In this document: piece by piece, positions 1 through 64,000 of the stretch
How the letters are laid out: the number at the start of each line of letters is the position of its first letter
Position numbering within the stretch: position 1 is the stretch's first letter
Source: Halichondria panicea
Taxonomy: Eukaryota > Porifera > Demospongiae > Suberitida > Halichondriidae
NCBI RefSeq assembly: GCF_963675165.1
Contig: NC_087387.1
Coordinates: forward strand, 2,965,501-3,029,500
Reading direction: 5' to 3'
Length of the DNA: 64,000 nt
The notes under the pieces: model-generated
What the model was told of the DNA's origin: nothing
Database searches by the model: none
The model's input: only the letters and a program-made list of their open reading frames with translations
Translations under genes and position numbers: made by a program

Positions 1-2111
1 CTGCTCGTGCTGGTTATCTGAGAATAGTGAAATTTTTAACTAAAACTATGAACTGCAATCCTCTTTGCTGTGACAAGAGTGGTGCTACTCCCCTACACTT
101 TGCAATGAAGAGTGGAAACTTGAAAATATGTGATTTTTTGGTCAAAGAGTTGAAGTGTGACCCAATTGTTCAAGATTTTAATGGGGAAACTCCACTGTGG
201 CATATTCTTAAAGCTTTTAAACTTGGTCACACTAAATTAAAGTACTTGATTCATGAGCTGAAATGTGATCCAGCAATTCCAAGAAAAGATGGGAGCAATG
301 TATTACATCTTGTGGCACAAAACGGTGATTTTGATACTCTGAAATTTCTTTCTTCAGTGTCTCAAATGAAAATGTTTATTTGTAATGATGCTTGTGTAAC
401 ACCTCTTCACATTGCTTGCGAATGTAGTCACTTAAATATTATAGAATTTCTATCTGAAAATCTACGTAGAAGAACAATTTCTGAAGTAGTTGATCAAAAC
501 AGGCTTTCACCACTACATTATGCTGTTAAAGGTGGGCATTTAGATGCGGTTAAAATGCTAGTGCTGGACAAATCACATAATCCCTATTGTTTCGATCTTA
601 CTGGAAATACTCCATTTCACTTAGCCACACAATTGGGCCATTTAGAAATTGTTCAGTGGTTTTTCTCAGGCTTGTCACTAGATCCTAATATTTGTACGAA
701 CAATATATTGGGCTTCACTCCACTGCATATTGCGTGTTTTAATGACAATGAAAAATTAGTAAGATATTTCATTGACCTCCCTACTTGTGATATGTTTATG
801 AGAAGCCGAGTGAAAGGTATGACAGGTCTGCATATTGCTGCTCAAGGAGGTCACGCTAAAATACTTAAATTGTTGACAGCTATACCTAACTGTGATCTAT
901 TATGCAAGTCCTTTAATGGTTTTACTGCTTTGCAACTCGCTGTCGATCTCGGGAATTTTGAATGTACAGTAATGTTAGCTTCAGCACTTAAACTGCAAGG
1001 GAAACAGCTTCTAAATGTTGACATGGTCAGTCAAACAGGACTTACTATTTTGCACTCAGCGTGCTATCAAAAAAATGTTAAAATTGTCAAATATCTGTTA
1101 AATGAGATTGATGAAGATTTTGTTCAAATAACTGACGAAATTAATAAGACCCCTCTATTCAGTGCTGTTCATGCTAATAATACTGAAGTATTTGACTACC
1201 TCATCAACAAGAATCCTCGAAGTGTGCATTCACAAGATATTCATGGAAACACAGTTCTGCACATAGCAGCATTTGAAGGCCATTCGAACATTGCTGAGAC
1301 AATTATGTTGGACCATGCTGTGGATCCACTCTTACAAAATTACGTTGGAACAACACCCCTTCATCTAGCATGTGCCAATGGAAACAAACCTCTAGTAACA
1401 TTTCTAAATTCCTTTGATGGAGTATTGGACATTCAGGGCATAAATCACCACACGCCACTTCATACTGCTGCTTTAGAGGGTCATCTGCACATTATCAAGA
1501 TATTAGTAGCACATAAACAATTTGACCATGGTCATTTCTTCCGTTTGGATGGTGAGGGTAGTATACCATGTTACTTGGCGGCTTATCAAGGTTTCATACA
1601 TAATGTAAATTTCATTGTTGAATATTGTTTGCAGAATCAGCCGTTTGCAATTGCTTTACATATGGAAAAGATTAAAATGTTTCTTGATATTGCAAAAATA
1701 AAAGGACGAATATGCACGCAAAAATTGCTTGCACACAGGGCTGCTGAAAAGCGATACGTAAGTGCCCTTGATTATTTTTTCAAGGAAGAGTCGTACAATC
1801 CGAATTGTAGAGACTCATTACGAAGAACCCCGCTTCACTATGCTGCAATGACTTATAAGAATGAAAGGTGCCTACAATTTCTTCTGGACGCTGGATCCAA
1901 CTTAATGGCAGAAGATGTATTTCACAATCAACCTATTCACTATGCTGTTGCCCTTGGACACATAGTTAATGCTAGACATCTTTTACTCAAATATGAAAAA
2001 CTGAGTCCTTCTAGAACCAGAGGAATTCTCGGTATGAGCTTACTGGATATCGCTAGAGCTGGAGGACACTCAAATGTCTATCAAGAATTGTTGTATAGTG
2101 ACAGTAATTAA
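1..2111 (+). CDS. Ankyrin-repeat protein, 3' part (5' end outside window)
   Basis: The frame is open from the first base of the window to the TAA at 2109-2111, about 702 codons. The first possible initiator in frame is a GTG at 27, but the codons before it already read as ankyrin sequence (ARAGYLRIV), so the true start lies upstream. The product is almost entirely ankyrin repeats of about 33-35 residues, with TPLH, LHIAA, LHYA and GH-linker motifs recurring to the end. Ankyrin repeats are protein-binding scaffolds. No kinase, death or membrane domain is visible here. The last repeats contain NCRDSLRRTPLHYAAM, nearly identical to the same position in the next gene (8315-8400), so the two are tandem paralogues. 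The partner and role are unknown. Whether this copy also carries Sema-like exons upstream cannot be seen. Confidence 0.9.
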   Translation, partial: ARAGYLRIVKFLTKTMNCNPLCCDKSGATPLHFAMKSGNLKICDFLVKELKCDPIVQDFNGETPLWHILKAFKLGHTKLKYLIHELKCDPAIPRKDGSNVLHLVAQNGDFDTLKFLSSVSQMKMFICNDACVTPLHIACECSHLNIIEFLSENLRRRTISEVVDQNRLSPLHYAVKGGHLDAVKMLVLDKSHNPYCFDLTGNTPFHLATQLGHLEIVQWFFSGLSLDPNICTNNILGFTPLHIACFNDNEKLVRYFIDLPTCDMFMRSRVKGMTGLHIAAQGGHAKILKLLTAIPNCDLLCKSFNGFTALQLAVDLGNFECTVMLASALKLQGKQLLNVDMVSQTGLTILHSACYQKNVKIVKYLLNEIDEDFVQITDEINKTPLFSAVHANNTEVFDYLINKNPRSVHSQDIHGNTVLHIAAFEGHSNIAETIMLDHAVDPLLQNYVGTTPLHLACANGNKPLVTFLNSFDGVLDIQGINHHTPLHTAALEGHLHIIKILVAHKQFDHGHFFRLDGEGSIPCYLAAYQGFIHNVNFIVEYCLQNQPFAIALHMEKIKMFLDIAKIKGRICTQKLLAHRAAEKRYVSALDYFFKEESYNPNCRDSLRRTPLHYAAMTYKNERCLQFLLDAGSNLMAEDVFHNQPIHYAVALGHIVNARHLLLKYEKLSPSRTRGILGMSLLDIARAGGHSNVYQELLYSDSN

Positions 2112-2628
2112 GTTTGTAGAGTCACGTAATCAAGTTGTTCTAATTAGAGCTATTATTATACATGCATCAAATGGTAGAGAGTTGTGCCATTTGTATAGTG
2201 TTCACCTTATTTTTTTGTACAATGTCATGTCATGATTGCACTTAGATTAACTATTTCCTGTGGTTAACTTTACCTTGTGCTGTTCATATACTATTGTATG
2301 AGTTCTGTTGATTAGTGTATAGTTGTTCTTTGTTCCTTTTGTGCCTAGCTATATGGACCCGCTCCAGGCGGCTCTCTTGTGTATGGGAGCCTCTGCTCCA
2401 CTGCCTTTTGTCTTCATCTTGTACTTTTATATTAGTCTAATGCCTCAACTCAAAATTAATGTCTGCATGAGAACTTTTTGCTTACCTGTGGTGTAGCTCA
2501 AAGGAGTTTGAAAGCCCTGATAAATTATGCTCCATGCAATGTCCATATTAATTTTGGTAAAGATCATTACATTAATTAAGTTTTGAATAACTCATGGCAA
2601 GAATGGCTGGATGTGAACATTATGGATC

Positions 2629-2771
2629 CAGAGGAGGTCCGACAGGCGCGGTGCAGCTCAAGTAATTAGCCTTTGATTACTCTCAGCAAAAACGTACGAC
2701 GTGGGCAGATAATTATTGCTCAATCAAAGGCTAATTGCTTGAGCTGCACCACGCCTGTTGTACCTCCTCTG
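2629..2771. mobile_element. Mutator-like MITE with 9-bp target duplication
   Basis: This 143-bp element has long terminal inverted repeats. The left end starts CAGAGGAGGTCCGACAGGCG and the right end is its imperfect reverse complement, ending ACCTCCTCTG. The pairing continues inward through GTGCAGCTCAAG / CTTGAGCTGCAC and AGCCTTTGATT / AATCAAAGGCT. It is flanked by a perfect 9-bp direct repeat, TTATGGATC (2620-2628 and 2772-2780). Nine-base target duplications are typical of the Mutator superfamily. It has no coding capacity. Related ends occur at 63352-63500 and, more diverged, at 11301-11446. Confidence 0.85.
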
Positions 2772-3247
2772 TTATGGATCAGTTCAAGTCAGCAACTGTG
2801 AATCATCAGCAACTGAGAATCATGATAATTAATTTAATTAATTATGCCTAGTGTCAGTTGTGTGCTGGTTTATGGCTACGTCTCACTTCTTTAATTTCTC
2901 TATAGAGAAATTATAGATAATTTATTTTATGTCACATTTTTTGGGAATAACCTTACATTTTTCAAGAATTTATCAGGGCCTAACTGTTACCTCATGGAAC
3001 CATAGATTAGATGGAACACATTAGCCTTGTTGTCTCTAAAAAAACACTATAGGCCGCCAACTTAATTCGTTCTAAATCCGCCTAGAATCAAGGCTAGGAA
3101 CACATGTGAAACTACGCAGTGGTATAATTCCAAAGAATCGAACACATGATTATGAAAACATTCTCATAAACAATTTGGATCTACTGTATAGCAGGTACTT
3201 TAGGGGGATTAATTAAAATTAAAATTACAAAAATTAGTCATTACATT

Positions 3248-3341
3248 AGGGTCGATTTTTAGCCGCGGCTATTTTCTGAAATGTGACTATTCCGGCCAAG
3301 CTGCAGTCCCAAGAGTGGTCAGATTAACGAGAGGTCTACTG
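3248..3341 (-). mobile_element. End fragment of a Tigger/pogo-like element
   Basis: The segment is the reverse complement of the first ~95 bp of the element at 31156. It shares the TTTTAGCCGCGGCTATTTTC core, the GGCC..GCTGCA.TCCCAAG block and the terminal CGAGAGGTCTACTG followed by TA. Only one end is recognised here, so it is a solo end or a strongly decayed copy. Confidence 0.7.
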
Positions 3342-3848
3342 TATATACAGGAAGCACAATGGATAGACCACACCCACTCATACATATATTATATAGATCT
3401 CAGGCTAATTATAACTGCAGAGATTACATACACACGTTCTACTTGTAGGAGCTTGTTCTAGATACAATTTTCCTTATACAAAGACTCCTTCCATGCCATT
3501 ACTAGTGGTGGAATCCATAAAGACTGAATGCACAAAGTAAATCAAAATCAGAAACAGTTCTTAAACAATACTAGGTGCATTAGAGGCAATTTGAGGCCAC
3601 AAGTCTGCACACTCTTTTACCACAGGACCCGTCACTGTGCTCCCTATGGGACAGGAAAAAAAACTCTTTTACAATAATGAGAGTAACATGCAATTAAGAA
3701 CAGGTGTTGTACGTAGGAATGCAGAGTCGATCTGATTGTGAATGATTGCCTGAATGCATGTATGCACAATAGCTAGTCAGAAACAACTGGTCGGATTAGC
3801 GCAAGTCAGCAGGCACATCCTTTCAGGGTATGTGATGCATGATGCATG

Positions 3849-4077
3849 CAGTGGCGGATCCAGACAGGTTCCATGGGTTCCATGGGTTCCATGGAACCCC
3901 CCTTTCACACAAGAACACACTGGAGATCAACTTACCAAGCTAGCAACTCAGCTTGAATGAAGGCTGATTTCATAAATTGATATGTGGGCAGGGCTCTCTA
4001 ATGCGCATGCTCATTGCTTAGGAAAAGTGATGAACTGTTTTGGAACCTCCCTCTCAACATTCCTAGATCTGCCACTG
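3849..4077. mobile_element. hAT-like MITE with 5-bp target duplication
   Basis: This 229-bp element starts CAGTGGCGGATCCAG and ends with the imperfect complement CTAGATCTGCCACTG. It is flanked by the direct repeat GCATG (3844-3848 and 4078-4082). Ends of the form CAGTGGCGGATC are common in hAT-type elements; the 5-bp duplication is shorter than the usual 8, so the superfamily is tentative. The left end also holds three tandem copies of GGTTCCATG (3878-3895). Confidence 0.65.
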
Positions 4078-5026
4078 GCATGGTTGTTAGGATTCTTGGT
4101 TAACCGTGGTCAATTGCAAAACAGCAAATCCGTTTATTGGTCACCTTTCTATTGGCCCGTTGAGCTGTGGTGTTGTGGTTGACTAAGCGGGTTAACGACC
4201 AGCTGTTTAATACTTGCAGGTGCTTAGCCTGTGCAGAGCCCGATTCTGCTGGTACAGCCGACTAACTGTTTGAACCAGTGGTAAGTGAATGTGAACAAAA
4301 TCAATCTGGACTTTTAGCTAGCATACATTACTATCCATTGCATTATCTCATTAAATAATTATCAGTCAGAGCCTCCCTGTTACTCTAGTGCCCAAGGGTG
4401 GTAGATGGTCAGAGATACACCACACCTTTAATCCCCTAACTGCGTTCGTGTAAACGGCTCTTATCCGAGTTCTAAATAATAGTTATAGGCTGAGTCCACA
4501 AGTATACGGTTTTTCCGTATACGGATTTCTGTCTTCTAATATACGGTTATACGGAATTAACACGGATATACATGTAGCTCTAAAAGACTAGAAAAACAAC
4601 CCGATTGAGTAATTGAGGGGACGATCGAACTAATCATTATATCACCATTCACGAGCTCTTCCAATACATAATTTATTTATCACAATAATTATTCATGAAC
4701 AATAATTATGTTTACATTAGCCAGAATTTCTTCCTGTGTGAATGACAGTGCCTGTGTTTTTCTCTCCTACAGTTACGAGGTGAGGCAGACAAGAGGCAAG
4801 TAAGTGGAGCAAGTGTGGGACTGCAGCACAACCTGCATGGGACTGCTGTAGTGACTCTTTACACTAAATACCAGTGAAACTCTCTCTAGTTCTCTGTGTA
4901 ATTATGTGTCTAATATGTGTTTAATTATTTGTCTGCAAGGTGAGTACTGTGTAGTGCATTGAGTACACGTAGTAACGATCAGTAAAAGTGATAGGGTTAG
5001 CTGATTGTAGTTATAATTATGAGCAG

Positions 5027-8000
5027 GAACATCGAGTGATATTCCATTCCATTACAATGAGATTCAAGACACATTCTTTGGTCCAAGTGGCTCCTCTGAA
5101 GGAGTTGTAGAATCAGAAGAGCAGCTCTTTGCTGTGTTCAACTTAGCAAGGTTTAGACTCAGTGAAATATTTACTGCTATGTTTAGTCTGGTTACTCATA
5201 AATAATTATTAATGCTGTCCTACTCTATTATGCAGGAATGGTCCCATAGGGTCAGCTGTCTGTGTGTTCACGTTTAATACCCAAGAGGACAACAACAACA
5301 TAGCCACTGTGTACAACGGAGACTATCTCAAACATGTTTCTCAACAATGGGTGACTGAAAGCAACTACCAGCCATTCACCGTGAGTATAGATCTACTTAT
5401 CTAACTATCACAGTCATGCATTTAAATGCAATTCTCACCAATCGGTCAAGCAAAATTACTTGAATGTCATCAATCCAAAAGAATATTGTGCCTCCTTTGG
5501 GCACCTACTGCCAAGCTGCTTGCACATGTCACTATGTACAGTAGTGTATGTACACCACTCTTATCAACACACTCTCTAATGCAACAGTGTGAGCCTGGGA
5601 GCCGAAGCTTAGAAGATTCCCGTGATATTCAGCTGATAAAAGAGACGGTCACTTCGTCTAACGGACCACGCCCACTCTTGGCCAGTGAGAAGTACCTGTT
5701 TGACAAGATTGTGGTATCACAAGTCACAGCTCTCGACAACAGGACTTATGACATCGTATTTGTTGCTGCTCACTCATCAGGTTAGTATACTCAGCCATGC
5801 ACACATGAATCTCCATGTACTCTACATGTACAATCATACAGCCTCATATAAAAATCACATCTACAGTACTGCCAATCAGATATGTTTGCTCATACAGATG
5901 AGCTAGTAGTCTTGAAGGCCTCTCTCTCACAAGGCCAAGAATATCATGTGATCCACACAGGATATCGTCAAACCCAGTTGCTTATTACAGCTGTTCAGAG
6001 AGGACACTTGCACATTTTAAAATACCTTGCTATTGAATGCCATTGGGAATGTGTGGATAATTTTTATAAAAAGATATCTCTTCTAACATTTGCTATTTCT
6101 TCTGGTCACTTAAATGTTGTGCGTTTTCTGATTTCAGAGACATGTAACTTATATCATCCTGAGGATAAAAAGATTCCTCCACTTCACCTTGCTTGTTCCA
6201 GTGGACACAAACACATCGTTGAATTTTTAATAGATGAACATGGTGCAGATCCTTCTCAGATTGACCAAAAGGGAAGGTCACCACTTCATTGTGCTATTTA
6301 TTCTGGTCAATGCGAAATTGTCAAATTTCTGGCAATGAACAGTCACTATGATTTTAACAGCAAAGACCAATCAGGCCGTACCCTATTGCATTACGCTCTC
6401 CTTGGTAACAATAAAGAAATTCCTGCTTTTCTCGTGAAAGAAATGAAATGTGGTCCAAATATTTTTGATAACGAGGGAATGACTCCAATTTTTTATGCAA
6501 TTTGTTCCTTTGTTCGTATTACTCGCCTAGACAAGGACAAGACTGAAAGTTTGAACTATTTCATTAAAAACTTTGAATGTGACCCAACAATACCTTCGAA
6601 GGATGGACAAACTGCTCTTCATGTTGCAGCATACGAGGGTGATTGCGTTGCAGTGGAGTTCTTAATGCCACTGTTTAAAGATTTCAATAAAAGTGTGTTC
6701 TCCAACCCTGGACGTACACCTTTTCACAATGCTTGCTTCAAAAGTCATTTAGGTGTGACAAAATTTCTATCACAAGAGAGTGAGATAGATATTAGTTTGT
6801 TTGTTGATAAGTATCAGCGATCTCCTCTACATTATGCTGCTATGAATGGTCATTTACAAGTCATAAAGTTTCTATTTTTGTCCAAGTCACATGACCCTCA
6901 CTGCCAGGATATAAGAGGCTATACACCATATCATATAGCAACAGAAAGAGGTCACCTACAAGCTGTGAAATTGTTTTTCTCTGAATTTAAATTAGATCCT
7001 AATGTGCCTGAGACAGCTGGTTTGACATCTCTCTTATTAGCATGCAAGCATGGCTATGAAGAAATGGTGAAATATCTCGTTGGCCTTCCTACCTGTAATA
7101 TGATGTGTACCGATAAAAATGGTGGAACATGTTTACATCAAGCTGCAATGAATGGCCAATATAGGATTGTGATAATTTTGTTGGACCATTGTGATATAAT
7201 TATAACTTATCAAACATTAGATGGTTCAACTGCTTTGCATAATGCGGTTACTTCGAATAGTATAGATACGGCCAAGTTGTTGGTTTCCACGTTTAATTCG
7301 AAGCAAATTGATTTCAATATTTCTAACAAACAAGGACATACACCTCTTGATGTTGCTTGTAGAAGAGGCAGTTTGGAGATGGCTGAATTCTTACTGACTG
7401 AATCTCTGGGTAGAAAGCAATTTACAGATTGGTTTGCATTTACGACACTGCTAAGTGCTGTTGTGGGTAACAAGGTTGATATCATGAACTCTCTACTCCT
7501 AATGTATCCAAAAGCATTTTTAACCAAAGTAGACAGAAAACGCTGTGATAGTGTACTTCATGAAGCTGCTTTCCAAGGGCATATTGATGCTACAAAACTT
7601 CTAATTGAAAAATTTAAAATGGATCCCAACACTCAGAATAGTCTTGGTCTAACACCTTTACACACAGCCTGTCTTTGTGGCTATATGACCATCGCTGAAT
7701 ATTTAATTGGTTATGATAATACGTGTTGTGATATTAATGGTAAATCTGCACTTCATTATGCTGCCTCTATGGGCCATCTTCATATTGTCAAACTTTTAGT
7801 CAAAAACATGAATTGGTTTTTATTGGACGCTAATGGTGCCACACCTTGTCATTTAGCTGCATTGAACGGTTTTACATATATTGTGAACTATTTTATAGAG
7901 GAAGGTCAAGATCCATTCATGAAAGATAGTAAAGGGCATGATATGTTTTGGTATATGAACGTATCAAAGATAGAAGGAACTGTTTGCACAAAAGAATTGG

Positions 8001-8164
8001 CCCTGCATCACGCTACAGAAAATGAGTTGATTGGTGCTGTCAAATATCTCATTGAAGAAGAGTTGCATCTAGCCTCGAGACCAGCCGTTCCTTATCTGAA
8101 AGAACGCCTGGTCAAGTTCCAATGTAGCACTCGTCCAGCTGAGTCAGCGTTTTATAGCTACTAA
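5027..8164 (+). CDS. Sema-like propeller fragment fused to ankyrin repeats
   Basis: Four phase-compatible exons are seen: 5027-5150, 5236-5380, 5588-5780 and 5898 onward. The first three encode about 154 residues resembling the C-terminal half of a Sema beta-propeller: QLFAVFNLARNGPIGSAVCV, a W..E...P stretch leading into CEPGS, and FDKIVVSQVTALDNRTYDIV. The fourth exon finishes that blade (DELVVLKASLSQGQEYHVIH) and within ~10 residues runs into about 20 ankyrin repeats, with no transmembrane helix between them. Sema domains are extracellular ligand-binding propellers of semaphorins, plexins and Met, whereas ankyrin repeats are normally cytosolic, so the fusion is unusual. The amino end is not found. 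The frame ends at a TAA (8162-8164) inside a MITE inserted at 8070; about 30 C-terminal residues come from the transposon. Ankyrin coding resumes at 8306. Confidence 0.75.
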
Positions 8165-8305
8165 TGATATTCATGGGTAATACACCTTGGGCGGACCTTG
8201 TGCGGGCAATTACCGGTCCATGAAATTCCTGGACTGCTGGACAAGTGCTACATTGGAACTTGACCAGGCGTTCTTTCAGATAACGAACGGTTGGTCTCGA
8301 GGCTA
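8070..8305. mobile_element. MITE inserted in an ankyrin exon, 9-bp target duplication
   Basis: This 236-bp element has terminal inverted repeats of about 70 bp with roughly three mismatches, starting TAGCCTCGAG and ending CTCGAGGCTA. It is bounded by a perfect 9-bp direct repeat AGTTGCATC (8061-8069 and 8306-8314), the signature of Mutator-type insertion. Removing the element plus one repeat restores the ankyrin frame exactly (EEELH, then QPNCRDS). The low divergence of the two arms suggests a young insertion. It has no coding capacity of its own. Confidence 0.92.
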
Positions 8306-8658
8306 AGTTGCATCAGCCTAATTGTCGAGATTCACTGCAGAGAACCCCTCTTCACTATGCTGCAATGACTCCCAATGGTCTTGCATTGCCTCACTTAGTT
8401 GATGCTGGCTCCGATATATGCGCTGAAGATGTATTTCAAAACCTTCCTATTCACTATGCTATTGCTCTTGGTCGCCACACCTCAGTAAAGTTTTTAATCG
8501 ATAAAGGAAGTTCTTTTACAAAAAGGGGAGTTCTAGGCATGACCCCACTCGAAATAGCTACTATGATGAACAGTTCAAAGTCTAGGGAACGTTCAGAAAT
8601 TTATCAGACACTATTGGCTAGTTTATTAAAACTCGATATCTATAATAAAATTAAATGA
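8306..8658 (+). pseudogene. Severed 3' end of the Sema-ankyrin gene
   Basis: This is the continuation of the upstream ankyrin exon beyond the inserted MITE. It reads LHQPNCRDSLQRTPLHYAAM, then two or three more ankyrin repeats, to the TGA at 8656-8658. It matches the C-terminal part of the first ankyrin gene (1800-2100). It has no promoter or initiator of its own other than an internal ATG, so it is probably translated only if the MITE is spliced out or absent on the other haplotype. Confidence 0.8.
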
Positions 8659-10744
8659 ATAAGTTATGTGGATAATATACACTTGTGCTTAGTGATTGTG
8701 TACCTGTAATAACTTTTGTTTAGTAGTGTTATTAGGATAGGAACTTTAGTTAAGTATAGTGTTTATTAGCTATCTAGAATTGGCCCTCTTTTCCACCCTC
8801 TTTTGTGTCTTATGGTTACTATTTTTTTATAAAGAGGCCCTGCGCGTCTCTGTTCCTATCCTGTGCTTTGTTGCGTGTTAGTATAGATTTTATTTTTTCT
8901 ACTATATAAAAGTGTGTCTCTCTGTGATCTCTCATTATTCAAAACTCCGTCAAAGTTACTTGTTCGTTGCTTGATTACTCTAGCTAGCTAACAACTGCTG
9001 TGCATCAGATTCTTGCCAACATGTAATTACGAATTGTATCATAATTAATTAACATTTCTCTACTATAGACTGCATTATACTTTTGATTTTTCACTACCAT
9101 ATACGGGGGTAAGACCGTTAAGGATATCGCAGATTAATTTTTTTGGTGGTTGCAGCCTTGTAGCGCATGCATGCCGATATTACGGTATTTGTGGGTATAA
9201 ATTTCGCGGTACATGCTATAAGCTAATTATTCAGCGAAAAACGCGAATGTTTATTACACATGTATCCTCGAAATAATTATCTTGAATTGCCTAACTACAG
9301 TGCAAATTATGTGCATGTACTCACTTATTGAGTCCTAGCATGCAGGAGTGCATCCTGATCATAGTGAATATGCCTCATAATTATCCTAAGCTTTTCTGGA
9401 TTTGTACCATATTTGATTTGTGTGTTAATTTCTTATGATTACAGTCCATACATTTTAGTTTTATGTATTGAAAAGGGATCCGACTAGAAAAACATTTGCA
9501 ATGTAAAAAATTGCTAGGATTGGCCAGGGGAATTATGATAACCCAGACTTATAGCATCTAGCTAGAGATAAGTTCACTGTATGATATTGTGTACGATGCA
9601 CATAAATCTCTGATTTAGCTTATAGCAGACTATAAGCCACAAAAGGTATTAATCGCCTCAATTTCATTACTAGGACATGAGCAGGTTTTCTGCAGGAACA
9701 ATCCAGTTTTGCCAGATTTGATACAACACTTTCTCCCGCATTTTGTAGTCCTTTCCACACAACGGTAGAAGGAATTTAGACAAAAATGATGGCGTGTCAC
9801 TTATTAAGTATCTGAAATGTGCTATAGAGAGCCCCAAAAATGTACATGTACATGAATATGATGCTTATTTTGTGTTAAGTGTGATCAACTTTCCCCGTAC
9901 ACTTAACTTTCACATTGCGGCAAATATTTTTTGTCGGATACATTAACATTACTATGGTATAAGTGAATGGCGAAGATATCTTTTGCTCACAATAGAAGAT
10001 TGACACATTTCCATTGCTCATGCATGTAAAGTGTTGTACATAATATACATGTTTTGGATCGAGGTGAAATGATATTCTCGATATACTGTACATCTTTGTA
10101 CCAACAATTAAAGTGTTGTAAAACTATTGTTGGAAGTGGCTACATTTACATAACAACATTTGGCAAGTATTTTATTTGGTGAGCATTTGAACCGAATTGA
10201 AATATTTTTTGGTGTTCTAGGCGTTCATGGCTACCATGTCAATGCCGTGCATCCGCCACTTAGCTTTAATATTGGTAGTTTATAATTTGGCAATCTTCGG
10301 TAAAATTCACCAAATCGCCAAATTTAAACGCTTGCCGTTATACCAGAATTTGTTAAATGGACCTTGTTGATCATCCATCACAATAAGTGCAAAGTATGGT
10401 ACGTTACACTCCTATATGCTGACCCTGTATGTAAAGTGTGTTTAACAAGTATCAGGTTTGATGGGGAACACATTCAATGATCAATGTCTTGAGCATCAAA
10501 AACACAAAACACACAACTACATACCTCGCTTGCGCATGCATGCGCACTGAGGGATATTGAGCAATAATTGTAAGCAATAATTCCATGCAGGAGCTATCAA
10601 AGCTATATACACAGGACTGCATTCCTGTCATATCATTGGGCTAGCCCGTTATCGTAAGGACATAGCTTCAATCAATAAGTCGACCAAAGTATCAATTAAT
10701 GTTTCTACAAACTAACTATCGTGTGTAATTATGTGTATTGTAGT
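8659..10744. other. Intergenic region, convergent 3' ends, repeat remnants
   Basis: The region lies between the 3' ends of the ankyrin gene (+) and the large secreted repeat protein gene (-). No coding exon is recognised. Weak inverted-repeat remnants are visible: CCATATACGGGGG and ACGGTATTTGTGGG near 9098-9195, and TTTGGCAAG..TTTGGTGA against TCACCAAATCGCCAAAT near 10157-10325. The short GAACCGAATTG motif near 10190 recurs at 33175 and, altered, at 61780. Confidence 0.4.
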
Positions 10745-13700
10745 TCATATCTTGATTCCAATTTTCTTCGCAAGAGGGTTCACAATGGTACTAATGATAT
10801 CATGTATATTAGCACTAACACTCAGTGTCTCAGTTTTTCCGAGAATCTTTGCTCGTATTGATAGTGAAAATTTTCCGAGAGCAGCATTTCCAAGTTGAGC
10901 ATCAAACTTAATTTCTTCGATGGAAAAAAGACCGTTCAAACCGAACGAAGTGATCTTATTGAAAATATCTACGGTACCTTGCATAGCCCCCTTCACAACG
11001 CTGAGAGACTTAGTGGCTTCTGTTAGAGCAATTTTGGTAACGTCTGTGGTTTTCTGAGCAGCAGTGAGTGTTCCCTTTGCAATGTCTAATGTATGGCCTA
11101 AACCTTTGATAGTAGCACTTGCTGCATCCAAAGCACCCTTAGCTGTTGCTCTCAAACCATCACATATTTTGTTTGCAGCCACACATGTCACATCGGGAAT
11201 GCATTTTCCACACAAGCAAACTGAAGTAAACAAAAACAGTAAATTACATTCGAGCGACTTTCGAGCTCAGCTATACACGTATACTATGCGTATATAGGCA
11301 CAGACGAGGTCCGACATACAGTACAAATCATTACAAATTCAGTGCATGTATATACTGAGCCAGCAGCACGTTATCACGTGACACAAAATAAAAGTTCAAA
11401 TACACTGGGCTTGTAGTAATTTGTACTGCATGTCAGATCTTGTCTGGGCCTACATCACTATGTAAATGTACGGGAGGGAATCTTTTCCTTAAGCAATCAA
11501 AATATTAAACTCATGAATTGGAATCCAAAGTACATAAGTGAGCAAATTGACAAAATCTATAATTATATAGCCTTAGGTTTCTGCTAAAATGATGTTCTAT
11601 TCAAGACATTATCATGAGAGAGCTCTCTAAGTGCTATATGCAGAATGCAGTCCTTGTACGTGTGTGTGGTCTTAATTTACAGCATAATGATTATTATGTA
11701 AACGCTAAATTTTTACTGATAACATTATAGTTGCATTATGTATGCAGTTAATATTATTATGAAGGATGCATGTATTACGACTTACCGGATTTACAGTGTC
11801 TAGAGGGGCAAATGTGATTCAACTTGTTCTTCAGTGACTTTACTTTATTCCCTCCATTATTGAAACTCCCTTGAGCTTTCGATATTGCTCGTTTCGCATC
11901 CTCTAGTTTATCATTTGCTTTTTTGAAATCTCCACTTCGTGAATTAACTAGATTTTGAGCTGCATCAATAGCACTAGAAGCAGCTTTAGCAGCACCTTCT
12001 GATGCTTTCTTTATACCTTCGGTTATTGTAGAGAAGAAAGAGTTGCTGAATTTTCCACTGCATTCAAACTTGGATGAGCTGAAAGAACCGCCCCCAGTGG
12101 CAGCTGTTAGGGTTATCTCGGCCTGCACAATTCCTAGGATATTACCTTTTACTTTAACTGACATTCCCTTCAGACCAATGGACAAAGTTGCCTCAGCTGT
12201 AATTCCTAGAACGGTTATAATTCCCGAAGCTTCAACCTTGACATGAGGCGGTCTAAGGTCAGCGATCATATATGGTCCTCTAGAGTGATCGTTTGCTGCT
12301 GTCATTTGAAGAAGTCCCCCAGCATCTAGTTTGGAAAGAGAAAATGAGGCATAAATTCCTTTGGAGGGGCTGGACGAAATATTGGCAGATGCTTTCACTC
12401 CAAGAATATTGACAGTACCGTTAACCTGCAGACCTGGGGGGATGAACAAATTGATTTCTGGAATAGATTTTCCAGCCGCACTGGCAGTGAATGAAGCTAA
12501 AAATCCAGGTTCAAGTCCAGTACTTGTAATAGGCTTCGGTATAAAGCTTAAATCAATACACAGTGCCTTCATAAAGGCGTCTATTGAAAGGCCCTGTGGG
12601 AAATTTGCATAGAAGTAGTTATTTTTTGGCTCAATTGTGTTGACTCCTACGTATGCTTTGGCTTTCAGTGGTTGACCATGTGAACAACTTCCAACTCCAA
12701 AGTGTACTTCTCCTCCCAACGAAAGTTCTGTGATAATGGTTGCACCAACACCCGCTGAGCCATGTATATTGCAAATGTCGATAAGGCCCAAATGGAAGGC
12801 ATTATTCCAGCAACCAGCAGCAATCATTTCCATGATAACACCAGATGGAGAAGCATAAATCCGAGAGGTGAAAACTAACTTCGGATTCTTCAAAGCAAGT
12901 TGTCCAACAATCCCAATACTAGTGTCCTCTCCAACACGAATCTCCATTCCTGCCCGAGTAATTGCAAGCCCTCCAGGTAGGTTGAGGGAGCCCGAGATGC
13001 TGGCCATTAGCTTGAAATCAGCAGCACTAACAATACTGGTATCGATGTGCAGCACAATGTTCGGGGGTAAGATAATCTTGGCTACTTTGCAGAATGCATC
13101 ACTGTTACAAGCACTTCCTGAAGGAAATGGAATATTTGCTTGAAAGGTGATTCCCTGATTGACCTTGATAGGTACATCATCCTTTGAGAATTTAAGATCG
13201 CTGATGCCTTTTGGTGCAATAATTATGTCAGTACCTACATCTTGATTGAGGAGAGGTATTTTCTTCAAAATGGGTAAAGCAAACGGTGCTATTTTTCCTA
13301 TAGTCTCTGCTACGTTTGTTTTGCTGAGATCTAATTTGAGGGCTAGTGATGTACCACTGCCTTGATTTCGAGTAATGGTGGCATGCATGCGAACAAGTTT
13401 ATATCCAGCAATGCTTGGGCTTCCGGATAAGAAAATTTCAGAGTTTTGAGTGTTTAACGGCAAAAGCATATTGAAGTCCTCGACACCAAAATTCAAAAAC
13501 GGTAGCTTGCCTACAAGTGATTGCATCTGACTTGGCAAAACTTTGGCTGAAAAGCTTGAAAGTATGTTTGACATTGAAATGCTATGTGTGCTTGCTGTCA
13601 GGTAGTATTTCCGATTGACCCTAGCAATAGAGACTAAAAAATTGGTATTGGCGAGAACCAGTTTTCCACTTGCTCGTACTGAGACATCAGCCTTTTTGGG

Positions 13701-16700
13701 TTCCACATCTAAACGCATACTTGGATGAGAGATTTGTAAGAGCCCACCAAAATACTTCAAGGTCTTTGTTAGCTGAAATTCGACAAAGATTGTATTATCG
13801 CTGACATCAAATCCAAAATTGCCGATTTGTATGTCGAAGATATTTGATAGACCGAGAGGTAGGTGAATTTTCGAAATGTCAAAATTTGGAATTAAGCTCA
13901 GCAATTTTTTCACATTGAAACTACTGTCGATTTTTCTTGGGTTGAACGAGATAGATTTACTATTGTAAGCAACTTTGAACACGGTACTTGAGAAGTCAAA
14001 CTTAATGAAGCCAGAGAATCCTGAAGGAATGCTGTTGTCATAGTATCGCAAGAGGCTTGTGTTATGGAAGCTCTCACCTATCAAATGGGATGAGATATTA
14101 CCTTTGGAAACAGCCAAACCGATTTCAGGCAATGCAAGGGAACCCAAAAAAGGAATAGAAGATATGTCTTTTCCCATCAATTTCTTGACCAGATCACTAA
14201 GTTTAATTCCTCTCATATCTGCCAAAGTCGCAGCTGCAAATGATTTGGCGTCCTTCTTAATAACCACAAAAATTTTATCATGTGAGCCAATAGAAATACC
14301 AATCACAACAATTCCATGGGAGAGACCATTTAGCTCTGTGTTCAACGTAATAGGCTGGCCAGAAATGGAGATCTTCGTAGGTAAATTAGGAAGAGGAACC
14401 CCGAGATCTTTAGCAAGGCTACCAAAACTCAGAGAAGGTAGTGTAAATTCTGTGGCTCCCTTAAATTGATGAATATCAGATCGGTACTTTAAATCAATGG
14501 GAACTTTAATGCTGGAAAGAGTTAGTTTCCCATCGATTTGTCCAGTTACACTTCGAGTAGCTGTGTTGATTGTCAGAATGAGGGAAGGAGACTGAACAGG
14601 CAGTACACCATTGAGGAAATTAAAAGCTTTGTTGAAATTGGCTTTCAAAAATACATTCTTTGTAACGTAGTTGAACCCGAAGGTGCTTATCCTGATGTCG
14701 AGCATGTTAGTGATTCCAGAGGGTATCTTGAATTTTGGAATAGATTTTAGCAATTGTCCAATACTTAGAGCACCGCTGATGACTTCAAATGTGAAAGCCT
14801 TGTCATCTTTTGTTGCCTTAAACAGAGAATCTGACTTGCCAAATGTTAGGAAACCCTCAAAACCTTTAGGAACTTGGTTGTTGAAGTACTTCAGCATTTT
14901 GGTGCCTTTAAAGGACATTTGCATCAGATCGGATGAGATTGACCCATTGGAGATGGAAAGGCCCATTTTGGGAAGAGCAAGAGAACCAAAGAAAGGTGTT
15001 GAAGATATGTCTTGTCCGACCAAATTTTGAACAAGATCACTTAATTTGACTTGGGCGATATCAGCAGCAAGTGCTCTTGTCAGTACCTTGTTATCTTTCT
15101 TAAGAATTGCAAAAACACGATTTTTTGAGTCGATGTTCGCTTCTATGACGACAATTCCATTTGAAAGACCATTAAGATTGCCGGAAATTTTTATAGCGAG
15201 ACTAGGAGCTGAGAATTTGTCAAGCAGAGGCAGTTGAGGGATGCCCAGTTGTCGAACCATACTACTAACACTTAGAGAAGGAACGTTAAAGCCAGTTACT
15301 ACTTTGAAGAGATGAAGATTTGACAAGTACTTCACATCAATAGGAACTTTGATATTAAAGATAGCTAGTTGTCCAGAGATATCAGCAACAAAGTTTTTAG
15401 TAGATGAGTCTATATTCATCAGGATTGAAGGATTGTGAATCGGTAGAATGCCATCCAGAAAGCTGAGGGCAGTGTCGAAATCAGCTTTGATGAAAATGTT
15501 GTGTGTACTGAAGTCATAACCAAATCTGCTGATCTTGATATCGAGAAGGTCAGTGATTCCAGAAGGAATGTTAAAGTTAGGGATCTTTTTCAGCACGTTA
15601 CCAATACTCAGTGAGCCAACGAACGCATTAAAAGAGAGCAAATTGTTTTGATAAGTTACTTTAAAGATTACATCTGAGAAATCAAAGCGGATGAAACCCG
15701 AGACACCAGAAGGAATAGTGTTATTATAATGGTGAAGCAGATTAGCTCCATCAAATGTTTTAGTGAGAACATCTGAGGATATCTTACCATTCGAGACAGC
15801 TACAGCAATTTCAGGGAGGCCAAGAGATCCAATGAACGGAATTGTAGATATATCTTTTCCAAATACGGCTTTCACCATACTACTTAGAGTTATATCGCCA
15901 ATGTCCACCACAACAGCATACTTAACGCTATCGTGTTCTTTGTTAACAATGAGATATGCTTGCTTGCTTGGGTCAGTACCGGCTGATATTATCAGCATAC
16001 CATTGAATAGGTTATCAAATGTTCCGACTAGCTTTAACTTCTTTCCAATAGAATCAAAACCTTTGGGGAGAGGAACTGGCAATTGTGTCAGCGTATGCAC
16101 AAGGTCTCTAAAGGGAATACTGAAATCACTTGATGCTTCTAGCTTGTTTGTTTGAGAATTGAAATCAAGTTGAATTTGATTTTTTTCACCAGCGACTGAC
16201 CAGATCCCTTTAAAGTAGATTCTCGGTATAAACGATGAATTTATGGACACTATCAGTGACAGATCATCAAGCTGCAGAATGCCAGGAATGATCACATGGT
16301 GGCTATCGAAGTTTCGGCTTACTACTACAACATTCAACGGCTCGCACTCAAGAAGCACATTTGTGACAGGTATATTGTTAAGTAGACCATTATTACTATT
16401 TCCTGAGAATAATTCTGTGAAGGGGAATGCTTTCAAGGCGACGGCTTGAATAATGGGATGTTGAGCTGAGCCTGCGAAATAAGATAAGTGTAATCAGTGT
16501 TTATAGAAATAGAAATGTACCTATACGTAGTTAGCTTTGATTCTAGGCCGCCTCCGAAACTCTGACAAGCGGCCTCTTATCTTTGTACGCGCATGCGCAT
16601 AATTATATTACTGATATTTGTTGTCCTTTCCATGACCATACACCTGAAAGCTTTAAGCCTAAACTCAACACTCAAAAAGCTTATTCTCATACAAATGTGC

Positions 16701-19700
16701 AAGGAGAGTCCATCACTCACTAATTTAACTGGCAGCTCTATTAACAGTTTATACCAAGCCTGTCTAGAGACGGTGACCTCTCTAAAGAGTCATGGTGCCC
16801 GACAGCGCTGAGCAGCGAGTGGAGACAACAGCGATGCAACACACTGACCTGTATTTCAATTCGCAATTTTTCGAGACTCTTTGAAGGCAGCCACTGTGGG
16901 TGAGCATGCCAATTCTACCACTAACCTCACGGTCTTCCTCTGTGTATATACGATGTAAATTTCGCAACAAAATAATTATGCAAGGCCGCTTTTTCCCTTC
17001 CCTGCGGCATGGAATCGATATACTGTATTTACTTGATTAAACGCCCGGGCGTTTATTTCAGATCGAAGTCTTTAGAGGGGGCGTCTATTGTTATGTGTAC
17101 TCCAAAATTCTTGCACAGCAGCATTTATTGTGCTCTTCTTGGGCTGCTGTCTCAGCTTAAATCTATTTCTCAGCTTAAATTTAAGTCATAGGAGTGCCGT
17201 TTGTGTCGGTATCTCTCTCTCTGCCATCGATGCATCATAAAAAGTATTATTATTCTATGCTGCCATGCTTGCAACTGGGTTCCATGTGCTATTTCAGCTC
17301 CACCCACAGTGCCACGCCCCATATATGGGCGTTTATTGACTAAGACAGAGCTTTTACCCTGGGCGTTTATTCAAGGAGGGCGTTTAATCAAGTAAATACG
17401 GTACCTTACTATTAAACGGGGTACTAATTTTGGCGGATATGCAGCAAATTGATCAGTACAATAAATTATGTGTCAAAAGATTAGATTTTTATTTTTTTAA
17501 GGTTTAGGTTGAATAAAGTTTGGAGTCAGATATAATTATACATGAAAAAGAGGCTAGCTTTTGCATCATTCTCATTGCAGTTACAAAATTTCGGGTTAAA
17601 TCGCGAAGTCGCTAAAATTAGTACCTGTTTATAATAGTAAGGTACTACCAAGGGCGTATAAGAAGAGTACAATGCAACTCACTATCTAGTACACATAGAG
17701 CAGAATTCACTACGTGGACGTGGGCAGATGAAAGTGCAATGGATGAAGTGCTAAAAATATAAATCTATTGTTAGCACTTCATGCACATTAACCCGCCCAC
17801 GTGGTGGATTCTGCTGTTTTACTGTTGCATGCCCTCTCTTGTTTTATACGCCCTTGGTACTCAAAGCACTGCCTACAGCCATGTGACTGTACTTTAATGT
17901 CTTGCATAGTTTTTGCATGATTCATCATCATTTAAGTCATCCAACCATCTTCCAAAATGTGCATGAAGCTAGCTAGTTTTTTCGAATCTGAAAACTAGCT
18001 TGGATAGGATTTTCAGCTTCATGATCAGCAATAAACTCTTTGTAACACACTTAGCTAGCAACGTGTTTTAATGCTGATACACCTGGATGATGCACACAAC
18101 TCACTTATATATTGCTAGCAAGTGTGATATAAAATTAATTATATAGATTAACTAAGGTGATGGCAGTAAAATTTATAGTCTGAGGTCTTACCCTTTTGGT
18201 TGAGTTGAACTTTTCCACTGTTGGATAATTTGGACAGTTCACCATTGGTGTATTTGCACAGACCCGCCTTCAGATCAGGTTGGTTCGATTTTAGTTGATT
18301 GAGAAAGCTTTTCGTGAACACCTTCAATGGAGATACATGCAGTAACACATGCGTATATAAAACAAACACTTTACATATAATTATAGTCTAAGTATCTTAG
18401 TGAATTGTGTCTTATGAATATGAGAGACCGAACTAAATCTGCTTATTATTGCACTCCAATATAGGCTAAGGGCTGTGGACACAACATGTGGTTACAATCT
18501 AAACTACCCACGAAAGAAACAAGGGCTACAGTCATTAATTATAGCAATGGGTACCGGACCGAACTAAATCTGCTTATTATTGCACTCTAATATATAGGCT
18601 AAGGCTGTGGACACAGCATGTGGTTACAATCTAAACTACCCCACGAAAGAAACAAGGGCTACAGTCATTAATTATATAGCAATGGGTACCGGCTTGCTTT
18701 AGGAATCACTTTTTTAACGAATCACTTTTAACTTAGCAGTGACCGAGCACGCCATATATTGGTCAGTATAATGGGTAGCTTGTGGAAACACTTTAACTTG
18801 ACATTTAGTAATGGGTAACGGGCTGCTTTAGGAATCACTTTAAAAGTGACAGTCAGTAATGGGGCTTGAGAATCACTTTTAACCTGGAAGCGACCCAGCA
18901 CGCTAGTATTATTGGTCAGAGTCCATAAGAGAGAGAGTATCAAACCGAGCAAAATCTTGCATCAAAAAGTAACGTGATTTCCTTTGAATTGGTAAATGAC
19001 CAATCTGAGCGCCTCGAGGCAGCAATGTCATTGCCAAGTTGCATTAATTGATCACGCATTTCAGACAGTAAGTCACATTACTTTCCGAACATATCTGATG
19101 CAAGGCAGCTTTGTTTGATACTCTCTCTATTTTATTGCGGACTATATAATAATTATAATAGGTTGCTTGTGCCATGGAAAAAGATTAACTTGGCTTTAGT
19201 AAGGTTGCTTGTGGAAACACTTTAGCCAGAGATGGGTTGCTTGAGCAATCACTTTTTAACCTGTAAGGTGACCCAGAACGCCAGATATTATTGTTTGATG
19301 AACTTCACTATAATGCTCTTGCTCCTGCTCCACAGATTAGGGTTAGGTAGAAAGAGCAGGTCAGATCTATAGAAGATTTGATTTGATACGCCCTCATGCA
19401 GGTATTTCATAATTTTATGCGTGATACTAAATACTGCTATTGATGCGAGCGGCTATCATGTCGCATATTTTTGAGGCCTGTACAACAAATCGTGGCATTA
19501 AAGTAATCGCATAAAATAAATATCGCATAGTATTTTTGGAGCCTTAAAATTGGCCTCGCATAATTTTATGGTCGCATATATTTTAGCAACAGGGTATACA
19601 CTACAAGTAAAAACAACATTGACGTAATGATTTACATACTAGACATAGCTATCAGCTCATATTAATTGTCACAAAGACTCTTCGATACAGTACATGGTAT

Positions 19701-19914
19701 AAGAAATGTGCTCTCTATGGTTTTTGTATTTTAGGATGTCAGTGCATGCAAATACACGATAGGCATGCATTAATGCAACCTCACTCACATTGATCCCTGC
19801 TGCAATGTCCACAGGTGAGGGAAACGAAGACGTGGGACCAGGCTCCGTTACTGTATTACTATGACCACAAGTGAGTAGCAGCAGTACCAGGCCCACCACT
19901 GAGAAAACTGCCAT
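10745..19914 (-). CDS. Large secreted repeat protein, unknown family (1805 aa)
   Basis: Four exons on the minus strand: 19914-19789, 18321-18192, 16471-11786 and 11220-10745. Phases agree and the lengths sum to 5418 nt. Exon 1 gives a signal peptide (MAVFSVVGLVLLLLTCGHSN). The 4.7-kb exon 3 holds at least three tandem units of about 283 residues. Each contains a DISS.PF.GSLALP motif, then G.ISS, a Y.N.IPSGF.GF.KF.FS stretch and IPSGI.N.LDI.I..FGF. The pattern alternates hydrophobic and polar residues, suggesting extended beta structure. A non-repeated domain with GCWNNAF, GVGSCSHGQPL and many Gly follows, then a Cys-rich segment (CPSRHCKSVCLCGKC, spanning the exon 3/4 junction) and a helical, Ala-rich tail. 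I do not recognise the family; extracellular matrix or lipid-binding roles are guesses. Introns hold several MITEs. Confidence 0.85.
11301..11446. mobile_element. Diverged Mutator-like MITE in an intron
   Basis: The left arm CAGACGAGGTCCGACATACAGTACAAAT pairs imperfectly with the right arm, whose reverse complement begins CAGACAAGATCTGACATGCAGTACAAAT. The ends resemble the elements at 2629 and 63352. The flanks show no clear target duplication, so the copy is probably old. It lies between exons 3 and 4 of the secreted repeat protein gene. Confidence 0.65.
17023..17401. mobile_element. TA-flanked MITE with GTATTTACTTGATTAAACGCC ends
   Basis: This 379-bp element has near-perfect ends: left CTGTATTTACTTGATTAAAC and right complement CCGTATTTACTTGATTAAAC. 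TA dinucleotides lie on both sides (17021-17022, 17402-17403). Repeated GGGCGTTTAT motifs occur inside each arm. The TA duplication points to the Tc1/mariner group. It lies in intron 2 of the secreted repeat protein gene and has no transposase. Confidence 0.85.
17647..17858. mobile_element. MITE with ACCAAGGGCGTATAA ends
   Basis: The 212-bp palindrome starts ACCAAGGGCGTATAA and ends TTATACGCCCTTGGT. Inner arms pair through AGCAGAATTCACTACGTGG / CCACGTGGTGGATTCTGCT and ATGAAGTGCTAA / TTAGCACTTCAT around a short A/T loop. A 3-bp direct repeat ACT flanks it. Such a 3-bp repeat would fit PIF/Harbinger, but the assignment is tentative. Confidence 0.75.
18426..18692. repeat. Tandem duplication, unit about 131 bp
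   Basis: A unit beginning GACCGAACTAAATCTGCTTA and ending GCAATGGGTACCGG occurs twice, head to tail, with only small indels and a few substitutions. It lies in intron 1 of the secreted repeat protein gene. The bases that follow, to about 18900, contain looser repeats of GGAATCACTTTTAAC and GTGACC.AGCACGCC. Confidence 0.85.
18921..19142. mobile_element. Palindromic MITE-like element with GAGAGAGTATCAAAC arms
   Basis: The left arm (GTCCATAAGAGAGAGAGTATCAAAC, then CTTGCATCA and AGTAACGTGA) pairs with the right arm read in reverse (GTCCGCAATAAAATAGAGAGAGTATCAAAC, then CTTGCATCAG and AGTAATGTGA). Flanking sequences at 18868-18915 and 19229-19292 are themselves direct repeats (GCTTGAGAATCACTTTTAACC against GCTTGAGCAATCACTTTTTAACC), so it may have inserted into an older repeat. 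Confidence 0.6.
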
Positions 19915-20565
19915 TTGCAAACTTCAGGAGCACACTTGCAGTCACTTCAGTTGCTGCAGTGCAGAATCTACTAATCACTGAATGCCAGTGCAGTAGCTAG
20001 ATCACCCCTTACCAATTCAGGACAAAGGAAGCTATAAACCAAAGTGGCTTTGAGTGGCATGGCTTCCCTGTAGCCCTAGACAATCTATTAAACCATCGTC
20101 ATTCAATTCTAGTGTAGATCTGGTAGACTACCTGCAGGTAGACTACATTCTACACAATGTAACTGGGGCACATACTGACATACATGTATAGTCAGATATC
20201 GATGCAAGCACTGAGCTGATGTTTATAAATATAATTACACTTTTTGGTCTGGAAAAGGACAGCATGTTTATTAATGTATTAAAGGACAAATCTGTAGAAA
20301 CCCTATTTCATCTGCTGCCTGGCACAACCTGTTTTGCTAGGTCAAGAGTCAGGTACTAGATAGGAGGGTAGATCTACTCAGAGATAAATGAATATCAATT
20401 ATAATCTCTGTACATTTACAGTCTAATCGATCAGAGTGACCCTTGATTTACGTACCCGTATCCATTACCGTTGCATTTTTTATGTATCCTGTACAGCTAC
20501 GGTATTGCATCGTTGTCATTTAAATTCTGTTTTTGCCCAGGTGTCAATTTCACAATAACTAGACC
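19915..20565. promoter_or_regulatory. Divergent intergenic region, putative bidirectional promoter
   Basis: 651 bp separate the start codon of the secreted repeat protein (-) from that of the JmjC protein (+). No other gene is visible. The region presumably carries both promoters. No TATA box or known element is called. Confidence 0.45.
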
Positions 20566-22302
20566 ATGCTTGGACATCATGGTAAAATATTTCTGGTCTT
20601 GTTAATTATAAAAGTTCAATCTATTAAAGAGTTGGAGAACCTAACACGAACTAATGAATTCTGCTATATTAACAATTTCGAGAGAAACACTAGCGTAAAA
20701 TTCCGATCCATTCCACCAATTCATATTAACAGTGTGAACAGAACGTTTGTTAACCTGCATCTGGATACTGGCTCCCCTTTCACAGTGACTGGAGTGACAA
20801 GAGGATGGAACGCGGTGGAAAAATGGTGCCATTCTTATTTTGAAAGCCTTTTCAAAGACGAGCAGTTATTTTCGTCCACTTTCAGCACACCAAAACAACC
20901 ACAGTTTTGCACAATGGATGATTGCACTAAGAATGTATATTATGGAATTTTTCTGAACAATCCACTGTTAGCTGGATTACTCTCAGACGATTACGAGTAC
21001 CCTGAATTTATTCCAGATGAGTGGTGGATCAAAGGTGATTTAATTAAGGATACATGTTTGTGATGTCATACTTAGCTTAGTCTGGGGGCCAGACCCATTC
21101 GGGGGAGAGGGAGGGAGCAAAATTCATCTCCTTGTTTTTGCCCTGGGAATATAATAGGCCTGACCATGCACTAGACTAATGTCAGACTGCGCTGTTTCAC
21201 AGTGCTAATACCATAGTTTTTAACAGCCTAAAAAATAATATAAGTTTTTCATTACATCCCAAAAATTTTATTCAGCTCGAGCTGGCACTTAAAGTACGAT
21301 GGCGCTTATGTGCAACAGCTAGTCTAGTGCAATCTCATAGGTATATGCTGTCAGGGGTTGATTCACGTTTTGATTTTTGGGGGTTTGTATTTTTTTAACT
21401 GCATCTACAGTCAGTACAGCCATGCAGGAGGAGCCCTGATACAGCTATGCATGCGCATAATTACTATTGGTCAAAAGGTTAAAAGCGGACCAAATACGAC
21501 AAAAAAATTAACTGCATCCATGGTTGGTGCTTCTTTCTAACCCCAAAGATTGCATTCAGTCCAAGCTATGGCGCTGTAATAACATAAACTAGTCGTTCAC
21601 TTTTTACTGTGTCTTCCAATATTTATTGTTCTGGACGTTTTCATAGGCAATGAGTGGATTCATTGGGGCCATCCTCCATGCGGCGCCAAAAGGCACATGG
21701 ACCTCACATGCACTAGCAGAGTGTCTATTCAGGTAGCGGGGTCCAAAGAATGGAGACTCTACCCCATTGTCACTGAAGGAGAATCAAACTTTTGGAAAGA
21801 GGTGTGTTAATTCCTGCCTATATAAATTACAAGTATGTGCATAAATCGTTAATTTTAGCTATACAGCTATAGGAGATAATTATATAGCCATGTAAACCTT
21901 TTTCTTTTACAATGTACAACTCCAAATATATATAATTATAACATCGAACTAGAGTCACGTTCTGCAAGAAGGATCTTATATAAGATCGACCTGATTGTTC
22001 CCAATTGACATTGTCATCACAGCTCAACTAAAAGAATAGCAATAATTATAATGAACTGTAACTTCAAGAAACTGTTGCATACCGGTACCTCTATTTATAT
22101 CCAGGTACTTCAGCCTCTATCAGTGAAATTGGAGCCAGGGGATGCTCTGTTCTGGTTTCCAGGCTGGGAGCATGAGACTGAGATCACTGAAGGACTATCG
22201 ATCAGCCTGTCACTTCATTTCACACCTCTTAGAGGTTCACTGTATCTGAACACATTTAGCTCATTACTTCACAAGCATGTGAGTGCAGATTGTGACTGGT
22301 AG
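20566..22302 (+). CDS. Secreted JmjC/cupin-8 domain protein (273 aa)
   Basis: Three exons: 20566-21034, 21647-21801 and 22105-22302. Phases agree (822 nt). The first ~19 residues form a signal peptide (GKIFLVLLIIKV core). The N-terminal part has the PFTVTGVTRGWNAVEKW block seen in Fe(II)/2-oxoglutarate-dependent JmjC/cupin-8 proteins. Exon 2 supplies the iron-binding HxD motif (HMD, about residues 173-175) and SIQVAGSKEWRLYP. Exon 3 supplies PGDALFWFPGWEHETE, whose His (about 231) would be the third metal ligand, so the catalytic triad is complete. This predicts a hydroxylase-type oxygenase in the secretory pathway; the substrate is unknown. A dispersed repeat (21078-21168) lies in intron 1. 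Confidence 0.88.
21078..21168. repeat. Dispersed repeat with TAGTCTGGGGGCCA end
   Basis: The segment starts TAGTCTGGGGGCCAGAC, has GGGGGAGAGGG, and ends TTTTGCCCTGGGAATATAATAGGCCTGACC. The same order of blocks with inverted ends occurs at 35949-36121 in another intron, indicating a transposable element family. Confidence 0.6.
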
Positions 22303-22850
22303 TATCAACAGCTTCGATTCTAAGTGCAGTTTATTTTTTATTACCAAAGCTATAATTATACCTATATAGATACTTACTTTGCATGTGGACCCATGAGCAA
22401 TGTTTTCATATAATTATACAATTTACCATAATTATAGGCCAGGCACGTTAAAAACAATTCACTGATTCAGAAGACATTAAAGAGCTTCACTGTACGCGGG
22501 GGCCCAGATATAATATAGGGAGTGTACAATATGAGCCAGAACATGAGGGTCATTGGTGAGAAGGAATCAACTAGCACTGAGCATAACTAGCTGTACGTAC
22601 AGAATTGTGTGGTTAGTATTTGAGATTATAAGACTCACAAATAATATATAAAGCTTGTTGCCACCCGCTTTATCATTTCTACCAACCTCAATCTTAATTG
22701 TCAAGACTGGCAACTCAACCAGCAACAAAATTTGATTAAAATGAGCATGTAATGTAATGTTCTCTTAGTATTCGTTAATCCAGCATTGGTATCAATTAAT
22801 TAATTAAAGGTTACATACAATGTTCAATTGATCCATATAGTTCAAGCAAG
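22303..22850. other. Convergent intergenic region, nothing recognised
   Basis: 548 bp between the 3' ends of the JmjC gene (+) and PSMD3 (-). The sequence is A/T-rich with repeated ATAATTATA motifs. No exon or structured element is recognised. Confidence 0.4.
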
Positions 22851-25800
22851 TCAAGGGAAGTCTTCTTCCTCCTCATCGTCGGCCATTTCTTTAGCTAACT
22901 CAATATCTTGTTGCTCTCTTTCCTTTCGATCCTGTAGGGAATAAGAAAATTAAACACTGGACAAATTGCAAGATAGCTGGAAAATAATATCAAAACAAGA
23001 GAATTACATGCTGGTGTTAAAGTGAAAATCTGTGCTACGCAAATTAATACCCATAATTGGGATGAAGTGAGGGGAGGTGAATACAATACCGTATATATAT
23101 ATATAGCTGGTTATTTTCGAGGATTGACCTCGAACCTCAAAAATTTAGTACCTCGAAAATTGGTTTACTTTCGGTTGAAATACCTTTCTACTGTAAGGGT
23201 GTGGTCATTTGAACCTTAAATGTTTAGTTTGAGCAATCCGCGAACATTTAGTGTCTCGAAAATAAACCGCTATATGGTACATATTATGTAAATTATTGCC
23301 CTTACAATGATAATTATTTTCTATAACGTTCTTACCTCTATCGACTCGAAATCTTTCTTGTACGCTTTCGGAGGATACCGCATGGCCTGTATAACATTCA
23401 AGTGATAGTAATGAAGACAAACAAACTTCTAGCCAAGTAAACTCTAAATTCTAATACATGTAGCTACCTCACCTACAAGATACAAAGATAGCTGTCAAAC
23501 AATGGAAATGCATGCACGCAGGGCAGGTATTATGACTCTCTTATGAGGTACACATATATACTTATTAAGTACCCTACTTATTAAGTACAGTGTACATGTA
23601 GGTGGTTAAGCGAGGCGTGTGATACTATTTAGTACATAAGTGTTAGAGAGGAGTTTCTGACCTTGACTGACTGGCTGTGCAACTCCAGACAGAACAATAT
23701 CCTCTGATGGAATGCTTCCTGCGGCTCCTTAGTAGCATAAATGTCTATGTTTTCCTGTGTGCATGATGACAAAATAGTTTTGCTAAAATAATATAAGAGA
23801 ACATGTAAGCCGTATGTGTACACTGTACACTTGAAAGTAAGCCAAATGATGCCGCACATTACATGTAGGCATGATTTCACTAATTTCCGTCTAACAAAGA
23901 GTTTTACGTGACTGTACATGTTATATGTAACTAATCTGCTATAGTAATTATCAAGCATTCAAGTACATACTTATACCCATGCACAAAATGAATACATGCA
24001 CTATACGATGCCTACGTTTCTCCTACATGTACACTGTCAGTACCTTGGACTGCATATAGCCCTGGTTGTGGTCTATCCTGGCCTCAATTACACTGTCTCG
24101 TATTGCCTGTAGAGAAGTGAAAGGTCACATAATTATTGCATGATTCTTGGTAAGAGTTAATTTTGTAGTTGGTACATACATGTACATGTAACGAGGCTTC
24201 TAAAAAAACAGATTGTATCAATTACGGATTTGCTCATTTTTACGTTCTAGTCGACAACACTTGCTATGTATCTACATCAAATTAGCCAAACTACAATGTC
24301 ATATGATTATAACTCAGTTTCATTACTTCTACCCACAAATAAAAACGTTTTGCCCAGTATTTGCGTCCCTAAGGTAGTCGAAACAGAATGACAAGTGCAA
24401 TTCAGAAGCCACATGCAGTACTGTACTCTCATGATATCAATATAAGCATTCACATACCTTGGACACAATGTACTCTGCATCTTCACTGCTGTCCAGCTGC
24501 AGTTTGGCAGCAATATCCGGCAGTGATATCCTGAATACGTTAGACATATAAACCTTGGATATAATCATAGTGATAGTCATGGTGATGAGCATGACAATGC
24601 TATCTAGTACTGCGGAGGGTAAAAAAAACGTACACTGTAAACACTAAAGCCTCTGTTGTCAGTATCATGCTCAACAAACACGTCATGAAGCCAGTACTCC
24701 AAGTTACCGGCTTGTACTGCACTCAACTACATGTATGACAACACTGGCACATTGACCACAACATTATACCATCATGTCAAAAATCCCAGTGGTTAAGAGA
24801 GGGCTCTGTCTTTCAGTTCTACCCCTACCCCTGATAAAGAGACCTTTGGACCACCAGTAACCCACTACTCACATTTATAACTAGGCTGATGGAAATAAAG
24901 AGACCTTTGGACCACCACTACTCCCACTACCCACTACTCATACCTAGAATAGGAAAGGGACATCATTCTGATTCCAGTCTTGATCACATTATGTCTGAGG
25001 CGGATAATGAGTGTGTAAGTCTTCTCCGCTTGGAAACGACTCTCAAACGTCTTCAGAACCTCCCCAAATCGCTCCAGGTCACCATTTCTGACGGCTAGTG
25101 AGAGGAAGAGTGTGCAAACTGTACATTAGAGTCCCTATACTGTACATGTTATGTATTACAGAGCACCGCAATCCCATACAGTACGATTTTGACAAACTTA
25201 TGCTTCTAACAATAATAGCAACACTATAATAAATACATCATTATGTATAAGAACAGCCAGTACAGAGAATCCGTGGTTTTTTTACAGTTGGATACAATAA
25301 GACGATACATGTACATGTACACACGTTACTAAACGAACTTTGAGTGAGTCGTAAATATGGCATCAGTGATTTCTTAAGAATGGGGTCACGGAAAGTGGCT
25401 CTGTCAGGGATTTCCCCCAACAAGAGCTGCACCACAATCAGGAACTTGTTGGCTGTCTGCTTGAACCCAACTGCGGAGTGCTGGGGGGCTTTCCTAATGG
25501 CCTGAGAGGAGAAGAGGGCTGTTTGAGTGACATAGCAATTATGTTGATTATAAGGGTGGCTTAGTGATGTCTTGGAAGCTATATATACGCAACACTCCAT
25601 TGATAACAGCAATGTACGAGCTGAGCATTTTCTAAAGCAAAATTAAACAGTGACTGACTATGGGACGCAGACAGAAGAGAACAGAAGGAATACGGTTGAG
25701 ATTGTAATTATGAGTATGACATCACAAGAAACACAATTCGATCAGTATTGGTGCGCTTCAGTGACTCATCACAATACCTGAAGGAGGTGTCTGTACGCCT

Positions 25801-28400
25801 CAGAGTAGTCCAACTGTACAGCTTTGATACGGCCTGTAGGTTGAAGTGTGTATACATAATAACATAATTATGTCTTTTAAAAAGTGAAGCCAGCATCGAA
25901 TTGTATTCACACACATGGGCCTGGTACATGTATATGTAAATGTCTGCCTCTGTATCCAAACGTTACGTGTACTTTTCAAAGTAAATTTAGTTACCTAAAT
26001 AATAGAGATGCCTGGCCATCTCATTGTTGTTGGCAGTCTGAGGGAAGGTGCACTTGGACACAAGCTTGTCTGCCTGTGAGAGAGTTACATTTACAGTTAG
26101 AGTTAACCGAACTGCATACTTGTTCATCTCAAAAATATAAAATTGTACAAACTGCTGTACAGTTTTTAGCATTGGGTGTAACATTAATCTGGCTAGCCTC
26201 AGAGAGGCTCTCTGATGTACACAATGTACATGTAAGCACATACCCATGCACTGACTACAATAGTTATCCAGCGAAAGATGCAGATAAAGTTTACAGCCGT
26301 ACCTGGTCATAAAGGTTGTACTGGAAGTAGTTTCTAAGCAATAAGTTGATCAGCATTGCCTGTCCCTCTTCATCGTGATGCAGGGTGGAGGTGCGCAGAC
26401 GAGCGTGGAGGAAGCTAGGGTGTGTATGAAGGTTGTTTTGAAGGTACATGTACAATGTACGTATGTAGGTGTGCATAGAAGAAACCATTTACACACTTAC
26501 AGCTAGTACATATACATATACATTGAGGGGTACATACATGTACACTACTCCTAAAGGACAGCTAACCTCCTGATTGAAGCCAGCTGTCCGCTGAGCTCGT
26601 ACACCCTAGCGTAGTAGTAGTAGCACTTGGCACTGAGGGCATCCAGAGTTCGCCTATTGTGACCAGAAAGTTTCTCCACCAGGCACTCACTGCACTGCTT
26701 AGCCTAGTGGAGAGATTGCACACTATTACACAGCATCCAAAACATCAAGCTAGGTACGTATATGTATATGTAGAGTGTACACACACTATAGAGGGTATAG
26801 TATACCTTATAGTACATGCACATTATGTAATGGTATGTGCGGGGGTTCAAACTCATACATGTAGGTACACATAATAGGCAAACAGGACTAGAATGCTTGA
26901 GTAGGGAAATTTTAACAGCTTGGCCAGAAAAGTTATGGAGTTATTTATAAGTGCAGCAACACAGTCAGGAATTACTGGAATATATCTAGTCTAGACCCCT
27001 GTACTGCACTCTCACCTTGTCGAGGTTGTTATTGTCGAGGAGTCTAAGAAGAACAAAGAGATGCAGGAAGACGTCCAGCTCGGGGAGGATACCTCCTCCC
27101 GAATGCTTGGAGCTGCGGGGACGGTAGCTACCAGTGTCTTCCTCAGTCTCCATTGGCTATATAGACAGGAAATAAAAGATGAAACCTCAGTTAGTGAGTA
27201 GTTAGATACCCGTGTTTTAATTAGATTTGTACAGTGTACATGTAGTAGGGTCAAACCAAACTGTACAAAACCAAAATAGTCTACGAGGCAACAATGAGTG
27301 ATTTTGGACAGATTTTTGTCTGAACCTGGCAAATGAAACTGACCTCTTCCAGATACTCTAAAAGTCCGTCTCTAAGGGGTGAACCTGAGTGCATGTGATG
27401 TACCACCAGCAATTCAATATGGCACGACTGAAGACAATGACTATACATAGGCAATGTGCAATCCATTCAAGGTCAAAAAAGCTGGAACCAGAGGAGGTTG
27501 GTCACGATTGTTAATTAGTCTACTAATCTCTTTGTAGCTAACTCCAAACCGATTGCTTGGTCAGCACTTTTATCTCAGTATTACACCTACTAGCTGTTAC
27601 ATGTACATTTGTAGCCAGGAGTGCATGTACAGTAGCATATGAATCGTAGTAGATGAAGACTGGATAATTTAATTATAATGTGACCAACCTACTCTGAGCT
27701 GGAACTGTACACTGTAACTGAACTGAGGGTGACTCGCTAAAAATTTAACGATTGAAAATAAATGTCTCACTTGGAGGGTAGTAAGCAGTGATCAACTTGC
27801 GCAGTATCCCATCGCTAACTCTCTTTCTGAGGGACTGCAGGCTACGCACACCTCTGTTGATGAAACGAGGTTCTTTCTGGTTTACACCTCGCTCAACCAG
27901 CCTCATCTGCTCGCGTACATCTGAAAGAGGTGTATGGAATATTCACATACCATAATACTGGGAAATTTCGTGGGATGTAAAATTTCATGTTTTTAGAGGG
28001 CAGAGCAGTTAATGCAAAGGGGATAAACTCCCACACACCGGTAACATGCACAGCTATTGGTGGGTGTGGTTTCCTGGCATTGAACCGCGAATAATTATTA
28101 GAACCCACGAACATTTCTGCTGAGGGCTCTAGAGCCAAATAGCGAAATGTTGCACCCACGAATATTTCCCGCTATACGGTACAGTATACCGTAATTGATG
28201 TTATTACGGTGCCACTCTAATTATACAAAATTTTAATATAGCCAGCATTTTTAATTCACCATGGTGTGTCTTAATTGAGACAAACCTTCAAATGTCAATT
28301 GATCCTTATCTAGCTGAGCTTGTTTGGGGTCTACTTCTTTCTCTTTCTCCTCCGCTTCTACATCTTTCATTTCCACGTCTTTCTTCTCTTCTGTTGCCAT
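22851..28400 (-). CDS. PSMD3: 26S proteasome regulatory subunit RPN3 (501 aa)
   Basis: Fifteen minus-strand exons: 28400-28286, 27920-27771, 27384-27344, 27156-27016, 26703-26567, 26414-26303, 26073-25995, 25833-25778, 25501-25339, 25094-24944, 24530-24458, 24106-24044, 23754-23662, 23386-23336 and 22931-22851. They total 1506 nt with consistent phases. The product matches PSMD3/Rpn3, a PCI-domain subunit of the proteasome lid, along its whole length. It has an acidic Lys/Glu-rich N-terminus, the helical repeats ending in [20 protein letters not shown] and LLLGEIPDR, the PCI/winged-helix part ([39 protein letters not shown]) and the acidic tail [11 protein letters not shown]. It is essential for protein turnover in cytosol and nucleus. 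One donor (after exon 9, GTTCGT) is weak. The start is shared head-to-head with the next gene. Confidence 0.97.
23089..23277. mobile_element. TA-flanked MITE, CCGTATA...TATATGG
   Basis: This 189-bp element lies in the last-but-one PSMD3 intron. The left end CCGTATATATATATATAGCT then GGTTATTTTCGAGG pairs with the right end, whose complement is CCATATAGCGGTTTATTTTCGAG. TA lies on both sides. Its core (TATAGC.GGTTA.TTTTCG) is shared with 27950 and 60510. Confidence 0.75.
27950..28179. mobile_element. TA-flanked MITE, CCATAATAC...GTATAGCGGG type
   Basis: This 230-bp element lies in PSMD3 intron 1. The left end CCATAATACTGGGAAATTTC (then GTGGG) pairs with the right end read in reverse, CCGTATAGCGGGAAATATTC (then GTGGG). 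TA dinucleotides flank it at 27948-27949 and 28180-28181. Confidence 0.78.
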
Positions 28401-28642
28401 TCTCAGTCTTTTGTCTTTGGTAGATTTTGTCACACTGTCACACACAACCTGAGAGCCTATTTTTTAGATGTTAATGTGACGATTACTAGCTTCTAACCAA
28501 AACGGTGGGTGGAGCTCAAAGTGCATAACATTTTCCCGCAGAAAATTTAAATGCCACAGCATTCAAGCTAGCTATATAGTAGACACAACAGATTGGAAAA
28601 AACAAAAAACTCATTGAGTTGAACTTGTGTTGTTAACTTACC
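28401..28642. promoter_or_regulatory. Putative bidirectional promoter, PSMD3 / small basic protein
   Basis: Only 242 bp separate the divergent start codons, so both promoters must lie here or overlap first exons. The stretch includes a CCAAAACGGTGGGTGG segment. No TATA box is called. Confidence 0.55.
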
Positions 28643-30109
28643 ATGAATAAAGTGAACAATTGGAGATGCACTGTTGGAGTGCAAGCAACCCCTGGCCTGG
28701 GGCAGCGAGTAGAGGGTTGTGTATACAGAAAAACCCCTGTGAAGAGAAGGGCCAGAGTTGAAACTGGAGTATGTGGGAAGACTGTACTTTTGAGAACACC
28801 GAAAAAGCTTGAGACTCCCAGGAGGAAGAGAGTGAGGTGCGCTTCACTGGGCTAGATAGCCTCTAGATACATGTACAATTATTATCCAGCTTATCCGGCA
28901 TTCAGTCTTTGCAAAATATACATAATTATGATTTATATCCCTCATATGTTGGTGCTGGACGAGAACTTGCAATTAATTAATAGCATTTCACTTGCTCAGG
29001 GCTTCCACTGTCCAAGAGATGCATCTTAAAGTGCCAATGCCAGTAGTTAATGGGTTAGTACCCTCAGGAAGCTCTCTAGTCGTGAAAAGCAATCCTCTGT
29101 ACACTGGAGGCCAGCAAGGAGTTGAGGTACGTAAGTATACACTTATGTACGTATTAATACACAACTTACATGAATGTACATGCACTGTAGTTGCAAAATT
29201 ACGGTAACCCTGAAGAGTGAAGAATATTTTTAATAATGGGTGGGTGGCTGGTTATCTGTTATCTGTTTTGCACTATGTATAGTCCACTCTTACCATGCAG
29301 AGTACAAGTCAGATGCATATGCAAGGTACACGTATACAGGTATCTAGTCCCTTTTCCCACATGCACAAGTATGGTACCTAGATAGATGCAGTGGCTTTAA
29401 CTTGATTTCAACTTCTCAGAATGAAAACCCGGAGAGTCAGATGTCCGTCCCATGTGATGGAGCCAGAAACCCAACATTTTATGGCCAACGCAAAAACATC
29501 AGGAAGACAAAAGAACAAGAAATGATTACTGCCATCGTTGACCTTGTACAGTATGGTAGGTCTATTATGAAGTGATTTGCAAAATACTCAAATTTTTGTA
29601 TACACCTTCTTAGGGGAGAGATTTGAAAAGAAAACAAAAACCAAGTCAATTGTGAGAAAGGTATATAATTAATAATCATTGCTATATCAGACTGATAATT
29701 TATTGTAATAATGTACTAGGTCTACACAAAATGATATAACTAGAGCACTAAAGTGCTAACCCTCGGCTGTTTACATACTTGAATAATAGAAGTACATGTA
29801 TGTCTGAAGCATGGAAGCTGGCTAAGTAGCGAGTAATAAAAATATGAGCAATAAAATTCCTAAATTACAAAGACAAAAACAGACCAGACTACTACTATAC
29901 CCGCGGCACGGCCTCGGGTAATAATTATACATGTATGTACCTGGTATAATATTAGCGTTGGTTATAATGGCATTTTAACACAGGCAAAAACAGTACTGGG
30001 GAGACGTAGAAAGTCCTCACGACTGGACATCACTAAACTGAAGTCGCCTGACAGAAAGGGAGCATTCTTTTTACGCCCAAGGCAAAGAAGTACCACTCGA
30101 TCGCCTTAG
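28643..30109 (+). CDS. Small basic protein, unknown (209 aa)
   Basis: Five exons: 28643-28836, 29000-29126, 29420-29555, 29614-29660 and 29984-30109. Phases agree and total 630 nt. The protein is rich in Lys/Arg, with TPGLGQR, RTPKKLETPRRKR, NPTFYGQRKNIRKTKEQEM and a basic C-terminus (RRRKSSRLD, RPRQRSTTRSP). Several TP and SP sites next to basic residues look like proline-directed kinase sites, and the composition suggests a nuclear protein. No known domain is recognised. The gene is divergent from PSMD3 and convergent with MRPL45, 176 bp away. Confidence 0.75.
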
Positions 30110-30285
30110 ATTTGTAACTTGTTTTATATAGCTATTATACATGTTTATATTATATGTATTATTATGAACTAGCTGTTTCACGTAAGTTAGCCATAACTTT
30201 TTTTAGGGTATATAGTTTGGTAACAAATATTATACAAACATCATAATACCACAATAAATTAATGTACACTGTAGATGTACTAGAT

Positions 30286-33200
30286 TCATTGCGCTGGCAA
30301 AATCTTGGGTTGTGAATGTAATTCTTGTTTCCATGGCAATTGTGGCGGAAGTTTCCCAGCAATTCTCCAGGGAGTGGTGGCAGCCGGTAACTCCAGAGGT
30401 CTCTCTAGCACCACATAGTCTATCACAGTTTTTGGGATGGTAGGATCACCACGAAATACATTGTTGTCTGAGCCATACAAAGCCATAACCTGAACAGAAT
30501 AGATGTAGATAAATTATTAATTTTATCTTCATACACTTAATTATATCTCCAATATTCATCTTCACTATGCCTAAGTTTTGCATATAGGAAATTTGGGGTA
30601 GAGAATAGCCTCAATCCCATGCAGGCTCTTCATGGCAGCCTGGGATCAAGGTTATCTGTACTTTATAGAGAAGTAATTATATCGGAGGTTCCACTGTGAT
30701 CAGAACAGATTACATTGTATTTGTATGTACTACCGTATTACTAGAATATTTTGCGAGCATCAAACATTTGCGAATTTTGCAAAGGTTGATCAATTCGCAT
30801 CAATAAAATCCGCAAAACCTAACTAGTAAATACACACGCTCCTTGCCAGATCGCAAAGGGTCAAATTTTCTGCTGATTTTGGCTCATTCGCAAAGGTTTT
30901 TCACCAGCAAAATATTCTAGTAATACAGTACTGCATGACAATAAATAACGTTACAGTATATTGGATTTCGAATGACAGGTTCTTTCAATTGCGAGTTTTG
31001 TCCATAGATTACAAACGAAAGATACGCAGAGTGAGCATGAGCATGAGCATACAATTCGCAATTATAATAGTGCTTGCTTGTCATTTGCAGATGATTAACT
31101 ATTATGCATTCGGAACCTGATATACATGTGCTATGTATGTACCTTGAACTGTGTACAGTAGACTCTCGTTAATTTGGCCACCCTTGGGACAGTGCAGCTT
31201 GGCCGGAATAGCGAGGTGGCCGCATTTCAGAAAATAGCCGCGGCTAAAAACCGACCTTACCTCTAAAATAATGATAATGCTCTCTATTTAAGTGTAATCC
31301 AATTTTATCTGCCAAACCATACCCAAAACGTCATATCCGGCCGTAATAAACGTATAATATCACATTAAAAACCTCGTTTGGGGTAGTCAGTACTAGCCAG
31401 GAAACGGAATAGCGAGTGGCCGCATTTCAGGGCAAGTTTTGTGCAGTAAACATCTAGCTACCATTATATAATCTGGTTAATAAGCGCACATCAACTAATT
31501 AATAGGCTCATACTGGTTAGCAGACCAAGAGCCTTGATAGAAGGCGCATGGTTTTCTGCTGCCCAACAACGGGTCTCCACACTTCTTTATACATGTAGAT
31601 GTTAAGTCTCTTTCACTACCGGTAGTTGTGTTACTGCTGTCAGATATGACTATAGACTGCTTGCAGACAAACGATCGAGCTAGCTAATGGAGATTTGCTT
31701 CATTGAAACGTCATGGGCATGGTTAATCTTTATAAGCGCATCTGGATAACAGGCGCATTAGAGGCCTGCTCTTTTCCCTATATGTGCATGCGCTTACTAA
31801 CCAGATTATACAGTATATTACAATCAGGGATTAAAACTAAAATTATATTGAGGTGGCCGTACTTTAGAGAACCAGAATAGCGAGGGTCTACTGTATAGGG
31901 CGTACTTGTTTGGTGTGCATTCTGAGCACAACTTGTGCGATAAGGTCCTTGCCGTCATACGGAGCAGCTCGAGCACAGACAATACGAGGCCTCTCCACCT
32001 CCTCCACTAGATCCCATTGAAACCTCGTGGCTCGGAACTCATTTCTCAGGCCCTGTGGAAACATAATAAACGACTCATTGATAGTCGAATCCTCACTTAA
32101 TTACTATGCAACTCACCTCCAATGCATTTTCAGTGGTTATTTTACGAAGTGTGGTTTTATCTCTCCTACGTATTAAAATTATTGTGAGTCAACACAATTT
32201 ACAGTACCGTACTTCTACTTCTTCGAAATAAGACCTCCTTCTAATTATGCGCCACCTGGACATTTCTCTCATATAGCGCCATAAAAATTCTTTGCTATTT
32301 CTTGTCTCAAAAACGTAGAAGTGGTGCCTTATTTGGAAAAAGTACGGTATCTTACTCTTGAATAGCTTTGTTGGTCTCAGCAAACATTTCTTGTGCCTTG
32401 CGTGCCAACTCAATGGGTCGAAAAGGATCCACTTTACGCAGCTTCATTCTGATCAGAGCGCCCCTGCGTATAATGAAAGGGTTTACATGAACTATTGAGC
32501 TTGCTCATGCAAAAAATATATGTCTTGATATACATGTATAATGAATGTCGATAGTTGGGACATCTAGATTTAATAACTGCAGAGGGCTTTCCAAAAGGAC
32601 AGAGCTAAAATGGCTTACGCGTAAACTGTAGTTAGACCTTCCTTGAAGGCTGTCCATCTTTGCTGCTGTCTCTGTGAAGTTTTACAAAGGAAGTTTGAAC
32701 TAATTTTCAAAATAGGAGTGAAAAGTTTTACTTCCACACCAGACTATCAATCAAGCTTTAAGGACCATGCCACGTTTGCACGTTATTGCATAGCTGCATA
32801 ATTATACACATGCATTACATGCATTACACGGATTAATTAGAGTGAGCTTCCAGAAATTCCGACAACAAAGTTGAAACTACAGATCTAAGACAGAGAGACT
32901 CAACTTACGGATTTAGTTTTGAATGGAGCTTTAGCGAAATTTTCAAGTGGTGTGTACGTGGCAAATATTGTTCCTGTAAGAAGAGAAATTGCAGAGTACA
33001 TAATTATACCTGAACAGCTATTAAGAGTGCAGTCATAGGCCGACTTTACAGTCCAACTTTAACTGAATGCCTAAGCATCTGTAGACATGTAATTTTGAGT
33101 GGTCTACATATACACATACTGCAGAAATAAAATCTATAATACCTACAAAGGGACATTTGGCAAAAAAGCCGTTTGAACCGAATTGGCAGTTTTAAATTTG

Positions 33201-34161
33201 GAGTCTCGTGGCTACTAGACTTTGTCAATGACGTGCGTTCACTGTTCAGTCTTTAATACTGGCGGTTATATATATGTACCACTAATCCACCATTACTGCT
33301 CACTGCTCACTGCCAGGCACCAGACCTCTGCTGATCTTCACCAAATTTTCCCGTTTATACAGGTAAGTAAAACAAACTACTTAATTCCGAGCGAAGCGAG
33401 GCTATAATCGTGCTAGTTTCAATTGAGATCAACGGTGGTAGTGGTGGTGGTGGAGGTTGGTCGATTAAAACTCCAGTTGCCCTCCAGTCAAGCGGTTTCA
33501 CTCTAAACTCAGCACAGGTACTCTACATCAACGCTATACTCTCTGAACGACTTCTCATCCCACAGTGAAGCTCTGCACGGCCGTTAGTGAACTTACTTCA
33601 ACTATGGTTCTTACCGTGACGATCTGCCACAAAAACGATCATTACACAAACATCTCCATCTAGATCTAGCTACTTCTCTACCCTAGCGCTTCTCACAATA
33701 ATCATGTAGTGTACATCAACACAAGACTCTCTGGCCCACTTTGGATCTCACAAAGAGGTTCTACACTGTCTTTATTGAATACACAAACCTAGCTTTCTTA
33801 CGTGCCGATCATTACATTCATTACAACATCTTTACATTAATTTTAAATGACGTCATAAGCCAAGCAAAATTTATGACTGAGCGAGGATTGCACCATGTGT
33901 ACCCCTAGTACTTAATATACCTGCGCTCGTTCGATTGATAGGAAACTCCATAATGTTATCTCTTCTCTCACTGGACATCAGAGGAACTTTGGAAACCTTG
34001 TGAGACTTTTCTAAAACCAGCTTCTTCTTCAGGGTACGGTAAGGATCTCTTGTCAACCCACCAAATTTCTGCTTAGCTCCTCTAACCTGCACCACAGACA
34101 CACAGGGAGCAAGACATCGAAGAGTATGGGACGAGAGAATAGTTTTGACAGGTAGGTGCAT
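30286..34161 (-). CDS. MRPL45: Mitochondrial ribosomal protein L45 (288 aa)
   Basis: Seven exons: 34161-33921, 32973-32909, 32671-32619, 32463-32356, 32165-32117, 32052-31906 and 30489-30286. They total 867 nt with consistent phases. The N-terminus (MHLPVKTILSSHTLRCLAP) is basic and Ser/Leu-rich, as expected for a mitochondrial presequence. The body matches mL45: IELARKAQEMFAETNKAIQE, then FQWDLVEEVERPRIVCARAA, VVLRMHTKQ and a C-terminal block VIDYVVLERPLE followed by PWRIAGKLPPQLPW. mL45 has a Tim44-like fold and sits near the peptide exit of the mitochondrial large subunit, at the inner membrane. Introns contain three inserted elements (30733, 31156 with a nested one, and 32207). Confidence 0.93.
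30733..30928. mobile_element. TA-flanked MITE, CCGTATTACTAGAATATTTTGC ends
   Basis: This 196-bp element lies in the last MRPL45 intron. The left end CCGTATTACTAGAATATTTT pairs with the right end AAAATATTCTAGTAATACAG. TA lies on both sides. Two inner GCAAAGG motifs and TTCGCA blocks recur. A half copy of this end occurs at about 50681-50702. Confidence 0.85.
31156..31893. mobile_element. Non-autonomous Tigger/pogo-like element (738 bp)
   Basis: Ends CAGTAGACTCTCGTTAATTT and, in reverse, CAGTAGACCCTCGCTATTCT, with TA on both sides (31154-31155, 31894-31895). CAGTAGACYCTCG ends are typical of the pogo/Tigger branch of Tc1/mariner. There is no transposase frame. A second inverted-repeat element (31467-31810) is nested inside. 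The left end is duplicated internally (GGAATAGCGAGTGGCCGCATTTCAG near 31407). It lies in the last MRPL45 intron; a related end occurs at 3248-3341. Confidence 0.85.
31467..31810. mobile_element. Nested inverted-repeat element, AATCTGGTTAATAAGCGCA ends
   Basis: The left arm TATAATCTGGTTAATAAGCG pairs with the right arm CGCTTACTAACCAGATTATA. Inner copies of the GGCGCAT motif occur. It sits wholly inside the pogo-like element, so it arrived later or forms its internal palindrome. Confidence 0.7.
32207..32347. mobile_element. TA-flanked MITE, CCGTACTT ends (141 bp)
   Basis: The left end CCGTACTTCTACTTCTTCGA (then AATAAG) pairs imperfectly with the right end read in reverse, CCGTACTTTTTCCAAATAAG. 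TA lies on both sides (32205-32206, 32348-32349). Its right end abuts the MRPL45 exon starting at 32356, within about 8 bp of the splice donor. Confidence 0.75.
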
Positions 34162-34480
34162 CTCAGATGTCTAAGCCAAAAATTTATTTGCCATGTGGGT
34201 GAGCTCCATTAGAAAATGCAGTACGTAATGTTGGCCTAAGGGAAAACCCCTATGCTCAGTTCGTAACGTCAGGTAGCTGGAGTTTAGCCCCTAAGCTACT
34301 CTCGATCTCTCCGCTTCAGTCCTTGACTAGTGTGCAGAATACTCCATTTGTTGGAGTTGGAGACAGTGAGTTGGTAGTTTTATCTACACAACTAATAAGC
34401 TAGCTGTAGATGCTGTACACATGTATGTTATTAATCCTAGATCCTCCTCAGGGCCTAGGGCTAGGGACCAATAGGATTCT
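34162..34480. promoter_or_regulatory. Putative bidirectional promoter, MRPL45 / MYND protein
   Basis: 319 bp lie between the divergent start codons. A short open segment at 34168-34198 followed by a GTGAGC donor, and an acceptor at 34449 (CTCCTCAG), could mark a 5' untranslated exon of the MYND gene. Joining them in frame gives an early stop, so they are not annotated as coding. Confidence 0.5.
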
Positions 34481-37400
34481 ATGGCTAATCTTGAAGGCAA
34501 CCCTTGTAAGCCAATTGGAGCTCCCGAGCCTTTTCTTAGAAGCAACAAAGACGAGGTGTGCTGCACTACCCCTTCGTTTATCGCCAACCTGCTCAGAAAT
34601 GACGGAATGACTCCAGTGTCTGGTGTTAGTGAGAACGTTAGTGCTTGGTAAGTTTTCTCCGGACTAGCATCTGTATGGGGTGGGGGTGTTCACATGACCA
34701 CTATTACATGTACTTGCGTAAAAGTTTAAATTTAGCATTGACAGCCAAATATAACAGTTGTAATGGACTAGTGTATGGGGTGGGGGTGTTCACATGACCA
34801 CTATTACATGTACTTGCGTAAAAGTTTAAATTTAGCATTGACAGCCAAATATAACAGTTGTAATGGGGCAAGGCCCTCTTTAGCTCCCACAAATCTTTAT
34901 TATGCTAAGTATCTATACTATTTATTATTAGCTAGCTGGTTAGGGTACAAATAGGTGCATCGCCATGTACAACTAGTACTGTTTATGAGCTGTTACCAAT
35001 AGTGTAGTGTGAAAGAATGTTAATGGGGGGAGGTTCATGATTAACGCAAAGAGTGGGTTCTGGGTTGTGCCCCCAGGAAAGGCTCCATGTGGACTACACG
35101 AAACAACACGAGTGCCCAATCGTGAATCTTATTAACATTCCTTATCATGTTTTGGCTGATTGCATTAGGGGGAAGCTGGGCATTATAATTTTTTTTTTAT
35201 GTTTAGCTGAGCATCATTGTTACATCCTCATGTGCCCATTTGTAATAACTGAGCTCCTCAGACGGTTTAATTTTAAGTGTACTGTAGAACCCCCATGTGC
35301 ATGCATATACATAATGTAAGTTCTCGATCCTGATGGCATTCATGACGTTGTACAACCATATCAATGTGAAATGGGGTGGAAGTGTACGTTAATTACGTAA
35401 CTTCTTTACTGTACAATGCATTTGAAAAGTCCACATCACCAAAAGTTGTAAGTTGCACAATATTTATTGTTGGTCTGATCTTATCAGTGAATCATGGTTA
35501 TTATAGCCACCAGAATACGTACATGCATGTGGTAAAGCTATTTGTGGTTGTGTATGTGTGTCATCATCTGTGTGTTGTTGCATAATGCATAATTGCTAAA
35601 TGTTAATGTACCACCACTACATTTTGAAGAGAAGCTATGCACATGTTCATTAAGGCTTCTTTTTATTTGTTAGCTTCGGCATTAAGCGCTATAGCTATTT
35701 GGTAGCTATAAGAGTGAGCTTCACTGTCGTAAGTAGCAGCTTTGCAACACCCCTTTCGATAACCAACTGTGCCGAGGAATTTTTTCACCACAAGTGCTTT
35801 GATTAACACATTTACACTCTAAATTGTAGCAGCTCAGTAGTGTGTACACTGTAGTTCTTGAGCTGTAGTTACTTGATGGACTTATTATTGTGTACATGAC
35901 CATCATCAGGTACATGACCATCAGGCATGTGTGTATGTGTGTGCCAATGTAGTCTGGGGGCCAAACATTTTCTCGGGGGAGAAGGGAAAAGAAAAGGTCA
36001 GGAGACTCTAGCAGCATTTCCGTGTGCTCTTAGCTCATTTCATTGGTTCTATCAAAATTCCCCAGAGGCAATACTCTCATTTCAGATTTTGCCCCCGAGA
36101 GATATTAGGTCTGGCCCCGAAACTTGTGCCAATGCATGTCAATGTATTATTTTACTCAGTGTACTGTAGCAACTAGAGCTTGTGTACCCATCAATCGGCC
36201 AATTGTGATGTCACTGACATGCATATGTCATTTATCCTGTGTAGCCGTGTTTGTGATGAGAGTGGTGATGTGGTTGAGGGAGCACGGCCATTAATGCCCC
36301 CCACCATTGAAGAGCTGGAGGCCATCGAGAGTGAGGGCAACAAAGGGCAAAAGAAAGACGATGAAGAACCCCATGACAAATTGTAAGTTTGTCTCGATCC
36401 TGCACAGTAAATGTTGTTTAGGAGTGTATGTAAGTGTATGTAACATGTATGTGCACAGTACCCCTCAAATGACCATAGTCTCCCATAGCAGCTTGTAGGT
36501 AAAAAAATTGAAAAATAACCCCCCCCCCCCCCTTCATACAGGATGAGCAGTCTGATACGAGCGGAGAGTCCACCGGCAGAGAAAAGGTCCTTACAGCCTC
36601 CCACTTTAGCTGAGCTGGACGCCCTCAAGGAAGATGACAAGGCAGACCCTCAGGCTAGGTGAGTTCCACGGGGGTTCGGGAGTTTCTGTTTTGTCTATGT
36701 CACATATCAACGTCCAGCCGATCCCTATTGGTATAGCCAGAAATAATTATGGTAAAATATACGTACAGTGTACGTGTAGCTTTATAAGTAGTTTTGAGCT
36801 GAGTACTTCAATTTCAGAATTGCGTGGCTTTGAGACATTTCTGAAACTACATACAAAAAAATATATGTTATATTAACAGTGATTTGCACTGTCGTGAATG
36901 TACCATTAACTTATATACATGTAATTTACATGTAGTTTACCTTTCATACATATAATTCACTATGTGTATAATTATTATGATATTTTACTAGTCATGTAAT
37001 GCCCCTTGCAGTAAGATCCCCGAGAAAGGTCTCCACATGAGAGATCTGAGGAAGTTTCTCCTCCCAGAAGCTCTGGCCTCTCTGGAACTTGACACAAAGG
37101 ACGACGATTACTGGCAAGCGTGGAATGACACGTTTAAGATATTTCTAGCCACCATTGCCGACAAAAATGGAAATTTCTTTGCCTATCAATTCCTGCGAAA
37201 GATCTTTAATCCTCTACGCAAGTGTGGTAACTGTAGAAAGTACAATACAAGTGTGCTAGTGACTGAGAATAACCCTCTCGAGTTGTTCATCACCGACCGA
37301 GGCATATTGGGACGAATTAAAGTCCACTGCATCAATTGTGGGGAGACAGAGCCCCTTGTTTCGTGCGAAGACCCAGAAGAGATCCCAACGGACGTAAAAT

Positions 37401-40400
37401 CTCTGATCACCTTGGAAAAAACCAAGGGGAATTTTGTGAAGAGGTTTACTCATCACGAGGTACTCCATGATCTGATGGAGCTCTTGCACATTGCGGCCAT
37501 CGAGCACTGTGCAGAGAACAAGAAGAGACATTTGGAGCTGGCTGAATTTCTTCTCGTTAATGCACGCAAGGTCTGCGAACAGTGGTGTCGTTTGGAATAT
37601 CGCGAACTTCGTGTCAAGAAGTTTATTCGATTTCGTGAAGAAGTGCTACTCGTGGCGCACAACCCCTCCTACATGCCTGCCTGTACACGCGAGTACATGG
37701 AAATGTACGAAATGATGGCCAATTCATTCCGTCAAAATCGAGATCACATTCATACGATCCTTCAGGCGATCAAGGATTCCTTGATAGATTCCCCTTCGCG
37801 TTCGCAATGCATGTTCTGGATTGCCATTGCCCTTCTGCATGCTGAGAACTACTACAAGTTCAAGCAAAAGTATGACCCTCGATCGTGTATGCGTATAGAC
37901 GAAGGTGAATACTGGGCCTTACATGATCGCTATATTGGCCTTGATGCTCCAGTCGGGGTTAAAAAGATTCCTGTAGTTTTCGTACTTTTCGAGCTGCCCC
38001 GTTTTTACCATTATATTGAGTTTTTGGAAAAGAACTGTGGTCGACGAGCAAAGATCTATTTGACTAAGGAAGAGCGATACGAATTGGGAAGAGCTGAAAA
38101 AGAAGCAATAAAGCGAGGATTCTCACGACCGAAAAAAACCGGGGTGATTATTTCGCCAGAGAAACATCTGGACTTTCTGATGAGGCAGGAGGAGCTCGTG
38201 AAGATGACAAGGTGAGGTACTTGTTAGTATTGACATGGTATGTACATGTATGTGCACGTACATACATAAAAATAGAAGCCTCTCTTGCACCCCTTTTTTA
38301 GCATCAATTATGTCTAAGAGCATTCATTGTAAGCTTCACGAAACGTTATCAATCCATTGAGCTAAATATTTGAAACAAGCGAAATCCAGAGTAAACTACA
38401 TGTAGTTTACATTTACTAACTAGAGAAAACGAGTTCACCAGTTGTGTAAATGCATGCATTAATTGCTTGTACACACTAAAACGCAGCAATGGCCTTTTTT
38501 TGACCTAACATGTAGTGCTACTATTACGACCTGGGAATAAACCTAACTTATGTCCTGACACAACATGCATGTGTGTACAGTATAAGTACTAGTACATGTA
38601 CATGTACATGCAAAACATGCTATCATGCTTTGCATTGTTCTCACAGGAACAAGGAGTTTGTCAGTGCCTTCAACAAAAAGCAACAGGATAGCAAAAAAAG
38701 GAAGAGAGAAAAACGAAGAGCGATCAAAGGCATTGACACTAGCAAAACTACTAGTAAAACCATTGACAAGAAGATTTCTTCAGTGAAAGAACCTCATTCT
38801 ATTTCCCAACAGAATACCGCCCAAGTCAAGGAAGAGGCTGATGCATTGAAGGATGTATGTAAGGATGAAGAGAAAGTCACTGAAAAACCTGCAAACAAAT
38901 CGAATGGCACCAAGATAGAAGAGGAGCTTGAAGTCAACCCTGCAAATTTGCATGACAAGAAAAATGATGAAGCAGACCTGTCAGGAGATATCGATTCAGA
39001 TGGAAGACCTGCGGACATCTTCGGTTCCAATAAACCAGCTGCAGAAGGTATAGACTCTTGCACGTTGAAATATTCTCAAAATGATCCTGATACCGCCAGC
39101 ATGCAGTCGAGCTCTTCTATTGTTGAAGTGCCTTCAGGTTTCACGTCACCGCCTGTAGAGGCACTGGATTCCCCACTAGATCCTGCGCTAGAGTTACAAT
39201 CTAAGCCATTGAACCTCAAGCCACATCTTGACACTTTAGATCGCCTATCATCACACGAATCCAAACAAACTCTGGACCCATTAGATCGCATATTGGTACC
39301 AGACCCAAAACCTAACTTGGACCCGCTAGACCACTCATTGTCATTGTACCCAAAGCCTATGTTGGGCCCATTTGACCCCCCATTATTGTCGGACCCAAAG
39401 CCTAAGTTGGATTCTCCAAACATCCCCTTATCACCAGGCGCAAAGCCTAAGTTGGACTTACTTGAGCGCTCATTGTCACCGGGACCAAGGCCCATGCTTG
39501 TCCCATCTGACCCCCCATTCTTATCGGACCCAAAGCCTAAGTTGGATCTACTAGACCGCTCCTTGTCACCAGATGTACGTGTAAAGCCTAAGTTAGACCT
39601 ATTTGACCGCTCCCTGTCACCGGGGCCGAACCCTAAGGTGAAGCCATTAGATTGCGTCTCTTCATCAAAACCAGAACTGAAGTTGGATCCACTAGATCGC
39701 CCATTGTCCCCAGACCTAAAGTCTAAGTCAAAATCACTTGGCCCCTGGCTCTCACCAGGCCCAACATTGTCGCCTGACCCAAAGCTAGAGCTCGATGACA
39801 CTGAAGAATTCCTCGACCTCCAATCATATCTCAACTCGCAGCCTAAAATGGACCAAGCAGAAGTAGACGCCTTAATTGAATCAAATTCTTACATCAAGCG
39901 GTCACTAGAAATGTACGCCAAAATGAACCCTGCACGTAAGAGTAGCCCACTCGGAGACTTCCCGAAAGAATCTCCTGCTGTACACCCACCATCATATGAC
40001 GCATCCCAATCATCGTTGAATCTTTCTTCTGATACCCGTGAGTCAAAAGAGTGGCCGTGTGCAATGATACTTTCTACCAATGATATACATGTGAAAACCC
40101 CAAAGGATGCACTTGTAGTAGACCCAATCGAAAAGAAAAAATTGCTGGAAGAAGCCATTCGAGCAAAGGTAGTTGAGGAGCATGGTCCCATCGATGATCA
40201 AGCAATTTTGGTTGTGGAAGAAGGAAAATCGCCTGTCAGTATTCAGGAGTGGGTTGACAACAAATACTTAGACACAGAAGCAGTGGACGAAATAGGGCGA
40301 CAACTTTTGGAGAAGTTCTCTGGAAAATCCACTGATGAGCCTTCTGCCACCAATAGTAAAGAGTCAAGGAGTAAGCTACTGTACTTTAACGAACTTTTGA

Positions 40401-43400
40401 GAGAGTGTCTCCTAGAAGAAGAAGCGAAGGCTAAAGTAAAGCGTTCAACACCAACAGAATCGACTGAACAGGAATGCAAAGAAAACGATGAAATGGTAAA
40501 ATCTCTGCTTTTTACACAAGCTCACTCCACCATTCAAACTCTCCTTGAGTGTGGCGATGCATCCAGGCTGGGGCTGTATCTAGACTGTGTCTATCAAAAG
40601 GAAGTAATGGATAGTTTTCTCTGTCATATTGATGAGAAGGTGTGCAACAGAGCACTTGATATGGACCCAGATGAGATTAGAGAGACGGCACGGTTGTCTG
40701 TCGTCGATTACCGGAATGTAATTGCTTCAGAGCTGAAGAAGCACTCTGAGAAAAAGAAGAAAAGAAAAGCAAGGATAATCGCACCTGAGGTGGGTTGTTA
40801 ATGTACATGTACGAGGTTACCATTACACTGCAGTTGTGTGCATTAAAAGTTTACTGTACTGCATTCACGCTGTACATGAATCACAATCCTTGACTGCACT
40901 GCCACAGGTTGATCCAGCATTCAAGGGTAAAATGAATCCAGGCTCGTATTCGTTCCGTGGTTTGGCTGTAGGGGGTGAGAATCAGCCTAGCAACCTCCCC
41001 CGCAATGCCATGATGTGTACCCAGGTTTCTACGGACCTACTCAGATCTCAGGGTTACAAGGTGAGAGCGTTCTCAATGAACAACATGACTGTACAAAATA
41101 TAGGCACAGTGAGCTGCATACATGACAGTACGAACAGTAGTTACTTTGAAAGTTTGAGTGTAGGGTCAGTTACTATGATTTGTGCTATACAATGTGTGTG
41201 TTACTACATGTACCAATAATTCCCTAGGTGGACACAGATTGCAAGATGGTGTCTGTGATTGCAGACAATGATGGAGTGATTCAGAAGATTGTGGAAGGTT
41301 TGGACACTGCAGAGGACATGCAGCACTTCATCGAAAGACAACTCAAAGTCCCCAAGAAGAACATTACTGACGGGGCAGGCTACATGGTGTTGCCTAGCAG
41401 CAATAAGCCTGGTGGCATTGTTGGCTGGAAAAATGCTAAAGGTGGTTGTTAATTAAGTGATGCTTATACACATGTGTACATGTATATTCAGAACAAATTT
41501 TAGCTGACAGATCGACATACGTAAGGTTCTCTCTCTAAGTCAACGGTCTTTAGTTTTCTTGGCAGTATGTAATGTAACATTGCAAAGAGATGTACTTACT
41601 GTATGTGAAATTTAGTATGGTGCTGTACATTGTACACTAATGTGCCTGTTTTAATCGATGTTCAGAGGAGCCAGTGAAGTTCACAGGGAACCCGAAGAAA
41701 GCCAAAAAGAAGGCTAAGAAACTGGCAAAAGAACCAAAAGGTACATGTACAAGAAGTGTCAGGCATTAACCTACTTGAAAATGTACATGTACATTTGAAA
41801 GCATGCATAAAAAAATGCTTAGGCGTATACATGTTGATTTGGTCATTTTGACACCATTGCTTTTTGCGTTGATAAAACAGGCCCCAGATTAGTAGTCACT
41901 GTAGCAATTGTAAAGCGTTCATGGCTAAGTATGTGTAGCGTTTTAACTAAAATTGTGGAACAGAATTCACAAGTTTTCTAAGTTGCTACTTGTATGTTGT
42001 GGGTACAGAGTACATGTACACTCCCCTACTTACATGTACTCCCTGCAATAATCTGGCTTCATTAACTCTTTCCTACAGCTAAAAAGAATGAGGGTGAGCG
42101 AATCACACTGGGCAAACGTTCTTTTACCCATGATGAGATCCGTGAAATGTCTACTGGAGACCATCCTCTAATGGAGGGTCTTCCTGACATCGACCTCGAT
42201 GTTGACCCCTTCGACGTGGAGGCTCTCAAGGCCATGCACCCCTGGCTCAAGGTACATGTACTTTACATCTGTACAATTACAATTATGTTTACACGAGTCC
42301 TGACAAAACTTGTATTACACAATTGTACATGTATTTGTGTTGCTTGTACATGTATTATACATGTATCGTATTTCTCCAATTAAATACTGGGCAGGCATAA
42401 ACACTGGTAATTGAGGAAAAAGTGCACAGTGTGCATCACACTGTCTGGAATATTTATATATCCCACTGTCAGGCACTAGCTAGCACCTGAGTGCTTAATT
42501 CCTAGTCTTTAGTCCATGTATATTAAGGTGTTTTTGGAAGAGGCACTAACACAAGTCTGATGGCTAGAGAAGATTGGTCATCTTCAAGGATACTAACTAG
42601 TACATGTTGAAGCACAAAAATATTAATAGTTATTGTGTGCATTTCATGAAAATAAAAATGTTATCTCGAAGGGTGGATCAGCATAGAGGTAAAAGTTCGC
42701 TGTGGCTTAGCGGTTTCTCACTTTTGTAGCTACCCAATAGTGGTTATAAGTTGAATAGAAACGTTGTGCAAACAGAACATGCCTACGCATGATTCTGAGG
42801 AGACTGCAACAGCCTTCATTAACTGTACCTGTAACTCGAGAAAGACTTTACAAATCCACAAATCAAAATTCCATAAAGTGGCTAGAACCCTACATATACG
42901 ATGTAGATTTTGTCGCATTGCAACCGTTGAGCAGTTACAGCAAAAATACAGACAGACAGACTCCTACACACACACAACACACGCACACAGCCTTATCGTA
43001 TCTGTTGTGCGGCTACGCCTCGAGGCATAATCATTTAAATGATTGTATACACTGTGTATACTTTACATCACTTGTTGTTAATTAATAATCTTGCTTTTTT
43101 ACACCTGCACTGCACTACTGGCTAGTAGTGGGAACTCTTTGTCCATTGCTTTATTGCTAAACCCTATAGCGATCTCTGGCTAGCTCTACATGTATGCTCC
43201 AACAAAATGTCTGGCTAACACGTGCAATGATTAGACATACGTACATAGTGACCGGATTTTGTCAGGTGTCAGACTGTAATTTTGAGCCCTGCACTAGTGG
43301 GAACTCTTGGTCCATTGCTTTATTGTTGCAACACTCTATAAGTGAACGTTGGTGTACCGTACACAACTATGTTTGATTCTCTCCTACAGATTGTTGAAAA

Positions 43401-46400
43401 TGCTGTGATGGAGCCTAAAAATGAAGAGGAGCGTCAAGCAGTGTACGATAAAATGATGACCCCGGTCCCGGTGAAGGGTCTTGACCCTGATACCCCTCGA
43501 CATATTATTGCTTTGCCTCAAGGTCGAGAGAATGCCGAAGGTTCGTGGATTATGCAAAATCTACTTATTACTATCAGTCTCACATATATTAAGAGGTCTA
43601 GGGTATCTTCCCCCTGAAAGAAAATCTGATACGCGGTTATATGAACATCAATGGATGTAATAGAATGCATGTGAATATGGGTGTACTTTGAAGTCATGTA
43701 CTAGAGCCAAGTGCTTAAAACCTTCTCACACTGTCTTCTGTAAAGCCAGCACTCAAGAATATTATAACTATACATGATCAAAACAGAGTGTGAAGTGTAC
43801 ACAATAATGCACTAGGCATGCATGTATACTTTGTACATACACTGTACATGTACCATCTCTTCTAAGCAGCTATATTCATGTACATGTATTATACTTATGA
43901 ATAATTTTTCTCATGCACTGCAGATTATTCCAAGAATGGTGTTGACCCGGTGGAAGAGTACAAGGCAAACTTTAAGCTTTCTTCGCAGCTCAAGTCCGAG
44001 ATTAGCGCACACAGCAATAAGGACACAAGCATATCAGAAGAAAAACTTTCGGGAGGGATACCACAAAAAATGTCTTCAAGACTTCCTGATTCTCCTACAG
44101 TAAGCACATCAGAAAAAAAAGTTTCAGGAGGGATACCACAAAAAATGTCTTCAAGACTTCCTGATTCTCCTACAGTAAGCACATCAGAAGAAAAACTTTC
44201 GGGAGGGATACCACAAAAAATGTCTTCAAGACTTCCTGATTCTCCTACAGTAAGCACATCAGAAGAAAAACTTTCGGGAGGGATACCACAAAAAATGTCT
44301 TCAAGACTTCCTGATTCTCCTACAGTAAGCACATCAGAAAAAAAACTTTTGGGAGGGATACCACAAAAAATGTCTTCAAGACTTCCTGATTCTCCTACAG
44401 TAAGCACATCAGAAGAAAAACTTTCGGGAGGGATACCACAAAAAATGTCTTCAAGACTTCCTGATTCTCCTACAGTAAGCCCACGAAAGAAATTTTCAAA
44501 AGTTCCCGATTCTCCTGCAGTAAGCCCTCGAAAGAAATTTTCTAAATTTCCTGATTCTCAAGCAGACACGTCACCTTTACTGTCAATGCTAGAGCCTCAT
44601 TTGTATAGCCCAGAGAAGAAGGTGAGTGACGATGACGAGCAGAGACGCAAGCTGTTAACAAAGGAACAGGAGAGAGATGTCCTGGAATCAACTGAGATTA
44701 TTGATTTGTTGAAGGCCAAGGCCGATAAGAAAAAGAATAAGAATAAAACAATAAACTACGAGGAGTCTAGTATCCCACATCGACAGATGAGAAGTAAGTG
44801 TGTGTGTGTTATGTATTTCAATGCATGGGGACACCATGTATATAGTACGTACACTCAGTGTGAGTTTGTTCTTGTTTTAACCTGATACGAGTGCATACTT
44901 TTTTTTTAACAATCATGGCAACAGTCGAATGTACCATAATAATCTTGATGTACATGTACATGTAAGTACGTGGTGTAAGTACAGTGTGGCAGCTATCTAA
45001 TCTTCAAAAACTCATGTCATGTTGTACGGTACATCTGAACTGTTCTTTGCATGGGTCAGTCAGTAGTCTTATACATGTAGCCTTATGTAGCCTCGTACAT
45101 GTACGTAGGATTGACCAGTTACATTATAATACAGTACATGAATTAAGGTTACGATGCAGTGTTCGCCCACGCAGTAATTATCAGTAGTAAATCAAGCTTG
45201 TCTTGACAGTACACACTAGTCGTTATTATTTTTATATGCATGCTCTTTTGCCAGCAAGGCAATTATCTATTTAAACGAGGAAAGGGGCAGGGCGGCTCGA
45301 AACAATTTCTGAACAGTCATCAAGTTAGCGTGGAGAAGCCAGCTAGTAAACTTTGTTTTCAATTTGTAGATAGTTAGGAGCAAGAACTCTTCGAGCCGCC
45401 CTCAGGAATATCATAAACTGCTGGTAGGTCACTGTTTAGTTCTTGTTAGAGTCTTTCTTTCTCTAATATTTGACGACTAAAATCGGCTGACCATAATATT
45501 TTTGCGGTAAAGTTGTGCCATCTAGTTAGCGTACTGATAGCTAGCAAGCGCTGTAATAGTTACTTATGAGCAGTGCAACAGTATAGACACATAAAATAAT
45601 AGAAACATTGTCTTTCTTTCTCACAAAACAAAAAAACTCATGAATAATTCATGAGCGAACACTGCATCGTAACCTATAAGTACATAATTTTTTTGTTTTT
45701 ACAGTTCTGGATGCTATGGAAGTTCCATATCGTTTGGATAACATTATGGTAATGACTGAACCTGTCATGGATGGAGGCCTTATTAGCAAAATCACCCTGC
45801 TACCTTTCGAAAATTCAAGTGAGTTACAAATGGTTTTATACCTACAATGTATACATGTATAATGGAATGTGGCTCTCTGCGTGTGCTGCATTGCATGTAC
45901 ATTAATTGTAGCATTGTGCAATTTTACATGATAAGTATCTTGATTGAGCCTTCTTATCAGTTTCATAGATCTACATGTATATATACACATGCCTGATTAT
46001 TTTTCAAAATGGTTTGTATATTTTCTCACGTACTGTACAATCATGTATGTAACACTCAGTAGACTAATACACGTTTTAGGCAGATTTCGCTCCCCATGCA
46101 CAGATGATGTCCCCCAGCCTAAGTCGTCGTCCCAGGTATCACAAGTGATTCAGAAGTATTCTTCCCGAAACCCATCTGAGAATACTTTTCAAGACTCTCG
46201 TTTAGCCAAGAACCTGAGGAGAAAAGTCAAAAAGCGACAAGCTGCTCTTAAATCAACGTTGCTCACAAAAACAGATTCCCAGTCAGTTGATTCTATTGAT
46301 GATACAAAATCAAGCAGCTCCGCAGCTAGTCTGGGGGGGAGCTCCGACAAAAGTGATGAATTGGTAGTCAGAAAACAAGAAAGCCAAGTGTCAACATCTA

Positions 46401-46738
46401 GTAGATTGATGGACAAGACTCGTGAAGATTTGTTTGCTAGTCAAGGAGAGAGCAGCCTGATGAAAAGACAAGACAGTCAACGATCGACGGCTAGCAGTAG
46501 TGGTGTGGACGATATTGATGAGAGTTTGGAAGGCGAGAACAGTGCCAATGGGAAGGCAAGAATGACGGCAAGAGATCGATTCAAGACATGTGCCAACTGT
46601 AACACCTTAATTAAGGACAGGATACAGCTGTGCTCTGGCTGCAAGAAGGTCGCTTATTGTAATTCTATGTGTCAGAAAGCCAACTGGAAAACGCACAAGA
46701 AAACATGCACATATGCTGCAAAGAAAAGAACCGGGTAG
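34481..46738 (+). CDS. Large MYND-finger protein with CxxC zinc site (2057 aa)
   Basis: Thirteen exons: 34481-34647, 36245-36382, 36542-36658, 37012-38211, 38647-40789, 40908-41060, 41228-41441, 41666-41740, 42079-42251, 43390-43540, 43924-44793, 45705-45818 and 46080-46738. They total 6174 nt, in phase. The start is the first ATG after an in-frame stop. A helical ~400-residue region follows, with a CGNC...CINC zinc-ribbon-like pair near residues 209-237. Next come a basic stretch, a Pro/Asp-rich repeat region (about 720-925), acidic helical segments, six 25-residue repeats (about 1545-1695) and a C-terminal MYND finger (CANC, CSGC, C.SMC, H...C, about 2009-2048). MYND fingers bind proline-rich partners and are common in chromatin and cilia-assembly factors. 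I do not recognise the rest, so the role is unknown. Confidence 0.88.
34672..34866. repeat. Near-perfect tandem duplication, 95-bp unit, period 100
   Basis: The segment TGTATGGGGTGGGGGTGTTC...CAGTTGTAATGG at 34672-34766 is repeated without visible change at 34772-34866. It lies in intron 1 of the MYND gene, just after the first splice donor. The identity implies a very recent duplication or assembly artefact. Confidence 0.93.
35949..36121. repeat. Dispersed inverted-repeat element, AGTCTGGGGGCCA family
   Basis: The left end AGTCTGGGGGCCAAAC then CTCGGGGGAGAAGGG pairs with the right end, which reads in reverse AGTTTCGGGGCCAGACC then TCTCGGGGGCAAAATC. It shares its layout with 21078-21168. Confidence 0.65.
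39190..39800 (+). repeat. Degenerate Pro/Asp/Leu-rich coding repeats
   Basis: Within the MYND protein, a ~20-residue motif of the form LD..LSP.PKPKLDLLDRSL recurs about 12 times (for example DPKPKLDLLDRSLSP and LDPLDRPLSPDLKSK). At DNA level, GACCCAAAGCCTAAGTTGGA recurs. The repeats are imperfect in length, suggesting a low-complexity, disordered linker with many SP sites. The opposite strand is also open because of the repeats and is not considered a gene. Confidence 0.85.
42770..43031 (+). repeat. Dispersed repeat, CTACGCCTCGAGGCATAAT family, copy A
   Basis: About 260 bp in an intron of the MYND gene align with 50886-51150: ATTCTGA.GAGACTG.AACAGCC, AATCAAAAT, TGGCTAGAA.CC, TTGCAACC.TTGAGCAGTTAC, a CA-rich stretch, then GCGGCTACGCCTCGAGGCAT. 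Just upstream (42703-42713) TGGCTTAGCGG matches a tRNA A box, so a SINE origin is possible, but no B box is clear. Confidence 0.75.
43107..43345. repeat. Direct repeat pair in an intron
   Basis: The sequence CTAGTAGTGGGAACTCTTTG TCCATTGCTTTATTG near 43121 recurs, slightly changed, near 43292 (CTAGTGGGAACTCTTGG TCCATTGCTTTATTG). It lies in the MYND-gene intron before the exon at 43390. Confidence 0.7.
44026..44475 (+). repeat. Six 75-bp in-frame tandem coding repeats
   Basis: The unit encodes 25 residues (VSTSEEKLSGGIPQKMSSRL plus PDSPT), repeated six times with only a few base changes, followed by two 15-residue copies of VSPRKKFSK.PDS.A. The near-identity at DNA level indicates recent expansion or ongoing homogenisation. 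Each unit junction reads TCTCCTACAGTAAGC, combining an acceptor-like and a donor-like sequence. Confidence 0.95.
45146..45675. mobile_element. Inverted-repeat element, AGGTTACGATGCAGTGTTCGC ends
   Basis: This ~530-bp element lies in a MYND-gene intron. The left end AGGTTACGATGCAGTGTTCG matches the reverse of the right end CGAACACTGCATCGTAACCT exactly over 20 bp. No clear target duplication is found. It contains a smaller palindrome (45289-45402). Its right end is only 29 bp from the splice acceptor of the exon at 45705. Confidence 0.8.
45289..45402. mobile_element. Nested palindrome, AGGGCGGCTCGAA arms
   Basis: The left arm AGGGCGGCTCGAA and right arm TTCGAGCCGCCCT are perfect complements about 90 bp apart inside the element at 45146-45675. 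This suggests a nested MITE. Confidence 0.6.
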
Positions 46739-47081
46739 TCTAGACAGCTATTAATTTTATATAGATTAGAGTGAGTATAGATAATTTTTATGGGCTATAA
46801 TATATAAATTAATGGTAGATAGAATATAAAAACTCTTCTGCCTGGCAATTATTTTGTACAGTGATGCATGCATGTAAATCTATTTTTATTTTGTTACAAA
46901 ATGGATGTAGAAGATCTATAGAGATCAATGCATTGATTGTGTTGCATTCCATTCAAGTCTGTGTATACGTGTTGCCAAACACCACTTATAGCTATCATAG
47001 TATGGCTTTATTAATAGATGATATATATAGCTAGCTCTCAGTAGAAAAGGGTACGTGTTATAGAGACCACTGTCTATAAAG
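46739..47081. other. Intergenic region between two + genes
   Basis: 343 bp, A/T-rich (several TATATA stretches), between the stop of the MYND gene and the start of the GT31 gene. It presumably holds the polyadenylation site of the first and the promoter of the second. No specific signal is called. Confidence 0.4.
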
Positions 47082-48281
47082 ATGGGTATGAGATTGTCAC
47101 TGAAGACGGTGTTGAGGGACTGTGTTCTCATGCTGTGTGGGACTGTCCTAGGAATTCTCTTAGCCCAAGGATTCATGACCACCCACAGAGATCAACCGAT
47201 TGCTCATCTCACAAAGAGGGAGTACCCACTGGCTGCAAGTGTCAGCTTCACTCAAACTGATTCACAGAAATCCACAGAAAGACCAAAGACAATTGCCCAA
47301 GAATTGAATGTATCCACTCTCCAGCCACTTTACATTGGTGTTGTTACAGCTCAGAAGTTGCTTTCCACCAGAGCAGCAGCTATTAACCACACTTGGGGAG
47401 AAAAGGCACCCAAACTAGAGTTTTTCTCGTCAGTTGATTACGCGGATAGTACACTTGGTCTACCAGTAGTGTGTTTAGATGGAGTTGACGACACCTATCC
47501 TCCACAGAAGAAAGTGTTCCGAATGCTCAAGTACATGCATGATCACTACATCAACGAGTACAACTGGTTTATGCGTGCCAATGATGATGTTTATGTACGT
47601 GTGGAGCATTTGATGCACTTTCTCAGCGAACTTGATCCATCGAAGATATTGTACATCGGGAAACCACAAGACCTGGAAAGAATCAAAATCAAGCCCCACG
47701 AGCACTATTGTATGGGGGGACCTGGGGTTATTTTCAGTCGTGCCCTCCTGATAAAACTTGCTCCTCATTTGGAAGCTTGTCTAGATGAAGTGGTGTCGTG
47801 GAATGAAGATTTGGAGGTGGGACGTTGCATCAGTAGGAGACTTGGAGTGCAGTGCACATGGAACTACGAGGTATGTTAGGAATTGAACAATGTTCCATAA
47901 AAAAAATACACATACTCTGTACCAAATTAAAGGGGCTGAGATAACCATAACACATGCATGCATGCACACGTTTCCACCCATACAAATGTATGACTTATGA
48001 TACCCCTCCCCCTCTCCACACACAAACAATGTAAGATGGGTCAGCTCTTCATGAATGACTACTCTAAAGGAGATATATTCAAGACACCAGACGTCTACGA
48101 CAATCAAAAACTACGTAACGCACTGACCGTCCACTCATTCAAAGACCCAAATATGATGCATAGAATTCACCAGTACTATGTCGAAATAGCAATCAGTAAT
48201 TCAATGTCAAGAACAAAAGAGCTGAAAAGGGACCTACAAAAGATATCCAAACTAACAAAAAGAAAACGAGCTTTTGCTTGA
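47082..48281 (+). CDS. Chondroitin-synthase-like GT31 glycosyltransferase (344 aa)
   Basis: Two exons: 47082-47870 and 48036-48281, in phase. The N-terminus (VLMLCGTVLGILLA) is a type II membrane anchor typical of Golgi enzymes. The lumenal part matches the first catalytic (beta-1,3-glucuronyltransferase, GT31) domain of chondroitin sulfate synthases: LYIGVVTAQK.L.TRA, TW.....KLEFFSS, GVDD.YPPQKK.F.MLKYMHD, WFMRANDDVYVR with the metal-binding DD, CMGGPGVIFSR and the WNED.EVGRC.SRRLGVQCTW block. Vertebrate chondroitin synthases continue into a second (GT7-type) domain; here the frame stops after a basic helix (KLTKRKRAFA). It is therefore either a single-domain enzyme or a truncated paralogue. 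It ends 280 bp from the 3' end of HUS1, tail to tail. Confidence 0.88.
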
Positions 48282-48561
48282 ATAGCTTTAAATGTGGTTT
48301 GGCACTAGCTTCGGTACTGGGTAGCAATGGCCATATTTATACAACACTCATACAATAGCCTCATCTTTCCTCGTTTTGTCTCGTGGCTTTCATCATGTTT
48401 TCAGTCACCTGATTTTATACTGTTTATTTATCTCCAACAAATGGAGCACACAGAAAAAATTGTTGTCTCTGGGATAATTAAATATGATATAAATGATGTA
48501 ACATGATTGTATGAATTTTGCAGTAGTCCGGGAATACATATACAGTGATAGTTATAAAGAG

Positions 48562-51500
48562 TTATGTGGAAACAGCAGGTATATAGTACTGGAGTGAAAC
48601 ATCCTCATGAAGAAGGAATATTTGTAGACCACGTCCATCAATCACATCTGTACAATGTGAAACATACAGCAATTTGATTGATTGTCATATTGCAAAAGAA
48701 CCCTCCCCCCCTCTAATACAAGCTATTGCCTAGTAGATGGGACCAAGCCTGTACATTCATCACTGTACACTGAAATCGGTTACTCAACTATTTGGTTACT
48801 CAACTATTTACAACACCTTAGTTGCCATGGTACACATGCATATGCATGTATGCTGACTTGTATGGTACGTGTATCATTACTTAGTTACTTTCCATTCTTT
48901 CCCCTTTTTCCCTACCCCATTCACTTACCATGGCTATGCTGACTTGAGAAGTATATCACTACTTAGTTACCATGCTATGCTGTGGTATCACTACTTAGTT
49001 ACCGTGCTTAATGATCAATAAAATACCAGTTAGCTAAGATGCAATACAATATGGGAAAACATAATCCCATTATTAACCACAACAACATCTTAGTTACCGT
49101 GCTATTTTGACAATGATCAGATATGTTTCTTAGGTAAAAAATACAAAATGGAGCAACAATGTTTCTGTGCGCTCATATTTGCCAGTTAAAACCATGCGCA
49201 CGCATATAAAAACATGTAGTACAGGACTGTGGATTCATCAGTAATTACCTCCAAAATACAACATCAAAGGCACTAGTATCCACTCAGTTAAGTCATAATC
49301 CATAATGGAAGTGAATTTCTGGACAGCAAAGTGGGCAAATAACTTTACCACACAGTGCAGTCAAAGCATTTTTTGTCAAGCACTACAAAGGTTTCTGTTT
49401 ACAAACACAGCCACGCAGGCGTATAATTGAAATCTATTGTACTTAATTGACACTGGCCACAACACACATGGGCCCCACACCACTTCATGTATAATTTTGC
49501 TTATATACATGAATATAACAACTTACTACATATGACTTTGGTTGGGACAAATTGTCCTTGGACAAACTGGCTAAACTTTCTAATATCCACGCGTGCCTCA
49601 CACATTGTCAAGTCATTGTCTCTGCTCTCACTCATTGATGTATCTTGAAAATGATGGTTTTGCAGGTCCTTAAAGTATGTTGTGACTGTTACTGAGTCTG
49701 TTTGTAGTTTTATGTTCAGTTCTCCATTCATGTTTGCGGAAATAGTCTATAGCGAAAAGGAAATAAATAATAATGTGAGAGTTTCTACTACAGTCTTTTA
49801 ATTACAAATGAGTACCTTGTTTATAATGACGTATTCATAATAATAACGTATTCATAATACAAGCCAGGTGGATACAGTGATCAGGCTATCAATAGAAAAC
49901 AGTTGTCCTAGCTTTGCCATGCCCCTGTGTGAGATGCACACACTGGCATTGTACATAACATACGGTACATGTACACGTACACCTTTCATGGGGTACATAA
50001 AACCATTCATATCACGTTGTCAAAGGTTAACAAGCGTAATAAAAGTCGTCCCTTCCGTTTTTATTACAAAGTCACGTAGCCTCGAGGCATAATTTGGTAA
50101 GGGATGGTTGTGATATAGCATGAGAATTCTCGTGTTGTATGCAATGTACTAGCAGAAGAACCTCCCAGGATATGGAAAAAGAAGGTAATGGCGAATTAGA
50201 CAAAGCGCTTTGGTGGAAAGAGTTGGATTTAGAGCACTATGGCTTTTGCCCTCTATTGTGTTGGTTGAGAAGGCTTGCACACTAGTCTGAATGAAGCCAG
50301 AAGAGGCTCCCATCGACTGAGTACCTCTACGATGGTCATATGGTCGGGATGTCTGAGCTTGGTTCCGTCTACAGGTTATGGTAAGTCTTTATACCTCCAA
50401 TTGCTGCTTGTGAAAACAACCCGACCATACGACGAGAGCCTCGTTTGGCTTCAGACTAGTGTGCAAGCTTTCAATGGAGGGCAGCTTCACGAAACTCGGT
50501 CATTGAGACAAAAAATATTACGGAATAGATTCTGAGTACATATAAATGAATATTGCAAGCTGCGCTGTGCTAATGCCTCTCAGCATGTTTTGCTTCGCTC
50601 TAGACATAATGTAATAAATGTTGGCATAAAATTTGCAACTGTTGACAATGAACATTCATAAAAGAAGAAGTCTAATACTATATTACTAGAATATTTTGCT
50701 GGTGAAACTATCTAACTATTGCGTTAGGGCAAGGATCGATTTTATTCGACACCAAAGCTTAAACATCAAAACATGAGTGCATGTAATCCATCATGCTGCT
50801 TTTTCAAGCCTGTACAGACATTATAGTACCTGCACACTCAAACAGACTAAGGCTAACTCATAAGAAAGTGTGTTCATAAGAAAGTGTGTTTGAACAGATG
50901 ATCCTACCAAAGATTCTGAAGAGACTGTAACAGCCTTTACTGTATGTAAACTTAGCCATATAACTTGAGAAGCTTTTAATTTGCAAACCCATGAATCAAA
51001 ATACAAAAAGAGAACATGGCTAGAAGCCTATAGAAGCTGTTAGTTTTTGTCACCTTGCAACCATTGAGCAGTTACAGCTGGTACACAGACAGACACACAA
51101 ACAGTCAGCTTTACCATATCTCTCGTGCGGCTACGCCTCGAGGCATAATGATAATGCATTTCAACTAACCACAAAGTTGCTCATTGTCTTCATTCTGTCC
51201 ACTATATTCTTCAGCAGCTTCAGAGGAGGAAGATAAATACTAACCTGCAGAGGGGTGTGGTAAATGTAACTGGAATAAATTCACAATTGCCTAACGATTA
51301 GCGGGAGTAGCAGGCCCCCCTATTTTCAAATGTAAGATTAGGCATGCATGCACAAAGTAAAAAACACTCCGTAAGTTACTTAGATTATGCTGTACCAATT
51401 TATCCGAAGACATCAAAACCATTCAATGACCAACCCACACTTGTACGCATGTACACACGGGAATAGTGTGAAGTAAAGTGTATACACTACAGGCCATTTA

Positions 51501-54500
51501 GTTTTGAGTCCTTGTTGGAATGTTTTTCCCAATACAGTAATAATTAAAGTTTCAGATTGAATGCAGCTACGTACACATTAGACAGCCAAAGAAAGACTGG
51601 ACTTTACAATCCTATGATGAGGGAACTTTTAGTGCTGCTGTCTTTTTTGCTTGCCACTACAGGCAGCATGGATGTCTACATAGAGCACGACGAAGACAGA
51701 ATATGTAAACATACTGCCCCGCAGACTCTGCTGTGTCCCAGTGTCGACCAATACGCCAGTCAATACAGTCACATTTCAAACGTCACCATACATTTGTCTG
51801 GAAAGGTAACCGTATCGTCTTTGGTACATTTTCAAAACGTCTCTGACTTGTCTATTATTGGAGTCTCTGAGTCTAAAAAGGCAAACATCGCATGTACTAG
51901 GTCAGGATTCCGGTTTGTTCACGTACATTCTCTAACAATTTTAAACGTAATATTTGTCAATTGTGGAGCCGAGTATTTGTTTCAGAACAACACCGTGACA
52001 ACAGCCATCATCATCACTAGTTGTAGCGGTGTGTCGCTAACCAACGTTGACATCACAAACAGTAGTGAAACCTCCTTGCTTATTGAGAACACTGCAGGGA
52101 AAATTTCTCTTCTAAACACTCGTGTTTATAACAATATATTGGGAGGTCATAGTAAACCAGGTGGATCGTTTGCTGGAGGAGTACAGATATTCTTTGGTGC
52201 AGATGCCAACAGAAGTAATTATGAAATTTTGAAATGCAACTTTTTCGATATCATGACACCCAATTACACAGAGTTTGTTGATCCACTTCAGCTAGATACG
52301 AGTAATTGGCTAGAATATGGAGTTGGAGGCGGGCTATCTATCACTTTCAGTAAACATTCATCAGATCATAAAGTGGTAATTGAAAATTGTACATTTGAAA
52401 ACAACACAGCGCCATGGGGAGCCGGAATGTATGTTAAATTCTTAAGCTTTTGTGTCAACAACTCTGTTACAGTTAAGAACACGACATTTCGAGGCTGCAA
52501 AGCACAAGGAGGTGGTGGAATGGTTGTGGGTTTTGCTAAACGAGTACTAACTACGATCAACAATAATTCAGTTTCTGTAATAAAAACCACATTTTACAAC
52601 AATGATGGACAGTTTGGAGCGGGCACGTACATATTTTCATTTTTGGGAGATTCAGAATTCACCAATAGAGGAATAAATTTCTCTAACTGTAGCTGGATAG
52701 GCAACACTGCCACATATAGTCCAGCTGTGGATGTATCACCTTCTCGATTTGACTACATTAATAATGCAGGACTTCTACCAATCCCCGTATTCGAAAACTG
52801 TAAATTCATAAATAACACCATTTACTTCAAGGAAGAAAACGGAAGTAAACTAGTGACCGCAGGTGTCTTCGTTATTTCTCGTTTTACTGTTCGATTTGTT
52901 GGCTCCATTCTTTTTGAAAACAATGCCTACAGTGCATTGTTGCTCAATTCAGGACAAATGATCCTAGAGCAAAACACACGAGTTCAATTTATCAACAATA
53001 CAGGATTCCGTGGTGGAGCTATTGCCTTACATGGTTCCTCATCAATACTCATCAGCATAAACAGTCAAGTTGAGTTTTACAACAACTCCGCTACAGAATA
53101 TGGTGGTGCTATTTTTTATTATACAATAGAACAGCGGGACTTTTTCATAAGTCGGTCGTGTTTTCTACAATACAGTGGAGATAGTGAAATAGCTGTTGGT
53201 AATCGAAACATCAATTTTGTTTTCATTGGCAACACTGCTCCTCTTGGCGGATCTTCTATTTTTACTTCGACATTTTTATCGTGTTTCTATAGATACAGAG
53301 GGAGCATTGAAGGACATCAAGTTGAGGATTTTCTTGAAGATATCGGAAATTTTACCTTTGAAACTGCAAACAACACAGCAAGGTCTCTTGGCACAACTGG
53401 ATATTTGTTCAATAATGAGATTGGAAACAAAACCCTGATATCAACACCAGGAATGAGCCTTCACCTACCTTTCACAGTGCAAGACGAACTGAAGCAAACC
53501 TTACAATCCGAATTCTTCGTAGAAGTAATTGGTGAGAACGATAGCTTTTTTTCTAATAGCCACTACACTATCAATAATTCTGTCATACTTTATGGTACTG
53601 AAAATGTCACGGGGTGTTTGACTGTTAGTACACAGCATGCTCATCGTCTTCTTCAGTATTCTATAGAGGTTAAACTTGAGCAGTGTCCACCGGGCTTCTA
53701 CCACGACAATCAGACATTATCTTGTCGCTGTTCTGCCTACAATGAAAGCACTGCCTACTATGGAATAACCAAGTGTAAAGTTCATACCTACAGGGTTATC
53801 ATCGAGGGTGGCTACTGGGCTGGATACACCCCCCAGAAAAATGACCTTTATACCGCTCAATGCCCTTTCCAATTCTGCAGTTTGAATACTACTACTAGAA
53901 GAGAGCAAATACTCCCTAATTCGAGAGAAGATCTTGTGAATAATTCCTTCTTTTGTGACTCAACGCGCCAAGGGATACTTTGCGGGCAATGCAAGTGGGG
54001 GCATTCTACATTCTATCATTCCAAGACATTTACTTGCGGAAAGAATGATAACTGTGATTACGGGATCATCTTCTACATTTTTTCAGAGCTTTTTCCAGTG
54101 TTCATATTTTTCACAGTTATAGTTTTATTGGATTTCAGTTTTACGACAGGATCTAGAAATGGGTTTATCTTCTTCAGTCAGATGGTGACCATTTTAGAAT
54201 TTGACCATTCGTTCAATGATGAGTTCCTCAAAGCTCTACAGGTAGGATACAATATATTTTACGGCATCTTCAATATTGATTTCTTTTCAGTGGAACCATT
54301 ATCCTTTTGTCTTTTCAAGCACGCTACAGTAATGGACGTACTCGCTTTTAAGTACATCACCACAGTGATTGCTCTAGCCCTTGTGATACTAGTGGTTGTA
54401 TGTATGAGCTACTGCATGTGCTGCACAAAGCTGTGCACAGCATTGAAAAAAAAGGTGAACACTCGAGCATCAGTGCTGCATGGACTTTCTGCATTCATTG

Positions 54501-57470
54501 TTATCTGCTATGCTGAATGCGTTCGAGTATCGTTTTTTATACTAAGGTACATAACACTGAGAGGAGCTGGTGGCAGTAGTGGACCAAACATGATTTTTTA
54601 CGGAGGAATTGAATACTTAGGAGAAAACCATGTGATCTATGCGATGCCTGCAATTGTCAGTCTGGTAACAATAGCTTCAATACCACCAATTCTACTGCTT
54701 GCTTATCCATCTGTTTTGAAAATATTAGAGACATGTGAACTGAGCGAACATCGGCTAGTGCTGGGTGCCCTGAGAGTGACTCGATTCAATTCACTGATGC
54801 CTATGTTTGATGTATTCCAGGGTTGTTTCAAAGACAGCTACTCGTTTTTTGCAGGACTCTATTTCATCTATCGCGCAGCTATATTAATACCATACTCTTT
54901 CAGTGGAATCGTATTTGAGCATACTTCTGTGACTGCTTTAATCCTCATTCTAATCTTGGGCATTCACTCCGCTGTGCAACCATACAAGTCGAAACAACAC
55001 AATACCATTGATAGCTTGCTTTTTCTAAATCTGGCCGCAATCAACGGATTAACGGTATTGGCGATTCAATTAGCACATGTTCCGTCCACAAAAAACGAAA
55101 GTCTGGCACATGGCATGGCCTACATACAAGTGTTGCTGATATATACACCCATAATGGTTTTAGTTGCAATCTGTAGTCTAAAGCTGTATGGTCTGGTTAA
55201 AAAGCTAATGAACAGGTCAGGTGAAGTACACGTGATATCTGATCATGAGTTTCTGGTCCATTTGGATAGTGTGGACAGGTCAGTAGAACAAGAGACAAAT
55301 GAATTTGAGAGTAACTACAACCAAAGTAACTGAACAATGTGCACAGCAAATATATACGACACTTATCAACTCTTATTTTAGCACAAAACCATTTTATAAA
55401 TACATTCACTTAGTTCTAACTTGACCGTAAAAAAATGATGCACTCCTAACACATACAGCTAGTATATAGGTACTGATTCATCCTGAAAACTGTTAATTTA
55501 AATGCAGCGTTAGCTTGAAAGTGACACAAATAATTTTTCTGTTGGTTTTGTTTCTCTACTTTGCTAAGCTGTCAATAGTTTTTAACTGCTGCTATACGTG
55601 CAATCATGTTTATTGGCTTTAATAATGCTAATTATGCACTGGCTACATTTAATAGCAGTCCCACCCACAAACTCCTTTCAATGTACAATGTAGATGTTAT
55701 ACACGTGTACGTACATGTACATGCTGGGAATAGTGTAACGAAGCAGTTAAGCACATTTATAGACTTGAGCGGAGTATAATTATGGTGAAATCTTTCCTAT
55801 TTACCGAGTGTTATTTGCTCAGAAAAACAATGAACTTCAAGTCAATTAAGATATATTTAAACAGGCGTACACTGACACAGATACCATACACTGCTTACAT
55901 CAATTTCTGGCATGTCTGGCTCCTGGTAATCTGGCCATAATCTTACTGGTACCACGGCAACGGGTATATCATGTACCACTGTTCGATGAGCACCAGTCAT
56001 TGTTGGCTGTGTGTATGGCAGCAAGGAATGAAGATTATACACATGTACACACACTGTACATGTATCTGAATAGTGATAATTGTGCATGGAACGTACCATA
56101 GTACATAACTTGCAAGCAAAACTAAGCAGACCAATATGAACTCTAAACAACGCCTAAAGGGCCACGATTTGATTTCAAAACATAGCTAGCTTACATGTAC
56201 TTCATTGGAGACCAGAATCAGTTTAATGAGATTCTGTTCAGCTTGTTAGTGGAAACTTCTTGCACAGGCTACAGTATTATACTGGTAAATATCAATGCAG
56301 TATTTTAAGTGTAGGTAGTTAGAATTCATATAGTTGACTACATTGTACGAAACTTAGATCTACTACACACTTATATATGCTTTTCAGTGTGGTATTACAG
56401 CCATAGCATAAAATGGTGTCGTCAAGGGTAAGCACTACTCTAAGCCCGTTGTAAACTTGGTATAATTATAAACACCAACAATGAACATTAAGCAGTGTGT
56501 ACTAGTAGTGCTGCACGTGCATGTATGTATAGGCACATATAATGAAGCGAGTTTTATTATGTTCATGTACACTGATTATTACGCAGCAGTAGTGAACATC
56601 ACGACTAGCAACATTGAGTCAGACATGTTTGAGTTAACATACAAACGTACCAATAAGATCTCCAGTGTTAGACAAGGTCCCTGCTTTTTGGTCAATTTTA
56701 TCTTCAGCACCTGAGCAGTGAGAGCTGATTTGAGGGCTCTGCTTAGTTGCTCTATATTCAGCTCCAGGTAGATCTCATTGCTTTCATCTTTGCCTTCAAT
56801 ACGGTACTCATCAAACACGTTGCTCTGGAGTTCGAAAGTTTGCCATATTCAATTGCACGCATAATATCATTTGGGCAACAGAGATGACTCAATAGTAGTA
56901 TATCACACATAGGATAGTCAGTTAATACAGTGGAAGTAAAGTGATACTAGAGTTTGGACCTTTTTTTTTTTATCAACCATGTACTATCCTGACTTGGGTA
57001 AATTTGTTGCCTTGGATCAACTTAAAAGGGCATTGGCCTAGAAGTGGAAAACGCCTCATCAAAGCTCAAACATTACTTAAAAGCACACTGTGTTAACTAG
57101 TAACTTGAGCTGCAATTATAAAATGTTAGCTCAGTGTGTGAATAAATGGTGTGCATCTACGTAGTTGGAGAAGAAGAGCTGTATTTGTAAAGTATTTTGG
57201 ATATTTCTTACTTGAGAAAGCTCACACCAAATATTGGCTCCGCCTACTGGACCTCGTCCCCCAGATATAACAAAGCACACTTTATCTGAGGAGAGTCGAA
57301 GAACACATGCCTTGACACTTCTTGCTAAGGTCGACACAACACCTAGCAAGACAAACAATAACAATACTCATACTTTCATTAGAGTACCATGTACAATTGC
57401 AGATTCAACTCCACTTACGTGACAAATGGTCAATACAGGTAATATCCAGCAGCTTTGCTCGGAACCTCAT
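48562..57470 (-). CDS. HUS1: 9-1-1 checkpoint clamp subunit HUS1 (281 aa)
   Basis: Seven exons: 57470-57419, 57342-57212, 56824-56651, 56006-55899, 51244-51170, 49746-49527 and 48647-48562. They total 846 nt in phase, and 281 residues is close to the usual ~280. Clear HUS1 sequence is seen throughout: MRFRAKLLDITCIDHL, LSSDKVCFVIS then NIWCELSQ, NEIYLELNIEQLSRALKSA, LKIKLTKKQGPCLT, HDIPVAVVPVRLWPDYQEP, NGELNIKLQTDSVTVTTYFK and the C-terminal LLHEDVSLQYYIPAV. HUS1 is a PCNA-like ring subunit that, with RAD9 and RAD1, loads at damaged DNA and activates ATR signalling in the nucleus. Intron 4 (55898-51245) contains a complete gene on the other strand. Intron 5 holds a dispersed-repeat tail and an inverted repeat. 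Confidence 0.96.
50072..50094 (+). repeat. Tail fragment of the CCTCGAGGCATAAT family
   Basis: CACGTAGCCTCGAGGCATAATTT matches the 3' tail of the repeats at 42770 and 50886. No body is visible upstream, so it is a 3'-end remnant. Confidence 0.5.
50268..50474. repeat. Inverted repeat around a helicase-like P-loop remnant
   Basis: GCTTGCACACTAGTCTGAA (left) and its complement TTCAGACTAGTGTGCAAGC (right) bound the segment. Inner arms also pair (TCATATGGTCGGGATGTCT against AACAACCCGACCATACGAC). Between them the + strand reads LSLVPSTGYGKSLYLQLLL, resembling the Walker A region of RecQ-type helicases (PTGYGKSL.FQLL). The surroundings are not continued in frame, so this is at most a pseudogene scrap captured in a palindrome. 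Confidence 0.4.
50886..51150 (+). repeat. Dispersed repeat, CTACGCCTCGAGGCATAAT family, copy B
   Basis: It aligns with copy A (42770-43031) over ~260 bp, including GATTCTGAAGAGACTGTAAC, TTGCAACCATTGAGCAGTTA, the CA-rich tract and the terminal GGCTACGCCTCGAGGCATAA. It ends 20 bp from the HUS1 exon at 51170-51244. Confidence 0.78.
51614..55333 (+). CDS. Beta-helix ectodomain, multi-TM surface protein (1239 aa)
   Basis: A single exon on the + strand inside HUS1 intron 4. The start chosen is ATG 51614, because it gives a clean signal peptide (MMRELLVLLSFLLATTG); the frame is open ~19 codons further upstream. Residues ~95-595 carry imperfect parallel beta-helix (Pmp-like) repeats rich in Asn (FENNTA..GAG, FYNNSA.EYGGAI, FINNTGFRGGAI) and many N-glycosylation sites. 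A Cys-rich neck follows (CPPGFYHDNQTLSCRC, CGQCKWGHSTFYH). From about residue 815 there are eight or so hydrophobic helices, then a short cytoplasmic tail. This looks like an orphan surface receptor or adhesion protein. I associate this architecture with large families in sponge genomes, but know of no characterised member. Lack of introns and position inside a host gene suggest duplication by retrocopy or insertion. Confidence 0.88.
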   Translation: MMRELLVLLSFLLATTGSMDVYIEHDEDRICKHTAPQTLLCPSVDQYASQYSHISNVTIHLSGKVTVSSLVHFQNVSDLSIIGVSESKKANIACTRSGFRFVHVHSLTILNVIFVNCGAEYLFQNNTVTTAIIITSCSGVSLTNVDITNSSETSLLIENTAGKISLLNTRVYNNILGGHSKPGGSFAGGVQIFFGADANRSNYEILKCNFFDIMTPNYTEFVDPLQLDTSNWLEYGVGGGLSITFSKHSSDHKVVIENCTFENNTAPWGAGMYVKFLSFCVNNSVTVKNTTFRGCKAQGGGGMVVGFAKRVLTTINNNSVSVIKTTFYNNDGQFGAGTYIFSFLGDSEFTNRGINFSNCSWIGNTATYSPAVDVSPSRFDYINNAGLLPIPVFENCKFINNTIYFKEENGSKLVTAGVFVISRFTVRFVGSILFENNAYSALLLNSGQMILEQNTRVQFINNTGFRGGAIALHGSSSILISINSQVEFYNNSATEYGGAIFYYTIEQRDFFISRSCFLQYSGDSEIAVGNRNINFVFIGNTAPLGGSSIFTSTFLSCFYRYRGSIEGHQVEDFLEDIGNFTFETANNTARSLGTTGYLFNNEIGNKTLISTPGMSLHLPFTVQDELKQTLQSEFFVEVIGENDSFFSNSHYTINNSVILYGTENVTGCLTVSTQHAHRLLQYSIEVKLEQCPPGFYHDNQTLSCRCSAYNESTAYYGITKCKVHTYRVIIEGGYWAGYTPQKNDLYTAQCPFQFCSLNTTTRREQILPNSREDLVNNSFFCDSTRQGILCGQCKWGHSTFYHSKTFTCGKNDNCDYGIIFYIFSELFPVFIFFTVIVLLDFSFTTGSRNGFIFFSQMVTILEFDHSFNDEFLKALQVGYNIFYGIFNIDFFSVEPLSFCLFKHATVMDVLAFKYITTVIALALVILVVVCMSYCMCCTKLCTALKKKVNTRASVLHGLSAFIVICYAECVRVSFFILRYITLRGAGGSSGPNMIFYGGIEYLGENHVIYAMPAIVSLVTIASIPPILLLAYPSVLKILETCELSEHRLVLGALRVTRFNSLMPMFDVFQGCFKDSYSFFAGLYFIYRAAILIPYSFSGIVFEHTSVTALILILILGIHSAVQPYKSKQHNTIDSLLFLNLAAINGLTVLAIQLAHVPSTKNESLAHGMAYIQVLLIYTPIMVLVAICSLKLYGLVKKLMNRSGEVHVISDHEFLVHLDSVDRSVEQETNEFESNYNQSN

Positions 57471-58008
57471 GTTTCAAGCACAGCATAGATTATGTTTTCA
57501 GTTAGCCTGGGGATTTCATCTCTTCTTGCGGCCTGGAATCGAAGCTTGTTTTCCAGGGGAAACTCCGATGATTAGTCAAAAGTTTCGCGCCAAAGTGGGC
57601 GTGACACCATCAGTGTACGGCAGTGAACGAATGTTTTACTGAAATAAGCGGATTTGTGCTGGTTTTACGGAGATATACAGCCAGCTGCAACCCCCTTTTT
57701 TCCCAAACATCTTGTATCAGTCCCTCTCTGTAGCTACGCTGTCCTCACACCTCACACCCCAGCTGGCTGTCACTTGGATTTCTGACTAGGTGAGTCTCTT
57801 AAGTAGAGTTTTAGGAGAGAGAGATAAAACTATACTTGGTAGAGTGCTAGCCATCTATTAAAATTAATACACATGTATAATCCTCTAGGTTCTTTCACCT
57901 CTTTTTCTGTATCTATCTATCTATGTTTCTATTTTCCTGCCTACAGTCGTAGCTATACACCATGTGTATGTACATGTGGATAAGACATTTACTTTCTATT
58001 CCCAGAAT
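57471..58008. promoter_or_regulatory. Divergent HUS1/CDK intergenic region
   Basis: 538 bp separate the start codons. An acceptor (TTCCCAG) directly before the CDK start suggests that CDK has a 5' untranslated exon and intron here, with a possible donor at 57789 (GACTAG/GTGAGT). Shared control of two cell-cycle genes is an inference from position. Confidence 0.5.
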
Positions 58009-59926
<1,918 letters not shown>

Positions 59927-60222
59927 GTTGTATAATAGCAAGCAAATCTCCTCACCATCACCAGATCATCGTTAATAGAGAAATTTTATGATCCCGTTCT
60001 AAGAACTATTATTATTTTATAATAATATTATAAATCTGTTTTATGAACATAACAGGATGATCTATGTATGTACATCAAAACTACATGTTGATGTTCACAT
60101 TTTAATTCAGTAAGTACTGACTGTGTGGCATACAGTTTATACATGACATTGTACGTATTATCTGAACTGTCAAATTGCTATAAAAATAGACCTGCAAAAC
60201 TATTGTTATATATTATTATAAT

Positions 60223-62974
60223 CTACTTCACTTTGTAGAGGTTTTTTAATCTCTCTTCGTTGTTGAGTTGTTCCAGACCTAACTCTTTTCGTTTTTCCTC
60301 CAAGAAGTTTTTGTAGCGTGAGACTGCATCCTTCATGTTGCTCATGAACATTGGCACTCCAGTCTGCATGGTGAAATATAACAGCCAGGACCCAAACTAA
60401 TGGAACTTCTAAAATTTCAGCTAGGCTTCAATTGTTTGGGGGGAAGGAATAAATTACGATGTGCCCGCGATAGCACGGCGGAAATCTTAGGCCATGCTCA
60501 TTTTTTAAATTGTATAGCAGGTAATTTGTGTGGGATAAAAAAATTCAAACAGTGATTTTCGTGAGTAAAAAAATTTGTTCCGATAAACTATGCATGTTTA
60601 TTTTTTTATTGGGTAAACTTTTTGTGGAGGTCAGCTTGCCCATGAAATATAACGAATATTTTACCCCACGAAAATTACCCGCTATACGGTTTCATACTTT
60701 CAAGTTAATGATGTCAATAAATAGGGAAGCTGAGCATTTTGGGAGGGAAGCTCCCCCCGTCCGCCCCACTAGATCAAAACCCTAACAGGCTGCTGTTAAA
60801 GCAAGTCGTACACAGTTTTGAACACTGTTCTTTCGTTCACAGTCAAAGAGACAGGCAACAGTTTTACTGACAAAAATAACACGTGAACGCATACTGGATG
60901 CTCCTTTAGGCATCAAACACACTGCATGAGTCTCACCTTAGCAGCCCAATTGATCAGCCACGTTGGTATCATTCCTTTAGGGTTGTCATAGTAGTACATG
61001 AAAGCTGTATAAATGTTAATGAGGATATTCAACATGCATGTACGTGACATTGTATTGTATTGTATGGAGTTGCGTACACATATTGAGTTATTACTACTCT
61101 CATACTGAGATTTATCAGCACCCTGCATGGTTCCCATGATTAATGGTGGTACCGTATATCTTCTAATTTATCGGACACTTCTAATTACCCGGACACTCTT
61201 TTGGGCAATTTTCATTGTTCTAATACAACGGACACTCCAGTACTTTAATATTACATTTGTTCTAAATATCCGGACAATACCTTGAAAAGTTGAGTTATCA
61301 TTCACAGACGGCAAGTAAGACTTAGAGTGCTGCAGTTAGATAGCTTTGAGTAGCTAGTTTTAGATAGCTAGTGCAACTATTCAGTCGTACCCTGTTCTAT
61401 TAAACTTAGCTAGCTCGCATGCAGCTGCTTGCTTGTTCTAATTATTCCGGACACTTCGCATGCTCTATTCCAATTATACCAGGACAATTTCCAAAATAAT
61501 TATTTTTTCCTGTCCGATAAATTAGAAGATATACGGTATATACAAGTTACTCACCTTTTGCACCGACCTTTCCATCACTCTGCATGACACAGGCCTGCTT
61601 GAGCTCAGTGACACGAATGACACCGTTCTTTTCAGGTTTACAGGGAAACTCATAGAACTTGGCTAAGACCACCCACGTCTTCTTGCCACCAATCTCCATT
61701 ATCTTCATATCTCTGATAAATGTGTACTAAATGAATAGTTAGGGACATAATTATAGCCCGTCTTGCACAGTCCCATTTGAACGTAATTGGCGGTTTTTAA
61801 TCTGGCGTCTCATGCAGAGAATATTACTGGTAGACTCGTAGCAGCTAAGTGTACAGCTAGTGAAGCACAGGACATTGTAATGATAGGATACATCTCTGTC
61901 AGACATTGGCCAGGGATAGTCCACACACCAGTAGAGACCATCCACATCCGTAGACTCATTACGAACAAGATGGAGGTCTGCGACATGCACACACATAAAT
62001 TGACAGTGACCCACTCACTGTAAAATTGCGTACATGTATAATTATAACAGTCAAGCTGGCAGATCTCAATACATGTATATGGGGAGCCCACAGCCCACAT
62101 ATATACTGCATTTATACTGCTGTCTATAATGTAGGTGCACATACACTACTGAGAGAGCAACACTTGGTCCAGTATACAGTAAACTCTTATCTACTCTCTT
62201 GCTAACATGTATACAGGCTGGTCTGGCTAGTGCTATACATGACTGTACAAGTATATACACGAATACCATTTTGTATCTATAGGTATCTATGATCCATGAT
62301 ATGTTGCCATGATATGTTGCACGCAACAGCTTACTATACTATGTATACATGCATAGGTAGTAAATGACTACATGACAATCAGTGTGCATTATACATGCAT
62401 GCACAAGTGTTGTAGCTTCACATTCATTCACACATACAGTGTTGCTGCAAACACCACCTGCCCCTAACCCATTGTGTAGTTATCCCATTTCTTCCTGTAC
62501 TCCCAGTCCACGTAGACTTGTGCACACAGTTCAGGGTCCATGTCCTCCATCACACCATGGATCTTGTACTCGTACAATCCTGCATCCTGCATAACAAGCC
62601 CATGTCATAAATGTAGAGGAAATTGAAGCTGTGTGGACATCATGTACGCACAATTAATGTATAAATGATTTACGTACATGTAGTTATAATGGTGCATCTT
62701 AAGGGGGTGTAATTGGTGACAAAATAATTATGAGCCCCACCCACTTTCCAATATTAGTGGATTGGTACGCACCAATGATTGACCTCTTCTATGAAATTCT
62801 CACCTCAATATATTTGCGATAAAACTTAGTGCCATGGCTCTCCACAAAGTACTCGTATTCAGTGATGTCAGGTTGGAGCACTTCATGGGCCACCTTCTCA
62901 AACTCTTCATCAGTGAACATTCCAGGCCCAAAAGACATGCCCACATGAGTTTCAGCTTCTATACTCACAGCCAT
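60223..62974 (-). CDS. PCTP: START-domain lipid-transfer protein, PCTP-like (251 aa)
   Basis: Six exons: 62974-62804, 62586-62469, 61977-61892, 61726-61555, 61004-60937 and 60363-60223. They total 756 nt in phase. The product is one START domain: FTDEEFEKVAHEVLQPD, GTKFYRKYIE, GLYEYKIHGVMEDMDPELCA then YVDWEYRKKWD, YWCVDYPWPMSDRDY, GVIRVTELKQACVMQSDGKV, MYYYDNPKGMIPTWLINWAA and a C-terminal amphipathic helix. This order and the WPMS.RDY and P.WLINWAAK motifs are those of phosphatidylcholine transfer protein (STARD2), a cytosolic carrier of phosphatidylcholine between membranes. STARD7 or STARD10 relatives cannot be excluded. The tail after the START domain (KRKELGLEQLNNEERLKN) is longer than in vertebrate PCTP. 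Two MITEs lie in its introns. Confidence 0.9.
60510..60689. mobile_element. Decayed MITE, CCGTATAGCGGGTAATTTTCGTGGG family
   Basis: The left arm TTGTATAGCAGGTAATTTGTG pairs with the right arm read in reverse, CCGTATAGCGGGTAATTTTC. The flanks no longer show TA. The consensus links it to 23089 and 27950. It lies in the last PCTP intron. Confidence 0.6.
61152..61536. mobile_element. TA-flanked MITE, CCGTATATCTTCTAATTTATCGGACA ends
   Basis: This 385-bp element lies in a PCTP intron. The left end CCGTATATCTTCTAATTTAT then CGGACA is matched almost perfectly by the right end TGTCCGATAAATTAGAAGAT then ATACGG. TA lies on both sides (61150-61151, 61537-61538). Sub-terminal copies of CTAATTA.CCGGACA and TTCTAAATATCCGGACA repeat inside, as possible transposase-binding iterons. 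Confidence 0.88.
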
Positions 62975-63175
62975 TGTATAATAGTGCTCAGGGGCTGAAT
63001 GGAATGGATGCTGAAGAATCTTAGGTGTTTATTTAGATCCCAGATATCTATCCACGCCCACTTTTGACTCAAAATTAATGTGACCTTTCACCTTGCCCAC
63101 CTGGCGGCTATTTCAGCTATGGAACTAGCAAGCTTTTAGGTTGAGGCGGGTATTCGAGACTAACTGGATCTGCCT
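62975..63175. promoter_or_regulatory. Putative bidirectional promoter, PCTP / PRIM1
   Basis: Only 201 bp lie between the divergent start codons, the tightest head-to-head pair in the window. No TATA box is obvious. Confidence 0.55.
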
Positions 63176-63693
63176 ATGAAAGAAGAACTAGATGCTGCTG
63201 CTGCTGTTGATGGACAGGACTCTTCCGAGAATAAGTATGACAGGTCTCAGCTACCCCACTTGCTGAAGATATACTACAAATCACTGTTTCCATATGACAA
63301 GTACTGGGAGTGGCTTCACTATGGTGAGCAAGGGGCCAGCACTACTGAGCACAGAGGAGGTCTGACATGCGTGCATGAATCACTGCACTATACAGGTGGA
63401 GTGTAGTGACCTGAACGTTATCACGTGATTGCAAATGACATCAATGCACTGAACTTGTAGTGATTTGTGCACGCTTGTTGGACCGGCGCGCCCTCCTCTG
63501 GCGTCAGCATTAAGACCCTGTTCTTTCAAACAGAAGCGAAGCAGAATAGGGTCAAATGAGATTGTTAATTTTGAGTAAAGCAACTGAAGTTTAGTACATC
63601 CATGTGGCTTATAACATTTTCCACCAAGCAGTTTTCGAGCTGTGAAGAAGGAGCTGGTGGTCGATATTGACATGACGGACTATGATGACATTT
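63176..63693 (+). CDS. PRIM1: DNA primase small subunit, partial, internal segment missing
   Basis: Two segments are recognised. 63176-63323 encodes the N-terminus (RSQLPHLLKIYYKSLFPYDKYWEWLHYG), matching the first residues of the primase catalytic subunit. 63632-63693 encodes FRAVKKELVVDIDMTDYDDI, the active-site block whose DxD aspartates bind the metal ions. Between them a primase normally has ~65 residues, including the REFSFTL region, but the 308 bp separating these exons hold no such sequence and instead carry a MITE (63352-63500). The donor after the second segment (GTTAAG) is weak, and no following exon is clear before the window ends. It is either a broken or partial copy, a gene with a deleted exon, or an assembly collapse. 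The normal role is making RNA primers with DNA polymerase alpha. Confidence 0.75.
63352..63500. mobile_element. Mutator-like MITE, CAGAGGAGG ends, in PRIM1
   Basis: This 149-bp element starts CAGAGGAGGTCTGACATGCG and ends CCCTCCTCTG. Internal arms pair loosely (CGTGCATGAATCACTGCA against CTTGTAGTGATTTGTGCACG). The ends match the element at 2629. The flanking 9-mers are only partly alike, so the copy is older. It lies exactly where PRIM1 coding sequence is missing. Confidence 0.75.
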
Positions 63694-63908
63694 GTTAAGA
63701 GTCCATTCTGTGTACACCCCAAAACAGGTGTGTTGCCTAGATATTACTATTATTGGCTACTACCAAATGTATACGCACACACACAAGTATCTATGTACAA
63801 ACTGAGAATTCTAGCTGTGTGTATATACATGTATGCAAACTAGTTTCTATTGGATTCTGTGGATGTGAAAGTATCCCCTCTTTGTTCTTGAGTTTTAACT
63901 AACATTCG

Positions 63909-64000
63909 TATGCCTCGAGGCGTAGCCGCACGAGGGATACGGTAAAGCTTGCTGTGTGTGTGTGTGTGTCTGTTCCAGCTGACTGCTCAACAGTTGCGAT
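63909..64000 (-). repeat. Dispersed repeat, CTACGCCTCGAGGCATA family, copy C (cut by window end)
   Basis: This is the reverse complement of the 3' part of copies A and B: TATGCCTCGAGGCGTAGCCG, GATACGGTAAAGC, a (TG)n tract, then GCTGACTGCTCAACAGTTGC. It continues past the window edge. Confidence 0.78.

Follow-up and report, generated by a model that had tools for sequence, protein, structure and literature searches.

A probable MITE of a helicase-bearing, AcademH-like transposon interrupts an ankyrin repeat frame in the sponge Halichondria panicea

An ankyrin repeat coding frame on contig NC_087387.1 of Halichondria panicea is interrupted by a 236-bp inverted-repeat element. From its sequence, we judge it with a probability of nearly 0.9 to be a non-autonomous MITE that arose by internal deletion from a DNA transposon with a helicase gene, of a type that fits AcademH. 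Within the 64,000-nucleotide stretch of DNA that was analysed (the window), the element occupies positions 8070-8305 and consists of two 70-nt arms, 96% complementary to each other, with 96 nt between them. The left terminal inverted repeat (8070-8139, plus strand) starts with TAGCCTCGAGACC and the right one (8236-8305, plus strand) ends with CTCGAGGCTA; in the interior (8140-8235, plus strand), the right part is right-end sequence of a 5.6-kb coding element. On the outside, a 9-bp stretch of host coding sequence, AGTTGCATC (8061-8069), is repeated identically at 8306-8314 as a target site duplication (TSD). The original prediction, which described a 236-bp element with arms of approximately 70 bp and approximately 96% identity and a perfect flanking repeat, had placed these features correctly to the base. 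When folded as RNA, the element reaches -162.4 kcal/mol (z -19), and none of 200 shuffled sequences was as stable. Elsewhere in the window, the matches to TAGCCTCG at 33397, 45088, and 50077 do not represent further copies of the element.

The upstream part of the host frame (5852-8164, plus strand; 770 aa from stop to stop) runs on into the element, which encodes its last 31 residues and ends it at a premature TAA (8162-8164, plus strand). Pfam assigns Ank_2 to the host portion (2.2e-121 for 5852-8068) as well as to the downstream part of the frame (1.4e-9 for 8314-8658, plus strand), which comprises 114 aa and the native TGA (8656-8658). Joining the flanks with a single copy of AGTTGCATC yields 853 codons that read through uninterrupted to the native TGA; the insertion point falls after codon 739. 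A paralogous ankyrin frame that lacks the element is located at 9-2099 (plus strand; 38% identity in tblastn), and its alignment to the joined frame, covering 692 query residues in 718 columns, crosses the insertion point. Both the predicted restoration of frame and paralogue homology upon removal of the element and the predicted premature stop are thereby borne out, and the ankyrin frame was apparently intact until the insertion.

That the gene had already died, with the insertion being neutral debris, appears unlikely. In favour of this explanation, the host gene may not be expressed, and the inverted duplicate of the neighbouring paralogue (L091) does contain a stop. Against it stand the 853 codons without a stop outside the element: nonsense changes make up 4.6% of single substitutions, and zero stops therefore bound the divergence since a loss of constraint to approximately 2.6% (95%). 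The Ka/Ks ratio to the paralogue of about 0.23 also argues against a dead gene, although with Ks saturated it says only that the proteins have long been kept as proteins. The duplicate belongs to an inverted segmental duplication, in which window positions 300-3457 and 4300-5955 correspond to C11:2707541-2715386 (minus strand), approximately 250-260 kb away and 99.8-99.9% identical in the stretches compared. We considered it as a possible empty site and rejected it, since it holds the neighbouring paralogue and its near-identity with the host gene stops at 5955, inside the ankyrin gene.

If the gene with its insertion were transcribed, the product would lack the last 114 residues, corresponding to approximately three ankyrin repeats, and would carry 31 foreign residues instead. 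The message may escape exon-junction-dependent decay because the new and the native stop share one open stretch and thus probably one exon. In such a message, the arms of the element would pair into a highly stable hairpin, from which small RNAs might be processed. Among the matches listed in the genome search, the upstream 2.27 kb of the host gene matches itself and four partial relatives, and the downstream 486 bp matches itself and two relatives with 74% identity. There is no full second copy of the gene among them, so that no empty site can be read from the assembly; an element-free allele would read GAGTTGCATCAGCC.

Relatives of the element are numerous in the window's own genome (131 Mb in 39 contigs). 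Scoring 40 of 261 first-look candidates gave 93 matching pieces, the best 40 rows of which represent 40 places, including the window's own; at each, the similarity covers the whole element or the greater part of it. In addition, a 20-base end pattern allowing at most two mismatches has 378 matches in the genome, compared to none for the reversed control. The original prediction had called for a genome search for further copies and had treated their absence as evidence against a young transposon; with 40 places scored and 378 ends, other copies clearly exist. After one locus (L068), in which the right end was not recognised, had been dropped before the alignment and the site counts, 39 elements remained, including the window's, with a mean pairwise difference of 4.4%.

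Target sites were compared at 42 positions, comprising these 39 elements, one copy split by a LINE-like insertion (L078), and two copies of the 5-kb class. An exact 9-bp TSD is present at 33 of the 42 sites and a duplication matching at 8 of 9 bases at three, while six have neither; CA-rich simple repeats surround three of these six. The 33 exact duplications vary in sequence, and in no case does the match continue to a tenth base. At nine further loci, the TSD is exact in four, matches at 8 of 9 bp in two, and is absent in three. Two of the loci (L070 and L071) represent a single insertion that has been duplicated. The copies L057, L061, and L064 share a chromosome (C14:0.54-0.70 Mb) and are all surrounded by CA-rich simple repeats that resemble one another, so that duplication of a single insertion may account for all three. 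The split copy (L078, C1:8566025-8569341) is separated by what appears by eye to be a truncated LINE-like insertion, with an exact 9-bp TSD on the outside.

The element thus has the hallmarks of a MITE: it is short, bears terminal inverted repeats and a TSD, has many related copies at unrelated sites, and has its ends in common with a larger coding element. MITEs in general are likewise short, encode no protein, and occur in many copies with inverted-repeat ends, TSDs, and ends common to a larger element. The window element differs from them in that its arms take up 140 of the 236 bases, which makes it almost a fold-back element, and in that its likely superfamily lies outside those usual for MITEs, namely Tc1, hAT, PIF, and Mutator.

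Several smaller or related elements were seen alongside this family. Related families at L055, L088, and L103 have ends such as TAGCCTCGATTCC or TGGCCTCGATCC, are in some cases nested with the element's own family, and carry 9-bp TSDs that are exact in L055 and L088 and match at 8 of 9 bases in L103. Very short palindromes of 36-57 bp, which consist of little else than two abutting ends, occur at L102 (C5:1404850-1405210), L100 (C3:4023900-4024270), L084 (222-345), and L103. A 53-bp element among them has an exact 9-bp TSD and one of 57 bp a duplication with 8 of 9 bases, while another of 57 bp (L101) has none; L084 contains a 57-bp and a 36-bp element with GCAACTTCC common to both. These palindromes are either very small mobile elements or remnants of larger ones deleted in place. 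Furthermore, a 50-bp palindromic element of the family resides in a repeat unit of approximately 3 kb or longer (G000 C1:1.28-2.38 Mb), which we compared at 18 loci (L010, L015, L017-L019, L022-L033, and L035); these are spread over approximately 1.1 Mb, are 96.5-99% identical, and are partial in some cases.

Candidates for the coding partner were picked as facing end pairs at a larger distance among 100 listed of the 378 ends. One of them (L098, C1:10683027-10688601) spans 5,575 bp between exact ends and is flanked on both sides by the TSD ACTCTACTG. On one strand, it encodes DEAD (5e-14) and Helicase_C (1.4e-11) domains, and the nearest solved structures of this helicase are WRN, BLM, and RecQ (best E 1.1e-36). 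On the other strand, DUF6589 is matched in two separate pieces (9.2e-12 and 2.7e-31); the coding pieces were searched apart and unmended, and for the longer DUF6589 piece there was no relative of solved structure at E up to 0.1. A second copy of the 5-kb class (C1:1329568-1334916) has the TSD TCTAGTGCT on both sides. Using a 1,501-bp stretch of L098, we found 15 matches in the genome, of which six are approximately 100% identical (two on C10, two on C1, and one each on C8 and C17), one is 98% identical, and eight are partial or diverged. The ends were checked in two of the six near-identical copies, and both have an exact 9-bp TSD. DUF6589 itself has 92 matches in this genome and none in 14 control genomes. 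The six DUF6589 matches at the near-identical copies have similar scores; every one of them passes through a single TAG, possibly the sign of an intron or of a break.

The two ends of the window element can be recognised in this partner: positions 8070-8149 align with its left end (81 bp, 96%) and positions 8195-8305 with its right end (113 bp, 91%). The element therefore appears to have the make-up of an internal-deletion derivative of a partner-type element. Since the right 113 bp are only 91% identical to the present 5.6-kb copy, the copies now in the genome need not be the source of the MITE. Proteins of such a helicase element would have acted in trans on the ends of the MITE; a copy would have entered the ankyrin frame through a staggered cut behind codon 739, with the filling of the gaps producing the AGTTGCATC duplication.

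The MITE could instead derive from the Mutator (MULE) superfamily, whose transposons also make 9-bp TSDs, and 31 matches to MULE domains are present in the genome. Even so, we regard this as very improbable. None of the 11 MULE loci read among these 31 matches (L079-L088 with flanks of approximately 1.5 kb and L097 with approximately 3 kb) is bracketed by the element's ends, with flanks that are possibly too short to reach the ends of a long element; where TAGCCTC ends do occur nearby, at five loci, they are solitary or part of small elements of their own. Moreover, the element that does carry these very ends encodes the helicase and the DUF6589 pieces instead. KolobokH was rejected: its target is TTAA, and the TSDs found here are 9 bp long and varied in sequence. 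Matches to the IS1595 (Merlin-type) transposase number 24 in the genome.

The features of the partner instead favour AcademH, a group reportedly defined by Kojima in 2020. In the passages concerned, one source gives TSDs of 9 or 10 bp for AcademH and of 3 or 4 bp for AcademX and draws a relation to helicase and nuclease (PMC10045372), and another describes AcademH elements as low-copy in fungi (PMC10799480). On this description, AcademH is the helicase-bearing Academ lineage; the partner likewise encodes a RecQ-like DEAD/Helicase_C helicase, and the 9-bp TSD of the window's family agrees with the 9 or 10 bp given there (PMC10045372). The duplication is exact and 9 bp long at both 5-kb-class copies looked at (two of the six). 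The proposed assignment to AcademH is thus made on the helicase and the TSD length, and the window element differs from coding AcademH elements in being a non-coding derivative. The literature search found nothing that links DUF6589 with a transposase or equates it with Academ. Among the matches listed for sponge MITEs and genomes, AcademH, DUF6589, Academ in sponges, and introners, the element family is undescribed.

Alternatively, the element could act as an introner-like intron and be spliced out, leaving a normally working gene. Introners are reportedly likewise transposon copies in genes (PMC9860276). This explanation, which we hold to be very improbable, gains from the exact restoration of the frame upon removal; nevertheless, in none of the 10 registers that would excise precisely 245 nt do GT and AG stand at the borders, and the element's own ends, TAG...CTA, bring no splice sites. 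Exact GT-AG removal is possible at one (plus strand) and three (minus strand) of the 33 sites with exact TSDs, but chance alone would give 5.5% per strand, close to what is seen. Considering donors at 7961-8140 and acceptors up to 8441, we found 32 in-frame, stop-free GT-AG pairs, each of which also removes host residues or keeps residues of the element. The donor scores are at most -2.21 in the twelve pairs listed. For the best in-frame pair, the acceptor scores 1.21 (90th percentile of random AGs in the window, 0.97) and the donor -2.70 (random GTs: median -4.32, 90th percentile 0.45), in a single matrix of generic frequencies. The acceptor of this pair thus seems fair and its donor poor. 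The suggestion in the original prediction that the element may be removed as a cryptic intron consequently fares badly: an exact register is lacking, the in-frame alternatives have weak donors, and such splicing is unlikely.

The rest of the family also appears unlike introners in its genomic context. A verified coding frame extends across none of the 38 other sites, a weak test given that exons may be short. Eight of the 38 lie in a frame of at least 100 aa, as do 36% of positions drawn at random from the window and 30% of those in the neighbourhood of the sites, and three lie in a frame of at least 150 aa, all three in simple repeats. A Pfam search with seven spanning frames at the other sites returned nothing above the cut-off and one sub-threshold match (0.076). 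Among the 38 other sites, there is no sign of a family that specialises in exons. In both respects, the ends without splice signals and the lack of verified coding context at these 38 sites, the element differs from introners.

Returning to the MITE in the ankyrin frame, its age is best approached through its nearest relative (L039, C5:1787854), which is inserted at a different site with the TSD CTATGCCTG and differs from the window element at one of 236 bases (element position 152). A single difference limits the divergence to approximately 2.4% or less (Poisson 95%). Together with the perfect TSD and the absence of any other stop in the 853 codons, this close sibling suggests that the insertion is recent. 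The original prediction had reached the same conclusion from the similarity of the arms, and this part of the argument fails: the arms of both elements mismatch at the same three places (arm positions 15, 22, and 63), and because a copy at another site has them too, these mismatches must be older than the insertion and give no measure of its age. Compared to the family majority, the window element differs in 13 alignment columns. Because 12 of these departures recur in at least one other copy, the element's subfamily is, by this measure, not brand new.

Insertions of transposons into coding sequence are ordinary, common biology, but the likely transposon family behind this one is rarely described. 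It is quite possible, if slightly short of even odds, that an AcademH system is active in this genome now or was until very recently, with six coding copies that are approximately 100% identical in the 1,501 bp compared and MITE siblings that differ at one base; one of these siblings would just have removed the end of an ankyrin gene and may still be segregating. If so, the activity of a transposon with its own RecQ-like helicase, and with DUF6589 as the transposase, could be followed in an animal. What the partner adds goes beyond the insertion itself, since near-identical coding copies, many MITEs, and varied 9-bp TSDs would provide material on the role of the helicase, and the ankyrin insertion would serve as a clean marker for polymorphism.
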